This document shows, piece after piece, positions 1 through 64,000 of a stretch of DNA of 64,000 bases. The stretch's first letter is position 1. Every line of letters begins with the position of its first letter. The DNA is from Vulcanococcus sp. Clear-D1. Lineage in GTDB: Bacteria > Cyanobacteriota > Cyanobacteriia > PCC-6307 > Cyanobiaceae. The stretch covers positions 56,608-120,607 of the forward strand of contig NZ_JACVZV010000038.1 of assembly GCF_014654725.1 (NCBI RefSeq), written 5' to 3'. The translations under genes were made by a program, and so were the position numbers. The notes under the pieces are model-generated. The model saw nothing but the letters and a program-made list of their open reading frames with translations, ran no database searches and had not been told where the DNA came from.

Positions 1-1171
1 ACATGATCAGCGCGCCGCTGATCGAGATGCGGTGGGCGCGCTTGATGAAGCCCCAATCCACGATGTCGACACCCACCTTCAGGGCGATGCCAGCCAGCAC
101 GGCCTGGGGAATCTGAGCGGCGACACCGGTAAACGCCAGGATCACGATCATCAGGATCACGGCTCGGCTGATGCCCGAGAGGGCACTGCGGCCGCCCGCC
201 TGGATGTTCACCACGGTGCCCATGGTGGCGCCGGCACCGGCGATACCGCCGAACAGGCCAGATGCGATGTTGCCCAGGCCTTGGCCGATCAGTTCCTTGT
301 TGGAGTCGTGCTCGGTGCGGGTGATGCTGTCGGCCACCACTGCGGTAAGTAGGGCGTCGATGCAGCCGAGCATGCCCAGCACCGCTGCATCAATCAGCAT
401 CCGGCTGAGATGCGGCAGATCGAAATAGGGTGTGCGCAGCTGAGGGAAACCAGAAGCGATCTCGCCGATGCGGCGGATCTCTTCGCCGCTGCCCTTCAGC
501 AAGCTGAGCGACAGGATGGTGCCGATCACCAGCGCGATCAGCTGTGGCGGGGCAATCTTCTTGATCTTGCCGGGGGTGAGCCAGAGGATCGCCAGGGTGA
601 CCACGGCCAGCACCACCTCAGCGGGGCGGGCGTTGGCGATCAGCTGAGGCAGGGCCTGCAGGGTTCCCATCACACCCCCTTTGGGGATGGCTTGCCCAAG
701 GAAGGGCCCGAGCTGAAGAATGATCAGGATGAAGCCAATCCCGCTCATGAAGCCCGAGATCACCGTGTAGGGCATCTGGGTGATGTAGCGGCCCAGCTTC
801 AAGAAGCCGAAGGCGATCTGGAACAGGCCGGCCAGCATCACCACGGTGAAGGCCATGGCCAGGCCGTTCTCGGGATCGCTGGCGGTGAGGCTGGCGATCA
901 CCGCCGTCATCACCACGGTCATCGGACCGGTGGGCTCGGAAATCAGCGTGGGGGTGCCGCCGAACAGGGCGGCGAACAGGCCCACGAGCACAGCACCCCA
1001 GAGGCCAGCAGCAGCGCCGGCACCGGAGGCCACACCGAAGGCCAGGGCCATCGGCAGGGCGATCACAGCGGCGGTCACACCGCCGAACAGATCACCTTTG
1101 ATGTTGTTGGTGCTGATGTGATTCAGCAGCCGCAGCGGTGAACGCCCGGGGGGGGCCGAGGCGGAGGTCAT
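1..1171 (-). CDS. bicA: SulP-family Na+-dependent bicarbonate transporter (BicA-like), 3' truncated by window edge
   Basis: Reverse-strand reading from ATG at 1171: MTSASAPPGRSPLRLLNHISTNNIKGDLFGGVTAAVIALPMALAFGVASGAGAAAGLWGAVLVGLFAALFGGTPTLISEPTGPMTVVMTAV..., ending ...DWGFIKRAHRISISGALIM; typical SulP/BicA core. Not in the ORF track because it runs off the edge. Confidence 0.9.
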   Translation of the reverse strand, partial: MTSASAPPGRSPLRLLNHISTNNIKGDLFGGVTAAVIALPMALAFGVASGAGAAAGLWGAVLVGLFAALFGGTPTLISEPTGPMTVVMTAVIASLTASDPENGLAMAFTVVMLAGLFQIAFGFLKLGRYITQMPYTVISGFMSGIGFILIILQLGPFLGQAIPKGGVMGTLQALPQLIANARPAEVVLAVVTLAILWLTPGKIKKIAPPQLIALVIGTILSLSLLKGSGEEIRRIGEIASGFPQLRTPYFDLPHLSRMLIDAAVLGMLGCIDALLTAVVADSITRTEHDSNKELIGQGLGNIASGLFGGIAGAGATMGTVVNIQAGGRSALSGISRAVILMIVILAFTGVAAQIPQAVLAGIALKVGVDIVDWGFIKRAHRISISGALIM

Positions 1172-1253
1172 CGCAACAGAACAGGGTTGGCGCGGAACCT
1201 TAGGGGGTGCGCGCGGAATGTGGGTGGGGTTCTGCCACTACAGCGCTGGGTGC

Positions 1254-1913
1254 TTAGAGCAGGCCTCGATGCCGCACCAGCCGTTGCACCATCGCCCAGG
1301 AGCCCAGCGTCACCTTGAGGGCCACCAGCAGATTGAGCAACGGAATCCAGCCACCACTCAGCAGGCTGCCGAAGCGGCCTGCTGCGGGATCCAGCCCCAC
1401 GAGGCTCACCAACGCCACGAGCAGGAAGCCCACCACCGCTGCTTTCTCCCAGAGATCGGCGCGGTAGAGCTTGTAGAGCCGTTCGCTGCGATCAGCGCCA
1501 CCACTGATCAGCAGAAGGCCGATGGCTGAGCCACCGGCCACCCCTGCTGCAAAGCCCCCACCGGGGCTGAGATGACCGCGTAGCGCCAGCTCCACGGCCA
1601 CCAGCGCGGCAATGGTGGAGCCCAGCTCACACAGCACCTGAGACGGTGGATCGTCGAGCGAGCGGATCCGTTTGCGCTCCGGATCGCCCGCCAGCACCAG
1701 GCGCACGCCGATGGCCGCCAGGGTGAACACCACCACTTCCGCGACTGTGTCGAACAGGCGCGTGTGCAGGATCACCCCGGACACGAGATTGGGCACCTGG
1801 GTTTGCGCCGTGAGTGCCTCGATAAGGGGGGTGATTCCGGTCGCGTCGGGGAGGGGGCTGGCCAGGGGGGCCGCAAACAGGGCGATGGCCGCCAGCAGAT
1901 ACAGCCAGGTCAT
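1254..1913 (-). CDS. mnhB: Na+/H+ antiporter subunit MnhB/MrpB
   Basis: ORF 1254..1979 with likely start MTWLYLLAAIALFAA at 1913; MnhB features (FDTVAEVVVFTLAAIGVR, LSPGGGFAAGVAGGSA). Confidence 0.85.
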   Translation of the reverse strand: MTWLYLLAAIALFAAPLASPLPDATGITPLIEALTAQTQVPNLVSGVILHTRLFDTVAEVVVFTLAAIGVRLVLAGDPERKRIRSLDDPPSQVLCELGSTIAALVAVELALRGHLSPGGGFAAGVAGGSAIGLLLISGGADRSERLYKLYRADLWEKAAVVGFLLVALVSLVGLDPAAGRFGSLLSGGWIPLLNLLVALKVTLGSWAMVQRLVRHRGLL

Positions 1914-2428
1914 GGTTGGGGTTCGGACGCCAGGTGTAGTTCGCCGCCGCTGGCGCGCCATGCGGCATACCCCGGGCATTGCTCCAGCTGCCGTCGCAGG
2001 GGTGGCTGCAGCAGCACGAGCTGGCCATTGTCGTTCAGCCAGCCATGGCTGGCGTTGCGGCCGGGTTCATCGTTGCGCTGCCAGCGCAGCCGCAGATGCA
2101 GGGGGGCAATCCAGGCACTCAGCTGGGCATCGCGGCTGGGGTCGGGCTGGGAGCGCCGATCTTCGAGTCGCAGGGCCATGGAGGAACGCAGGGCCACGGC
2201 GTAGAGCGTGGTGGAGAGCAGCGTGCCCACCAGCGCCTCGGTGAGGGCCACATCCGGTGCACCCAGCAGGGCGTAGAGCAGGGTGGCCACAGAACCCAAG
2301 ATGCCCCGCAGCACCAGGGTTTGGTAGGGGTTGCTCTGGCTCACCAGCAGCAGGGCGGTGACCGGCAGCAGAGCGGTGATCGGCAGCAGCAGGTCGAGTT
2401 CGCTGCCCAGGCTCAGGGACGCGTTCAT
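1910..2428 (-). CDS. Mrp subunit A C-terminal-like / MbhD-type (DUF4040) subunit
   Basis: Start MNASLSLGSELDLLLPITALLPV; core NPYQTLVLRGILGSVATLLYALLGAPDVALTEALVGTLLSTTLYAVAL is typical of DUF4040/MbhD. Confidence 0.8.
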   Translation of the reverse strand: MNASLSLGSELDLLLPITALLPVTALLLVSQSNPYQTLVLRGILGSVATLLYALLGAPDVALTEALVGTLLSTTLYAVALRSSMALRLEDRRSQPDPSRDAQLSAWIAPLHLRLRWQRNDEPGRNASHGWLNDNGQLVLLQPPLRRQLEQCPGYAAWRASGGELHLASEPQP

Positions 2429-2694
2429 CGGTGGTTCACCTCCGCGGGTTGTGAACAGCGGGCCAGCACGTAGCCAAAGATCGTGTTCCACACCACCAAC
2501 CCCAGCAGTGCCAAGGCCAGCAGGGGCCATTGGCTGGGGATGCGCAGCAGCAAACCCAGCAGCATCAGGCCAGAGCCGAGCGTGTCGGACACCGACAACT
2601 TGTGCAGCTTGCTCAGATAGCTCCGCTCTTCGAGCAGCGGCCAGGTTCCCCAGAACCACAACGCCAGCCCAGCGCCCAGCAGCAGCAGGCTCAT
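2425..2694 (-). CDS. mnhG: Monovalent cation/H+ antiporter subunit G (MnhG/MrpG)
   Basis: MSLLLLGAGLALWFWGTWPLLEERSYLSKLHKLSVSDTLGSGLMLLGLLLR; position in Mrp operon with overlapping starts and stops. Confidence 0.85.
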   Translation of the reverse strand: MSLLLLGAGLALWFWGTWPLLEERSYLSKLHKLSVSDTLGSGLMLLGLLLRIPSQWPLLALALLGLVVWNTIFGYVLARCSQPAEVNHR

Positions 2695-2939
2695 CGCTCC
2701 ACCTCCCGCAGCAGGTTGGCCAGCAGCAGCATCCCGGCGTTGCCGGCGCTGAGACTGATCGCTCCCACCAGGCCGAGCATCCAGTCGCCCCGCAACACCG
2801 CCACCACCATCGTGATCAGCGCCACCTTGGAGGCGATGCTGCCGAAGGCGGCCATGCGGTCCCACACGCTGCAGGGCCGGCACACCACGGCAATCGGGAT
2901 CAACAGGGCCAGCACCATGCCCCAAAGCAGGAGGGTCAT
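2691..2939 (-). CDS. mnhF: Monovalent cation/H+ antiporter subunit F (MnhF/MrpF)
   Basis: 82 aa: MTLLLWGMVLALLIPIAVVCRPCSVWDRMAAFGSIASKVALITMVVAVLRGDWMLG...; operon context. Confidence 0.85.
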   Translation of the reverse strand: MTLLLWGMVLALLIPIAVVCRPCSVWDRMAAFGSIASKVALITMVVAVLRGDWMLGLVGAISLSAGNAGMLLLANLLREVER

Positions 2940-3355
2940 GGCTGCACCTCCTCGGGCTGGCCCTGGCGCGGCCGCAGCTGATGAATGGTGTAGTGCGGGC
3001 CGGTTGGGCCGTTGCTGAGGCCGAGCACGATCGTGAAGGGTGTGAGTGTGATGGCCAGCACCTCCAGGAAAATCAGCAGGCGATGGCGGGGATCACCGGC
3101 GGGTCGCTCAATCCAGCTCTCCTCCTCTCGATCGCCGGAGCTGATCAGCGCGAGCGCTTCGCCGTAGGCCAGCGGCACGGCGATCAGGCTGCGACCTAAG
3201 GCCCGCAACGTCGGTGCCAGCGGCTGCCTGGGGCCACGGGCGTGGGGGAGCAGCAGGGAAAGGCCAATGCCGATGGCCAGGTTCACGGCGGTGAGATCAG
3301 CGGTGAGCAACGTCCACAGCAGCAGCCGAAACAAGCAACTCAGCAGGAACACCAT
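2936..3355 (-). CDS. mnhE: Na+/H+ antiporter subunit E (MnhE/MrpE)
   Basis: MVFLLSCLFRLLLWTLLTADLTAVNLAIGIGLSLLLP...FLEVLAITLTPFTIVLGLS; operon context. Confidence 0.8.
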   Translation of the reverse strand: MVFLLSCLFRLLLWTLLTADLTAVNLAIGIGLSLLLPHARGPRQPLAPTLRALGRSLIAVPLAYGEALALISSGDREEESWIERPAGDPRHRLLIFLEVLAITLTPFTIVLGLSNGPTGPHYTIHQLRPRQGQPEEVQP

Positions 3356-4827
3356 CAGCCCAGCTCCGCACCGATCGAGAGGAGCAGGCCGGCGCCCACC
3401 AAACCCAGCCCCCCCACGAGATCCGGCAGGCGATCCAAGGAAGGCAGGCCGTGGCTGACCTGCTGCCGCCGCCGCTCCAGTAGCTGGTCGACAACCAGCC
3501 CCAACCCCAGCAGCACCAGGCTCACTAGCCAGCCACGCTGCACCTCGGCGAGCAGCAGAACACAACCCACCACCAGGGGAAGCATCAGCAACCAGGCGCC
3601 CCAGGGAAGAGCGCCGCTGGCCTCCTCGGGATTGGATGCGGCGGCCAGGGGGGCGCGGCAGAGCCGGCAGTACACCGCCACACTTCCCACCGACAACACC
3701 ACCAGCGCCGTGGTGATCACCGGTGGCACCGCACTCTCCAGTTGCTTTTTGGCGGCGTAGCCCAGCAGCGGCGCCAGGCCTGCGATGGAACAGGAGCCAA
3801 CCAGCAGCGTGAGCAGCAGGGGAGCCGGCAGGGGCTGTTGCCGCCAGGTTTGCAGGGAGCGGCTCGGCCACTGGCGCGCGGTGAGAAACAAGCCGCTCTT
3901 GGCCACGCCGTGGGAGAAGGCCATTAAGCCACCGGCCGCTGGTGCCAAGAGCACCAGCCCCATCTGGGCCAGGGTGCTCCAGGCCAGCAGGCGCTTGGCA
4001 TCGGTGACAGCGAGGGCATAGATCAGGCCGAGCACGGCGCTGGCCAGGGCGATCGGCAGCAGCAGCTCGCCGATGGCGGTGTTGAGTTGCTCCAGCCTCA
4101 GCAGCGGCAGAGCGCCGCCGCCCACCACCACACCCGAGAGCAGGGCCGACACCTCCGCCGGTGCTTCGGCATGGGTGCGAGGCAGCCACAGGCCATTGAG
4201 AAACACACCGGCTTTGGTGAGCAAGCCCACCAGCACCAGCACCAGCGGCGCGCCTGGCGGCAGCTGGGCCAGGGCCGTAAACGCAAAACTCCCGGCCTGG
4301 GCGTACACGAGCCCTGCGCCGATCAGATAGATCGCCATGGTTGTGTTGCCGATCAGCAAATAGCGCAGCGCAATCCACAAGGCATTGGCGCTGTTGCCCT
4401 TGAGGATCAGCAGAAAGGCGGTGATGCCAACCACCTCCAGCGCCACATAGAGGCTGATCAGATCGGTGGTGAGAAAGCTGGTGTTCAGCGATCCCAGCAG
4501 CACCAGCAGCAGCATCCAGCCCGTTCGATCCCAGCCCTGCCGCCGCGCTTCGATCCACACCGCCAGGCACACCAGGCCATTGAGCAGCACAAACCAACCG
4601 GCCAGAGGCTCGAGGCTCAGGGGCACTCCGAATTCACCCAGCAGTTGCAGGGGTCGGGTGGTGCCTGTGATGAGCGCCTCAGCGCCCACCCAGGCGGTGG
4701 CCCCGCAGCAGCCCACCACCAGGGCATGACTCAGCGATGGCAACAGCACCGCCAAAAAGGCGGCGAGATACGGAACCAGCAGCCAGGCGATCAGCAGGCT
4801 GTCCGGGCTCATCCAGCTCGGTGTCAT
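3355..4827 (-). CDS. mnhD: Proton-conducting antiporter-like subunit (MnhD/MrpD, NuoM/N family)
   Basis: 490 aa polytopic protein with conserved core TTDLISLYVALEVVGITAFLLI... AWSTLAQMGLVLLAPAAGGLMAFSHGVAKSGLFL. Confidence 0.88.
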   Translation of the reverse strand: MTPSWMSPDSLLIAWLLVPYLAAFLAVLLPSLSHALVVGCCGATAWVGAEALITGTTRPLQLLGEFGVPLSLEPLAGWFVLLNGLVCLAVWIEARRQGWDRTGWMLLLVLLGSLNTSFLTTDLISLYVALEVVGITAFLLILKGNSANALWIALRYLLIGNTTMAIYLIGAGLVYAQAGSFAFTALAQLPPGAPLVLVLVGLLTKAGVFLNGLWLPRTHAEAPAEVSALLSGVVVGGGALPLLRLEQLNTAIGELLLPIALASAVLGLIYALAVTDAKRLLAWSTLAQMGLVLLAPAAGGLMAFSHGVAKSGLFLTARQWPSRSLQTWRQQPLPAPLLLTLLVGSCSIAGLAPLLGYAAKKQLESAVPPVITTALVVLSVGSVAVYCRLCRAPLAAASNPEEASGALPWGAWLLMLPLVVGCVLLLAEVQRGWLVSLVLLGLGLVVDQLLERRRQQVSHGLPSLDRLPDLVGGLGLVGAGLLLSIGAELG

Positions 4828-5183
4828 GGCGGATCGGTGGCTTCAAAGCTGGCAGCGTTGAGACTGGGATCGATCCTTGCCATCTGGGTGATCACCACCA
4901 GCAGCAGGGCCTGGATCGAGAGCCCGATCACGATCGCGGTGAGAATCACCGCCTGGGGAATCGGATCGGCATAGTCGCCGGATAGGAGCTCACCGGAGCG
5001 GGGCAGGATCGGGCTGCGCAGGCCTGAACGCGCTGCCAGCAGCACAAACAAAGCCACCACAGCGCTGCCCATCACATCCATGGACAGCACTTTGAGAAAG
5101 AGGTTGCGGCGCAGCAGCAACCCTCCAAAGCCGGCTAGCACCGCCAGCAGGATCAGCAGCTCCAGCAGTCGGATCGGTGCCAT
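4824..5183 (-). CDS. mnhC: Antiporter subunit C (MnhC/MrpC, NuoK-like)
   Basis: MAPIRLLELLILLAVLAGFGGLLLRRNLFLKVLSMDVMGSAVVALFVLLA...DPIPQAVILTAIVIGLSIQALLLVVI; NuoK-like motif DPIPQALVLTAIVI. Confidence 0.88.
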   Translation of the reverse strand: MAPIRLLELLILLAVLAGFGGLLLRRNLFLKVLSMDVMGSAVVALFVLLAARSGLRSPILPRSGELLSGDYADPIPQAVILTAIVIGLSIQALLLVVITQMARIDPSLNAASFEATDPP

Positions 5184-5231
5184 GCAGGCGGAGCGGTGGC
5201 GGGAACTTAGGCACCACAACCCCCAGCCTGG

Positions 5232-5435
5232 GTGAATCAGGCCCAAGCTCACGCCACCGTTTGGTCATTCGCGATGACCCTGCTGCTGTTTGTAGGCCTG
5301 AGCTGGTTGGCGCTACGCACCGTGATGGTGCTGGCTCAGGTGAATCGCCACACCCCGGAAGCGCAACTGGGCCGTGAGTTCCAGTCCGAGCTCCAGCAAC
5401 GCGGATTGCTCGACACGCCACCCAGAACCCCCTGA
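5232..5435 (+). CDS. Small single-TM hypothetical protein upstream of the antiporter gene (start may be 5274)
   Basis: 67 aa ORF with one TM helix (AMTLLLFVGLSWLALRTVMVLA); fills the gap before the antiporter ORF. Confidence 0.5.
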   Translation: MNQAQAHATVWSFAMTLLLFVGLSWLALRTVMVLAQVNRHTPEAQLGREFQSELQQRGLLDTPPRTP

Positions 5436-5472
5436 AGCATCCCTATAACCAGCTGCCCGTTTCAGGCCGTTC

Positions 5473-6813
5473 ATGCTTCCCCCTTTGGCGCTGATCGCTG
5501 AGATCAGCCCCCATCAGCTGGAAGTGGCGGAAACCCTCCTACAGGTGGGTCGCTTCCTGGTGATCTTTATCGCCGCCCGTGCCATCGCTGAGGTGATGGT
5601 TCGGCTTCAGCTACCCACGATCCTGGGTGAGCTTGTGGCTGGTGTGTTGATCGGTGTGTCCGGTCTGCATCTGATCGTTCCGCCGGATACCCAGGCTCAG
5701 ATCAGCAACGCTCTGCTCTCGCTGCTGGGCTCCCTGGCTGAGATCCGCCCCGACGAGGTCGCCGAGATCTACAACGAAACCTTCCCGAGCCTGCAATCGG
5801 TTTCTCAGATCGGCTTGTTTGCCCTGCTGTTTCTCACAGGGCTGGAGAGCGAACTGGATGAATTGGTGGCCGTTGGCGTTCAGGCCACCACGGTGGCGGT
5901 GGCTGGTGTGGTGCTGCCCTTTGCCTTGGGCACCGCGGGCCTCTATTTCCTCTTTCATGTGCCATTGATTCCGGCGGTGTTTGCCGGTGCGGCGATGACA
6001 GCCACCTCCATCGGCATCACGGCCAGTGTGTTTGGCGAGCTCAAGTGGCTCAAGCGCAAGGAGGGCCAGATCGTGATCGGCGCTGCCGTGCTCGACGACA
6101 TCCTCGGCATCGTGATCCTGGCTGTGGTGGTGGCGATCGTGGGTGGTGGCAGCTTCAGCATCGGCCCGGTGATCAAGCTGGGCCTGGCTGCCGTGGCGTT
6201 TGTGGCGGTGGCTCTGGTGCTGAGCCGGAAGGCAGCCCCCGCGTTCGATTGGGTGGTGGATCAGCTGAAGGCACCTGGTGATGTGGCCGTGGCCAGCTTT
6301 GTGGTGCTCACGCTCTGTTGTTTCGCAGCCCAGGCCATTGGCTTGGAGGCAGCCCTGGGCGCCTTCGCTGCAGGCTTGATTCTCAGTGCCTCGAAGCACA
6401 CTCACGACATCGACGCTGCTGTGAAGCCGCTGGTGGCCTTGTTCGCCACCGTGTTCTTCGTGTTGATCGGTACCGGGATGGATCTCTCCGTGCTGAATCC
6501 CTTCGATCCCGCCAACCGTGAGGGATTGATTGTGGCCGCCTTCCTTCTGGCGGTGGCCATGCTCGGCAAAGTGGCTACAGGTTGGTGTTATTCCAGTGCA
6601 AGTCCAACCAACCGTCTGGTTGTAGGACTTGGCATGATGCCCCGTGGAGAAGTGGGTCTGATCTTCCTTGGCCTAGGCAGTCAGGCCGGGATCCTCACTC
6701 CCGCACTTGAAGCGGCCATTCTGCTGATGGTGATTGGAACAACCTTCTTGGCACCGATCCTGCTCAGACTGGTGATTCCTTCTACACCCGAAGTCGCTGC
6801 TGAACCATACTGA
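5473..6813 (+). CDS. Cation:proton antiporter, CPA2-type (NhaS3/KefB-like)
   Basis: 446 aa: LPTILGELVAGVLIGVSGLHL, AAMTATSIGITASVFGELKWL...GAAVLDDILGIVILAVV, MMPRGEVGLIFLGLG; typical Na_H_Exchanger domain. Confidence 0.9.
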   Translation: MLPPLALIAEISPHQLEVAETLLQVGRFLVIFIAARAIAEVMVRLQLPTILGELVAGVLIGVSGLHLIVPPDTQAQISNALLSLLGSLAEIRPDEVAEIYNETFPSLQSVSQIGLFALLFLTGLESELDELVAVGVQATTVAVAGVVLPFALGTAGLYFLFHVPLIPAVFAGAAMTATSIGITASVFGELKWLKRKEGQIVIGAAVLDDILGIVILAVVVAIVGGGSFSIGPVIKLGLAAVAFVAVALVLSRKAAPAFDWVVDQLKAPGDVAVASFVVLTLCCFAAQAIGLEAALGAFAAGLILSASKHTHDIDAAVKPLVALFATVFFVLIGTGMDLSVLNPFDPANREGLIVAAFLLAVAMLGKVATGWCYSSASPTNRLVVGLGMMPRGEVGLIFLGLGSQAGILTPALEAAILLMVIGTTFLAPILLRLVIPSTPEVAAEPY

Positions 6814-6831
6814 CAAGGCCGATCAAACATG

Positions 6832-6860
6832 GCACCTCTCCTTTGGAGCGGTGCTTTTTT
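6832..6860 (+). terminator. Rho-independent terminator after the antiporter gene
   Basis: gcacctctcc-ttt-ggagcggtgc hairpin (one mismatch) followed by tttttt. Confidence 0.75.
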
Positions 6861-7830
6861 ATGGGAAGATATAGTCTTTCATGTGTGACGATAACTTTGC
6901 GATTGACTGGCTAGCTCTTCGTTCAATTCCTCTAGCGGAATCTCGTGTGATTCCCATTTTGCGTGCTGCCGCACTGAGTGATAGTTCATCTGGGCACTCG
7001 ATTCCGTGGCGCATCATGAGCAAGTCTTTCTCGGGCTTGGTCACTTGATTGAGGGCTTTGTGAACGTCTCTTTTCATGAGCTCTAGGATTGTTGGTGCGT
7101 CAGTTGGATCTAGATTGCTAGCGATGAGCTCCAAGAGCTCTTGGTCGTCGTTTTCTCCTGTTTTGGAGTCAAGGCTGATAGGTGCTTGTGCGCTCTGTAG
7201 CACTTCACGCACTTCTGTGAGACTGCGGCCTGTGCCCTCTGCGATTTCGTGAAGGGTTGGATTTCGCTTTAGTTTTTGGTGGAGAAGCCGCTGTGACTTT
7301 TGTAGTTTGATCAGTATCTCGATGATATGTACTGGTAGGCGAACCGTGCGCCCGTGTTTGGCTATGCCTCGAGTAATGCTTTCTCGGATCCACCAGTATG
7401 CATAGGTAGAGAATTTATAGCCTCTCGTTGGGTCGTAACGATCAACTGCCTTGATCAAACCTAGATTGCCCTCCTGGATTAAATCATCCAGTTCAAGAAG
7501 GCTGTTGCCATAGCGTTTCGCGATCGTCACCACGAGCCTCAGATTGGCATTGATCATGCGTTCTTTCGCTCGTTTCGCAGCTTTTAGCTGTCGTTTTAGT
7601 TCCTGTATTGTGATACCAGCCTCCAGTGCCAAGGCTTCTGTTGGTATTGGGCCCTGAGCAGTTCGCGCCTCGAGTGTTTCTGAGAGTGCTTCAAGCGCTC
7701 GTCCACGTTGAACCATGCGCGCGAGGTTAATCTCCTCAGCGGCAGTTAGCAGTGGAATTTTGCTAATCGATCGAAGATGCTGGCCGAGTAAGTCGTGTTT
7801 CCTGTGATCAGCTTGATGTTGTCTACCCAT
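6859..7830 (-). CDS. RpoD-family (group 2/3-like) sigma factor, divergent
   Basis: NANLRLVVTIAKRYGNSLLELDDLIQEGNLGLIKAVDRYDPTRGYKFSTYAYWWIRESITRGIAKHGRTVRLPVHI: sigma70 region 2; C-terminal HTH SLSAAARKMGITRDSARGIERR. Confidence 0.92.
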   Translation of the reverse strand: MGRQHQADHRKHDLLGQHLRSISKIPLLTAAEEINLARMVQRGRALEALSETLEARTAQGPIPTEALALEAGITIQELKRQLKAAKRAKERMINANLRLVVTIAKRYGNSLLELDDLIQEGNLGLIKAVDRYDPTRGYKFSTYAYWWIRESITRGIAKHGRTVRLPVHIIEILIKLQKSQRLLHQKLKRNPTLHEIAEGTGRSLTEVREVLQSAQAPISLDSKTGENDDQELLELIASNLDPTDAPTILELMKRDVHKALNQVTKPEKDLLMMRHGIECPDELSLSAAARKMGITRDSARGIERRASQSIAKLSSHMKDYIFP

Positions 7831-7900
7831 GGATACGGCGTGTCTCTGACTCCGTGGAATAGGCTGTGCTAGATCGTGTTTCTACTGTTTAGCGTTAGCA

Positions 7901-8353
7901 TCAATGATTTGCAGAGTTGACTTGGTTGTTCCGTCTTGCCATCAGAACAAGCCAGTACGCTGCGGCAATGCCCACCACAATCAGCCCAAAGCTTGCCATG
8001 AGTGCAGGCTTGTTCTCGGTTCCGGGTGGAAGAACAATCACTTTCCTTGCAACAGCCGTTAGCGCTGTAAGCAGCACCAATTCAATTTGGACGACTTGAT
8101 CTCGCAGATAAGCGGTCACATTCTGGAGTACCTCCAGTGCGATAAAGATCAACAATAGTCGATCCAAAAGCTTGATCAAGCTGCCATCAAACCAATTTGT
8201 TTGTAGGCTAACTGTTTTAGATATTGCCTCGATCAGCAATTCAAGTGTGCCAACACCGATGACAACTGCAAGAAGCAAGGCGAGTAGCTTGGCCAACAAT
8301 CTCTCGTAGCCATGGATTCCTGATAGAAAATTGTCATCATTGAGGAACCGCAT
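7901..8353 (-). CDS. PsiE-like phosphate-starvation-inducible membrane protein
   Basis: 150 aa, four TMs: LLERLLLIF.../LQNVTAYLRDQVVQIELVLLTALTAVARKVIVL is the PsiE signature region. Confidence 0.8.
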   Translation of the reverse strand: MRFLNDDNFLSGIHGYERLLAKLLALLLAVVIGVGTLELLIEAISKTVSLQTNWFDGSLIKLLDRLLLIFIALEVLQNVTAYLRDQVVQIELVLLTALTAVARKVIVLPPGTENKPALMASFGLIVVGIAAAYWLVLMARRNNQVNSANH

Positions 8354-8402
8354 CGGCTTGCTTAACTTGGGTGGCGTTGGGAAAGGTCAAAGTTGTTATT
8401 AA

Positions 8403-8437
8403 GCTGCTGCGCCTGTGCCCGGCACAGGCGCAGCAGC
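8403..8437. terminator. Perfect 16-bp inverted repeat hairpin, probable transcription end for sbtB (minus strand)
   Basis: gctgctgcgcctgtgc-ccg-gcacaggcgcagcagc; lies just 3' of sbtB on the minus strand; the T-tract is weak (TTAATAACAACTTT). Confidence 0.6.
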
Positions 8438-8453
8438 CGATTAGTTGTGCTGT

Positions 8454-8768
8454 CTAGAACTTATGGTCGCGCAATGCCTCGACTTGTGAGATGTAGGTGA
8501 TGATTGAGTAGTCGGCATAGTATTTCCTCTCGACCTCATGAATGATTTTGTCTGCGAGTTCGCGTGATCCCACTAAAATCTCGATCTTGACATTAGACAA
8601 GGTGTGAGACACACTCGGTTCGCCTGTTGAGCGAACGTTCCGGCTGCCTTCGCCGCCAGCTGCGACCACTGTGTAACCAGTTGCGCCTGCTTCTTTGATC
8701 AGCTTGATCAGCTTCTTGGAGAGGATTTCCTCTGCAACGATGACCAGCTTCCAAACCTGTTGGCTCAT
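8454..8768 (-). CDS. sbtB: PII-like SbtB, regulator of SbtA
   Basis: 104 aa: [47 protein letters not shown]...[40 protein letters not shown]; adjacent to sbtA. Confidence 0.92.
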
Positions 8769-8802
8769 GGTTTGATCTCCGTGTTTTGAGTGAGGTTAAT
8801 CA

Positions 8803-9801
8803 TTAGCGACCCAGAAGCAATTCGGCAAGTCCGATGAAAAGGGGGATGCAGATCGCGATCGCCACCGGCGTGCCAATTGCAGTCGATGCACCGATATAAG
8901 CGGAGGGATTCGCTGATGGGATACCGGCGCGAAGAGTAGGTGGGCCTGAGATATCAGAACTGGATGCGGCAATTACAGCCATAACAACTGCGCCTCCAAT
9001 GCTGAATCCTGTAATCTTGTGAATGATGAGACCGAGGCCAAAGGCCAAGAATCCATGGACGATTGGCGCAAAAAAAGCATAGATTGCAAACCATTGAGCT
9101 ACTTTGCGAAGCTCATTCATTCTTTGTGCTGCTTCCATACCCATGATGATCATGAGAACAGCGAGGAATCCCCGAAATAGTGGATTGAAGAAGCTCTCAT
9201 AAACCGGTTCTGGCTTTGTGAGGATTCCAAGCGCTACACCCAAGAGCAACGCTGTTACAGCTGAGCTCTGAAGGCTTTCTTTGATGATTGGCCAGATCTC
9301 AATCTTTTCGCTCGCGTTGCCGGTGGTTTTGCTGATATAAACGCTGGCTACCACGATCGCAGTCACCAGGGCTGGAATATCCATAAATGGATAGAGAGCC
9401 GCTGTCCATGCTTCATAAGGAATCTTAGCTGAATCAAGCTGCGGTAAGACTGCAGCCAGTGTTGATCCACTCACTGCACCAAATAGACCGCCAGTAGCAA
9501 CCGCATCTGTGACTTTGATGCCAGGCAGCCTGCCAAGAGTGAAGCGACTGATGAAGACAATTCCGATACCAAGCGCCACCGCTGCAGCTGCTGGCAGAAA
9601 AATCTCTGCCGGATTCGAGTTGCGAATCGCGATTCCGCCAGTCAGTCCAATTTTCATCAGCAAGAAGAAACTGATGAATTTGTAAATCGAATCGGGGATG
9701 GCTAGCTGACTTCCCAATGAAGCCACCACAATTCCGCCGATCAAGAACCCCAGCGTTGGTGACTGGAGCTGATCTAAAAAAAGCTTAAGAAATTCAAACA
9801 C
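8803..9801 (-). CDS. sbtA: Sodium-dependent bicarbonate transporter SbtA
   Basis: 332 aa: LQSPTLGFLIGGIVVASLGSQLAIPDSIYKFISFFLLMKIGLTGGIAIR...TGGLFGAVSGSTLAAVLP...AASSSDISGPPTLRAGIPSANPSAYIGASTAIGTPVAIA. Confidence 0.95.
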   Translation of the reverse strand: MFEFLKLFLDQLQSPTLGFLIGGIVVASLGSQLAIPDSIYKFISFFLLMKIGLTGGIAIRNSNPAEIFLPAAAAVALGIGIVFISRFTLGRLPGIKVTDAVATGGLFGAVSGSTLAAVLPQLDSAKIPYEAWTAALYPFMDIPALVTAIVVASVYISKTTGNASEKIEIWPIIKESLQSSAVTALLLGVALGILTKPEPVYESFFNPLFRGFLAVLMIIMGMEAAQRMNELRKVAQWFAIYAFFAPIVHGFLAFGLGLIIHKITGFSIGGAVVMAVIAASSSDISGPPTLRAGIPSANPSAYIGASTAIGTPVAIAICIPLFIGLAELLLGR

Positions 9802-9897
9802 TACGTTCCTCTGTGATGGGAGAGCAAAGCTGATTGGATCGGTTCGAGGCTGCGTGTTGGCGGATCCCTACTCTTTAGCTTGATAGATATCATTCTC

Positions 9898-10473
9898 TTA
9901 GCCCAGGCTTTCAAGCCAGTCCAGACCTATCTGCGTAAGAATCTCTTCGCCGCTAATGATTTCTAGGTATTTCTTTTGGCGGAACTGACTCAGGCCCTTT
10001 GTTACCGTGACGCGTGACATTCCTGTTGTTTCTGCTATTTGGCGATGAGTTAAATTCATTTGATTTAAAGGCATTATGTATCCATTGCTGCTTTCGTGGC
10101 CAAAACGTTTACTGAGCCAGGTCAGAAGGCTCATCAGTCGTGCATCAACGGGGCGAATACTTGCGATCTGAAGCAGATCCGCCATCTGTTGAATTTGCGC
10201 TATGCACAGCGAACTAGCTTCGTTTGGATTGAGCTGCTGTTCCTGCACTCTTGCCGTTGATAGTGCTCGCAGCTCAACCAAGCCCTGGCTGAGGGGGTGC
10301 AGGTCGACTAAATCGCCTGGTCCCCAAATTCCAAGCGTGAATAGTTCGTTCAGCTTTGTGTGCGCAATTGCCCTTAGGTAGCCATCGTTTACGCGCCAAC
10401 AGACATGGGTTGGGAGGAGTTGGCCTGCCTCTAGAGCCAGATTCAGGCTGCGTTCTTGCATGGCTGTGTTCAT
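9898..10473 (-). CDS. Crp/Fnr-family transcriptional regulator
   Basis: 191 aa with C-terminal HTH: MNLTHRQIAETTGMSRVTVTKGLSQFRQKKYLEI; degenerate cNMP-binding-like N-terminus. Confidence 0.88.
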   Translation of the reverse strand: MNTAMQERSLNLALEAGQLLPTHVCWRVNDGYLRAIAHTKLNELFTLGIWGPGDLVDLHPLSQGLVELRALSTARVQEQQLNPNEASSLCIAQIQQMADLLQIASIRPVDARLMSLLTWLSKRFGHESSNGYIMPLNQMNLTHRQIAETTGMSRVTVTKGLSQFRQKKYLEIISGEEILTQIGLDWLESLG

Positions 10474-10867
10474 CGCCTGCGCGTGGAGGGGATGGAATTC
10501 CGTTAGTACTGATGCGCACCTCGGAATATTGCGACAGAACCGTAGGCCTCGTTCCGGATGGTTTGGGGCGGCTTCTGGGAAGCAAATTCCATCGCTACCA
10601 TAAGCATTTCTGAACCTACTTAGTGGTGAAAGTTCTCTGGCTACTTCAAGCTGTTCTGCCGCTACATGCTGCGTCTTCTGCAGCTGGATTCGACTGGTCT
10701 TGATGGTCGGGCCTTGAATGCCGTCTCGATTTATCGTTTGAGCATTGTGTTGCTATCTGATAGCCCAGTGTTTGTATCTGGGTACATCCTGGATAGTTCT
10801 CTGGCTACCAGGTGTTGTGTTTGTGGGTTGTTGTCGCTTAAGTTGCTTCTCGATTGACCAGCTCTGA

Positions 10868-11713
10868 TTGCAGGCCTACTTCAGCCGCAAGATCTGTCTG
10901 ACGACTCGCCATGGCAAGCACCGTGCTCTGGCGTTGCCTTTCCGCTTGGGGTTAGGTGCTGAGCTGCACGTGTGTGATCTCGATACGGACCAGCTCGGAA
11001 CGTTTAGCGGCGAGATCCACCGCATGCATGAAGCCTTGGAGACTTGTCGAATCAAGGCCAGGATGGGGATGTCTGCCTCTGGTCTTCCAATCGGGATTGC
11101 CAGTGAGGCCAGCTTTGGCCCACACCCCGCCATGCCAATGCTGGCTGTGGGTCAGGAGTTATTGATTTTCCTCGATCTTGAGCGTGATCTTTGCGTGCTG
11201 GAGCAGCGGCTCGAGTGGCGAACGAACTACAGCCAGACCTTGCTGGAGTCCGATGATCAGCTGGCGCCTTGGCTGGCGCAGGTGAAGTTTCCCTCTCACG
11301 CTGTGATTGCGCGTCCGGAGACCGCGCAGGTTGGAGTGCTGTTGAAAGGGCTCAACACCAGTGAGTCGCTGGCTGAGGCCATCAGCGTCTGCCGCGCCGC
11401 CGATCCAGACGGGCGTGTGTGGCTGGAAACCGATATGCGGGCCCACTGCAACCCCACCCGCATGCGCTCGATTCGTCGCTTGGGTAGTGCCCTCGTGCGC
11501 CGGCTCCGCAACCCCTGCCCCGAGTGCGGCAGCCCGGGCTGGGGTCTGCTCGACACCCAGCCCGGCTTGCCCTGCAGCGATTGCGGTACCGCCACCGAGC
11601 TCACCCTCAGCGAGATCTGGGGCTGCCAGCAGTGCGGTGCCCGGCGCGAGCACCCACGCCGCGATGGACGGATTCAGGCCGATCCCGGTCAGTGTCCGTG
11701 GTGCAATCCCTAG
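10868..11713 (+). CDS. DUF6671-like protein with C-terminal zinc ribbons
   Basis: RKICLTTRHGKHRALALPFRLGLGAELHV... and C-terminal CPECGSPGW...CSDCG...CQQCGARRE...CPWCNP. Family name from memory. Confidence 0.65.
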   Translation: MQAYFSRKICLTTRHGKHRALALPFRLGLGAELHVCDLDTDQLGTFSGEIHRMHEALETCRIKARMGMSASGLPIGIASEASFGPHPAMPMLAVGQELLIFLDLERDLCVLEQRLEWRTNYSQTLLESDDQLAPWLAQVKFPSHAVIARPETAQVGVLLKGLNTSESLAEAISVCRAADPDGRVWLETDMRAHCNPTRMRSIRRLGSALVRRLRNPCPECGSPGWGLLDTQPGLPCSDCGTATELTLSEIWGCQQCGARREHPRRDGRIQADPGQCPWCNP

Positions 11714-11762
11714 CCCGATTGCTCGAATCGGTCATCCTGGATCGAGCCGCCCCCCAACGCTG

Positions 11763-12875
11763 ATGGTTCAGCCCACCAGCCTTGCTTCCCTGGAGGCCGG
11801 GTTCGAGCGGGAGGCTCGCCTGGATGAGCCCTTTGTGGTGCTCACCGTGGCGGCGAGCCTGATTGCCACCCTCGGGCTGCTGGCCGATAGCCCTGCGGTG
11901 GTGATCGGGGCGATGTTGATTGCGCCTTGGATCCTGCCGCTGCGCAGTGCCTCCTTCGCGATCGTGGAGGGGCGGCTTCCGCTGGTAGGGCGAGCGCTAC
12001 TCACCCTGGCGGTGGGTGTGGCGATCACCATGGCGCTGTCGGCGGGGTTGGGCTGGCTGGCGCGTCTTCCCGTGCTGGGCGATGAGGTGCTGCGCCGCAC
12101 CACCCCCAACCTGCTGGATCTCGGCATCGCTCTGGTGGCCGGTTCGATCGCCACCTATGGACGGCTCCGTCCCGAGGCGGTGTCGTCGATCGCCGGCACC
12201 GCCATCGCGGTGGCCCTGGTGCCGCCGGTGTGTGTCCTTGGCCTCCTGCTTTCGATTCAGCAGTGGGGTCCGGCCCGTGGCGCCGCCCTGCTGTTTGCCG
12301 CCAACCTGCTGGGCATCCTTTCGGGTGGCCTGCTCACCTTGGTGGTGAGCCAGGCCAGCCTGCGCCAGCAGTTGTGGCGTAGCCGCATCGGCCTGGTGAG
12401 CTTGCTGCTCACCGGTTTGCTGTTGATTCCTCTCACCGGCAGCTTCCTCAGCCTGGTGAAGCAGGCCCAACGCCGCCAGGCCCTGCAACAGGTGGAGCGG
12501 GCGATCACCGAGAGCTTGCGGCAGCGCACCATCACCCTTGGCAAGGATTCGGAGCTCACCGGTGTTTCGATTGATTGGAATCAGAACCCGCCGCTGATCA
12601 AGGCTGCGGTGAGCGTGAGCCGGCCGAATCTGCCCACCTCAAAGCAAGTGGCCGCCGTGCAGGACTTCATCAACAAGCAGCAGGGCTTCAACTTCCGCCT
12701 GCTGGTGCAGCGGGTGTCGATTGATGTGATCGGTCCTGAAGCCGCCCCCAATCCAAAGCCGGTGAGCGTGGAGGAAGCCGTTCCCAGAGCCCAGCCGGAA
12801 CTATCCCCCCAGTCGGCTTCCATCACGGCAGATCAGCCCCAGGCAGACAACAAGCCGCCTTTAGCCGACAATTGA
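11763..12875 (+). CDS. DUF389 family membrane protein
   Basis: In-frame ATG at 11763: MVQPTSLASLEAGFEREARLDEPFVVLTVAASLIATLGLLADSPAVVIGAMLIAPWILPLRSASFAIVEGR...IATYGRLRPEAVSSIAGTAIAVALVPPVCVLG. Confidence 0.85.
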   Translation: MVQPTSLASLEAGFEREARLDEPFVVLTVAASLIATLGLLADSPAVVIGAMLIAPWILPLRSASFAIVEGRLPLVGRALLTLAVGVAITMALSAGLGWLARLPVLGDEVLRRTTPNLLDLGIALVAGSIATYGRLRPEAVSSIAGTAIAVALVPPVCVLGLLLSIQQWGPARGAALLFAANLLGILSGGLLTLVVSQASLRQQLWRSRIGLVSLLLTGLLLIPLTGSFLSLVKQAQRRQALQQVERAITESLRQRTITLGKDSELTGVSIDWNQNPPLIKAAVSVSRPNLPTSKQVAAVQDFINKQQGFNFRLLVQRVSIDVIGPEAAPNPKPVSVEEAVPRAQPELSPQSASITADQPQADNKPPLADN

Positions 12876-12894
12876 GCGGTCTGTTGATCGCTAC

Positions 12895-13980
12895 ATGCCC
12901 TACGCCCTGAGTGCGTTTGAGATCGTCGCCGGCATCCTGTTGCTGTTTGGCGGCGGTGAGCTGTTTGTTGCCGGCTCGGTGGCGCTCTCGCTGCTCTTCG
13001 GCATTCCCCAAATCGTGATCGGCCTCACGGTGGTTTCGATGGGTACGAGCGCCCCGGAACTGTTCGTGAGCCTGCTCTCCACTATCCAAGGGGGCGCCGG
13101 TGGTGACGCCATCGCAGTCAGCAATGTGGTGGGCTCCAACATCTTCAATGTCTTGATCGTGCTTGGCGCCAGTGCAGCGGTGATGCCGCTGCGGGTGAAG
13201 AGCCGCCTAGTGCGCCGGGATGTGCCGCTTTTGCTCGGCGTTTCGATGGCGACCTGGGGTATGGCCTCCGGCGGCCGGCTCACCTGGGTCGCTGGCCTGG
13301 CTTTGATCACCGGCACGGTGATCAATCTGCTCTGGGAAATCCGCAGCGCCAAGGAGGAATCCTCCGAAGCGTCTGATGACATGGACACGGATGGGGCCGC
13401 TCCCGCCCCGGTTGCTGCTGCGAAGTTGGCGGCAGGGCTTGGTCTGCTGGTGCTGGGCTCGCAGGTCTTGGTGAAAGGTGCGATCGCTGCTGCCCAGGGC
13501 CTGGGCGTCAGCGAAACCGTGATCGGTCTCACGATCGTGGCCGCTGGCACGTCGATGCCAGAGCTGGTCACCTCGTTGGTGGCCGCCTATCGCGGCAAGG
13601 CTGATCTGGCCATTGGCAATGTGGTGGGTAGCAACCTGCTCAACCAGCTGGTGATCCTCGGTCTTTGTGCTCTGGTTTCCGGAGAGCGCGGCCTGGGTGT
13701 TGATCCGGTGATGCTGGTCCGCGACTTTCCGATCATGGTGCTCACGACCCTGGCTTGCTTGCCCATCTTCTGGACGGGTGGCGTGATCACACGGCTGGAA
13801 GGTTGGATCCTGATCGCGCTCTATGGCCTTTATGTCATCGAGCAGATCCTTTCCAGCACTGCTTCAACGGCCAGTGATGAGTTCCGGCTCATTGCCTTGG
13901 TTGCCATCCTCCCGGCTCTGCTGATCTTCCTGGTGTGGACGGTCCTGCGTTGGAAGAAGAAGCGTCACCAGCTCGCCTGA
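12895..13980 (+). CDS. Calcium/sodium antiporter (CaCA, YrbG-like)
   Basis: Two alpha repeats: VVSMGTSAPELFVSLLS...AVSNVVGSNIFNVL and TIVAAGTSMPELVTSLVAAYRGKADLAIGNVVGSNLLN. Confidence 0.93.
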   Translation: MPYALSAFEIVAGILLLFGGGELFVAGSVALSLLFGIPQIVIGLTVVSMGTSAPELFVSLLSTIQGGAGGDAIAVSNVVGSNIFNVLIVLGASAAVMPLRVKSRLVRRDVPLLLGVSMATWGMASGGRLTWVAGLALITGTVINLLWEIRSAKEESSEASDDMDTDGAAPAPVAAAKLAAGLGLLVLGSQVLVKGAIAAAQGLGVSETVIGLTIVAAGTSMPELVTSLVAAYRGKADLAIGNVVGSNLLNQLVILGLCALVSGERGLGVDPVMLVRDFPIMVLTTLACLPIFWTGGVITRLEGWILIALYGLYVIEQILSSTASTASDEFRLIALVAILPALLIFLVWTVLRWKKKRHQLA

Positions 13981-13987
13981 TCGAGGA

Positions 13988-14221
13988 TCAGCCGACAAGC
14001 ACCGCGGGGATCTTCGCCACGTTGAGCCCCGCGGTGCGGGCATCTCTGCAGAGGGCCTCACAGCTCTCATTCTTCAGGCGGACCGCACCAGAGCAGATCA
14101 GATCCCAGGTGCTCGTTTCGAAGTGGGTCTGCAGCCAGAGCATCCCGATCACAGAGCGCGGTACGAGTTGGAAGCTGTCGCCCTTAGCGGTGAGGCTCAG
14201 ATCTGTGCCGTGGCGATCCAT
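13988..14221 (-). CDS. Small conserved-looking hypothetical protein
   Basis: 77 aa ORF MDRHGTDLSLTAKGDSFQLVPRSVIGMLWLQTHFETSTWDLICSGAVRLKNESCEALCRDARTAGLNVAKIPAVLVG filling the gap between the exchanger and a minus-strand terminator. Confidence 0.6.
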   Translation of the reverse strand: MDRHGTDLSLTAKGDSFQLVPRSVIGMLWLQTHFETSTWDLICSGAVRLKNESCEALCRDARTAGLNVAKIPAVLVG

Positions 14222-14233
14222 GACCCAACAAAA

Positions 14234-14260
14234 AACCTCCCCCCATTGGAGGGGGAGGTT
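14234..14260 (-). terminator. Rho-independent terminator for the DUF4278 gene (minus strand)
   Basis: aacctccccc-attgga-gggggaggtt hairpin; on the minus strand it is followed by TTTTTT. Confidence 0.8.
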
Positions 14261-14307
14261 GCGTTGGCTGTCGTAGCAACAGCCACCAATTCGGGATCGT
14301 GTGGTGC

Positions 14308-14523
14308 TCAGCCCTGGTTCACCTGCTGGGCAGCTTCGGCTTGGCGGTGGTGGTAGGCGTGGCCGCGGTACTGCAGTTCCACCTCGGTATCCACCGGAGC
14401 GGCTTCATGGCGCAGGGGAGCGTCGTAGTGCTGACCGCGATAGGCGTGATCCACGGGCTGAGGGCTGGGTTGCTCGTGGCTGGCGTTGTCGTAGCTGACG
14501 CCGCGGTATTGAAGTTTGGTCAT
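14308..14523 (-). CDS. DUF4278 domain-containing small protein
   Basis: 71 aa with three YRG-x2-Y units: LQYRGVSYDN, HAYRGQHYDA, LQYRGHAYHH. Confidence 0.8.
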   Translation of the reverse strand: MTKLQYRGVSYDNASHEQPSPQPVDHAYRGQHYDAPLRHEAAPVDTEVELQYRGHAYHHRQAEAAQQVNQG

Positions 14524-14888
14524 CGGATGGGCCTCGAAGGGTTGAGGAGGGTCTGGTGTCAGACGGGTCCGCTTCGTGGGAAGGAGCGTTGCTTCGCCTA
14601 GCGGTGGGCTACTTCCGGTGAACCAGGGCCCAGGGGCGGCTCACCCAACGTTTTGTCCTTCTGTGTAAGTTGTACCGAATCGAGACTGTTCATGGTGAAC
14701 ATAACGCCCCTTTCTTCACAAAAAGATGATTGCAAATGTGCTTGCGCAAGCTTTTGCCCGGGGAATCCCTTGCGCTGCCGGTTGGTCTTGTGTGCCGTTT
14801 TGTAGCGGCGGTAACAATCCGTGGTGCCGGGATCGCGAATGATCTGTGGTCAATGGCGGACCACCGCCATCACCAACCAGCGATTCTT

Positions 14889-16352
14889 ATGACTGTTGCC
14901 TCGCCCACTTCTCGGCGCCGGCCGAGAAGTTTGCAGGAAGCGAGTCTGTTGGAGGCTCCCGAGCTGCTGCTGCGCAAAGTTCGCGGCCTCTCCTCCAACC
15001 GCACGCTCACCTGGCTGGCCTGTGTTCCCATCGCGCTGATGGGTCTGGGCCTGTTCAACCTGGCCGCCCATGCCGCCGAGCTCCCCGAGCTCACGCCGGC
15101 ATTCCTGGCCAACAACATGTTCCTGTTGATCTGTGCCGCGCTGGTGATCTTCATGAACGCCGGCTTCGCCATGGTGGAAGCCGGGATGTGTCGCCAGAAG
15201 AACGCCGTCAACATCCTGGCCAAGAACCTGATCGTGTTCGCCCTGGCGGTGACCGCTTATTGGTTCATCGGCTACAAGATCATGTACAACGCCGATTGGG
15301 TGATCCCCGGTTGGTTCAAGTTCGGCGGTCTCTTCTTCGACCCCACCGTGACCCCCGAGATGGTGACGGACGGTTCGCTGGTTCCTAGCGTTGATTTCCT
15401 GTTCCAGGCTGCCTTTGCTGGTACTGCCGCCACGATCGTGTCGGGTCTTGTGGCTGAGCGCATCAAGTTCGGCGAGTTCGTGATCTTCTCGCTTGTGCTG
15501 GTGGGCATCCTCTACCCGATCTCCGGTTCCTGGCAGTGGAACTTCCCCGACGACGCTGGCGTTGGTGGCGGTTGGCTGAATCGTCTTGGCTTTATCGACT
15601 TCGCCGGTTCCACCGTGGTGCACTCCTTCGGTGCCTGGGCTGGTCTGGTGGGAGCCATGCTGCTTGGCCCCCGCATCGGCAAATTTGTGGATGGCAAAAC
15701 CCAGGCCATCCCTGGTCACAACCTCTCGATTGCCACGCTCGGCTGCCTGATCCTCTGGCTCGGCTGGTACGGCTTCAACCCCGGCTCCTGGCTCTCGATG
15801 GCACCTGAAGTGCCTTACATCGCTGTCACCACCACTCTCGGTGCAGCCGGCGGCGGCATTGCAGCCACTCTTGTGAGCCAGTTCACCGGCGGCAAGCCCG
15901 ACCTCACCATGACCATCAACGGCATCTTGGCCGGCCTGGTGGGTGTGACGGCTGGTTGCGATGGCTTCTCGATGCCCGCCGCTTGGGTTGTGGGCTTCAT
16001 TGCCGGCATCCTCGTGGTGTTCTCCGTGGCTTGGGTTGATGGTCTGAAGATCGACGATCCTGTGGGCGCCTTCTCGGTGCACGGCACCTGCGGCATCTGG
16101 GCAACCCTGGCTGTGGGCCTGTTCAACGTCGACAAGGGTCTGTTCACCGGCCATGGATTCAGCCAGCTCGGCATTCAGATCGTGGGTGTGCTGGCTTTCG
16201 CGATCTTCGCGATCGTGAGCAGCTTCATCGTCTGGTCGATCATCGGTGCCATCTTTGGTGGCATCCGCGTTACCGAGAAAGAAGAGATCGAAGGTCTCGA
16301 TATCGGTGAGCACGGCATGGAGGCCTACCCCGACTTCGCTTCCGCCAAGTGA
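14889..16352 (+). CDS. amt: Ammonium transporter (Amt family)
   Basis: NNMFLLICAALVIFMNAGFAMVEAGMCRQKNAVNILAKNL...STVVHSFGAWAGLVGAMLLGPRIGK...DDPVGAFSVHGTCGIWATLAVGLF. Likely start at 14889 (ORF track begins at 14730). Confidence 0.95.
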   Translation: MTVASPTSRRRPRSLQEASLLEAPELLLRKVRGLSSNRTLTWLACVPIALMGLGLFNLAAHAAELPELTPAFLANNMFLLICAALVIFMNAGFAMVEAGMCRQKNAVNILAKNLIVFALAVTAYWFIGYKIMYNADWVIPGWFKFGGLFFDPTVTPEMVTDGSLVPSVDFLFQAAFAGTAATIVSGLVAERIKFGEFVIFSLVLVGILYPISGSWQWNFPDDAGVGGGWLNRLGFIDFAGSTVVHSFGAWAGLVGAMLLGPRIGKFVDGKTQAIPGHNLSIATLGCLILWLGWYGFNPGSWLSMAPEVPYIAVTTTLGAAGGGIAATLVSQFTGGKPDLTMTINGILAGLVGVTAGCDGFSMPAAWVVGFIAGILVVFSVAWVDGLKIDDPVGAFSVHGTCGIWATLAVGLFNVDKGLFTGHGFSQLGIQIVGVLAFAIFAIVSSFIVWSIIGAIFGGIRVTEKEEIEGLDIGEHGMEAYPDFASAK

Positions 16353-16376
16353 TCGTCGGCTCCGGCTAACCCTTCC

Positions 16377-16400
16377 AGCCCGCCGCAAGGCGGGCTTTTT
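16377..16400 (+). terminator. Rho-independent terminator after amt
   Basis: agcccgcc-gcaa-ggcgggctttttgct. Confidence 0.85.
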
Positions 16401-16445
16401 GCTGTTCTGTCATCCTTAGGCTTAGGCCGTGTTTCCGTAGCGGCC

Positions 16446-16769
16446 GTGCCCTGCCCCAGCTGTGGCGCTCGCCTGGCGGCGGTGTCGACACAACCCCCGA
16501 TCCGCCTGATCTGCGCAGGTTGCGGACGACCCTTGCCAGTGAAGCCGCCGCTGCCTGCCTATCTGTGGTGGACGCGCAATGCACGCCGCTGGCTGATTCT
16601 CCTGTTGGTGGTGGTGCCACCGTTGCTGCTGCTTGGCCTCCCGCCTCTCAACGAGCGAAGGGTTGATCGCGGGGAGCGTTCGCGGCTCGGACGCGTGACC
16701 ACTGGCCGTGCGACCCAGGGCAAGCCTGGGGAGCCCTCCAGAGCCCCGCACGCATCCGCTCATCGCTGA
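16446..16769 (+). CDS. Zinc-ribbon single-TM small protein (copy 1)
   Basis: GTG start; MPCPSCGARLAAVSTQPPIRLICAGCGRPLPVK then TM RRWLILLLVVVPPLLLLGL. Confidence 0.65.
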   Translation: MPCPSCGARLAAVSTQPPIRLICAGCGRPLPVKPPLPAYLWWTRNARRWLILLLVVVPPLLLLGLPPLNERRVDRGERSRLGRVTTGRATQGKPGEPSRAPHASAHR

Positions 16770-16846
16770 CTATGCCGAAGCGTTCAAATTGAACAGTCAG
16801 GCGCCATGTTCCGATTCAGCGTGAACGATCTGCACGCGATCGAGCT

Positions 16847-17089
16847 GTGGCTTGCGGGTACTGCGGTGAGCGTTTGATCAGTAAAACCTCGGAGGGGTTG
16901 AGCTGCTGCGGCTGCGGCCGGCCCTTGGCGCAAACCCGGCCCCAGGCTATGCGGGCCTTCTCGGCGAAGACCCTGATGGTGTTCGGCCTGTGGCTGATCG
17001 CGGCCCTGCCCTTCGTGGGTGCCATCGCGGTCACCGATGAGATGCGCTCCGGTGCGCTCACGTCTGAGATGGTTGAACCTCAGGAGTAG
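16847..17089 (+). CDS. Zinc-ribbon single-TM small protein (copy 2)
   Basis: GTG start; MACGYCGERLISKTSEGLSCCGCGRPLAQ then TM TLMVFGLWLIAALPFVGAIAV; same layout as copy 1. Confidence 0.65.
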   Translation: MACGYCGERLISKTSEGLSCCGCGRPLAQTRPQAMRAFSAKTLMVFGLWLIAALPFVGAIAVTDEMRSGALTSEMVEPQE

Positions 17090-17104
17090 CAGCTCTCGCT
17101 GCGA

Positions 17105-19870
17105 TTAGGCGTCGCTGCTGGCCTGGCGGCGCCACAGTCGCCAGATCTTCTCCAGCTCCAGATAGAGGAAGAAGAGCAGGCTGAAGCCCACGCAGACGCC
17201 CAGATCCGCGCCGGAGAGCGCTGTGGTGCCGAAGAAGTTGGACAGCACTGGCACATAGAGCAGCAGCAGTTGCAGGCCGGTGGTGAGCAGCACAGCCCAG
17301 ATCAGCCAGGGGTTGGAGAACGCTGCCACCTGCAGCAGCGGCAGATCGCTGCGAGCCGACAGGGCATGGCCCATCTGGGCCAGGCAGAGGGTGGTGAACA
17401 CCATCGTTTTCCAGTGGTCACCGCTGTGGCCGGAGGCGTAAAGCATCAGGCCGATCACGATCACGGCAAACACGATGCCGATGCGGATGATGTAGCGCCC
17501 AATGCCCCGGGCGAAGATCGATTCGCCGGGCTCTGCTGGCGCTTTTTGCATCAAACCCTCCTCGCCGGGCTCGAGCGCCAGGGCCAGAGCCGGGACACCA
17601 TCGGTCACCAGGTTCATCCAGAGGATTTGCAGCGGTGAGAGCGGCACGCCCACCAGCCCCAGCAGCGGCGCCGAGGCGATGGTGATCAGCTCGCCCACAT
17701 TGCTGCCGAGGATGTATTTCACGAAGCGGCGGATGTTGGCGTACACCAGTCGCCCCTCCTCCACCGCATTCACGATCGTGGCGAAGTTGTCGTCGAGCAG
17801 CACCATGTCGGCAGCTTCCTTACTCACCTCCGTGCCGGTGATGCCCATCGCAACTCCGATGTGGGCCTGCTTCAGGGCCGGGGCGTCGTTGACGCCGTCA
17901 CCGGTCATCGCCACCACCTGGCCATTGGCCTGCAGCGCCTTCACGATCCGTAGCTTCTGCTCGGGCGCCACCCGCGCGTAAACGCTGCAGCGGGCCACGG
18001 CTTCCCGCAGCTCCGGCTCGTCCATGGCCTCCAGCTCCCGGCCCAGGATCACCTCCCCTGCGGCATCGGTGAGGCCGATCGCACTGCCGATCGCCCGGGC
18101 GGTGAGCGGATGATCGCCCGTGATCATCACGGGGCGGATGCCGGCCTGGCGGCAGGTGGCCACCGCCGTGGCCACCTCCGGCCGCGCCGGATCGAGCTGC
18201 GCCATCAGCCCCAGCAGCACTTGCCCTTCCAGTTCTTCGTCAGGACTGTGGTGGTGCGGGGCGCAGGCGAAGGCCAGCACCCGAAGCCCCGAGCCGGCCA
18301 GATCGCGGGCTTGATCCAGCCACCACTGCCGCTGCCCTTCGTTCAGGGCCACCACGCCGGAGCCATCGATCCAGCGATCGCACAGGCCGAGGATCACCTC
18401 CGGTGCCCCCTTGCTGATCAGGAGCCGCGCTGATCCGCTGGCACTGCTGCCTAGGGGCCCCTGCAGCTCGGCGCGGGGATCCTCGATCCACACCGCCATC
18501 AGCTGGCGCTCGGAGCTGAAGGGAATTTCGGCGGCCCGCCGGTAGTGGCTGCGCAGCTCGAAATCATCGATACCGGCCTTCAGGGCCACCACCGAGAGGG
18601 CCCCTTCGGTGGGATCGCCGAGGATGTCCCAGCTGCCATCGGCGAGTTGCTTGTGTTCGGCATCGCTGCAGAGCACACCGGCCTGCAACAACAGGGTGCG
18701 GGTACCGACGGCGCTTCCGGCGCTGACGCCGGCAGGAGCCTCGATGTCGCTGGCGGTCATGCTGCCGCTGGGGTCGTAACCCTGGCCGCTCACGCTTACG
18801 CGCTCGGTGCCTACCCGTAGTTCCTGCACCACCTGGCGGTTCTGGGTGAGGGTGCCGGTTTTGTCGGAGCAGATCACTGTCACCGAGCCCAGGCCCTCCA
18901 CCGCCGGTAGGCGCCGGATCAGGGCGGAGCGGCGCACCATGCGTTGGGTACCGATCGCCAACGTCACTGTGATCACTGCCGGCAGGCCCTCCGGCACGAT
19001 CGCCACCGCCATCGACAGCGACACCTCCAGCAGGTTGAGCGGGTCTTGCTTGAGCAGCAGGCCCAGCACCACCACCACCGCCACCAGAGCCAGGGCACTA
19101 CCCACCAGCACCTTGGCCAGTCCATCGAGGCGTTCCTGCAGCGGCGTGCTTTCACCGCCTGCGGTGTTGATCAGCTCAGCGATCTGCCCCAGTTCGGTGC
19201 CCATGCCGGTGGCGCTCACCAGGGCCACACCGCGGCCCCGCACCACCTCGGTGCCCTGGAACAGGCAGTTCTGGCGCTCCAGCACCGGAGTGGCTTCCTC
19301 CAGCACCAGCTCGGCTTTTTTGAATACCGCTTCGGCTTCACCGGTGAGCGCCGCCTCGCGCACCCCAAGATCGGCCGCCTCCAGCAGGCGGGCATCGGCG
19401 GGCACCCGATCGCCGGCCTCCAGCCGGATCACATCGCCGGGCACCAGCTCTTCGCTGCCCACCCGCTGCCACTGGCCATCGCGGCGCACCTGCACCATGG
19501 GTTGCGCCATGTCGCGCAGGGCGAGCAGGGCTTGCTGCGCCTTGCTTTCCTGCAGATATCCCAGCAGGCCGTTGAGCACCACGATCACCAGGATCGCGAT
19601 CGCATCTTTGGGAAATTCCTGCTGATGCAGCGAAACCGCCGCTGACACAGCCGCCACCGCCAGCAGCATGATCAGCATCACGTTGCTGAACTGATCCCAA
19701 AGGATCTGCCAGGCGCTACGACCTTCTGACAGTTCGAGCTTGTTCGGGCCGAATGCCGCAAGTCGCCGTGCTGTTTCAGCCGTGGTGAGTCCGTCGCGGC
19801 TGGCCTTCAGCTGCTCCAGGCAGGCCCCAGGGGCGAAGGCGTGCCATTGAAACTCTGGTGACTTGCCCAA
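17105..19870 (-). CDS. P2A-type cation-transporting ATPase (Ca2+-ATPase-like)
   Basis: [11 protein letters not shown] phosphorylation site, [17 protein letters not shown] (M4), [50 protein letters not shown] (M6). Confidence 0.95.
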
Positions 19871-19912
19871 GGCCTTCTGGAGCTCGTTGCTACAAGGCCA
19901 TCCTCGCTGGAC

Positions 19913-20665
19913 TCAATTGATCTGGCTGAGGAATTGGCGGCTGCGCTCGTGCTGCGGGTTGGCGAAGAACTGCTCCGGCGGCGCTTCTTCCACCACTTGC
20001 CCTTCCGCCATCAGCACCACACGGCTGGCAACCTGCCGGGCGAAGCGCACCTCGTGGGTCACCACCACCATGGTCATGCCGACGCGGGCTAACTCCTGCA
20101 TCACCGCCAGCACCTCCTGCACCATCTCCGGATCGAGGGCGCTGGTGGGTTCATCGAACAGCATGATCCGTGGCTCCATGCAGAGCGAACGGGCAATCGC
20201 CACCCGCTGCTGCTGGCCGCCGGAGAGCTGGCCTGGATACTTGCGGGCCTGCTCGTGAATGCCTACCCGCTCCAGGAGTTCGAGGGCCTGCTGTTCCACC
20301 TCCCGCTTGGGCCGCTGCCGCACCAGCGTGGGCGCCAGGGTGAGGTTCTCCAGCACCGTGAGGTGGGGGAAGAGGTTGAACTGCTGGAAGACCATTCCCA
20401 CTTCCCGGCGGATCGCATCAATGTTGCGCACGTCGTTGGAGAGGGGCATTCCATCCACCACGATCGAGCCCTTCTGGAAATCCTCCAGGGCGTTGAAGGT
20501 GCGGATAAAGGTGCTCTTGCCGGAGCCCGAGGGACCCATGATCACCACCACCTCACCCTGGTGCACGGTGAGATCCACCCCCCGCAAGGCCTGAAAGCCA
20601 TTGGGGTACCACTTCTCAACCCCGCGGGCTTCGATCATCACGGGGAGGGCTGTAGGGCTGGTCAT
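19913..20665 (-). CDS. aapP: Polar amino-acid ABC transporter ATP-binding protein
   Basis: EVVVIMGPSGSGKSTFIRTFNALE (Walker A), QLSGGQQQRVAIARSL, ILFDEPTSALDPE; likely start MTSPTALPVMIEARGVEKWYPNG at 20665. Confidence 0.92.
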   Translation of the reverse strand: MTSPTALPVMIEARGVEKWYPNGFQALRGVDLTVHQGEVVVIMGPSGSGKSTFIRTFNALEDFQKGSIVVDGMPLSNDVRNIDAIRREVGMVFQQFNLFPHLTVLENLTLAPTLVRQRPKREVEQQALELLERVGIHEQARKYPGQLSGGQQQRVAIARSLCMEPRIMLFDEPTSALDPEMVQEVLAVMQELARVGMTMVVVTHEVRFARQVASRVVLMAEGQVVEEAPPEQFFANPQHERSRQFLSQIN

Positions 20666-21858
20666 GCCTTCGATGTGGCGAGGGGATTGAGGCGGGTTTC
20701 GAGGGCGCGGCTGCCCAGGCCCAGGGCGGCGCAGCAGCACCAGAACAGCACGGCCAGCACCAAGTACACCTCAGCGTTTTTGCCCAGGAATTCCGGATTG
20801 GCCATCACCGTGCGGGCGGTGCCCAGCAGATCCAGCAGCCCTATCAGCGAGAGCAGGGTGGTGTCTTGCAGCAGGGTGATGAACTGCCCCACCGTGGCGG
20901 GCAGCGCCACCCGCAGCGCCTGAGGCAGCACCACATGGATGAGGGCCTGGTGCATGGGTAGGCCCAGCGAGCGGGCCGCTTCTAGTTGCCCCGGCGGCAG
21001 GGCCACCAGGCCGGAACGAACGGCTTCGGCCACATAGGCCGCGGCGAAGAAGGTGAGCACCCAGGCGGCTCGCCACACCCGATCCGGCGCTAGTCCACCG
21101 GGCAGCAGGAAGCCCAGGATGTTCTGCCCGAGGAACAGCAAGGTGATCAGCGGCGCGCCGCGGATGAACTCGATGTAGACCACCGAGCCCCAGCGCAGTA
21201 GTGGCAGTTCGCTGCGGCGGCCCAGGGCCAGCAGGATGCCCAGCGGGAAGCAGAGCAGGATTGCGAAGCTGGCCTCTAGCAGGGTGAGGAGCAGTCCGCC
21301 CCACTCACCTGGAGGCACCCGCATCAGGCCGAGGCCTCCGCTGATCAGCACCATGCCCACCAGGTAGAGCACCGGCCACACCAACGGCACCAGCCGCAGC
21401 AGCGGCGCCGGCAGTGCCTGGCTCCAGCGACCCGCCGCCCAGCGCACCATCAGCAGGAGCGCCGTGATCCCCCACCAGCGCAGTTGAATCGGCAGCTCCA
21501 GCTTCAAGGCCCAGCTGCCGATCACCGCCAGGGCGATCAGGATCCCGGCCGCCAGCTGGTCGTTGCGGGGCCAGGTGCCCCTGCCGCGCAGCAGGCCCCA
21601 GCACAGGCCGCTGGCGGCAGCCAGCAATCCGGTGAGCAGCCACAGGCGCCACTGTTGCTCGATCGGGTAGCGCCCCACCGCGAACAGGGTGGTGTTGGCC
21701 TGGATCACAGCCCACTGGGCTTGAAACAGCACCCAGCGCAAGAAGGCCGTGCCCACGGCCAGCAGAAAGCCCAGCAGCGCCAGGGTGATCACGCTGTCGA
21801 CGGGCGTGGCGAACAGTTCGCGGCGCAGGCGGGAGAAGGTGAGGGAAGGGACTGTCAT
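20662..21858 (-). CDS. aapM: Amino-acid ABC transporter permease (AapM-like)
   Basis: YIEFIRGAPLITLLFLGQ..., YVAEAVRSGLVALPPGQLEAARSLGLPMHQALIHVVLPQALRVALPATVGQFI. Confidence 0.9.
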   Translation of the reverse strand: MTVPSLTFSRLRRELFATPVDSVITLALLGFLLAVGTAFLRWVLFQAQWAVIQANTTLFAVGRYPIEQQWRLWLLTGLLAAASGLCWGLLRGRGTWPRNDQLAAGILIALAVIGSWALKLELPIQLRWWGITALLLMVRWAAGRWSQALPAPLLRLVPLVWPVLYLVGMVLISGGLGLMRVPPGEWGGLLLTLLEASFAILLCFPLGILLALGRRSELPLLRWGSVVYIEFIRGAPLITLLFLGQNILGFLLPGGLAPDRVWRAAWVLTFFAAAYVAEAVRSGLVALPPGQLEAARSLGLPMHQALIHVVLPQALRVALPATVGQFITLLQDTTLLSLIGLLDLLGTARTVMANPEFLGKNAEVYLVLAVLFWCCCAALGLGSRALETRLNPLATSKA

Positions 21859-22817
21859 CAGCGCTCCTTGATCTGCACCCAGCTGTTCACGCCATTCATC
21901 AGCGCCGAGATCAGCAGATCGATCACGAGATAGGACCCCAGCAGGATCAACACCACTTCCACGGCACGGCCGGTTTGGTTGAGGGTGGTTTCAGCCACGG
22001 AATAGAGATCGGTGTAGCCACAGGCCACCGCCAGCGAGGAGTTCTTGGCCAGAGAGATGTATTGGCTGTTGAGGCCCGGCACGATCACCCGCAGCGCCTG
22101 GGGCAGAACGATGCGCTGCAGCGTTTGCAGCGGCGTGAGCCCGAGTGAGCGGGAGGCTTCCCATTGGCCGGGCGGTACTGAAGCCACTCCGCCGCGCACC
22201 ACTTCAGCGATGAACGCGGCTGTGTACACCACCAGGCCGGTGAGCAGGGCCCCGAACTCCACGGTGAGCCGCAGTTGCCCGTGCCACACCCCATCGATCA
22301 GCTCGGGCTTGCCGAGAAACAGCCCGGATTTGGCCAGCACCACACCTGGTAGCTGGATCGCCTGCTCGCCCCCGGGCAGGGACAGGAACACCACGAAATA
22401 CCAGAACACCAACTGCAGCAGCAGCGGGATGTTGCGGATCAGCTCCACATAAACCCGCGCCAGGCGCCGCAGTAGACCATTGCTGCTGAAAGCCGCCACG
22501 CCGATCAAGGTGCCCAGCACCGTGGCCCCCACCAGGCCGGCCACCACCACCCGCAGGGTGTTCACCAGCCCGGCCAGCAGGGCGCGCCAGTAGGGCAGCT
22601 CCGCGTTGAAGGGCAGCAGCGTTTCCGAAACGTCGAAACCGGCGGGGTTACCCAGCCAGCTCCAGCTGAGCAGCAGGCCGGCGTTGGTGAGGTTGCGCAC
22701 CAGGTTGCCCACCAGGAACGCCACCACCACCAGCACCACCAGGCCGGCGACGCCTTGCACCAGCCAGGGAATCAGCCGCCGGTTCCGCCACCAGGGGGTG
22801 ACCGCAGGGGAAGGCAT
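21858..22817 (-). CDS. aapQ: Amino-acid ABC transporter permease (AapQ-like)
   Basis: YVELIRNIPLLLQLVFWYFVVFLSLPGG..., FIAEVVRGGVASVPPGQWEASRSLGLTPLQTLQRIVLPQALRVIVPGL; start MPSPAVTPWWRNRRL. Confidence 0.9.
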   Translation of the reverse strand: MPSPAVTPWWRNRRLIPWLVQGVAGLVVLVVVAFLVGNLVRNLTNAGLLLSWSWLGNPAGFDVSETLLPFNAELPYWRALLAGLVNTLRVVVAGLVGATVLGTLIGVAAFSSNGLLRRLARVYVELIRNIPLLLQLVFWYFVVFLSLPGGEQAIQLPGVVLAKSGLFLGKPELIDGVWHGQLRLTVEFGALLTGLVVYTAAFIAEVVRGGVASVPPGQWEASRSLGLTPLQTLQRIVLPQALRVIVPGLNSQYISLAKNSSLAVACGYTDLYSVAETTLNQTGRAVEVVLILLGSYLVIDLLISALMNGVNSWVQIKER

Positions 22818-23878
22818 CAACGGAAGGGTGGTGAGTAGATCAGGCCGCCGTCGCTCCACTGGCGGTTGAGGCCGCGCTCGAGCTTGAGCTTGGAGCCCTG
22901 GCCGACGTTGCGCTCAAACAGTTCGCCGTAGTTGCCCACGGCTTTCACGGCTTGCACCACGAAATCCGCTGGCAGGCCCAACTGCTTGCCGAAGTCGCCC
23001 TCTACGCCCAAGAAGCGGCGCAGGTCGGCCTGGTTGGGGTTGGCTTTGGCTTCGGCCACCTTGGCGTCGATGTTGGCTTGGGTGATGCCGAGCTCCTCGG
23101 CCTGCATCAGGCCATAGATCGTCCAGCGCACGGCATCAGCCCAGCCCGGATCCGCGTTCACCGTCACGGGGGTGAGCGGTTCCTTGCTCAGCACCTCCGG
23201 CAGCAGCACATGGCCCGCGGGATCGGGGAAGCTGGTGCGCTTGGCCGCGAGCTGCGAGCGGTCGCTGGTGACGGCCACGCAGCGGCCCTGCAGGTAGGCG
23301 GCGTAGGTCTGGTCGCCGGTTTGGAATTTGAGCGGGGTGTAGGTGGCCTTGATCTCACGCATGCGATCGGCCAGGTTGAGCTCGGTGGTGGTGCCGCTCT
23401 CCACGCAGATCGGTTTGCCGGCCAGATCTTTCAGGCTGTTGATGCCGGCGGCCTTTGGGGCCATCACGCCCTGACCGTCATAAAAAACAGTGGGAGCGAA
23501 GCTGAGGCCGTTGCCGCCGGAAGCATCACGGCTCAAGGTGTAAGTGGTGTTGCGCGAGAGCAGATCGATCTCACCACTGGCCAGGGCAGCGAAGCGCTCA
23601 CTGGAGTTGAGATCGCGGAACTCCACTTTGCTGGGGTCGCCCAGGGTGGCAGCCGCCACCGCCCGGCACACATCCACATCCAGGCCGCTGTAACTGCCGT
23701 CGGGGCTCACGAAACTGAAGCCGGGCAGCTTGCCGTCGACCCCGCAGAGCAGCTTGCCGCGGCTCTTCACCCCATTGAGCTTCTGGCTTTGGATACCGCC
23801 GCCATCGCTGGCGCAGCCCACTAATGCCAATGCGACCAGAAGAGGTGCACATAGGGCGAGCTTGCGCAACCTGACCAT
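22817..23878 (-). CDS. aapJ: Amino-acid ABC transporter substrate-binding lipoprotein (AapJ-like)
   Basis: Start MVRLRKLALCAPLLVALALVGCAS (lipobox); KSRGKLLCGVDGKLPGFSFVSPDGSYSGLDVDVCRAVAAATLGDPSKVEF. Confidence 0.9.
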   Translation of the reverse strand: MVRLRKLALCAPLLVALALVGCASDGGGIQSQKLNGVKSRGKLLCGVDGKLPGFSFVSPDGSYSGLDVDVCRAVAAATLGDPSKVEFRDLNSSERFAALASGEIDLLSRNTTYTLSRDASGGNGLSFAPTVFYDGQGVMAPKAAGINSLKDLAGKPICVESGTTTELNLADRMREIKATYTPLKFQTGDQTYAAYLQGRCVAVTSDRSQLAAKRTSFPDPAGHVLLPEVLSKEPLTPVTVNADPGWADAVRWTIYGLMQAEELGITQANIDAKVAEAKANPNQADLRRFLGVEGDFGKQLGLPADFVVQAVKAVGNYGELFERNVGQGSKLKLERGLNRQWSDGGLIYSPPFR

Positions 23879-23915
23879 GGAGGCGGTACAAAATTTCGCG
23901 AAGTTTGCCAGCAGA

Positions 23916-25100
23916 TCAGCCTGGCTGGTTGTTCCTGGTGGGCGCCTCCACATCCCCGGGATGCAGCAGCAGACGCCGCTCCAGCAACAGCAGCCCCACC
24001 ACGGTGGTGATCGTGACCATCAGCACCAGTGCCGAAAACTGCGGCGGGTTGATCACACCGGCATTCAGCGCGGTGGTGGCAAACACCAGACCTGGCAGAC
24101 CGCGGGGAATCAGGCCGAAGATCACGGCCCAGCGATCCACGCCGTTGCGCTGATCACGCTGGGTGATGCCCAAGCCGCAGATCAGCTTGCTGGTGATGGC
24201 CAGGGCCAGCAAGGTCAGGCTCAAGCCCCAGGCCTGCGCTTCAAGCAGCGTGCCGGCCTGGATGCGCATGCCCACACTGATGAAATAGAGGGGCAGGAAC
24301 ACCTCGGAGATCACCGTGAGCAGCCCGCCCACCTGCGGTGGTTGCTCCGATAGGCGGTTGAGCAGCACCCCGCCCCAGAGGGCTCCGAGTAGGGAGGTGA
24401 GTCCACTCACTTCGCCCACCCAGGCACAGCCCACCAGCAGCATCAGCACTGCCAGGGGGCTCGTGGGTGCAGCCCAGCCCTGGCGGCGCCACCAACGGGC
24501 GATCCGATCACTGAGCAGGGCGGCCGCGATCCCCAGTAGGGGGCCGAGCCAGCCAGCGCTCACGCCGCTGAGAGTGCGGCCGCCAAGGGCCACCGCCAAG
24601 CTGAGCAGGGCGATGGCCGGCAGATCGTCGAGCACCGAAACCCCAACCGGCAGACGGCCTGTTGGCGTTTGCAACGCCTGGCGCTGGGCCAGCAGCCGTA
24701 GTGTGACGCCTGTGCCGGTGGCCGCCACGCAGGCCAGGCAAAGCACGGCCGTAGCTGGCGCCATGCCCAGCCCGAGCACCAATGGGCTATAGCCCAGAAG
24801 CGGCCCGATCACGCTGAGGCCCAGCAAGCGCAGGATCGTGCCGCGCCGTGAGCTCAGCAGGTCGCCCCGCACCTCCAGACCCACCTGGAAGAACAGGGCA
24901 AGCACTCCCAGTTCGGTGAGCCCGCTCAAAGGAGCGATGGATTGATAAGGCAGCAGCGTGTTGCCCAGCCCAAAGCCGATCAACAGCTCCACCACAATCG
25001 CCGGCACCGCGAGCCGCGAAAGCTGGCCCGCCATCAGGCGGGCTGCCCCCAAGCCGATCAACAGGATCAGCAGCGTGGTGAGCAGGGAGGGTGATTGCAA
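23916..25100 (-). CDS. Cation:proton antiporter (CPA2 family)
   Basis: VPAIVVELLIGFGLGNTLLP, VAATGTGVTLRLLAQRQALQTPTGRLPVGVSVLDDLPAIALLSLAVALGG; polytopic. Confidence 0.85.
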   Translation of the reverse strand: MQSPSLLTTLLILLIGLGAARLMAGQLSRLAVPAIVVELLIGFGLGNTLLPYQSIAPLSGLTELGVLALFFQVGLEVRGDLLSSRRGTILRLLGLSVIGPLLGYSPLVLGLGMAPATAVLCLACVAATGTGVTLRLLAQRQALQTPTGRLPVGVSVLDDLPAIALLSLAVALGGRTLSGVSAGWLGPLLGIAAALLSDRIARWWRRQGWAAPTSPLAVLMLLVGCAWVGEVSGLTSLLGALWGGVLLNRLSEQPPQVGGLLTVISEVFLPLYFISVGMRIQAGTLLEAQAWGLSLTLLALAITSKLICGLGITQRDQRNGVDRWAVIFGLIPRGLPGLVFATTALNAGVINPPQFSALVLMVTITTVVGLLLLERRLLLHPGDVEAPTRNNQPG

Positions 25101-25118
25101 GCCCGCGGCTCTCGCCGA

Positions 25119-25436
25119 TTAGTTCGAAGCTTCGCCTTCAGCCTCAGCTTCAGCGGGCTGGGTGGTTGGTTTCATGTTGGCCCCGAGCTCGGTGCAGGCT
25201 CGGATTGGATCCACATCGGGGGCCAGGCCCAGCGCTTTGCGCAGGGCATCCATTTGGCTCACCGATTGCATGTCAAGCGAGGCTGCAGCCTGCTCACAGG
25301 CAATCTTTTTGAGGGCCTGGGTGTCCGGCGGGCGGCAGCCACTGAGAGCGGCTCCACTCACAACGAGCGCCGTGGAGGCCAACCAGATCCGGCGATGCTG
25401 CAGGGCATTTCCGAGCGGCTGCAAAGGATTGACCAC
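25119..25436 (-). CDS. Hypothetical lipoprotein
   Basis: Signal/lipobox RRIWLASTALVVSGAALSGC; 105 aa. Confidence 0.55.
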   Translation of the reverse strand: MVNPLQPLGNALQHRRIWLASTALVVSGAALSGCRPPDTQALKKIACEQAAASLDMQSVSQMDALRKALGLAPDVDPIRACTELGANMKPTTQPAEAEAEGEASN

Positions 25437-25606
25437 GGGCGAAGGCTGTGAATTGGATCAACGCTAGGGAGGTTGAAAAGAACTGCGTCTTGAGGCGTTT
25501 GAAAATGCAACTGGGCCCTCAAGTCGCCTTCGTTTAACGGGCGGGTAGCCACAGCTGTTGGCTTCGATCTCTAAAGATGAGCGCCAGTTGAGCCGCTCGC
25601 TCCTTC

Positions 25607-26311
25607 TTGATGCTCCCGTTCCACTGGCTCACTCAAACCCTGGCCTTCGGCTTGGGCATCTCGTTCAGCCCTCTCAACATCGCCCTGGTGGCTCTACTGC
25701 TGCTGGGCACCCAACCGCTGCGGCGCTGCGGCACCTTCCTCACGGGTTGGGTGCTCGCCAACGGCGGCGCTCTTAGCGCCGTGGTGTTGATCGGCGGGCG
25801 GCTGAGCTGGGCCATGCACTTGGGCAGCCGCGGCCAGATCTTGATCGATCTGATCGGTGCGGGGGCCTTGGTGGGGTTGGGCCTGTTTCAGCTCACGCCG
25901 GCCGTGGCGATCGGTGAGGAGAACTGGGCCATGCAGCTGATGACCCGGCTGCCAGAGCTTGATGGCCTTCCCCTGGTGGGGCTTGGGGCAGGCTGCGCCT
26001 TGGTGAGCCCGGAAAACCTGGTGTTTTATGTGAAAGAAGGGGGGATGCTGCTCACCAACCACACCAGCCTGCGTGGCGATCTGGAGGTCGGAGCCGTGTT
26101 TGTGGCCGTGACCGCCTCCTTACTGCTGCTCCCACCGCTGCTCTGGATCGTGAATGGTGAGGGGCTGCGCGTCTCGCTCGAGCGCGTCAATGATTGGCTG
26201 GTGCACCGAGCCGAATGGCTGGTGGGTGTGTTTGCACTCGTGCTGGGCGTTTATCTCGGATGGCAGGGCATTGAGGGTTTGCGTCATCTGACCCTGCTGG
26301 CCTCCGCCTGA
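25607..26311 (+). CDS. GAP (Sap/LysE-like) family membrane protein
   Basis: GLGISFSPLNIALVALLLLGTQPLRRCGTFLTGWVLANGGALSAVVLI; six-TM pattern. Confidence 0.65.
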   Translation: MMLPFHWLTQTLAFGLGISFSPLNIALVALLLLGTQPLRRCGTFLTGWVLANGGALSAVVLIGGRLSWAMHLGSRGQILIDLIGAGALVGLGLFQLTPAVAIGEENWAMQLMTRLPELDGLPLVGLGAGCALVSPENLVFYVKEGGMLLTNHTSLRGDLEVGAVFVAVTASLLLLPPLLWIVNGEGLRVSLERVNDWLVHRAEWLVGVFALVLGVYLGWQGIEGLRHLTLLASA

Positions 26312-26367
26312 AGGTGAACGCAGCTTGCTGCGTTGGTTTGATGAGTCTGGCGCTCAATGAGCTCGCC

Positions 26368-26814
26368 TTAAATGAAATACATCGCCTGAGCTTGCAGGCG
26401 CGCATCCCGTTCGGTGAGGAGATCGGAAAGGGTTGTGCTGGTGAGGAGTTGATCCCTTCGCAGGCGAAGTTCCTCCCCGAGTGCAAGGATCACCTGCAGC
26501 TCGTTGCTGCCTTGAGCAGGATCAGGCTGCTCAGCTGTGCCATCGAGGCAGGCGATCACGTCGGCCAGGCAGATTTGAGCAGCTGGCCTCGAGAGCGAGT
26601 AGCCACCGCGGGCGCCGCGGACGCTGCGCACGAACCCTGAGCGGCGCAGGCTGGTCATCATTTGCTCGAGGTAGCGCTCAGGGATGGCCTGCCTGGCAGC
26701 AATTTCGGATACCTGCAGGAGCTCTCCGCTGGATTGCACATCCGCCAGCTCCATCAAGGCCTGCAGGCCATACGTGGTTTTCGCACTGAACCCCAATCGG
26801 GCAGGTAAGCGCAA
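26368..26814 (-). CDS. Rrf2-family transcriptional regulator
   Basis: FSAKTTYGLQALMELADVQSSGELLQVSEIAARQAIPERYLEQMMTSLRRSGFVRSVRGARGGYSLSRPAAQICLADVI. Confidence 0.9.
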   Translation of the reverse strand: MRLPARLGFSAKTTYGLQALMELADVQSSGELLQVSEIAARQAIPERYLEQMMTSLRRSGFVRSVRGARGGYSLSRPAAQICLADVIACLDGTAEQPDPAQGSNELQVILALGEELRLRRDQLLTSTTLSDLLTERDARLQAQAMYFI

Positions 26815-26929
26815 AGATCAGTCTGTCATCCAAAGAACGGTAACGCGCTCGGAAATGAAGGATTCCCGCGTCATGCGCCTGCGAGCTGCCTTCTGGATCA
26901 ATAAATTCGTAAATCCGATCTGAACACCG

Positions 26930-28765
26930 TTGTATCGTGGGGCTCTGCGTGCGCCTCCCGTGGCTGATCTCTTGCTTGCAGTGCTCCAGCCAGGAGCCCT
27001 CATCACTCTCTTGGTCCTGGTTGGGGCCATCGTGTTGTTCGTCGGCGGCTGGCTCGCGCCCGAGCTCGTCGGTCTGCTGGCCGCGGCGCTGTTGATGGTC
27101 ACGGGTGTGCTTAAGCCGTCTGAAGCCGTGGAGGGATTCGGAAGCCCAGCCCTGATCACCCTGATGGGGTTGTTCGCCCTCTCCGCCGGTTTGTTCCGCA
27201 GCGGCGGCCTGGATCGGTTGCGGGCCCTGATCGGCTCGGATGCCGTGCGCAGTCCCAAGCGGATGATCGCCGTGATGGTGGCCGCGGTGGGGCCTGTGTC
27301 GGCCTTTGTGCCCAATACCCCGATCGTGGCCAGCCTGCTGCCCGTGATTGAGGGCTGGTGCCAGCGCCGCCGCATCTCGCCCTCCAAGGTGCTGCTGCCG
27401 CTCTCGTTTGCCACGGTGCTCGGCGGCACCATGACCCTGCTGGGCAGTTCGGTGAACCTGCTGGCCAGTGAGGTGAGCAGCAAGCTGGGCTACGGGGCCT
27501 TCGGGTTGTTCAGCTTCACCCCCATCGGCATAGGTGTTTGGGCGATTGGTGGGGTTGTGATGCTGCTCCTGGCCGATCGCTTTCTGCCCGATCGCGGCAC
27601 TGATGACGACGATCTGATCGCCTCGCTCTCCAGCAGTGGCTATCTCACCGAGGTGGAGATTCCCCCTGGCTCTGAGCTGATCGGTCAGTCGCTCCATGGC
27701 AGCCGCTTGCAGCGCCGCTTCGATGTGGATGTGCTGGAGCTGCACCGCGGCACGGAGCGCTTCATGCCTCCTCTGGCCGATCGCACTCTGGTGCTGGGTG
27801 ATCGCCTACTTCTTCGCTGCAGCCGCGAAGATCTGTTGCGCATCCAGCAGGACCACACCGTGGTGCTGGCTCCCACCTCGGAGGACCTCAGCAGTCCCGA
27901 TCAACAGAACAACCAGCACATGGTGGAGGTGTTGTTGCCCTCCGGTTCCACCCTCGCTGGCGATTGCCTCCGGGATCTGCGCTTCCGTCAGCGCTACAAC
28001 GTCACTGTTCTCGCCCTTCGCCGCGGCAATGAGGTGTTGCGCGAGCGGCTCGGCCGGGCTCAGCTCCGCGAGGGCGACGTGCTGCTGCTGCAGGGCCCGA
28101 AGGATGCCATCCGCGGCCTGCAGGCCAACAACGATTTAGTGGTGCTCGAGCAGCTGGAGAAGGATCTGCCCACCGTCAGCCGCAAGCGCGTGGCGCTGCT
28201 GATTGCCGTATTGGTGATCGTTTTGCCGGGCTTTGATCTGATCCCCTTGGTGGCTTCTGTGCTGCTAGGCACGGTGGCGATGGTGGCTACCGGCTGCCTG
28301 CGCCCGGGGGAACTGCAGCGGGCGATTCGCCTCGACGTGATCCTGCTGCTGGGCTCCCTGGCCAGCTTCAGCGTGGCTTTGGAAAAAACCGGCCTGGCGG
28401 CTGCTTTCGCCAAGGCCCTGCTTCTGGGGCTTCAAAGCTGGCCGGTGTATGGGGCCCTGCTGGTGGTCTTCCTGTTCACCACCTTGCTCACCGAGGTGAT
28501 GAGCAATGCCGCCACAGTTGCGATGCTGATCCCCATCGCCGGCCAGCTCGCCCAGGGCCTCGATCAGCCGCCGATGGCTTTCATCTACGCGGTGCTGTTC
28601 GGCGCAAGCCAGAGCTTCTTGAGTCCTGTGGGCTATCAGACCAACCTGATGGTGTTCGGCCCGGGTCGCTATCGCTTCCTCGACATCGCTCGCTATGGCT
28701 TCCCGCTCACCATCGCCATGACAGTGACGGTGCCGTTCCTGATCTGCCGTTGGTTCGGGATTTAA
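26930..28765 (+). CDS. SLC13-family permease with two central TrkA-C domains (true start may be a GTG near 26960)
   Basis: PKRMIAVMVAAVGPVSAFVPNTPIVASLLPVIEGW...FATVLGGTMTLLGSSVNLLAS; TrkA-C domains (GYLTEVEIPPGSELIGQSL; MVEVLLPSGSTLAGDCLRDL); second half FLFTTLLTEVMSNAATVAMLIPI. Confidence 0.9.
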   Translation: MYRGALRAPPVADLLLAVLQPGALITLLVLVGAIVLFVGGWLAPELVGLLAAALLMVTGVLKPSEAVEGFGSPALITLMGLFALSAGLFRSGGLDRLRALIGSDAVRSPKRMIAVMVAAVGPVSAFVPNTPIVASLLPVIEGWCQRRRISPSKVLLPLSFATVLGGTMTLLGSSVNLLASEVSSKLGYGAFGLFSFTPIGIGVWAIGGVVMLLLADRFLPDRGTDDDDLIASLSSSGYLTEVEIPPGSELIGQSLHGSRLQRRFDVDVLELHRGTERFMPPLADRTLVLGDRLLLRCSREDLLRIQQDHTVVLAPTSEDLSSPDQQNNQHMVEVLLPSGSTLAGDCLRDLRFRQRYNVTVLALRRGNEVLRERLGRAQLREGDVLLLQGPKDAIRGLQANNDLVVLEQLEKDLPTVSRKRVALLIAVLVIVLPGFDLIPLVASVLLGTVAMVATGCLRPGELQRAIRLDVILLLGSLASFSVALEKTGLAAAFAKALLLGLQSWPVYGALLVVFLFTTLLTEVMSNAATVAMLIPIAGQLAQGLDQPPMAFIYAVLFGASQSFLSPVGYQTNLMVFGPGRYRFLDIARYGFPLTIAMTVTVPFLICRWFGI

Positions 28766-28813
28766 GCCCGCCGGCCGTCTACGCGATCGATCAGGATGAA
28801 ACGGCTTTATTGA

Positions 28814-29323
28814 TTGTTGAGCCTCGTGCGGCCCAGCTCCAGTTCTCCAGCTCGCCGCCCCTTACGTCGCAAGAGCCTGCTGCGCCTGCTTCGGCAGCGG
28901 CTGCTCTGGCTGTGGCACCACGAGGGCAGCCACGGCCAGCGAGCCCGAGGATTGGCGGCTGGCATTTTCATGGGGTGCTTCCCGTTTTTCGGGCTGCAGA
29001 TCGTGCTGGGGGTAGCCCTGGCCAGCGTGGTGCGCGGCAATCACATCCTGGCGGCGGCGGGCACCTGGATCAGTAACCCCTTCACCTATCTGCCGCTGTA
29101 CTGGTTCAACTACCAGTTGGGTTCCCTGCTTCTGGGGCCAGGGCCTGCCTTTCCCTCCCTGCAGGAGTTGCAGCAGGCGCCCCTTTGGGATCTTGGGGTG
29201 GCGATGAGTGGCCGGCTGCTGCTGGGTTCGTTGCTGGTAGGCATTGTCAGCGCCGTGGTGCTGGGAGGCAGCTACTGGTTGCTGCTGGAGCATCAGCATC
29301 GCCGCCGCAGCCCTCAATCCTGA
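28814..29323 (+). CDS. DUF2062 domain-containing membrane protein
   Basis: TTG start; GSHGQRARGLAAGIFMGCFPFFGLQIVLGVALASVVRGNHILAAAGTWISNPFTYLPLYWFNYQLG. Confidence 0.85.
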   Translation: MLSLVRPSSSSPARRPLRRKSLLRLLRQRLLWLWHHEGSHGQRARGLAAGIFMGCFPFFGLQIVLGVALASVVRGNHILAAAGTWISNPFTYLPLYWFNYQLGSLLLGPGPAFPSLQELQQAPLWDLGVAMSGRLLLGSLLVGIVSAVVLGGSYWLLLEHQHRRRSPQS

Positions 29324-30327
29324 GTTACCCCTGCGTTGTCGGGTAGGCGTTTCCAGCCAGCCAGCACCCCGAGAATGTCGGCTGCGCTTACGAGCCCCAC
29401 GAAGGCTCCAAATTCATCTACCACCACCCGCACGGAGCTGCGATCGCCGCGGCGGAATGTGGTGAGCAACCGATCGGCTCGGATCATCTCGGGCACGTAT
29501 TGAGGCGGATCGCAGAGCTCGCACACCAGGCGCGCTCCGCCGCCCTGCAGCAGTGCGGCCAGCGCTTCCTCCCGGCTCTGCACCCCCAGCACCTCATCCA
29601 CCTCCTCCCCCAGCACCACCCACCAGGCATCGTCGGGCGCGGTCAGGATCTCCTGGTGCACCGATTCAAGGCTGGCGGCGCCCGGCAGCGAGGGCGTCGA
29701 CACCCGCGACACCATCAGATCCCTTGCCGTGAGGTCGTTCAAGGCAAACACCTTGCCGATCATGGCGGCCTCATCAGCCTCGATCTGGCCCTGCTGTGAG
29801 CCCAGCCGTGCCATCAAATGGATCTCCCGCTCATTGGTGGTGAGATCGGCCTCCGCGGTAATCGCTGGCATCAGCTTCTCCAGCAGCAACAGCAGAGGCA
29901 AGGTGAGGCGCTCGAGCAGCAGCAAGACCCGAGCTCCACCCAGGGAGATCGGCATTGCAAAGCTGTTGCCCAACGCCTTCGGCAAGATCTCCCCAAACAG
30001 GATCACAGCCACCGTGAAGCCGGCATTGAACAGCACCAAGGCGGCTGTGCCTCCTGGCCATTGCTTGAAGGTGTGATCGGCCTGGCTGCCCAGCAGCATC
30101 GAGCCGGAAATATTGAAGAGGTTGTTGATCACCACCAGGAGGGCTAGAGCACGCCCCGGACGCCCTTTGATCCGCTCGAGGGCCCGCGAGCCTGGAACCC
30201 GCTGCTGCACCAGGGTGTGCACCTGGATCGGATTCACTGTGAGCATGGCTGCCTCGGTGCTCGAGGCCAGCGCCGAGCCCACCAGAATAAGCGCTGCCAT
30301 GACAAGCAGCACAACGATCGGATTCAT
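29314..30327 (-). CDS. CNNM/HlyC-CorC family transporter with CBS domain
   Basis: DUF21: ALASSTEAAMLTVNPIQVHTLVQQRVPGSRALERIKGRPGRALALLVVINNLFNISGSM; FGEILPKALGNSFAM; C-terminal CBS. Confidence 0.9.
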   Translation of the reverse strand: MNPIVVLLVMAALILVGSALASSTEAAMLTVNPIQVHTLVQQRVPGSRALERIKGRPGRALALLVVINNLFNISGSMLLGSQADHTFKQWPGGTAALVLFNAGFTVAVILFGEILPKALGNSFAMPISLGGARVLLLLERLTLPLLLLLEKLMPAITAEADLTTNEREIHLMARLGSQQGQIEADEAAMIGKVFALNDLTARDLMVSRVSTPSLPGAASLESVHQEILTAPDDAWWVVLGEEVDEVLGVQSREEALAALLQGGGARLVCELCDPPQYVPEMIRADRLLTTFRRGDRSSVRVVVDEFGAFVGLVSAADILGVLAGWKRLPDNAGVTQD

Positions 30328-30377
30328 CGCTGGGGTGGGGATGCGCTTTGGACCGGACCTTACCTACGGTTTGCGGG

Positions 30378-31784
30378 ATGAACCTGTCTCTGAGCCATCC
30401 ACTTCAGGCGCTGCAGCGCTGGCGCCATCAGCTCACCGTGCCCCAGTTCACGGTGGTCACGGGTCTGCTAGTGATCGTGGTGGGCACGTTTTTGCTCGCT
30501 TCGCCCCTGTGTTCCACCGACGACGTCGGCCTTTGGCAGGCCCTGTTCACCGTGACCTCCGCCATCACCGTGACAGGGCTGTCGATCATTTCAATTAACC
30601 GGGATCTCACGTTGTTGGGCCAGGTGGTGCTGGCCGGCTTGATCGTCACCGGAGGCCTGGGCCTGATGGCGATCACCACCTTCCTGCAGGGTTTTGTGCA
30701 GGGGCGCTCCGGCCTGCGCCATCGCCTCGATAAGGGCCGTGCACTTGATGAATTCGGCGTGGGCGGCATCGGCCCCACCTTCAACAGCATCCTGATCACC
30801 GCCACCTGCGTGATGGGCCTCGGAGCGGTGGTGCTCTACGCCTTCGGCTTCACCAACATCGAACAGCCGGGCCAGCGGCTCTGGGCCTCACTGTTTCATG
30901 TGATCAGCGCCTACAACAATGCCGGCTTTGGCCTCTGGGACAACAGCCTGATCGACTACCGCGATAACGCCGTGGTGAATGGTGTGATCGCCTCCATGAT
31001 CGTGATCGGCGGTATCGGCTGGCGGGTGATCAACGACCTGTGGGCCAACCGGCTGCGCTTGCGGCGCTTGCGCCGACTCAACCTGCACACCCGCTTGGTG
31101 GTGCGCAGCACGGTGCTGTTGATCGTTGTTGGGGCGATCGGCCTGCTGATCACTGAGCATTTCGGCTATCGGGCTTCGGCCATGGGGGATCTGAGCCTCT
31201 GGCAGAAGCTGCAGATCACCTTGTTCCAGTCGATTACCACCCGCACCGCTGGCTTCAACACCATTCCGCTCTCGGCCGAAACGATCACCGATGCCGGCCT
31301 GCTGTTGATGATCCTGCTGATGTTCATCGGCGCCAGCCCCGGTGGCACCGGTGGCGGCATCAAAACCACCACCTTTGCGATCCTGATGGGGGCCACCCGC
31401 TCCACGCTCGAGGGTCGCAGTGATGTGCTGATGCATCGCCGACAGATTCCTGATGCCACTGTGCTGCGGGCGGTGGGCGTCACCCTGGCTTCGGTGCTGT
31501 TTGTGGTGCTGATGGCGCTGTTCCTGGGCCTGGGCCCCACGGCAGCTGGCGTCAGCGGCCATCAGAGCTTCAGCTTTCTCGAGAAGCTGTTCACCTGTGT
31601 ATCCGCCTTCGGCACCGTGGGTCTGGATCTGGGGGTGACGGCCAACCTCAACCGCTGGGGGCAGCTGGTGCTGATGGTGGGCATGTTTGTGGGGCGGATC
31701 GGCATCCTCTTGCTGCTGTCAGCTCTCTATGGCAACCGCCCGCAGCTGCGGGTGGGCTATCCCAGAGAAGACCTCTACGTCTAG
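30378..31784 (+). CDS. ktrB: TrkH/KtrB-family K+ (Na+-dependent) uptake subunit
   Basis: FTVTSAITVTGLSIISINRDLTLLGQ, SAYNNAGFGLWDNSL, SITTRTAGFNTIPLSAETITDAGLLLMILLMFIGASPGGTGGGIKTTTFA; directly followed by the KtrA gene. Confidence 0.92.
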   Translation: MNLSLSHPLQALQRWRHQLTVPQFTVVTGLLVIVVGTFLLASPLCSTDDVGLWQALFTVTSAITVTGLSIISINRDLTLLGQVVLAGLIVTGGLGLMAITTFLQGFVQGRSGLRHRLDKGRALDEFGVGGIGPTFNSILITATCVMGLGAVVLYAFGFTNIEQPGQRLWASLFHVISAYNNAGFGLWDNSLIDYRDNAVVNGVIASMIVIGGIGWRVINDLWANRLRLRRLRRLNLHTRLVVRSTVLLIVVGAIGLLITEHFGYRASAMGDLSLWQKLQITLFQSITTRTAGFNTIPLSAETITDAGLLLMILLMFIGASPGGTGGGIKTTTFAILMGATRSTLEGRSDVLMHRRQIPDATVLRAVGVTLASVLFVVLMALFLGLGPTAAGVSGHQSFSFLEKLFTCVSAFGTVGLDLGVTANLNRWGQLVLMVGMFVGRIGILLLLSALYGNRPQLRVGYPREDLYV

Positions 31785-31809
31785 AAAAGGTGGGCTTGCA
31801 GGTACAGCC

Positions 31810-32514
31810 GTGAATCAGTGGTGGCAGTGGGGCGCTGACGGTGAGGGCGGTCGCGGCGGGTTCGCAGTAATCGGTGTCGGTCGCTTTGGCTCCTCGGTTT
31901 GCGCGGAGCTCGTGCGTGCCGGAGCTGATGTGTTGGCGATCGATTCCAGCCAACGCGCGATTGATGAGCTGCGCCAGCTCGATCCTTCGATCGAGTGCCG
32001 CGTGGTGGATTGCACCGATGAAGAGGCCTTGCGCGCCGCCGGCGTGCTGGATTTGGAAACCGTTGTGGTGGCCATGAGTGATCCGATCGAGGCCAGCATC
32101 ACCGCCACCCTGATCTGCAAAGACGCCAAGGGCACCCGGGTGCAGCAGGTGATCGCGCGTGCCACGAGCGATCTCCACATGAAGATGCTGCAGCGGGTGG
32201 GCGCCGATCGGGTGGTGTTTCCTTCAAAAATGATGGGCCAGCGCCTCGGCCTCGAGCTGGTGCGCCCCAACCTGCTGGAGCAGTTGCGCCTCGACGACCG
32301 CAGCTGTATCGAAGAGATCAAGGTGCCCAGTTCCTTTGTGGGCCACTCCCTGCGCGATCTCAACCTGCGTAAGCACTTCAACGTGAACGTGCTGGCGGCT
32401 GGCCCGGTGGGCCATCTCGATGTGAACCCGCCCGCCTCGCACGTGCTGGCCCAGGGGGAATTGCTGGTGGTGATGGGCTCGGAGGAGGCGCTGCGCTCGC
32501 TGCCGGGCAGCTGA
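31810..32514 (+). CDS. ktrA: TrkA/KtrA-family K+ uptake regulatory subunit
   Basis: GTG start; FAVIGVGRFGSSVCAELVRAGADVLAIDSSQRAIDELRQ (RCK-N Rossmann), C-terminal TrkA-C. Confidence 0.92.
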   Translation: MNQWWQWGADGEGGRGGFAVIGVGRFGSSVCAELVRAGADVLAIDSSQRAIDELRQLDPSIECRVVDCTDEEALRAAGVLDLETVVVAMSDPIEASITATLICKDAKGTRVQQVIARATSDLHMKMLQRVGADRVVFPSKMMGQRLGLELVRPNLLEQLRLDDRSCIEEIKVPSSFVGHSLRDLNLRKHFNVNVLAAGPVGHLDVNPPASHVLAQGELLVVMGSEEALRSLPGS

Positions 32515-32557
32515 TCGGCTGCGAGCACCTGTGGCTGTTTCAACACCGCTCGTTTAA

Positions 32558-33907
<1,350 letters not shown>

Positions 33908-33947
33908 TCAGCCCGTTTGCCCGCTTGTGTTGCTCGCTGCCTAACCG

Positions 33948-35615
33948 ATGGAACTCACCCTCTGGACTTACGAAGGCCCCCCGCATGTGGGCGCCATGCG
34001 CATCGCCGCTTCGATGGAGGGGGTGCACTACGTGCTGCATGCCCCCCAGGGCGACACCTACGCCGATCTGTTGTTCACGATGATCGAACGGCGGGATCGG
34101 CGCCCACCCGTCACTTACACCACCTTCCAGGCCCGTGATCTGGGCGGCGACACAGCCGAGCTGGTGAAGCGCTCCATCGCCGATGCCGTGGAGCGCTTTC
34201 AGCCTGAGGCGCTGCTGGTGGGTGAGAGCTGCACGGCTGAGTTGATTCAGGACCAACCCGGTGCCCTGGCGGCGGGCATGGGCTTCGGTGATCTGCCGAT
34301 CGTGAATCTCGAGCTCCCCGCCTACTCCAAAAAGGAGAACTGGGGCGCGGCTGAAACCTTCTACCAATTGGTGCGCACCCTGCTCAAGCCGCAACTGCCG
34401 GCGCCGGGTTCGCCCAAGCCCGATCCAGCCCGTTGGCGCTCCGAGGGCCGCCGGCCCCGGGTGAATCTGCTGGGCCCGTCGCTGCTGGGCTTCCGCTGCC
34501 GCGACGACGTGCGCGAGATCACGCAACTGCTGGCCAGCTACGGCATCGATGTGGCGGTGGTGGCTCCGATGGGGGCAAGGCCCGCTGATCTGCAGCGCAT
34601 CCCTGCTGCTGACGCCAATGTCTGCCTCTATCCAGAGGTGGCGGGCACGCTCTGCAGTTGGCTGGAGCGCCAGTTCGGCATGGTTTGCGCGCGCACGGTG
34701 CCGATCGGGATCGGGGCCACCGTGGCGTTCCTGCGGGAGTTGCATCAGCTCTTGGCGCTGGAGTTGCCAGCGGAACTGCAGCCGGCCGCTGATGGGGTGT
34801 GTGAGGCCGAGCGCCGCTCCCGCCTGCCCTGGTATTCCCGTTCGGTGGATTCCACCTATCTCACCGGCAAGCGCGTGTTCGTGTTTGGCGATGCCACCCA
34901 TGCCATTGCTGCCGCCCGGATCGCCAGTCGCGAGCTCGGGTTCGAGGTGGTGGGCCTCGGCAGCTACAGCCGGGAGATGGCCCGGGAGGTGCGCGCGGCG
35001 GCCCAGGAGCTGGGGGTTGAAGCCCTGATCAGCGACGACTACCTCGCGGTGGAGGCGGCCATCGCCGAGGCGGCGCCGGAGTTGGTGCTGGGCACCCAGA
35101 TGGAGCGCCATAGCGCCAAGCGCTTGGGGATTCCCTGCGCGGTGATCAGTACGCCCCTGCATGTGCAGGATGTGCCGGCCCGCTATGCCCCGCAGATGGG
35201 CTGGGAGGGGGCCAACGTGATCTTTGATTCCTGGGTGCACCCGCTGATGATGGGCCTGGAGGAACACCTCATCGGCATGTTCCGCCACGATTTCGAATTC
35301 GTGGATGGCCACCGCAGCCACCTGGGCGATGGGGCGCCGACTGCTTCGAGCTCAGGCGTTGGCGAACCACCGATCATTGAAGAAGCGGTGCTGCCTGCCC
35401 TGGCTGGTCTCCATTGGAGTGCGGAAGGCGAAGCGGAGCTGCCTGCCCTGGCTGGTCTCCATTGGAGTGCGGAAGGCGAAGCGGAGCTGGCCAAGATCCC
35501 CTTCTTTGTGCGCGGCAAGGTGCGCAAGAACACAGAGGCCTTCGCGCGTGAGCGCGGCCTGGCGGTGATTGATAGCGAGGCGTTGTACGAGGCCAAGGCG
35601 CATTTCAGCCGCTGA
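33948..35615 (+). CDS. chlB: Light-independent protochlorophyllide reductase subunit B
   Basis: [49 protein letters not shown]...; C-terminal PCP_red domain [21 protein letters not shown]. Confidence 0.96.
35391..35486 (+). repeat. Perfect 48-bp x2 tandem duplication inside chlB
   Basis: ctgcctgccctggctggtctccattggagtgcggaaggcgaagcggag at 35391-35438 and again at 35439-35486; encodes [16 protein letters not shown] twice, in frame. Confidence 0.95.
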
Positions 35616-35705
35616 GGCTCTGCGGCATCTCTCGCCGTGCTCGATCACAAACGCCAACAACTGAAACCAGCCCGCGGATTCGGCAGCACCCTGTAACCAG
35701 ATGGT

Positions 35706-37568
35706 GTGGCCAGGATGTGCATCGGATGTGAGCTCAGCCAACAGCTGAGCAGCTGCTTCAGCCAGGCGGTGCTGGCCCGGGCTGGCACCACCAGTCGCCG
35801 CCGGGTGCTGCAGGCCGGCGCACTGATGGCCGCCTCCGCCGTGGCCCCCAGCCTGCTCAAGGGTGATGCTCAGGCCGCACCAGCGAACGGCAAGGCCGAC
35901 TGGCTGTTTGAAGGCGGCACGATTCTCACCATGGAATCCGATCGGCACCGGGCCGAAGCCGTGGCCGTGCGCGGACGCGAGATTGTGTATGTGGGTGACC
36001 GCCGGGGCGCCCAGGCCTGGGTGGGGCCCGCCACCCAGCGCGTGGATCTCAAGGGCGGCACGTTGTTGCCAGGGCTGATTGACAGCCATGTGCACCCGAT
36101 GGTGGGCGCCCTGTTGCGCAGTGGCGTTGGGCTCAAGATTGAGTGGCAGGAACGGGAGGTGCTCGACTCGATCGCCACCTATGTGAAAGCCAATCCCGGC
36201 ACGGGTGTGTTTTTTGGTCAGGGCTGGAATTCAAATCTGTTTCGGGATCAGGGCGGCCCGCATCGGCGTGATTTGGATGCCATCAGTGCTGATCGCCCCA
36301 TCTTTTTCTTCTCCTCCGATGGCCATTCGGGCTGGGCGAATAGCAAAGCGCTAGAGCTTGCCGGGATCACCGCTAAGACGCCTGATCCTCCCGTTGGTGG
36401 TTATGTGCGGGATCAGGATGGTCAGCCGACCGGTTACATCCGCGAAGTGCCGGCGATGCTGCCGGTGATCAATGCGCTCAATCTGCTGGATCCAGGCACC
36501 TATGGGCCAACGCTGCTGAAGCTTCTGCGTCAGTTCTCGGCGATGGGGTTTACCAGTGTGTTTGATGCTGCCCTGCCCTTCGGCCAGATCCCTGTTTTTA
36601 CGGCTGTTCAGCAGTTGGATCAGAAGGGTGATCTGCCCGTGCGCTTGCACACCACACAGGTGGTGACGAGTGAAGACGATGTTCAGAATGCTGTTCAATC
36701 CCTCACGGAGCTTCGAAGCCAGTTCGGCTCAGAGCACTTTCAGATTTCCACGGTCAAGGTTGTCGGCGATGGAGTGATCGAGAATCGGCAGGCTGCCTTG
36801 CTTGAGTCGTATCTCGAGCCTGCCGGAACCCACGGGCGCCTTGCGATTTCTACGGATTCGTTGGTCAAGTTGCTCCGCCAATGTCATCAGGCCGGCTTTG
36901 ATCTGCACTATCACACCATTGGAGATGCGTCCCTCAGGCAGGCCCTCGATGCCTTGGCGACCTGCCGCCAAGCGGGTCAGGCGCCGAAGCTCACCTTGGC
37001 CCATGTGCAGATCGTGGACGATGCGGATCAGGCTCGTCTCGCCAGGTTGAAGCCGTTGATCAGTAGTACGGGCATTTGGTGTATTCGCTTCCAGGAGGTG
37101 GAGAAGGCGATCGGCACCGATCGCTACAACAAGATGTTCCGTTTTGGGCGTTTGCAGCGTGATCACGGGTTGAACGTGGCGCTGGGCAGCGACTGGCCGG
37201 CGACCTATGCGAGCGGCACCCTCGGGATTGAGCCGATGTTGAATGTTCAGGCGGCCATCTTGAGGCAGCCGCCGCCGCCGCTGTTAGAGGCGATGAAGGG
37301 TTCGCTTGGGCCCAATGCTAGTGAACCCCTGCCGCCGATGCAGGATGCTTTCACCCTCAATGGCGCCTTGGAGGCTTACACCATTGCTGGTGCCAGGCAG
37401 TTGGGCATTGATGGCATCACCGGATCGATCAAGGTGGGGAAGCGTGCTGATCTGTGTGTGTTGGATCGGGATCTGACCCGTCTTCCTGCCGATGAGATCT
37501 ATAGCGCTCGCTGCAGGCTCACGTTGATGGATGGAGTGGCTCGTCATGATGCTCGACAGACGACGTAA
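35706..37568 (+). CDS. Amidohydrolase family protein (YtcJ-like) with Tat-like leader
   Basis: SRRRVLQAGALMAASAVAPSLL leader; WLFEGGTILTMESDRHRAEAVAVRGREIVYVGD...GTLLPGLIDSHVHPM; DLHYHTIGD; LGSDWPA; GSIKVGKRADLCVLDRDL. Confidence 0.88.
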   Translation: MARMCIGCELSQQLSSCFSQAVLARAGTTSRRRVLQAGALMAASAVAPSLLKGDAQAAPANGKADWLFEGGTILTMESDRHRAEAVAVRGREIVYVGDRRGAQAWVGPATQRVDLKGGTLLPGLIDSHVHPMVGALLRSGVGLKIEWQEREVLDSIATYVKANPGTGVFFGQGWNSNLFRDQGGPHRRDLDAISADRPIFFFSSDGHSGWANSKALELAGITAKTPDPPVGGYVRDQDGQPTGYIREVPAMLPVINALNLLDPGTYGPTLLKLLRQFSAMGFTSVFDAALPFGQIPVFTAVQQLDQKGDLPVRLHTTQVVTSEDDVQNAVQSLTELRSQFGSEHFQISTVKVVGDGVIENRQAALLESYLEPAGTHGRLAISTDSLVKLLRQCHQAGFDLHYHTIGDASLRQALDALATCRQAGQAPKLTLAHVQIVDDADQARLARLKPLISSTGIWCIRFQEVEKAIGTDRYNKMFRFGRLQRDHGLNVALGSDWPATYASGTLGIEPMLNVQAAILRQPPPPLLEAMKGSLGPNASEPLPPMQDAFTLNGALEAYTIAGARQLGIDGITGSIKVGKRADLCVLDRDLTRLPADEIYSARCRLTLMDGVARHDARQTT

Positions 37569-37731
37569 ACGTCTTCCTTGATAGCGAGCTTCATGCACAG
37601 ATCTTTGCCTTTGTCCTGAGTATTTGTGCTTATGGATAGGGCGATGTGTGTGCAGATGCGCACGCCTCGGGGATCGATGTTTCGCTTTGCCCTTCCTGCT
37701 GTTGCGTCGTCGCTGTGCGGGGGTTGGATGA

Positions 37732-38637
<906 letters not shown>

Positions 38638-38661
38638 GCCCTCGGGCCCAGCGCTCCTGCC

Positions 38662-39351
38662 TCAGCCCCGGTTGCGCACCGGGTTGCTCAGGCATCCCAA
38701 GCCGCTGATCTCCACCTCCACCACATCGCCATCGCGGAGGAAGCGTGGTGGCTTGCGGCCGGCACCCACGCCGGCAGGCGTGCCTGTGAGGATCACGCTC
38801 CCCGCCAGCAGGGTGGTGCCCTGGCTGAGGTCGCTGATCAGGCGTGCCACCGAGAAGATCATGGTGCTGGTGCTGGCCTGCTGCACCACCTCGCCATTGA
38901 GCCGGGTGGTGAGCAGCAGATCTTGCAGATCGGCGATGCCACGGATCGGTGTGGGGTCACCCAGCGGGCAGAAGGTGTCGAAGCTCTTGCCGCGGCACCA
39001 CTGGCCGCCACTGCCGTGCCACTGCCACCAGCGCTGGCTCACGTCGTTGGCGCAGGCCACGGCTGCGATCACCTCGCGGGCCTGGGCTTCGGGCACATCG
39101 CGGGCGTCGCTGCCCAGGATCACCGCCAGCTCCCCTTCGTAATCCACGCCGATGGGGGGATCGCGGTCGTCGGTGTGGACCACCGGCGGTAGTTCGATCG
39201 CTGCGCCGTTGCCGATCACGCTGGCGGGATTCTTGAGAAACAGCACAGGCCTCTCCGGCAGCTTGAGGGTGCCGGGGTCGGCCAGCTCGGCGGCGTGATC
39301 GGCGTAGTTCTTGCCGATGCAGAGGATGGCGGGAGGCCGGGCGGTGCCCAT
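38662..39351 (-). CDS. Fumarylacetoacetate hydrolase family protein
   Basis: ILCIGKNYADHAAEL...VDYEGELAVILGSDARDV...ILTGTPAGVGAGRKPPRFLRDGDVVEVEISGLG. Confidence 0.9.
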   Translation of the reverse strand: MGTARPPAILCIGKNYADHAAELADPGTLKLPERPVLFLKNPASVIGNGAAIELPPVVHTDDRDPPIGVDYEGELAVILGSDARDVPEAQAREVIAAVACANDVSQRWWQWHGSGGQWCRGKSFDTFCPLGDPTPIRGIADLQDLLLTTRLNGEVVQQASTSTMIFSVARLISDLSQGTTLLAGSVILTGTPAGVGAGRKPPRFLRDGDVVEVEISGLGCLSNPVRNRG

Positions 39352-39352
39352 C

Positions 39353-40375
<1,023 letters not shown>

Positions 40376-40879
40376 TTATCGAGTGGGCTGCGGCTTCTCG
40401 GCGCTGGGCTGTGGCTGCTCAACAGTTGGAAATGGCGCGGCCGCCGTTGAGGGGCTTCCCTGGCCAGGTGTGGTCCACACCACCCGCATGCGATTGGGGG
40501 CGATCCACTGGTCTTGTTCCTGAATCAGCCGCTGCTCCCCGCCGGTGGTGAACAGGCTGTCGAAGCGTTGCTGCGCCTTGTTCAGCTTGGCCTGCTGGAT
40601 GTTGAGCACCGCGGTGATCTCGCCATAGCGATCTAGGCGTTCGCGGTAGGCGCCGCCGAGCCGCACCAAGCTCACCACGGCCACCAATCCGAGGCCCACC
40701 TTCAAGGTGAGACCGATGCCACTGCAGAGCTTTTCCTGGGCAGGTGTGGAGGGCCGCAGGGAAGGCGGTGGCGTCAGCGTGGCCAGTGACGACGATCTTG
40801 GTGCGTGGCCAGCGGTGCTGCGCTTACCCCGTGGCGCGGATCGCTTCTGCGATGGCTGGGCGGTGCGGGGCAGGCTCAA
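40376..40879 (-). CDS. Hypothetical protein, one TM helix plus coiled-coil (likely TTG start)
   Basis: GLTLKVGLGLVAVVSLVRLGGAYRERLDRYGEITAVLNIQQAKLNKAQQRFDSLF; no ATG in a plausible position. Confidence 0.5.
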   Translation of the reverse strand: MSLPRTAQPSQKRSAPRGKRSTAGHAPRSSSLATLTPPPSLRPSTPAQEKLCSGIGLTLKVGLGLVAVVSLVRLGGAYRERLDRYGEITAVLNIQQAKLNKAQQRFDSLFTTGGEQRLIQEQDQWIAPNRMRVVWTTPGQGSPSTAAAPFPTVEQPQPSAEKPQPTR

Positions 40880-40888
40880 GGCTTGCGG

Positions 40889-40929
40889 AGCGTGGTTGTG
40901 GCCCGCTTTTAGCAGGCCACAACCACGCT
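40889..40929. other. 15-bp perfect inverted repeat hairpin 3' of psaM (minus strand)
   Basis: agcgtggttgtggcc ... ggccacaaccacgct, 11-nt loop; no T-tract on the minus side. Confidence 0.6.
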
Positions 40930-40938
40930 GCCAAGGGA

Positions 40939-41040
40939 TCAGGCGCGGTAAAGGCTGGCGGCCAGACGAACGGCGAGCACACCCGCGTGGGCAGCCACCA
41001 CCAGGGCAATCAGCACTTCGGCCTGGGTGAGGGACGTCAT
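40939..41040 (-). CDS. psaM: Photosystem I subunit XII (PsaM), 33 aa; not in the supplied ORF track
   Basis: Reverse-strand translation MTSLTQAEVLIALVVAAHAGVLAVRLAASLYRA*, matching the PsaM pattern (T-x2-Q-x2-ALVVAL...LA-RL...LY). Confidence 0.9.
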   Translation of the reverse strand: MTSLTQAEVLIALVVAAHAGVLAVRLAASLYRA

Positions 41041-41199
41041 GGCCTGATTCAAAGCAGAAATCCAGCCCATTCTTCCGCAGTTGCAGGGCCTTGCCAGGGC
41101 TTGGCCCTTGGCCTGTCACAGCTCGACACCCCCCTCGTTCCAGCTGCTGGCTACGGTCGACTCCCATTGCCTGCCATTGCCTTGTCCCCTGCAGGACCC

Positions 41200-41658
41200 G
41201 TGTTGATCGCCCAGCAACAGGTGCTGGAGCGCAGCCTGGCCCCGCTGGAGCCCTGGTTTTCCCTGGAGCCGGAGGCGTTGCTGCAGCAGAGCGGCAGCCT
41301 TGAGCTGAATTTCGAGTGGCCTCGTGCCAGCGACGATCCCCGCGAGCTCTCTGAAATCCCGGAGCTGCGGGTGTGGAGCCTGCGGGCTGACGCCCTCTGC
41401 CCCTGGCTGCCGCTGTTGCTGGAGCGCAGCAGCGGCCAGCTCACCCGCCATGTGGCGATGCTCCTGCCCCACAGCTTCAGCCGCAGCGAAGGCATTCGCT
41501 TTGCGCCCGACAGCCTTGAGCTGTGGATGACCCATCGGCTCTTCCTGCTCGATCACTGGTCCCGGGGCCACGGCCTCAATTGCCGCGGCAACCTCGAGCA
41601 GATGTCAGCGGTGCTCGGCTTTGAGCTCGATGGCAGCTTCTGGCAGGGGCTCAGCTGA
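41200..41658 (+). CDS. crr6: CRR6-family NdhI maturation factor (DUF1817)
   Basis: GTG start; DDPRELSEIPELRVWSLRADALCPWLPLLLERSSGQLTRHVAMLLPHSFSRSEGIRFAPDSLELWMTHRLFLLDHW. Confidence 0.75.
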   Translation: MLIAQQQVLERSLAPLEPWFSLEPEALLQQSGSLELNFEWPRASDDPRELSEIPELRVWSLRADALCPWLPLLLERSSGQLTRHVAMLLPHSFSRSEGIRFAPDSLELWMTHRLFLLDHWSRGHGLNCRGNLEQMSAVLGFELDGSFWQGLS

Positions 41659-42424
41659 GGGCAAGAGTCACGGCCCTGCGCGTGGCATCCAGCGCCAGCA
41701 GCACGCACAGCAGCCGCAGCAGCCACACCAACTTCGTCTCGCTCACCGATTGCAGCCGCGAGGCCGACCACTGGGCGGCCACGGCGGCGGCGCCCCCGAG
41801 CAGCAGCCCCATGCCGAGGTTGCCCCGGCCATCGCTGGTGAAGGTCACCGCGGCTGTCGCCGCTGAGGCGCACACCGCGATCGTGCTCAGCCGGATCGCC
41901 TGATACACGCGGATCCCCAGGCCCTGCACCATCAGCGGCACCATCACCAGCCCGCCGCCAACCCCCAACAACCCGCTCGACCATCCCGCCACCAGGCCCA
42001 CGCCGCTGAGCCCCGCCAAAGGGAGCTGCTCCGGGGCATCGCTCTGGTCGCTGCGGCGCGGTGCAATCACCAGGGCCAAGACGCCATACATCAAGGCCTG
42101 CAGGCCGAGCAGATGCCATCCCTCCAGGCCATCGCCGGCCCGGCTGAACACCAGCGCCCCCGCGATGGCCCCACCGGCAATGGCCAGCACGGCACGGGTG
42201 GGCACTTGGCCGCTGCGCAGGTGGGCCCAGCTGCCCGCCAGGGTGGTGGGCAGGATCGCCAGGGTGCTGGTCGCGAGGGCTTGGTGCGGCGTCAGCCCCA
42301 CCGCGAGCAGCAATGGCGAAAAGATCAAGCCCCCGCCGATCCCCAGCAGACCCGAGAGCAGCCCTGCCACCAGGCCAAGGGGCAGCAGCGGCAACAGGTC
42401 CCAGGGCATGCGCGGCCGCGGCAA
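41651..42424 (-). CDS. TSUP (TauE/SafE) family permease
   Basis: GLVAGLLSGLLGIGGGLIFSPLLLAVGLTPHQALATSTLAILPTTLAGSWAHL; GLVAGWSSGLLGVGGGLVMVPLMV. Confidence 0.9.
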   Translation of the reverse strand: MPRPRMPWDLLPLLPLGLVAGLLSGLLGIGGGLIFSPLLLAVGLTPHQALATSTLAILPTTLAGSWAHLRSGQVPTRAVLAIAGGAIAGALVFSRAGDGLEGWHLLGLQALMYGVLALVIAPRRSDQSDAPEQLPLAGLSGVGLVAGWSSGLLGVGGGLVMVPLMVQGLGIRVYQAIRLSTIAVCASAATAAVTFTSDGRGNLGMGLLLGGAAAVAAQWSASRLQSVSETKLVWLLRLLCVLLALDATRRAVTLALS

Positions 42425-42444
42425 GGTGGTTCCAGCATCCCTGA

Positions 42445-43173
42445 GTGCTGTTGAGCGCGGCTGTGCCCTGGCGTTGGATTCCGCCGATCACGGCGCCGGC
42501 GGCCACCCAGATGGCGATCGATCGCTGGATGCTGCAGCAGCTGCTCGCCGGCGGACCGCCGATGCTGCGGCTGTATCGATGGAGTCGCCCGGCTCTTTCG
42601 CTGGGGCGGCACCAACAGCGTTGGCCGGCGCAGTGGCGCGATGAACCCCTGGAGCTGGTGCGTCGCCCAAGTGGCGGACGGGCCGTGCTCCATGCCGGCG
42701 AGCTCACCTATGCCCTGGCGTTCACCCCCCAGACGCGCGATCGCGAAGCGGTGTATCGCCATTGCTGCCAGTGGTTGCAGCAGGCTCTCGCCAACGCCGG
42801 AGAGCCGCTGCAGTTCGGCCAGGCCAGCCCTGCGGCAGCAGCCCAGCGCAGCAGCTGTTTCGCTACCGCCACGGCGGCCGACCTGGTGACTGCCCGTGGT
42901 GCCAAGCGCATCGGCAGCGCCCAGTTCTGGCATGGGCCGGCCTTGCTCCAGCACGGCAGCCTCTTGCTCGATCCGCCTGCGGCGCTCTGGCAGCGGCTGT
43001 TTCAGGCTGATCCACCAGCGCTGGCGCCCTTGCCATGGGGCCGTGAAGCGCTCGAGCAGCAATTGCGCGAGGCCGCCGAGGAGCACCTGTGCACGGAAGG
43101 CCTGATCAGTGAGCCCCTCAGCCCCGAGGAATGGGCGGCTGTGCGGGTGCTTGAACCCTTGAGCCGCGTCTGA
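42445..43173 (+). CDS. Lipoate/biotin protein ligase (LplA/BPL) family protein
   Basis: MAIDRWMLQQL...LRLYRWSRPALSLGRHQ...ELVRRPSGGRAVLHAGELTYALAF. Confidence 0.85.
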   Translation: MLLSAAVPWRWIPPITAPAATQMAIDRWMLQQLLAGGPPMLRLYRWSRPALSLGRHQQRWPAQWRDEPLELVRRPSGGRAVLHAGELTYALAFTPQTRDREAVYRHCCQWLQQALANAGEPLQFGQASPAAAAQRSSCFATATAADLVTARGAKRIGSAQFWHGPALLQHGSLLLDPPAALWQRLFQADPPALAPLPWGREALEQQLREAAEEHLCTEGLISEPLSPEEWAAVRVLEPLSRV

Positions 43174-43179
43174 GCGGGC

Positions 43180-44406
43180 TCAGCCTTCGCCGCTGGCTTC
43201 GATGCTGCGGGCCACAGGGGCCAGCCCCATCCCGAGCGGATACACGCCCTGGCGGCGGGCCGCTTCGAGGATCGCCTGGGGCAGGCGAACACCCAGCTTC
43301 TCCAACACCCGCTCAGCCAACTCCGGCCGCTCCAGCGTGCCGCTGGGGAGCCCCGCCGGGCCCATCACCAGCAGCCGCGGTGTGTCGGGCTGATCGAGGC
43401 GGAGCACGGCTTGCCAGAGCGGGGCCTCGGCACTGATCTGCGGCAGCTCATCGAGGGGCTGCAGGTGATCACCCACCCGCTCCTGCTCCCAACGCTGCAC
43501 GGGCAGGTGTTGCAGGGGGGCATCGGTGATGAAGCCCTGCCATCGGCCCTGGCGAGTCACCAATAGCCAATCCGCCAGGCCATGGCCATCGCTCAGGCGC
43601 AGGCGGCTCAGTTGCTTCAGGGTGCTGTCGGCTTCCAGCACGCGGAAGCGGCGCTGGGCCGCATCTTTCACCTTGAGTTGGCGCAGCACCCCCTGCAGGG
43701 CGAGCAGCTGGCTCTGGCTTCGGGCGGCCCCGAGACCAAACCAGCCCAGCAGCATCAGCCAGAGGCCCCCCACGCTGGCCCCGCGCAGCAACAGCACCAC
43801 GCCCAGGCCGATCGCCGCAAGCGAGAGAAAGCGGCCTGTGGCGGTGGCCACTTGGGTGCCTTTGCGCTGGCTGCCGCTGAATTGCCACACCAGCGCCTTG
43901 AGGATCAGGCCCCCATCGAGTGGCAGGCCGGGCAGCAGGTTGAACAGCGCCAGGATCAGGTTGAGGCCGCCGAGCTCGTTCACCATCGCGCCCAGCAGGG
44001 GCGAGGCATGGGCTGCGCTATGCCCCCCCGCCAGCAAGAGGGCTGCCAGGATCAGGCTCACCAGCGGCCCGGCAGCCGCCACCATCAGCGAACCGAGGGC
44101 GGTGGGGCACTCCCGCTCCACGCTGGCCACGCCCCCCAACAGAAACAGGGTGATGCTGCGCACCTGAACGCCCTGCTGCAGGGCCACCAGCGAGTGGCCC
44201 AGTTCATGCAGCAGCACCGACACGAACAACAGCACGGCGGTGAGCAGCCCCAGCCCCCACAGCTCGAGGCTGGTGCCGCTGCTGCTCAGCTGCTGGCTGT
44301 ATTGCTGCTGGAAGGCCACGGTGGCCAGGCCCAGGATCACGAACCAGCTGGGATGGATGCGCAGGGGAATGCCGCGGATCGTCAGCAGCTGCCAGCCCTC
44401 GCCCAC
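43180..44406 (-). CDS. Site-2 protease family (M50) membrane metalloprotease with CBS-like region
   Basis: SVLLHELGHSLVALQQGVQVRSITLFLLGGVASVERECPTALGSLMVAAAGPLVSL; NLLPGLPLDGGLILKALVW. Confidence 0.9.
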   Translation of the reverse strand: MGEGWQLLTIRGIPLRIHPSWFVILGLATVAFQQQYSQQLSSSGTSLELWGLGLLTAVLLFVSVLLHELGHSLVALQQGVQVRSITLFLLGGVASVERECPTALGSLMVAAAGPLVSLILAALLLAGGHSAAHASPLLGAMVNELGGLNLILALFNLLPGLPLDGGLILKALVWQFSGSQRKGTQVATATGRFLSLAAIGLGVVLLLRGASVGGLWLMLLGWFGLGAARSQSQLLALQGVLRQLKVKDAAQRRFRVLEADSTLKQLSRLRLSDGHGLADWLLVTRQGRWQGFITDAPLQHLPVQRWEQERVGDHLQPLDELPQISAEAPLWQAVLRLDQPDTPRLLVMGPAGLPSGTLERPELAERVLEKLGVRLPQAILEAARRQGVYPLGMGLAPVARSIEASGEG

Positions 44407-44462
44407 GCGGTGCGTCCCAATGGCTCGATCCTAGAAAGGCCTGGCTGCTGCGGCCGATTGCC

Positions 44463-45131
44463 ATGCTGCTGAAGGTGTGCGGGCTCCGCTCAGCCCAACA
44501 GGCCGCTGCGGTAGCGGCCCTCGGAGCCGATGCCATCGGTGTGATTGGCGTGCCACAGTCGCCGCGCTGGCTGGCCCCGGAACATCGGCGGGCCCTGTTT
44601 GAGGCAGTGGGTGCGGCACGCCCGGGGTGCCTGGGCGTCCTGGTGGTGGCGGATCCCGCCGCAGCTGAGCTGCCGCACTTGGGGCCTGCGGCCGGCCATC
44701 AGGTGCTGCAACTGCATGGCGGCGAAACGCCCGAGCGTTGCGCTGAACTGCGCGATCAGCTCGGCCCTGAGCTGATCCTCTGGAAGGCCCTGCGCATTCG
44801 CAGCCAGGCCGATCTGGAGCGGGCCGCGGCCTACGCCTCCGTGGTGGATGCCCTCTTGCTGGATGCCTGGGTGCCCGATCAGTTGGGCGGCACCGGCCAC
44901 CGCATTCCGATCGAATGGTTGGAGGGTTTCCGGCCGGCGCTGCCCTGGTGGCTGGCAGGCGGCATCACAGCGGAGCGAGTGCCCGCCGCGCTTCAGACGC
45001 TTCAGGCCTCACCGCCAGTAGGGGTGGATGCCTCCAGCGGCGTGGAGCGTGCTCCGGGTGATAAGGATCTCGATCGGGTGGCGCAACTCGTGGCTGCTGT
45101 GGCCGCATTCCGGCAGGATCGGGCCAACTGA
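44463..45131 (+). CDS. trpF: Phosphoribosylanthranilate isomerase
   Basis: MLLKVCGLRSAQQAAAVAALGADAIGVI...QLHGGETPERCAELRDQL...WWLAGGITAERV...GVDASSGVERAPGDKDLDRV. Confidence 0.92.
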   Translation: MLLKVCGLRSAQQAAAVAALGADAIGVIGVPQSPRWLAPEHRRALFEAVGAARPGCLGVLVVADPAAAELPHLGPAAGHQVLQLHGGETPERCAELRDQLGPELILWKALRIRSQADLERAAAYASVVDALLLDAWVPDQLGGTGHRIPIEWLEGFRPALPWWLAGGITAERVPAALQTLQASPPVGVDASSGVERAPGDKDLDRVAQLVAAVAAFRQDRAN

Positions 45132-45142
45132 AGGCCTCTCAC

Positions 45143-45664
45143 ATGCCCTTGTTCCTTGCCCTGTCTCCCCACACGCTGCGTTTGGCGCTGCCGGCCGCGG
45201 CTGCCGTGATCGCGGCGTCGCTCCCGCTTCAGGCGCAGGATCTGGTGGGATGCCGGCTGGTGGGCGCCACGCTCCAGTGCGTACCCGGGGTGGATGAGAG
45301 CCCGCAGCTGCAGATCGAGCAGCTGCAACAGCAGATCTCCACGGATATCCAGCTCGAGGGCGTCGTGCAGCAGCGCATCAACGGCTTGCAACAGCTGGTG
45401 CTCGAGGGCAACGCTGTTGTGGGTGCTGCCCTCACCGCGACAGCTGTGGCTGATGCCCAGGCCGCGCTGCCGACAGCGAACTACCACTGGTACCGGCTCA
45501 AGCCTGGGCAGCGCAGTTGGGTGTTGATTGAAGGTGCCAACGGCACCACCTACGTGCCTGCGCCGGTGGATATCGGCCAAAGCGTGATGGTGGTGGCCGT
45601 GGTCAACGACAACGGCACGGTGAAACGCGTGGCGTCTCAGCCGGTTGGCCCGGTACAGCCGTAG
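45143..45664 (+). CDS. Hypothetical secreted protein
   Basis: Signal-like MPLFLALSPHTLRLALPAAAAVIAASLPLQAQ; 173 aa. Confidence 0.55.
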   Translation: MPLFLALSPHTLRLALPAAAAVIAASLPLQAQDLVGCRLVGATLQCVPGVDESPQLQIEQLQQQISTDIQLEGVVQQRINGLQQLVLEGNAVVGAALTATAVADAQAALPTANYHWYRLKPGQRSWVLIEGANGTTYVPAPVDIGQSVMVVAVVNDNGTVKRVASQPVGPVQP

Positions 45665-45711
45665 TAACCAGCGCAACGGGCTTCAGCGCCGCGAAAGTCA
45701 GTGCCGCGAAG

Positions 45712-46434
45712 TCAGTGCAGCAGGAGTGATTCCTGCTGCTTGACCAGCTCGAAGAATTCAGCCTTGAGACTGGGGTCGTGGCGGAAATCGCCGCGCACGA
45801 CAGAATTCACCATGCTGGTTTGGGGTTCTTTCACGCCGCGCCACTTCATGCAGTAGTGCTGGGCCTTCACCAGAATTGCCAGGCCCTGAGGTTCACACAG
45901 GCGCTCAATTTCATCAGCAAGGATCATCACCGCTTCTTCTTGGATGTGGGGGCGTGAGAACACCCAATCCGCCACACGGGAGAACTTCGACAGGCCGATC
46001 ACACGATCACCCGGTTTGATCCCAATCCAGCAATTGCCGAGGATGGGAACCAGGTGGTGGGAGCAGGCGGAGCGCACCGTGATCGGCCCCACGGTGTAGA
46101 TCTCATCCAGCTTCTTCACGTTGGGGAAGCTGGCGATCTTCGGCTGCTCGTGATAGCGGCCTTTGAACACTTCGTGCAGATACATCCGAGCTACGCGCTC
46201 GGCTGTTTCTTCAGTGTTGTGGTCGTTGTCGATATCGATCACGAGGCTGCGCAGCAGCTCACGTACCTTGCCGGCCACCTCAATTTCGAGCTGTTCGAGC
46301 TCGCCCTCGGCGAGATGATCAGCGATGTTGTCGTTGGCGAGGTAGGGAACGCCAGTCGCTTCAAGACGATCGCGAATGCGGCGGCTCACGGGAGCCAGCT
46401 GGCCGGAAACGCTTGAAGGAAGAGTGGAAGTCAT
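45712..46434 (-). CDS. folE: GTP cyclohydrolase I
   Basis: DPNHNTEE-like DNDHNTEETAERVARMYLHEVFKG, ITVRSACSHHLVPILGNCWIGIKPGDRVIGLSKF. Confidence 0.95.
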   Translation of the reverse strand: MTSTLPSSVSGQLAPVSRRIRDRLEATGVPYLANDNIADHLAEGELEQLEIEVAGKVRELLRSLVIDIDNDHNTEETAERVARMYLHEVFKGRYHEQPKIASFPNVKKLDEIYTVGPITVRSACSHHLVPILGNCWIGIKPGDRVIGLSKFSRVADWVFSRPHIQEEAVMILADEIERLCEPQGLAILVKAQHYCMKWRGVKEPQTSMVNSVVRGDFRHDPSLKAEFFELVKQQESLLLH

Positions 46435-46455
46435 GGATAAATCCCGCGCGGCGAA

Positions 46456-47187
46456 TCAGAGAACGCCAGCGGCGGGCATGAGGGTGATGTCCTCCGCGAC
46501 TTGGGAGGCAGGTTGCTGGGCCAGAGACAGCAGCGCCTCGGCCACGCGTTCTGGGGCAAGCATGGCACGGCGATCAAAGGAACTGTGGACCGTTTCGCTG
46601 TCCCAGAGGGGCGTATTAACCGCACCGAGCGTGAGCGTGGAGATGCGGATGCCGTGCTGGCGCTCCTCTTCCGCCAGGCACCGGCTGAAGGAAGCCAGGG
46701 CCGCTTTGGTGGTGCAGTAGGCACCCCACTCGGGAAAGGCGTTGCGGGCAGCGTGGCTGCTCACATTGATGATCTGGCCGCCTTCCTGGCGCAGCGCCGG
46801 GAGCACCGACTGGCACACCTGAAACACGCTGGTGAGATTGAGCTGCAGCAGCCACTGCCAGCGATCCAGTGGCATTTCCGCCAGGTTGCCGGTGTAGGCC
46901 GCGCCGGCATTGTTGATCACCACGTTCGGGCTCAGCCCGCGGTTCAGCAGCTCCTTCAGGCCAGGCGCAATGGCGCCCGGATCTGACAGATCCACGGCAG
47001 CCGTCTCCACCCGCTGCCCGTGGCCGCGCAATTCGGTGGCGAGGGTGTCGAGGTCGGCTTGGGAGCGTGCCACCAGCAGCAGGTGATAGCCGGCCTGGGC
47101 AAAGGCCCTGGCTGCTGCCGCACCGATGCCCCGCGAGGCACCGGTGATCAAAGCGGTGGGAGATGAACGGGTGGAACTGGCGGTCAA
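46456..47187 (-). CDS. Short-chain dehydrogenase/reductase
   Basis: ALITGASRGIGAAAARAFAQAGYHLLLVARS; NVVINNAGAAYTG; YCTTKAALASFSRCLAEE. Confidence 0.9.
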   Translation of the reverse strand: MTASSTRSSPTALITGASRGIGAAAARAFAQAGYHLLLVARSQADLDTLATELRGHGQRVETAAVDLSDPGAIAPGLKELLNRGLSPNVVINNAGAAYTGNLAEMPLDRWQWLLQLNLTSVFQVCQSVLPALRQEGGQIINVSSHAARNAFPEWGAYCTTKAALASFSRCLAEEERQHGIRISTLTLGAVNTPLWDSETVHSSFDRRAMLAPERVAEALLSLAQQPASQVAEDITLMPAAGVL

Positions 47188-47232
47188 ACGGGCTGGACCA
47201 CCAGGCGGCCGTCCACGAAACGAAAGGAAACC

Positions 47233-48222
47233 TTAAGAGCTGAGGCTGGCGTCTTGTTGTCCGGCTTCGAGGAAGCGGCCCATGCGCCGGAACTTGGCGT
47301 AGCGCTGGTCGGTGAGTTCGGTTTCGCCGAGGGACTGCAGCTCGCCGAGGTGGCGCAGCAAAGCTGCTTTCAGCGTTTCCGCCGCCTGGCGCGGCGCCCA
47401 ATGGTTGCCACCGGAGGGCTCGGGGATGATGTCGTCGATGATGCCCAGCTTCTGGAGATCCGGGGCGGTGATCTTCAGCGCCTCGGCGGCCACCGGTGCT
47501 TTGCCGGCATCGCGCCAGAGGATGGAGGCACAAGCTTCGGGGCTGGCCACGGTGTAGACGCTGTGTTGGAACATCAGCAGGCGATCGGCCACGCCAATGC
47601 CGAGGGCGCCGCCGGAGCCGCCCTCGCCGATCACGGTGGCCACGATCGGCACCCGCAGGCGGAACATCTCGCGCAGATTCACCGCGATCGCTTCACCCTG
47701 GCCCTGCTCTTCAGCCGTGAGGCCGGCATAGGCACCGGGGGTGTCGATGAAGGAGAAGATCGGCAGGCGGAAGCGATCGGCGTGCTCCATCAGCCGCATC
47801 GCTTTGCGGTAGCCACCCGGTGAGGCCATGCCGAAATTGCGCGCCACGTTTTCCTTGGTGTCGCGCCCCTTCTGGTGGCCCAGCAGCACGACCCCCTGAT
47901 CACCGATGCGGCCGACGCCACCTACCAGGGCCTGGTCATCGTTGCCGCGGCGATCGCCATGCAGCTCGATGAATTCATCGGTGACCACCTGGATGTAGTC
48001 GAGCGTGCTGGGGCGCTGGGGGTGGCGCGCCACCTGGATCTTCTGGGCCGGGCTGAGGTTGGTGAAGATCTCCTCGCGCCGGCGTGCCGCCAGGGTTTCC
48101 AGCTGCAGCAGCTGCTGGCTCACATCCACTTCAGAATCCTTGGCCAGCTGGCGGATCTGCTCGATCTGCTCCTCCAGCTCCACCAGAGGTTTCTCGAAAT
48201 CAAGCAGCGGACGGCGGGCCAT
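47233..48222 (-). CDS. accA: Acetyl-CoA carboxylase carboxyltransferase subunit alpha
   Basis: [27 protein letters not shown]...[30 protein letters not shown]...[21 protein letters not shown]. Confidence 0.96.
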
Positions 48223-48279
48223 GGCAGCAGGAGAGAGGCTGGGCTGGGCTGAGAGGGCGTGGAGCTGGGTGGACGGGGC

Positions 48280-49347
48280 TCAGGCCGCCGCCAGTTGCAC
48301 TCCGCCCTGGGCTGCTCGGCTCAGTTGAGCAGGGTTGAGTCCGATGGCCTGGAAGCCGTGGCGCAGCGAGGCATTGCCGATCAGTTCCATGTTGGCCAGC
48401 GAGATGTTGTTGCGCCCCCAGCTGAAGTTGGTGTGGATTCCCTCAAATTCCAGCAGCATTGCTTCGGCAAAGCAAGCGAAGAGCTGGCGCTTGGGGTTTT
48501 CCATCTCAGCCACTTCCATCATCTGCCAGCCGATGTCCTGCCAGAACTCCACGATGCCGCCCTTGAGCACGTGCACCCCATCGCCCGCCACCTTGGCGTC
48601 GAGGTTCTTCGGATAGCCGCCATCGATCATCAGGCAGGGCTTGCGCAGGCTGTCGTGATCGATGCTGAGGGTCTGGGGGAGGCTGGCCACCCACACCACC
48701 ACATCGGCTTGGGGTAAGGCTTCCTCAAGGCTGAGGATCGTGCCGCCGCCCAGGGAGGTTTGCAGGTCTTGCAGGCGCTGCTGCTGGCGGGCCACGAGCA
48801 GCAGCTCACCCACACCCGTTTTTTGGCTGAGCCAGCGGCACACGGCGCTGCCGATGTCGCCGGTGGCGCCCACCACGGCCACCTTGGCCTGGCTCAGATC
48901 GATCCCGAGCAGCGGCGCATTGCGCTCCACCTGCTGGCAGATCACCCAGGCGGTGTGGGTGTTGCCGGTGGTGAAGCGCTGCCACTCGAGGGTGGTGTTG
49001 CGGATCTGCTGGAACTTCGAGAGGTCGTAGTTCTCGAAAATGATTGAGGTGAACCCGCCCAGGGCCGTTACGTTGATGCCCTGCTTCTGGGCCATCTCCA
49101 TGGCGTTCTGCACCTTGCGGGTGGCCGTTTTGAAACGGCTCAGCATCTCCGGCACAAAGCAGGAGTCGATGTAGGTGCCCTCGATCGTCTTGCCGGTGCG
49201 GCTGGTCACCTGGAAGGTTTCCAGCAGCTGGGGCGGTGCGGAGCACCAAGCCAGCATGTCGGCCTCGGCCATCTCCTGGAGTCCCAGCTCGCGGGCCTTT
49301 TCCTGGGCCTGGGCGAAGCTGCTGGAGTGACCGATCAGACCAAACAT
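48280..49347 (-). CDS. aar: Long-chain acyl-[acyl-carrier-protein] reductase
   Basis: [22 protein letters not shown]...[58 protein letters not shown]; adjacent to ado. Confidence 0.95.
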
Positions 49348-49426
49348 GCGTGCAGATGCTCCTGGTGACACACCGGCCTGGAAGTCACCCGATTAAAGGG
49401 CAACGCCGGTTTGAGGCTGGCGATGC

Positions 49427-50155
49427 TCAGCCCACCAGGGCGGCGGCGGCCATGCGAGCGATCTCGCGGGTGCTGAAACCGATTTCGGTGAGGGCTTCCT
49501 GGTAGGCGATCAGGAAATCTTCGATCAGATCCTCCTTATCCATGTGCAGGACAGCGGCATCGGCGGCCACCTGATCCAGCATGCGGCGAATCAGGGGCAG
49601 GTTGTCGCGGTTGGCCTGCTCCAGCTCCTCACGGCAGCTCTCGAGATTGGCCTTGAGCCACTCCTGCCCGTAGTTGAGGTGGGTGTATTCGTCTTTCACC
49701 ACGCCTTCGGTGATCTTGCGGGCGAAGGGGTCGGCAACAGGGATATAGATGTGATACGCCGAGATGGCAAACGCCTCAATCAGCAGGGCCTGGATCAGCA
49801 GGCAGGTGGGAACCTTGCCGGCCTCGAGGGCGGTGGTGAAGTTGTTGTGCAGTGGAGCAAAGAACTCCTTGGCGAAGGCCATGTCGGCGGTCACGCCGAG
49901 GTTGTTGGCGCAAGCGGTGAAGCCCTTCATGTGCTTGAGCTCCATGCGGGCCAGCTTGGTGAGCTCCTCGGCCTGATCAGGCAGCAGGGTGCCGATGGCG
50001 ATGTAGTTGTCGTGGGCTTCCTGTTCGCCCTCGATCACGATCGCGTTGATACGGCTGTAGGCGTCCTTGTAGGTCTCGGTGGTGAAATCGGGCAGGTTGC
50101 CGGTTTCGGTGCCGAGTTCCGGGGCTTCAAGGGTCGCCATGGCTACCTGATCCAC
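49427..50155 (-). CDS. ado: Aldehyde oxygenase (deformylating)
   Basis: [58 protein letters not shown]...[19 protein letters not shown]; di-iron ligands. Confidence 0.96.
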
Positions 50156-50249
50156 ATCGCAATGGAGTCGACTGTAACCATCTCCTGCGGGTGTAGTTGG
50201 GCTTCTGAAAGCTTTTGAGCACCTGCGTTGATCCGGATCCAGGCTTGGA

Positions 50250-51089
50250 TCAGCTGCTGGATCGGCCGCGCTCCCCCGCTGGCCTGGCTGCCCCTGGCGG
50301 CCAGGAGCTGCGGAGCAGAGCTGTGAGCAGCGCCTGCCAACCGCTCACCAGTCGCTCCTCCAGGGCTGCCCCCAGCTCGGCTGAGGCTCCCCGGCTGTCG
50401 CCCACCACGCCTGAGCTGGAGAGGTCGGTGGTGAGCCAGGCCTCCGGCACAGCGCCCTCCAGGCTCCAGCCCGGCGGCGGTGGCTCCTGCAGCAGCCCAT
50501 CCACGGGGCGCTCCGCGCCCACCAGATCAGGCGCCAGGTGCAGCATCAGGCTGGTTTCGGCCAGGCCCGCGTGCAGCCCCTGGCTGCGTTCCGGCTCAGG
50601 GATCAGCTCCCCAACGCCTTCAGGGCCGCTCCAGAGGAAACAGGGCAGTACGGCCAGTTCCGGCCGGTTGGCCCGCAGTTGGCGGGCAGCCACTTGCAGC
50701 AGTGCGATCTGGCCGCCGTGGCCGTTGAACAGCACGAGCCGCTCGAACCCTGCATCCGCCAGTTGCGCTCCGATCACCTCGATCTGGCGGATCAGCAGTT
50801 CCGCCGGCAGGCTCAAGCTGCCCTTGAAGCTGAGGTGCTCGGGGGAGAAGCCCAGGCTCTGGGGTGGCAGGCGCCAGATCGGCAGCTCCGGCGCCAACCC
50901 CTCCAGCACCGCATCGAGCAGGCGGTCGGCAAACAGGGCATCGGTGCCCAGGGGCAGCTGCGGACCGTGTTGCTCGAAGGCGCCGAAGGGCCACACCACA
51001 GTGCTGCCTGGCTGAGAGGCAGCCTGCACCAGCTGCGGCCAGGCGAGCTGCTCGAGCCGCCGGCTGCCGGTTGAGCGGATGCGCTGCAT
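50250..51089 (-). CDS. Creatininase family protein
   Basis: [31 protein letters not shown]...[23 protein letters not shown]...[16 protein letters not shown]. Confidence 0.9.
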
Positions 51090-51163
51090 GGGCGGCGTCT
51101 CGCGAGAGGGGTGGGCTGAGGGGGGCTCACTACAGTGTGGCGCTGTGCATCTGTGCTTGTTTC

Positions 51164-52534
51164 ATGGCCGGTACTGGCAACCAGCAGCCCTCCCAGCCTT
51201 CGGCCAAGCAAGTTCAGTCGCCGCGCCCAGTGCCCCCGGCCTCCCCGCGGCCGCCGGTGGGGGGCGCGCCGGCCCGCAAGCCCCCCCAGGTGCTGCAGAT
51301 CAATAAAAAAGAAGAGCAGCTGCAGCTCGAGCGCCAGGCCGCTGAAGCCCGCGCTGCCGCCGAAGCCGCTGTGCAACGCGCCGCTGAACTCGAGGACGCC
51401 GTGCGCGCCTCCCGCGGTGAGGCCCCTGTGGCCCCGCAACGGCCCAGCTCCCCTGCCGCCCCCGCCCGCAACCCCGGTGGTGACGACGAGCTGTTCGACA
51501 TGAGCGGCTTCGAGGGGCTCTCCATGGCCGATCTGCTCGGCCCTGACGACAAGCGCGATCGCCGCGGTGGTCGCGCTGCAGCGGCTGGTTCGCGCTCCGC
51601 AACCCCGCAGCCGGAGCGCGCCGCCGTGCCCTCCCGCACCGTGGACGACTTCGATTTCGATGCCGACGCCTTCTTGGCGGCTCTCGATGAGCAGGAGTTC
51701 GTGGGCACCACCGGCGAAGTGGCCATCGGCACCGTGGTGGGCCTCGAGAGCGATGGCGTGTATGTGGATATCGGTGGCAAGGCCCCCGGCTTCATGCCGA
51801 AGAAGGAGTGCGGCCTTGGGGTGATTACCAACCTCAAGGAGCGCTTCCCCCGCGGCACCCAGGTGGAGGTGCTGGTGACCCGTGAGCAGAACGCCGACGG
51901 CATGGTGACCGTGAGCGCCCGCGCCCTGGCCCTGCGCCAGAGCTGGGAGAAGGTGCGCCTGCTCGAGAAGGAGGGCAAGGTGCTGCAGGTGAAGGTGAAT
52001 GGCTTCAACCGCGGCGGCGTGACCGCTGATGTGGAGGGCCTGCGCGGCTTCATCCCCCGCTCCCAGCTGCAGGAGGGCGAGAACCACGAAGCACTGGTGG
52101 GCAAGACCCTGGGTGTGGCTTTCCTCGAGGTGAACCCCGAGACCCGCAAGCTGGTGCTCTCCGAGAAGAAGGCCGCCACTGCCGCAATCTTCCAGAACCT
52201 GGAGGTGGGTCAGCTGGTGGAAGGGCAGGTGGTGTCGATCAAGCCCTACGGCCTGTTCGTGGACCTGGGCGGCATCAGTGGTCTGCTGCACCAGTCGTCG
52301 ATCACCGGTGGCCAACTGCGCGATCTGCGCGAGGTGTTCGGCCAAGGCGATCGGGTGAAGGCCCTGATCACCGAGCTCGATCCCGGCCGCGGCCGCATCG
52401 CCCTGAACACGGCCCTGCTGGAGGGTCAGCCCGGTGAACTCCTCATCGATCGCGACAAGGTGATGGCCGAAGCCGCCGATCGGGCCAACCGTGCTCGTAG
52501 CGTGCTGCGCCAGCAGGAACAAAGCGCCGGATGA
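51164..52534 (+). CDS. S1 RNA-binding domain protein (ribosomal protein S1-like homolog) with disordered/coiled-coil N-terminus
   Basis: S1 motifs: GTVVGLESDGVYVDIGGKAPGFMP, VKVNGFNRGGVTADVEGLRGFIPRSQL, GQVVSIKPYGLFVDLGGISGLLHQSSI. Confidence 0.9.
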   Translation: MAGTGNQQPSQPSAKQVQSPRPVPPASPRPPVGGAPARKPPQVLQINKKEEQLQLERQAAEARAAAEAAVQRAAELEDAVRASRGEAPVAPQRPSSPAAPARNPGGDDELFDMSGFEGLSMADLLGPDDKRDRRGGRAAAAGSRSATPQPERAAVPSRTVDDFDFDADAFLAALDEQEFVGTTGEVAIGTVVGLESDGVYVDIGGKAPGFMPKKECGLGVITNLKERFPRGTQVEVLVTREQNADGMVTVSARALALRQSWEKVRLLEKEGKVLQVKVNGFNRGGVTADVEGLRGFIPRSQLQEGENHEALVGKTLGVAFLEVNPETRKLVLSEKKAATAAIFQNLEVGQLVEGQVVSIKPYGLFVDLGGISGLLHQSSITGGQLRDLREVFGQGDRVKALITELDPGRGRIALNTALLEGQPGELLIDRDKVMAEAADRANRARSVLRQQEQSAG

Positions 52535-53451
52535 GTCAGGCCACCGAGGAAGCGCGATCCAACGCCGGGCCCGCCGCCCAGCCCCCGCTGCAGGCCGACT
52601 GGGAGCTCGATTACTACTCCCGCCCGATCCTCGAGGCCGATGGCAAGAAGCGCTGGGAGCTGCTGATCTGCAGCACTCCCATCGATGGCGCTGCAGGCCA
52701 GGGGTTCCGCTTTGTGCAGAACTGCTCGGCCTCCAGCGTGAATTCGCAGTGGCTCAAGCAGACCCTGGAACAGGCCATGGAGCAGGCAGCCCGGGAGGGC
52801 TATGCCGCCCCCCGCAAGCTGCGTTGCTGGCGCGCCTCGATGCGCACGATGGTGCAGCGCGCTGCTGAGCAGCTGAGCCTGGAGTTGATCCCCAGCCGCC
52901 GCTGCTACGCCCTGGTGGAGTGGCTGCAGGAGCGCCAGGCCACGGTGTATCCCGCTGAGGAGGGCTACATGGCTGGGCCCCTGGCGCCCGCCCCCCTGCC
53001 GATTCAGCCGGTGGCGGTGCCTCTGCCGGAGGCCGCCCGCGGCGATCGCTGGAGCTGGGCTTCGCTTCCCCTCGGGGCCCTGCGGGAAGCGGCGGAGTGG
53101 GATGTGAGCTTTGCCGGTCTGGTGCCTCTCGCTGGCACCGGCGACGACGACGCCATGGTGAGCGGCCTGCGCCTGTTCAGTGCTACCCGCTCCCTGGCGA
53201 TTGCTGGCTGGATTGCCGGCCTTGAGCCGGTGCGCCTGGAGGTGAGCGGCAACCAGTTGGTGCTGGAGGCCGGCCTGGAAGATCGCTGGCTGCTCGGCAA
53301 CCTGGAGCCCGAGGAGGCCAAAGCCGCCGCCCAGGCCTTCCGCGCGGCCCGCGAGCAGGTGGGGGGTGTGCAGTTTCTGGCGGTGCAGAGCAGCGAGGCC
53401 CAAAACGGCTTCGATGGCTTCTGGGTGCTGCGCGATCTCCCCGACGCCTGA
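52531..53451 (+). CDS. Tab2/Atab2-family RNA-binding protein
   Basis: DWELDYYSRPILEADGKKRWELLICST...SVNSQWLKQTLEQAM...RCWRASMRTMVQRAAEQLSLELIPSRRCYALVEWLQER. Confidence 0.9.
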   Translation: MSQATEEARSNAGPAAQPPLQADWELDYYSRPILEADGKKRWELLICSTPIDGAAGQGFRFVQNCSASSVNSQWLKQTLEQAMEQAAREGYAAPRKLRCWRASMRTMVQRAAEQLSLELIPSRRCYALVEWLQERQATVYPAEEGYMAGPLAPAPLPIQPVAVPLPEAARGDRWSWASLPLGALREAAEWDVSFAGLVPLAGTGDDDAMVSGLRLFSATRSLAIAGWIAGLEPVRLEVSGNQLVLEAGLEDRWLLGNLEPEEAKAAAQAFRAAREQVGGVQFLAVQSSEAQNGFDGFWVLRDLPDA

Positions 53452-53462
53452 GGAAGCGGACC

Positions 53463-54278
53463 ATGGCGGAAGCCGTTGATCCCCCTTTCGATCGCCCTGA
53501 TTCCCGCTTCAATCTGCTGGAGGGGTGGACCTGGATCGGCTGCTACGGCGGCTACTACCTCCAGGCAGATCTACTCGCGGGCTTTGAGCACGGCTTCTTC
53601 ACCCGCCAGTGGCAGGGCCGCGGGCCTGAGGTGCTGGCCGGGTATGTGAGCGCGGGCGTGAGTGTGCATCGCCCCAAGCAGGTACACAGCGCCCTGGTGC
53701 TTCCGGCCAGTGCTGCTTGCGCTGAACCCTGGCCGGAAGCCGATGGTCTGGTGAGCGATGCCGGTGGCCAGAGCCTCTGGGTGTGCGGTGCCGACTGCAC
53801 GCCGGTGTTGATCGCCGATCCGCTCAGTGGCCGTGTGGCGGCCTGCCATGCCGGCTGGCGCGGGGTGGCGGGCGGCATTCTGTTGCAGGCGATGGCGCAG
53901 CTGGAGGCCGCAGGCTGCCGCCGGAGTGATCTGTTGGTGGCACTTGGCCCGGCCGTTAGCGGCGAGCGTTATCAGGTGGAACTCAGCGTGGCCCAGCAGG
54001 TGGCGGATGCGCTGCCCATGGCTGATGGCCGTGCAGATGCCATGGCAGAGCTGGAGCGCTGCGGCGCGCTGCTGAGCGACCCCGAACCCGGCCGCTGTCG
54101 CCTCGATATCCGCGCCGCCACACGCCGCCAACTGGAATCGGCCGGTGTGCCGTCCGGGCAGATCAGCGTGTGCCCGCTGTGCACGGTGGAGGAGGAGCTG
54201 CTGTTCCACTCCTGGCGCCGCGATCAGGTGAAGGCGGTGCAGTGGAGCGGCATCGTGTCGCAGCAGCTGCCCAGCTGA
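53463..54278 (+). CDS. pgeF: PgeF/YfiH (laccase-domain) family protein
   Basis: FEHGFFTRQWQGRGPEVLAGY...KQVHSALVLPA...DCTPVLIADPLSGRVAACHAGWRGVAGGILLQAM...LGPAVSGERYQV. Confidence 0.9.
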   Translation: MAEAVDPPFDRPDSRFNLLEGWTWIGCYGGYYLQADLLAGFEHGFFTRQWQGRGPEVLAGYVSAGVSVHRPKQVHSALVLPASAACAEPWPEADGLVSDAGGQSLWVCGADCTPVLIADPLSGRVAACHAGWRGVAGGILLQAMAQLEAAGCRRSDLLVALGPAVSGERYQVELSVAQQVADALPMADGRADAMAELERCGALLSDPEPGRCRLDIRAATRRQLESAGVPSGQISVCPLCTVEEELLFHSWRRDQVKAVQWSGIVSQQLPS

Positions 54279-54299
54279 ACGGGTAGGGGCCGTTTGGGC

Positions 54300-56087
54300 T
54301 CAGCGGCTCTCAGGATCGAGGGCGAACTCCAGATTCAGGCTGAGCTGCCCTGGACTCTCCTGCGCCCGGCGGCTCCGGGAGCGGCTTCCACGGGGGTGGC
54401 TGGTGCCGGTTGTACGGCTGGTGCCGCTGAACCAGCTGAGCAGGGCTTTCCAGCCCGCTGGATCCAGTCGTTCGAGATCCACGGCGCTGGGTTGAAGGGC
54501 GGAGGGTGGCTGGCTGGCCCAGAGATCCGCCCAGGCCACATCGCAGCCTGCAATGCGCTGGTAGCCAAAGGGATGGAGATGTCTCGGAAGGCGAGCCATG
54601 GCAGCTTCAACGTCTCCGATCCGGAGGCGTTGCTGTTCCAACGACTCCAGGCGCAGCCGGCGTGAGCGTTCGTAATCGAGCACCGGTGCGGGGTAGTCGG
54701 CCATGGCGGGCGGGGCCCCGAGTTGGTCGTTGGTGAGGCCCCGCAGTTCCGGCAGCCAGCGGCGGATGAACAGCCCCTGGGGGTCGCAGCGATCCACCGC
54801 CACCTGCCCCGGGTGGTAGATCCGCGTCCACGCCTTGCTTCCGTGGTACGTCACGCCCGCCTGCATCGCCCATTGGTAGTGATCGATCGGGCAATCGCCA
54901 TCGATCAGGTGGCGCATGTAGTGCAGGGCCCCGAAGCGCCAGTCGATGCCGCAGAGATTGGAGAGGAAGCTGGCGTAGATGGCGCGGCTGCGGAAATTGA
55001 GTTCCAGCCAGCCCCCTTGTGCTCGCAGGCAGCGAGCTGCGGTATCCACGATCGGGAACCCTGTGCGGCCTTCGCGCCAGGCGGCGTAGAGCTCTTCTTG
55101 TTCAGCTGTCAGTCCCCCGGCGGCCTGATCTGAGCTCAGCCCCGCTGCATGGGGGCCTGTGCTGCTTCCCCCGGCCAAGCTGCCGCCCTCGAGCGGGCTC
55201 CAGAGCGCGCTCAACTCCAGTTGCGGCAGGTAGCGGAAGCGTTGGTGGATGGCGCAGCCCCAGCGCAGGCGGCTGGCCAGTTGCACGGCGCTGCGGCTGC
55301 GAGGATCGCGTCGCCCGCCTTCGCCGCCGCTGCGGGGCAGCAGCCAGGCCAGCCGTTGCAGGCACTGGCGCGGGGTGATCACCCCGAATTTCAGATAGGG
55401 GCTCAGCCCGGTGGTGACCTTGGCGGAGGGGTAGCTCAGCTCCCAGTAGTAGCTGCGCGAGGCGGAGCCTTCGCAGAACTGTTCGAGCCGCTGCAGGGCA
55501 GCGGCGCTGCCACCGGCGGGGATCGGCTTGGCATCGGGGCGCAGGCCCAGCTCGTTGAGGTTCGGCACCGGCAGATCGGGCAGTGCCTCAGAGGGGGCTG
55601 GCACCACCAGCCGCTCCGGTGCCGCTAGGGCGGGGTTGGCCATGGCCTGATGCCACTGGCGGCTCCAGTGGCTGTAGTTCATCAGCTCGCCGGTGGCTCC
55701 GGCGGGCTCCACCCAGTGCAGCGGAATGCGATGCGCGGCCAGAGCGCGGCTGACGCGGGCATCGCGCACCCGGCCCACCAGGCGTTCGCTGTCGGTGTGC
55801 GCGATCACGCCGTTGGCGCCACTGGCGCGCACGAGCTGCAGCAGCACATCAGCTGGATCGCCGCTGCGGATCAGCAGACGACCGCCGCGTTGGCGTAGCT
55901 CAGCATCGAGTGCCCGCAGGCACTCGAGCATGAACGCCACCCGGGCTACGGCCGTTTCGGGGTGAAACAGCAGATCCCGATCCAGCACGAACACCGGCAG
56001 CACAGCTCCGCGGCGGCTGGCTTGGCTGAGGGCTGCGTGGTCGCTCAGACGCAAATCGCGCCGGAACCACACCACCGTGCACGCCAT
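54300..56087 (-). CDS. phr: FAD-binding deoxyribodipyrimidine photolyase/cryptochrome family
   Basis: MACTVVWFRRDLRLSDHAALSQA...WREGRTGFPIVDTAARCLRAQGWL-like...FLSNLCGIDWRFGALHYMRHLIDGDCPIDHYQWAMQAG...YHPGQVAVDRCDPQGLFIRRWLPEL. Confidence 0.93.
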   Translation of the reverse strand: MACTVVWFRRDLRLSDHAALSQASRRGAVLPVFVLDRDLLFHPETAVARVAFMLECLRALDAELRQRGGRLLIRSGDPADVLLQLVRASGANGVIAHTDSERLVGRVRDARVSRALAAHRIPLHWVEPAGATGELMNYSHWSRQWHQAMANPALAAPERLVVPAPSEALPDLPVPNLNELGLRPDAKPIPAGGSAAALQRLEQFCEGSASRSYYWELSYPSAKVTTGLSPYLKFGVITPRQCLQRLAWLLPRSGGEGGRRDPRSRSAVQLASRLRWGCAIHQRFRYLPQLELSALWSPLEGGSLAGGSSTGPHAAGLSSDQAAGGLTAEQEELYAAWREGRTGFPIVDTAARCLRAQGGWLELNFRSRAIYASFLSNLCGIDWRFGALHYMRHLIDGDCPIDHYQWAMQAGVTYHGSKAWTRIYHPGQVAVDRCDPQGLFIRRWLPELRGLTNDQLGAPPAMADYPAPVLDYERSRRLRLESLEQQRLRIGDVEAAMARLPRHLHPFGYQRIAGCDVAWADLWASQPPSALQPSAVDLERLDPAGWKALLSWFSGTSRTTGTSHPRGSRSRSRRAQESPGQLSLNLEFALDPESR

Positions 56088-56153
56088 GGCGTCTCACTGG
56101 CCGGCGAGAGGAGCTTCGCAGTCTGGTTGCAGGGCCTCGGGTGCGATGCGATA

Positions 56154-56168
56154 ATGCAAATGTTGCAT
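56154..56168. promoter_or_regulatory. Inverted repeat atgcaa-atg-ttgcat immediately upstream of the AbrB-like gene
   Basis: Perfect 6-bp arms, ends 14 nt before the ATG at 56182. Confidence 0.45.
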
Positions 56169-56181
56169 AACTAACAATCTG

Positions 56182-56547
56182 ATGCTCACAGGAGCAGATC
56201 TTCTCGCCAAGGTCAAAGAGCTTGGCGATGTGAGCAAGTCCGACATCGTTCGGGCCTGCGGCTATGTGTCCACGAAGAAGGATGGCTCCGAGCGTCTCAA
56301 CTTCACGGCCTTCTACGAAGCACTGCTCAATGCCAAAGGCGTGGAGTTTGGCGGCACGACCGGCAAGGTGGGTAAGGGTGGCCGCAAATTGAGCTTCACC
56401 ACCAAGGTGCAGTTCAACGGCAACCTGATGGTGGGCAAGGCTTACACCGCTCTGCTGGATCTCAAGCCCGGCGACGAGTTTGAAATCAAGCTGGGCCGCA
56501 AGCAGATTCGCCTGGCACCTCTCGGTGCTGCCGACGAAGAAGAGTGA
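56182..56547 (+). CDS. cyAbrB-family transcriptional regulator
   Basis: MLTGADLLAKVKELGDVSKSDIVRACGYVSTKKDGSERLNFTAFYEALLNAKGVEFGG...LDLKPGDEFEIKLGRKQIRL. Confidence 0.92.
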   Translation: MLTGADLLAKVKELGDVSKSDIVRACGYVSTKKDGSERLNFTAFYEALLNAKGVEFGGTTGKVGKGGRKLSFTTKVQFNGNLMVGKAYTALLDLKPGDEFEIKLGRKQIRLAPLGAADEEE

Positions 56548-58168
56548 GGCCAACGGCTTCCGCCACGCGGATGCCATCCATCGCAGCAGAGAGGATGCCG
56601 CCTGCAAAGCCGGCACCCTCTCCCGCTGGATAGAGCCCGGGGGTGTTGGTGCTCTCCAGCTGTTCATTGCGAGGCAAGCGCACGGGCGATGAGGTGCGCG
56701 TCTCCACCCCCGTGAGCATCGCGTCGTCCATGGCATAGCCGGCGATTTTGCTGTTGAACGCCGGCAGCGCTTCGCGCAGGGCTGCGATCGCGTAATCCGG
56801 TAGCGCACTGCTCAGATCCGTGAGCGTGACCCCAGGTGCATAGGACGGCTGCACACTGCCGGTGGCAGTGCTGCTGCGGCCCGCCAGAAAGTCACTGAGG
56901 CGTTGGCCGGGAGCGGCAAATGTTTCGCCGCCCAGGGCGTAGGCCCGCGATTCCCAGTGCCGCTGGAAGGCCACTCCAGCCAGCGGATCGGCGGGGCCGT
57001 TGCCGTAGGGCTCTACATCCTCGGGCTCGATGTTCACCACGATGCCGCTGTTGGCATTGCGCTCATTGCGGGAGTGCTGGCTCATGCCGTTGGTTACCAC
57101 CCGCCCGGGTTCTGAAGTGGCCCCCACCACCAGGCCGCCTGGGCACATGCAGAAGCTGTAGACGCAGCGGCCATTGCTGGCGTGGTGCACCAGCTTGTAC
57201 TCCGCAGCTCCCAGCTGCGGGTGGCCGGCGCAGCTGCCCCAGCGCGCGGCATCGATCAGCGGTTGGGGGTGCTCGATGCGGAAGCCCACCGAAAACGGTT
57301 TGCGCTCCATCGCCACGCCCTGCGCCTGGAGCATCGCAAAGCTGTCGCGGGCGCTGTGGCCCACCGCCATCACCACCTGCTGGGCGGCGATGAAGCGCCC
57401 ATCGGCGAGGGTCACGCCGCGAACCGAGTGGTCTTCAGGGTTGAGCTCCAGCCGATCCACGCGGCTCTCGAAGTGGATCTCACCCCCGAGAGCGGTGATC
57501 TGCGCCCGCAGGCCTCGCACCACCGTGGCCAGCTTGAAGGTGCCGATGTGGGGGTGGTGTAACACCAGGATCTCGGGATTGGCACCCGCCGCCACCAGTT
57601 CCTCGAGCACCTTGCGGCCCAGATGGCGTGGATCGCGCACCTGGCTGTAGAGCTTGCCGTCGGAAAAGGTGCCGGCGCCGCCTTCGCCGAACTGGGCGTT
57701 GGATTCCGGGTTGAACGGGCGTTTGCCCTGCCAGAAGCCGAAGGTGTCGGCGCTGCGCTCCTTCACCGGCTTGCCCCGCTCCAACAGCAAGGGCTTTAAG
57801 CCCATCTGGGCCAGCAGCAAGGCGCAGAAGTAGCCGCAGGGGCCAGCTCCCACCACCACCGGCCGCGGCAGATCGGCGTCAGCTGGTGCCTGAGCCACGA
57901 GCTGATAGGTGGTGTCAGGAGCGGGTTGCAGGTGCGGATCGCGCCCGAAGCGTTTGAGCAGCCGCTGCTCCTGAGCCGGTTCGAGGCCGAATTCCACGCT
58001 GTAGGCCAGCTGGATCGTGCTCTTGCGGCGCGCATCCACGCTGCGCTTCACCACCCGTGGCGGCTCCAGCAGCTGTTCAGGTGCCAGCTTCAACCGGCGG
58101 CAGAGGGCCTCGCCGATCGCTTCGGGCTCGTGGTCGAGCGGCAGCTTCAGTTCGTTGAGCCGCAGCAT
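56486..58168 (-). CDS. NAD(P)/FAD-dependent oxidoreductase
   Basis: PRPVVVGAGPCGYFCALLLAQMGLKPLLLERGKPVKERSADTFGFW...FNPESNAQFGEGGAGTFSDGKLYSQV...LYPAGEGAGFAGGILSAAMDGIRVAEAV. Confidence 0.92.
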   Translation of the reverse strand: MLRLNELKLPLDHEPEAIGEALCRRLKLAPEQLLEPPRVVKRSVDARRKSTIQLAYSVEFGLEPAQEQRLLKRFGRDPHLQPAPDTTYQLVAQAPADADLPRPVVVGAGPCGYFCALLLAQMGLKPLLLERGKPVKERSADTFGFWQGKRPFNPESNAQFGEGGAGTFSDGKLYSQVRDPRHLGRKVLEELVAAGANPEILVLHHPHIGTFKLATVVRGLRAQITALGGEIHFESRVDRLELNPEDHSVRGVTLADGRFIAAQQVVMAVGHSARDSFAMLQAQGVAMERKPFSVGFRIEHPQPLIDAARWGSCAGHPQLGAAEYKLVHHASNGRCVYSFCMCPGGLVVGATSEPGRVVTNGMSQHSRNERNANSGIVVNIEPEDVEPYGNGPADPLAGVAFQRHWESRAYALGGETFAAPGQRLSDFLAGRSSTATGSVQPSYAPGVTLTDLSSALPDYAIAALREALPAFNSKIAGYAMDDAMLTGVETRTSSPVRLPRNEQLESTNTPGLYPAGEGAGFAGGILSAAMDGIRVAEAVGLTLLRRQHREVPGESACGPA

Positions 58169-58249
58169 CAGCACACTCGCTCGCCTGTTCTGCATTCCAG
58201 CACCCGTGCTGCGGTGCTGTTTAGGGTCGATCTCGTTGTTGCAGCGCCC

Positions 58250-58987
58250 ATGTACGCCACCTACTTCGGGGCCAACGGCTGGCTGCTGGAGCTGGGCGGT
58301 GTGAGGGTTCTGGTGGATCCGTGGCTCACCGGAGCGCTGCGCTTCCCACCTGGGGCCTGGTTTTTCGAAGGCCAGCTGCCGGTCAGCCAGCCGGTGCCGG
58401 AGGATCTCGATCTCTTGCTCTTGACCCAAGGGCTCGACGATCACGCTCATCCCGAAACCCTGCAGCTGCTGCCGCGCTCGCTGCCGGTGGTGGGATCGGT
58501 GTCGGCCGCAGCGAAGGTGCGCAGCCTCGGCTTTGAATCGGTGAGCGCCTTGCGGCCCGGCGAGCACTGCCGCCGCGGCGAGCTGCTGATTACCGCTACG
58601 GCCGGTGCCCCGGTGCCGCAGGTGGAGAACGGCTACCTGCTGGAGCATCCAGCGGGGTCGCTGTATCTCGAGCCGCACGGCTACCTCAGCCCCGATCTGC
58701 CGGCCCGCTCTCTCGATGCCGTGATCACGCCGGTGGTGGACCTGGGCCTGCCGGTGGCGGGCGCGTTTGTGCGCGGCCAGACCGTGCTGCCGCAGTTGCT
58801 GGAGCGCTTCTCACCGCGCACGGTGCTCGCGAGCACGGCGGGGGGTGATGTGACCTTCAGCGGACTGCTCACCCGGCTGTTGTGGATGAAGGGCAGTACG
58901 GCTACCGCGGCAGCCGCCATGCCGGCTGGCAGCGAGCTGATCGACCCCAAGGTGGGTCAGCGCTACGCCTTGGCTGCGGCCGATTAA
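58250..58987 (+). CDS. MBL-fold metallo-hydrolase-like protein
   Basis: MYATYFGANGWLLELGGVRVLVDPWLTGALRFPPGAWFFEGQLP...DLLLLTQGLDDHAHPETL. Confidence 0.85.
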   Translation: MYATYFGANGWLLELGGVRVLVDPWLTGALRFPPGAWFFEGQLPVSQPVPEDLDLLLLTQGLDDHAHPETLQLLPRSLPVVGSVSAAAKVRSLGFESVSALRPGEHCRRGELLITATAGAPVPQVENGYLLEHPAGSLYLEPHGYLSPDLPARSLDAVITPVVDLGLPVAGAFVRGQTVLPQLLERFSPRTVLASTAGGDVTFSGLLTRLLWMKGSTATAAAAMPAGSELIDPKVGQRYALAAAD

Positions 58988-59086
58988 GCCTGCCGGCCCC
59001 TGCTCTGAGCCAATGCTGCAGCTTTGCCGCACCCGGCATTGCGGCGGCTTGCGCTCCATACGGTGGCTGCGTTGTTCCTGCCCCTG

Positions 59087-59998
59087 ATGCCTGATCCGGT
59101 TGCGCTGCGCCCCCTGATCCGGGATCTCCATGCTGCGGTGGTTGATCTGCAAGCCAGGCCGATCCCACCAGCCTGGGGACGCCTGCTCGTGTTGCTCGCC
59201 CTGCTGGCTGCTGGCGGAATCGGCTTTTGGCAGCTTCAGGCCTGGCCCCTGCGCCTGGCGGCAGCCCTGCTGGTGGCCGTGGCCGAAACGCTGCTGCTGA
59301 TTGCAACGCACGAGGCCTGCCACGGCACCCTGCTGGGCCGGCCGCGGCTTGAGCTGGTGCTGGCGGCACTGATCAGCTGGCCGATGGCCTGGCCTTGGTT
59401 CACCTATCGGCTGTTGCATCGCTTGCATCACCGCTGGAATGGGCGCGACCAGCGCGACCCCGAGCGCATCCAGCACCAGCAGCCCGGGAGCTGGCGGCGG
59501 CTGGTGCTGGCGGGCGGTGCCGGTTTGATCCTGCGCACCCTGCAGGAGGCGTTGCGGCTCCAGGCGCAGCACCCGGCTCTGCGCCGAGCCCTGCTGCTCG
59601 ATGGGCTCGGGATTGTGCTGGTGCAGGCGTTGATCCTGCTGCTGGTGATCCAGCACGGCCACCTGGTGGCCTATGCCCTGGGCTGGCTGGTGGTGGAGCG
59701 GGTGGCAGGGGCACTGCTGCAACTGCGGGGTGCCATCGAGCACTGGCACCTCTGGCAACCGCAATCCCATCCGTTGCTCAGCCAGTTGTATGGCTCCCGC
59801 ACGGTTGCCGTTCCCAACTGGCTCAATGGCTGGCTGGGGGGATTGCCACATCACAGCGCTCACCATGCCTTCCCGGCGATTGCCACGGGCCGCTTGCCGC
59901 AGGCCACCGCGCGCCTGCAGGTGGTGTTGCGGGCCCATGGCTACCCGCCGTTGCCGTGGTGCCAGGGCTATGGCGAAGCGCTGAAACAGCTCGGCTGA
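59087..59998 (+). CDS. Fatty-acid desaturase-like membrane protein
   Basis: Three His boxes: ATHEACHGTLLG, YRLLHRLHHRW, LPHHSAHHAFP; likely start MPDPVALRPLIRDLH. Confidence 0.8.
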   Translation: MPDPVALRPLIRDLHAAVVDLQARPIPPAWGRLLVLLALLAAGGIGFWQLQAWPLRLAAALLVAVAETLLLIATHEACHGTLLGRPRLELVLAALISWPMAWPWFTYRLLHRLHHRWNGRDQRDPERIQHQQPGSWRRLVLAGGAGLILRTLQEALRLQAQHPALRRALLLDGLGIVLVQALILLLVIQHGHLVAYALGWLVVERVAGALLQLRGAIEHWHLWQPQSHPLLSQLYGSRTVAVPNWLNGWLGGLPHHSAHHAFPAIATGRLPQATARLQVVLRAHGYPPLPWCQGYGEALKQLG

Positions 59999-60033
59999 CC
60001 TCGCCAGACTGATGCGGCCAGCAGTTCCGCGCC

Positions 60034-61368
60034 ATGGGTCTGGATCGCAGCGTGAGCTTGCTGGAGGCGAGCCGCTTCTGGTGGCAGCTGGGCTGGGTGA
60101 GTTTTGGCGGGCCCGCCGGCCAGATTGCGCTCCTGCACCGGGAGCTGGTGGAGCAGCGGCGCTGGCTGAGCGAGCGCCGCTATCTGCATGCCCTGAATTT
60201 CTGCATGTTGTTGCCCGGGCCGGAGGCCACCCAGCTGGCCACCTATCTGGGTTGGTTGATGCATGGCTGGCCCGGCGCACTGATCGCCGGCGCACTCTTC
60301 CTGTTGCCCTCCGCGCTGCTGATCAGTGCCCTGGCCTGGCTCTACGCCGTGTGGGGCAGCTGGCCGCTGCTGGCTTCAGTGTTTGCGGCACTCAAGCCGG
60401 TGGTGCTGGCGATGGTGGTGGTGGCGGCCTGGCGCCTAGCGCGGCGCACGTTGCGCACCCCCCTGCATGCACTGCTGGCAGCCGTGGCCTTTGTGCTTTT
60501 GCTGGCCTCTGCCTTGCCCTACCCCGTGCTGGTGTTGGGCGCGGCCCTGGTGGGTTGGCTTGCGGGTCGTTGGCGGCCGCGCTGGATCTTGCCTGCTGCA
60601 GCCGAGACGAGCGCTGCGCCAGCTGCCGAGGTTTCTGTCGATCTCGCTGTGGCCGGCCTGGCGCCACTGCATGGCGATCACACCCCCACCCCTGCCCATG
60701 CCCGCTTCAGCGGCCGCGGCATGTTGCTCACGCTCTTGGCTTGGGGACTGGCGACGTTTGCTCCGCTGGCGGCTTTGGTGCGGCTGGGGGGGTGGGATGG
60801 TTCGCTGGCGCTGATGGCGCGGTTCTTCAGCCAGGTGGCGCTGGTGAGCTTCGGCGGCGCCTATGCCGTGCTGCCGTATGTGGCCCAGGGAGCCGTGGAG
60901 CAGCACGGCTGGCTCTCGGCCAGTCAGATGTTGGATGGTCTGGCTCTGGGGGAAACCACGCCGGGGCCGCTGATCATGGTGCTCGCCTTCGTGGGCTTCA
61001 TGGGCGGGTGGAGCACGGGTGTGGGCGGTTGGGCGGCAGCGGCCGTCACCGTGTGGTTCACCTTTCTGCCGTCGTTCGGGTTCATCCTGGTGGGGGCGCC
61101 ACTGGTGGAGGCGAGCCGCGGCGATCAACGCTTCACGGCGCCGCTCACCGCGATCATGGCGGCACTGGTGGGCGTGATTGCCAGCCTGGCGGTGTGGTTC
61201 GTACTGCCGGTGCTGCTGCCAGCTGGCCACCTCGATGCCACGGCGGCGTTGCTGGTGCTGGCGGCGCTGTGGTTGTTGCTGCGGCAGCGCTGGGGGGTGC
61301 TGCCGCTCATCGGTTCAGCAGCCCTGTTGGGCGTGCTGCGCTTCGGCTTGGCTGAGCTTGTCCAGTAA
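60034..61368 (+). CDS. chrA: Chromate efflux transporter (CHR family)
   Basis: FWWQLGWVSFGGPAGQIALLHRELVEQRRWLSERRYLHALNFCMLLPGPEATQLATYLGW; second half VALVSFGGAYAVLPYVAQGAVEQHGWLSASQMLDGLALGETTPGPLIMVLAFVGF. Confidence 0.95.
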   Translation: MGLDRSVSLLEASRFWWQLGWVSFGGPAGQIALLHRELVEQRRWLSERRYLHALNFCMLLPGPEATQLATYLGWLMHGWPGALIAGALFLLPSALLISALAWLYAVWGSWPLLASVFAALKPVVLAMVVVAAWRLARRTLRTPLHALLAAVAFVLLLASALPYPVLVLGAALVGWLAGRWRPRWILPAAAETSAAPAAEVSVDLAVAGLAPLHGDHTPTPAHARFSGRGMLLTLLAWGLATFAPLAALVRLGGWDGSLALMARFFSQVALVSFGGAYAVLPYVAQGAVEQHGWLSASQMLDGLALGETTPGPLIMVLAFVGFMGGWSTGVGGWAAAAVTVWFTFLPSFGFILVGAPLVEASRGDQRFTAPLTAIMAALVGVIASLAVWFVLPVLLPAGHLDATAALLVLAALWLLLRQRWGVLPLIGSAALLGVLRFGLAELVQ

Positions 61369-61503
61369 AGGGGCCATCCAGGGTTGCCAGATGCCCCGCG
61401 CCAGGCTGTGTTGGCAGGGCTCATAGATGCGGCGCGCCCGGATGGTGTTGCGCAACAGCTGCAGCTCCTGGGCCGTGAGTTCAAGCGTGATGAAGGCTGC
61501 CAT
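61315..61503 (-). CDS. Small hypothetical protein downstream of psbA
   Basis: 62 aa: MAAFITLELTAQELQLLRNTIRARRIYEPCQHSLARGIWQPWMAPLLDKLSQAEAQHAQQGC; same strand as psbA, overlaps the chrA 3' end. Confidence 0.5.
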   Translation of the reverse strand: MAAFITLELTAQELQLLRNTIRARRIYEPCQHSLARGIWQPWMAPLLDKLSQAEAQHAQQGC

Positions 61504-61625
61504 CAGCTGGCCTCAGATTGGGTGATCCAGCTGTAGATGGTCTGGGCAACATCGGGCTGCTGATGCTGCAGGAGTGCCGCTGTTGTTGCGCACAGTGCCG
61601 CGAGCTGTGGTTCGCTTGATCTGGC

Positions 61626-62681
61626 TCAGCCTTGCCCCGGAGCTGGCTGTGCTGCCAGATCGAGGGGGAATTGGTGAGCGTTGCGCTCGTGCATGGCCTC
61701 GATGCCAAGGTTGCCGCGGTTGAGCACATCGGCCCAGGTGGGAATCACGCGACCTTGATGATCGAGCACGGCATGGTTGAAGTTGAAGCCATTGAGATTG
61801 AAGGCAAAGCTCACCACGGCTAGGGCTGAACACCAGATGCCGATCACCGGCCAGGCGGCGAGCAGGGCATGCACCCTGCGGCTGTTGTCGGTGGTGGCAT
61901 AGGGCATGATCAAGCGGCCCATGTAGGCGTGGGCAGCCACGATGTTGTAGGTGGGTTCTTTCTGGCCAAACAGATAGCCCCGGTTGATCGATTCTTCCTC
62001 GGTGGTTTCACGAATCAGGCTGCTGCTCACCAGCGAGCCATGCAGTGCCGCCAGAAATGCACCGCCGAAGCTGCCGGCTACAGCGAGCATGTGCAGCGGG
62101 TGCATCAGCACGTTGTGCTCAGCCTGCAGCACGAACATGAAATGGAAGGTGCCGGAGATGCCGAGAGGCATGCCATCGGCAAACGCTCCTTGCCCCAGGG
62201 GATACACCAACAACACGGCCATCGCTCCGGCCCAGGGGGCGGAGTAGGCCACGGCAATCCAAGGGCGCATGCCCAGCCGGTAGCTGAGTTCCCATTGGCG
62301 ACCCATCCAGGCTGTGATTCCGATCAGGAAGTGGAACACGATCAGCTGATAGGGGCCGCCGTTGTAGAGCCACTCCTCCACGCTGGAGGCTTCCCATAGG
62401 GGATAGAAGTGCAGCCCGATGGCATTCGAGCTCGGCACCACGGCCGCGCTGATCAAGTTGTTGCCCCCTAGGAGCGAACCGCTCACCGGTTCGCGGATGC
62501 CATCGACATCCACCGACGGTGCGGCCACGAAGGCCATGGCGAACACGATCGTGGCCGTGAGCAGGCAAGGAATCATCAGCACACCGAACCAACCGATGTA
62601 GATGCGGTTGCCGGTGTTGGTGATCCATGCACGGAATAGGCGCCAGGGATGACTCCTGGCCGCAGAAGAAAGGCTTGTCAT
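61626..62681 (-). CDS. psbA: Photosystem II D1 protein, divergent variant
   Basis: 351 aa: [20 protein letters not shown]...[64 protein letters not shown]...[32 protein letters not shown]...[14 protein letters not shown]. Confidence 0.97.
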
Positions 62682-62962
62682 GGCGATTGGTGTGATGACA
62701 CACGCCCCGACGATCTCTATGCGCTGGCGGGGCGGGTGCTGCGTGCAGTGCGGTGCAACGAGACGCTGATCCTGAGGTGGCTGCGTGCTGTGTCAGAGGA
62801 CCGGATCAGTCCATGGCTCGTTGCGCCGCATTCAGGCTGGCCGGTTTCAGCTGGTGCCGGGCTCCCTGCCACCACCTTGCAGCGGCACTGCAGCCGATCG
62901 GTGCAGGCGGGTCCTGCGCACAGTGGCTGGCGTGATCAGGCTGGAGCAGTTGCTTCCCCTCG

Positions 62963-63409
62963 ATGACCGCCGCGATCGTGATCCTGCTGGTGATCGGCAC
63001 CCTGGTGGTGGTGATCATGCCGAGCCGGGAGGAGTTCACCTGGTTTCTGCGCCTCCGCCGGCCGCGTTGGCTCAGCTTTGAGGGATGGATCCCACTGATC
63101 TGGTTGGGCATCTATGGCTGCTTCTATGCCTCGTCGCTGTTGGTGTGGAACCGGACCAGCAGTTGGGGATTGATGGTGGGCTATCTGCTGTTGCTTGTGT
63201 TGGTGCAGAGCTACACCTGGTTGATCTGCCGAACCCGTCGCCTCGCCAATGGCACAGCCGTGGGCCTGGCTGGTTGGCTCTGGGGGGTGGCGCTCACCCT
63301 GGTGGTGGCCGGTTCGTCGCAACCCGCGGCCCTGTTGTTGATTCCCTACCTGCTTTGGAGTCCGGTGGGCACGCTTGTGACCTGGCAGATGCAGCGCCTG
63401 AACCGCTGA
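62963..63409 (+). CDS. TspO/MBR family-like membrane protein
   Basis: PSREEFTWFLRLRRPRWLSFEGWIPLIWLGIYGCFYASSLLVW...LLLIPYLLWSPVGTLVTWQMQRLN; five-TM layout. Confidence 0.7.
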   Translation: MTAAIVILLVIGTLVVVIMPSREEFTWFLRLRRPRWLSFEGWIPLIWLGIYGCFYASSLLVWNRTSSWGLMVGYLLLLVLVQSYTWLICRTRRLANGTAVGLAGWLWGVALTLVVAGSSQPAALLLIPYLLWSPVGTLVTWQMQRLNR

Positions 63410-63489
63410 TGCACCGCTGATGCCCCGGATCCGGACCTGCCGATGATCGTGCGCCTCGGTAAACCGGGAGCAGCGTCAGCGGTGGCTCG

Positions 63490-63699
63490 ATGTTTCTGAA
63501 AACGCGGCACGACGGCTCCTTGATGGAGGTGTTGAGTCTTCCTGCCTTGTTTGATCCCTTCCTCACGCATCTGCAGGGCCGTCTCCATGCCGGCGAGGAG
63601 CTGCAGGAGCCCGAGCGATTTCTCAAGACAGATCTGATCTTTCCTTCCGGTGAACCGCTGCCGCGGTGCTGGCTCGATCCCCACTACAGCAAGCAATAA
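63490..63699 (+). CDS. Small hypothetical protein
   Basis: 69 aa: MFLKTRHDGSLMEVLSLPALFDPFLTHLQGRLHAGEELQEPERFLKTDLIFPSGEPLPRCWLDPHYSKQ; charged, Trp/Pro-rich, compositionally protein-like. Confidence 0.55.
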   Translation: MFLKTRHDGSLMEVLSLPALFDPFLTHLQGRLHAGEELQEPERFLKTDLIFPSGEPLPRCWLDPHYSKQ

Positions 63700-64000
63700 G
63701 CGGTTCTTGACCGGAATGGCTGAGTTGTTGCTCTCTTTTGGGAGTCGTAGTTGCTTGCTGATTTGCGCAGTTCTAGGCGTAGATCTGAGGGCTATTTCCC
63801 GCTTGGGAGCATCTTCTCTTCGCTACTCGACCCAGGCTGGTGAGTTGGATGGTCAGGGGGTGAGCGGTGCTCTTTCAGTCGGCGAAAGCTGATCTGTCGC
63901 GGTTAGATTAATTTGGTCTCTTCAGTGCTTCTGGGTTTGCTTGATCTAAGGAGACTCTGGAAAACCAGGGCCATTCGCGGGACAATGGTCCTGGGATCGC

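Follow-up and report, generated by a model that had tools for sequence, protein, structure and literature searches.

The stretch of Vulcanococcus sp. Clear-D1 DNA analysed here (64,000 nucleotides, hereafter the window) encodes a psbA gene whose product is a D1 protein with a complete set of water-oxidation ligands and a remodelled electron-acceptor side, and which belongs to a clade best placed within the D1' (low-oxygen type) group. Based on the evidence laid out below, we give a probability of about one half to the reading that this gene is a conditionally used D1'-derived isoform that would yield a PSII able to oxidise water but slow to reduce QB. The features on which the argument draws are:

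61626..62681, minus strand: psbA, divergent D1 isoform of 351 aa, with an intact reading frame and a PF00124 match
62142..62180, minus strand: second-sphere donor-side segment with S169A and N181H (canonical numbering), Mn ligand D170 kept
61863..62054, minus strand: stretch of the acceptor side covering canonical residues 211-274 (positions derived from the reading frame and cross-checked with a pattern match)
61629..61652, minus strand: 8-residue C-terminal extension past A344 (AQPAPGQG), from the sequence
62963..63409, plus strand: TspO/MBR family protein, divergent, 281 bp from psbA (PF03073, synteny)
60034..61368, plus strand: chromate transporter family protein, flanking psbA opposite the TspO gene (PF02417)

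The 351-aa product matches PF00124 (Photo_RC) with E = 2.9e-83 and aligns to canonical D1 without gaps except at the ends. The alignment bore out the reading frame and the one-residue offset (canonical = local + 1) proposed in an earlier, sequence-only reading, in which the minus strand was unstated; local H91, H117, H189, H214 and H271 thus correspond to canonical H92, H118, H190, H215 and H272. The ligands listed there are all found, namely H92, H118, Y161, D170, E189, H190, H198, H215 and H272 as well as H332, E333, H337, D342 and A344 towards the C-terminus, and the set covering Mn/Ca, YZ, chlorophyll and the non-haem iron is complete. The C-terminal extension is shorter than the usual D1 tail and is presumably removed by CtpA, as in general D1 processing. 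The substitutions G80A, F158L, T286S, F124T, C125A and Y126W, together with Q130, were likewise each confirmed. Of the D1' signature set, the window D1 has A80 and L158; residue 286 is S instead of A in the window D1 and in the other clade members except the relative L007, which has A. Since most D1' proteins of the family carry W126, this residue is nothing special.

The host genome assembly (G000; 2.96 Mb in 39 contigs) contains four D1 genes besides the window gene, which is not the sole psbA and is therefore an extra isoform. Two of the four are identical G4-type copies, on contigs C3 and C6, a third ordinary D1 gene, of the Q130 type, is located on C37, and the remaining one (G000:C2:51884-52912) encodes a typical D1' with the full A80/L158/A286 set plus E130, by which the standard low-oxygen signature is already borne in this genome. 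No psbD was detected by PF00124 across the 39 contigs despite a completeness rating of 99.97%, probably reflecting collapsed repeat copies.

In a tree sampling rogue, ChlF, far-red, G4, P173M-type and D1' proteins, with the D1' rows assigned by signature and Synechocystis PsbA1 and T. elongatus PsbA2 not included, the window clade (support 100/99) is sister to the D1' of the Cyanobiaceae (98/88) and nested in the D1' group (100/96). Omission of residues 197-275 left the placement the same (97/89 and 100/96), and in the best trees the clade stands apart from the G4, rogue and ChlF proteins. In AU tests, grouping of the clade with rogue and ChlF proteins gave p = 0.14, with rogue proteins alone p = 0.13 (0.04 without the QB region) and with G4 p = 0.03 on the full alignment (0.16 once the QB region was left out); the D1' placement is the best supported one and not a certain one, as the other placements are not firmly rejected. 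The trees and the retained ligands agree with the sequence-only reading in that the protein is neither a rogue nor a ChlF D1. It is a separate isoform with a lineage of its own, in a genome that has three genes of the G4 type and one for D1', and neither outcome named in that reading as refuting it, placement inside G4 or being the only psbA, came about. The suggestion made there of a lineage not covered by the standard groups was not sustained: the clade falls inside the D1' group, next to the Cyanobiaceae D1', and is therefore a fast-evolved branch of a known group. Overall, that reading is partly supported, its observation being confirmed and its interpretation upheld in part.

With a signature pattern built on the altered QB loop (P261), matches came from 7 of 400 Cyanobiaceae genomes, each belonging to the window's own genus, a small group of freshwater picocyanobacteria, and from three contigs only among 84,980 species genomes; no match was found among viral contigs. 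A looser pattern, intended for rogue-type loops too, was escaped by most rogues owing to their insertion, and its matches, which at class level came from 3 of 388 genomes and were confined to the window's genus, are valid for insertion-free P261 loops only. Full-length relatives of the window D1 occur in G177 (95%), G134 (93%) and G064 (87%), and a second sub-lineage comprises the proteins of G092 and G009, the L036 protein being 99% identical to the G009 one; the reading frame is intact in six members of the clade. L036 (RGHP01000153.1) is a contig of a gammaproteobacterial MAG carrying this cyanobacterial psbA and looks mis-binned. A viral origin was rejected on the absence of the signature from viral contigs and the identity of cyanophage D1 (at most about 73%), and a plasmid origin because the best plasmid match, a D1' from Aulosira, has its pocket in the normal form. 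A seeming third independent case of T264/T265, L094 (G404:C41:177800-179100), was also discarded, its loop being an insertion-like stretch; in this G4-type psbA the QB loop is swapped for GRLVGRTNEVILGTTANSRT, possibly a mobile-element scar or an assembly fault. The open papers searched gave no account of the clade or of a natural D1 of the oxygen type whose QB pocket is remodelled, an absence that is weak evidence, as the search covered open papers only.

The extent of the remodelling was assessed against 96 standard D1 proteins, in which 209 positions are at least 95% conserved. The window D1 is altered at 27 of these 209 positions, and the changes concentrate in residues 197-275 (18/62 vs 9/147 elsewhere, P = 2e-5), as they do in sub-clade 1 (17/62 vs 5/147, P = 1e-6) and sub-clade 2 (14/62 vs 5/147, P = 4e-5). 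The emphasis of the sequence-only reading on the PheoD1 environment missed this larger signal, the clustering of changes at the QB/bicarbonate site. The acceptor-side segment of the window D1 carries F211L, M214L, E242K, E244P, G253A, F255M, Q261P, S264T, F265T, N266D, L271V, F273A and F274L, with V205 and G201, like M214, also among the changed sites.

Could this be a regular D1' of the low-oxygen type in which drift altered the pocket but not its function? Its position in the D1' group and the retention of H215, Y246, H252, H272 and S268 are consistent with this, but the explanation is unlikely, given that the 96 standard D1 proteins show little or no variation at positions such as 211, 214, 244, 255, 261, 264, 265 and 271, that the two sub-lineages have 12 changed positions in common and that a typical D1' is already present in the genome. 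Furthermore, members on the window's side of the clade have evolved under strong purifying selection: pairwise dN/dS values in sub-clade 1 are 0.06-0.12 (dS 0.3-0.9), compared with 0.01-0.11 in the other D1 pairs examined, evidencing that the protein is maintained.

For the same reason it is very improbable that the gene is a decaying duplicate heading for loss, these values being far from neutral and the frame being intact in six members. Losses do occur: G165 (L148:2654-2851, C2) keeps only a 3' psbA remnant of about 47 recognisable residues, which adjoins the chromate transporter gene, and the psbA of G263 lacks the first ~120 residues, although a draft-assembly error is possible in the latter. 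As these two relatives have lost or truncated it, the gene is dispensable.

Position 264 is T or A in every member of the clade, with T265 in the window D1 and S or L265 in its relatives; the second sub-lineage has A at 264 and S or L at 265. S264 is the classical herbicide-resistance site, and selection of the isoform for insensitivity to PSII inhibitors, natural or man-made, that bind the QB pocket, through S264T or S264A, F255M and others, would be compatible with this pattern and with the many more changes that line the pocket. This explanation is nevertheless quite improbable, as F265T raised atrazine sensitivity in Chlamydomonas (PMC11645544), inhibitor escape leaves the changes in the bicarbonate loop and at V205, G201 and M214 unaccounted for, and no resistance or detoxification genes were recognised nearby.

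Of the 27 changed conserved positions, 13 are also altered in rogue D1 (expected 4.8, P = 8e-5), including 211, 214, 244, 255, 261, 264, 265, 266 and 271. An origin of the QB loop through recombination with rogue psbA was rejected, as residues 248-271 show an identity of 0.66 to D1' and 0.41 to rogue D1. Most sampled rogue D1 proteins (L124-L131) have one additional residue in the QB loop, immediately following H252, and the window clade is devoid of it; these identities and this insertion make convergence with rogue D1 the simplest reading.

On the donor side, S167A, S169A and N181H lie in its vicinity in the window D1, sites 169 and 181 being close to the Mn cluster or chloride. S169A occurs in most of sub-clade 1 and in some rogues; N181H is found in the clade in the window D1 only and is common to nearly all rogues. 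In sub-lineage 2, the Mn ligand D170 is replaced by E in G009 and L036. These substitutions are modest signs that constraint may be loosening on the donor side too, with the ligands of the window D1 intact. It can be asked whether the protein is a convergent rogue-like D1 without useful O2 evolution (a placeholder or sentinel), whose Mn ligands persist by recent ancestry. The excess of positions in common with rogues, the residues at 181 and 169 and the D170E of two sub-lineage 2 members point in this direction, as does the description of Group 2 D1 for use when water oxidation is unfavoured (PMC5061849). Conversely, each Mn ligand is retained in all window-side members, the partial ones being consistent with this, dN/dS is low and the clade lacks the rogue-type insertion, so that the explanation appears rather unlikely.

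The surroundings of the gene are conserved in part. The order photolyase, AbrB-like gene, FAD protein, MBL-fold protein, desaturase, chromate transporter and psbA is collinear in most of sub-clade 1; the chromate transporter neighbour is kept in G134, G064, G251 and G165, and in G177 no chromate transporter gene was found between the desaturase and psbA, the best match being on another contig. TspO adjoins psbA also in G177, G134 and G064 (four genomes with the window) and is absent from the G165 locus, which is the same syntenic site in a lineage that lost psbA. Nothing in the neighbourhood of the window psbA indicates the condition of its use; upstream of it no promoter-like match was found and the alignment was uninformative, and no FaRLiP genes lie beside it, its neighbours being the chromate transporter and TspO genes. 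The psbA genes of sub-lineage 2 are at other loci, and the G009 copy lies in a low-GC island (0.51 vs about 0.65), which suggests lateral transfer in this sub-lineage. The sub-lineage 2 loci L051:7500-10500 and L050:7500-12000 lie in stretches of about 50% GC.

What the remodelled pocket may do can be approached through mutants. In Chlamydomonas, the replacements F265T and F265S bring the QA-QB equilibrium constant near one, leaving almost no driving force for QA-to-QB transfer, and cause slower QA reoxidation, a higher miss factor and light-hungry O2 evolution, while autotrophic growth persists (PMC11645544). E244, Y246 and S264 make up a network of hydrogen bonds that reaches the bicarbonate bound to the non-haem iron, and E244 makes a salt bridge to D2-K264, with E244A shifting Em(QA) (PMC9490181). 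The window D1 combines E244P, S264T and F265T, and as single-residue mutants in other organisms behave in this way, we infer that QB reduction in this protein would be slow or weakly driven. The effects of single mutations need not sum, and the changes at S264, F265, E244 and the other sites may compensate one another, in which case the pocket could work normally; for the sub-lineage with A264 and S or L265, the F265 mutants would give partial guidance only.

The reading of a conditionally used isoform with slow QB reduction can be formulated as follows. The gene would have arisen inside the D1' lineage of the Cyanobiaceae, within or near one genus, and diverged rapidly at the electron-acceptor side, the water-oxidation ligands staying constrained. 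Expressed in place of the ordinary D1 under special conditions, its product would assemble a PSII that most likely still oxidises water, in which the altered QB pocket and bicarbonate/proton network would make QA-to-QB transfer slow or deprive it of driving force, and the centre would idle or recombine at low light, functioning only if strongly driven. More tentatively, the clade might represent a natural, selected form of throttled PSII that still evolves O2 but has lost its QA-to-QB driving force, derived from D1', converged with rogue D1 and possibly an intermediate to non-water-oxidising D1. The QB-pocket residues S264, F265, M214, F255 and E244 hardly vary in oxygen-evolving D1 and are known mainly from mutants; a natural set of D1 proteins altered jointly at the majority of these sites and present beside ordinary D1 would show the natural retuning range of the PSII acceptor side, whether the QA-QB driving force is a regulatory variable and how rogue D1 may arise.

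Among the known D1 types, G3 (the microaerobic D1) and G4 are regarded as standard forms and G0-G2 as atypical (PMC6492235), and psbA genes that are normally silent are well known to be induced under microoxic conditions (PMC5295598). The window D1 resembles D1' (G3 in Cardona's scheme) in A80, L158, L186, A289, V290 and all ligands, and is 76% identical to the D1' of its own genome, from which it differs by about 90 substitutions; it departs from D1' in having S286 instead of A, Q130 instead of E, and T124/A125, and its altered QB and bicarbonate residues are changed in no sampled D1'. With rogue D1 (G2, sentinel) it has L211, L214, P261 and H181 in common, as well as S265 in relatives, but it keeps E189, E333, D342 and A344, which are lost in rogues, and in addition to the missing H252 insertion there is no kinship by descent in the best trees. 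The Chlamydomonas D1-F265T and F265S mutants are changed at the same residue (T in the window gene, S in relatives) (PMC11645544); these mutants are engineered, whereas the window D1 is natural and has many further pocket changes. Far-red D1 and ChlF (FaRLiP) are special-condition forms of D1 paralogous to the window D1, itself a probable form of this sort; far-red D1 groups with G4 and ChlF is an early branch without the ligands.
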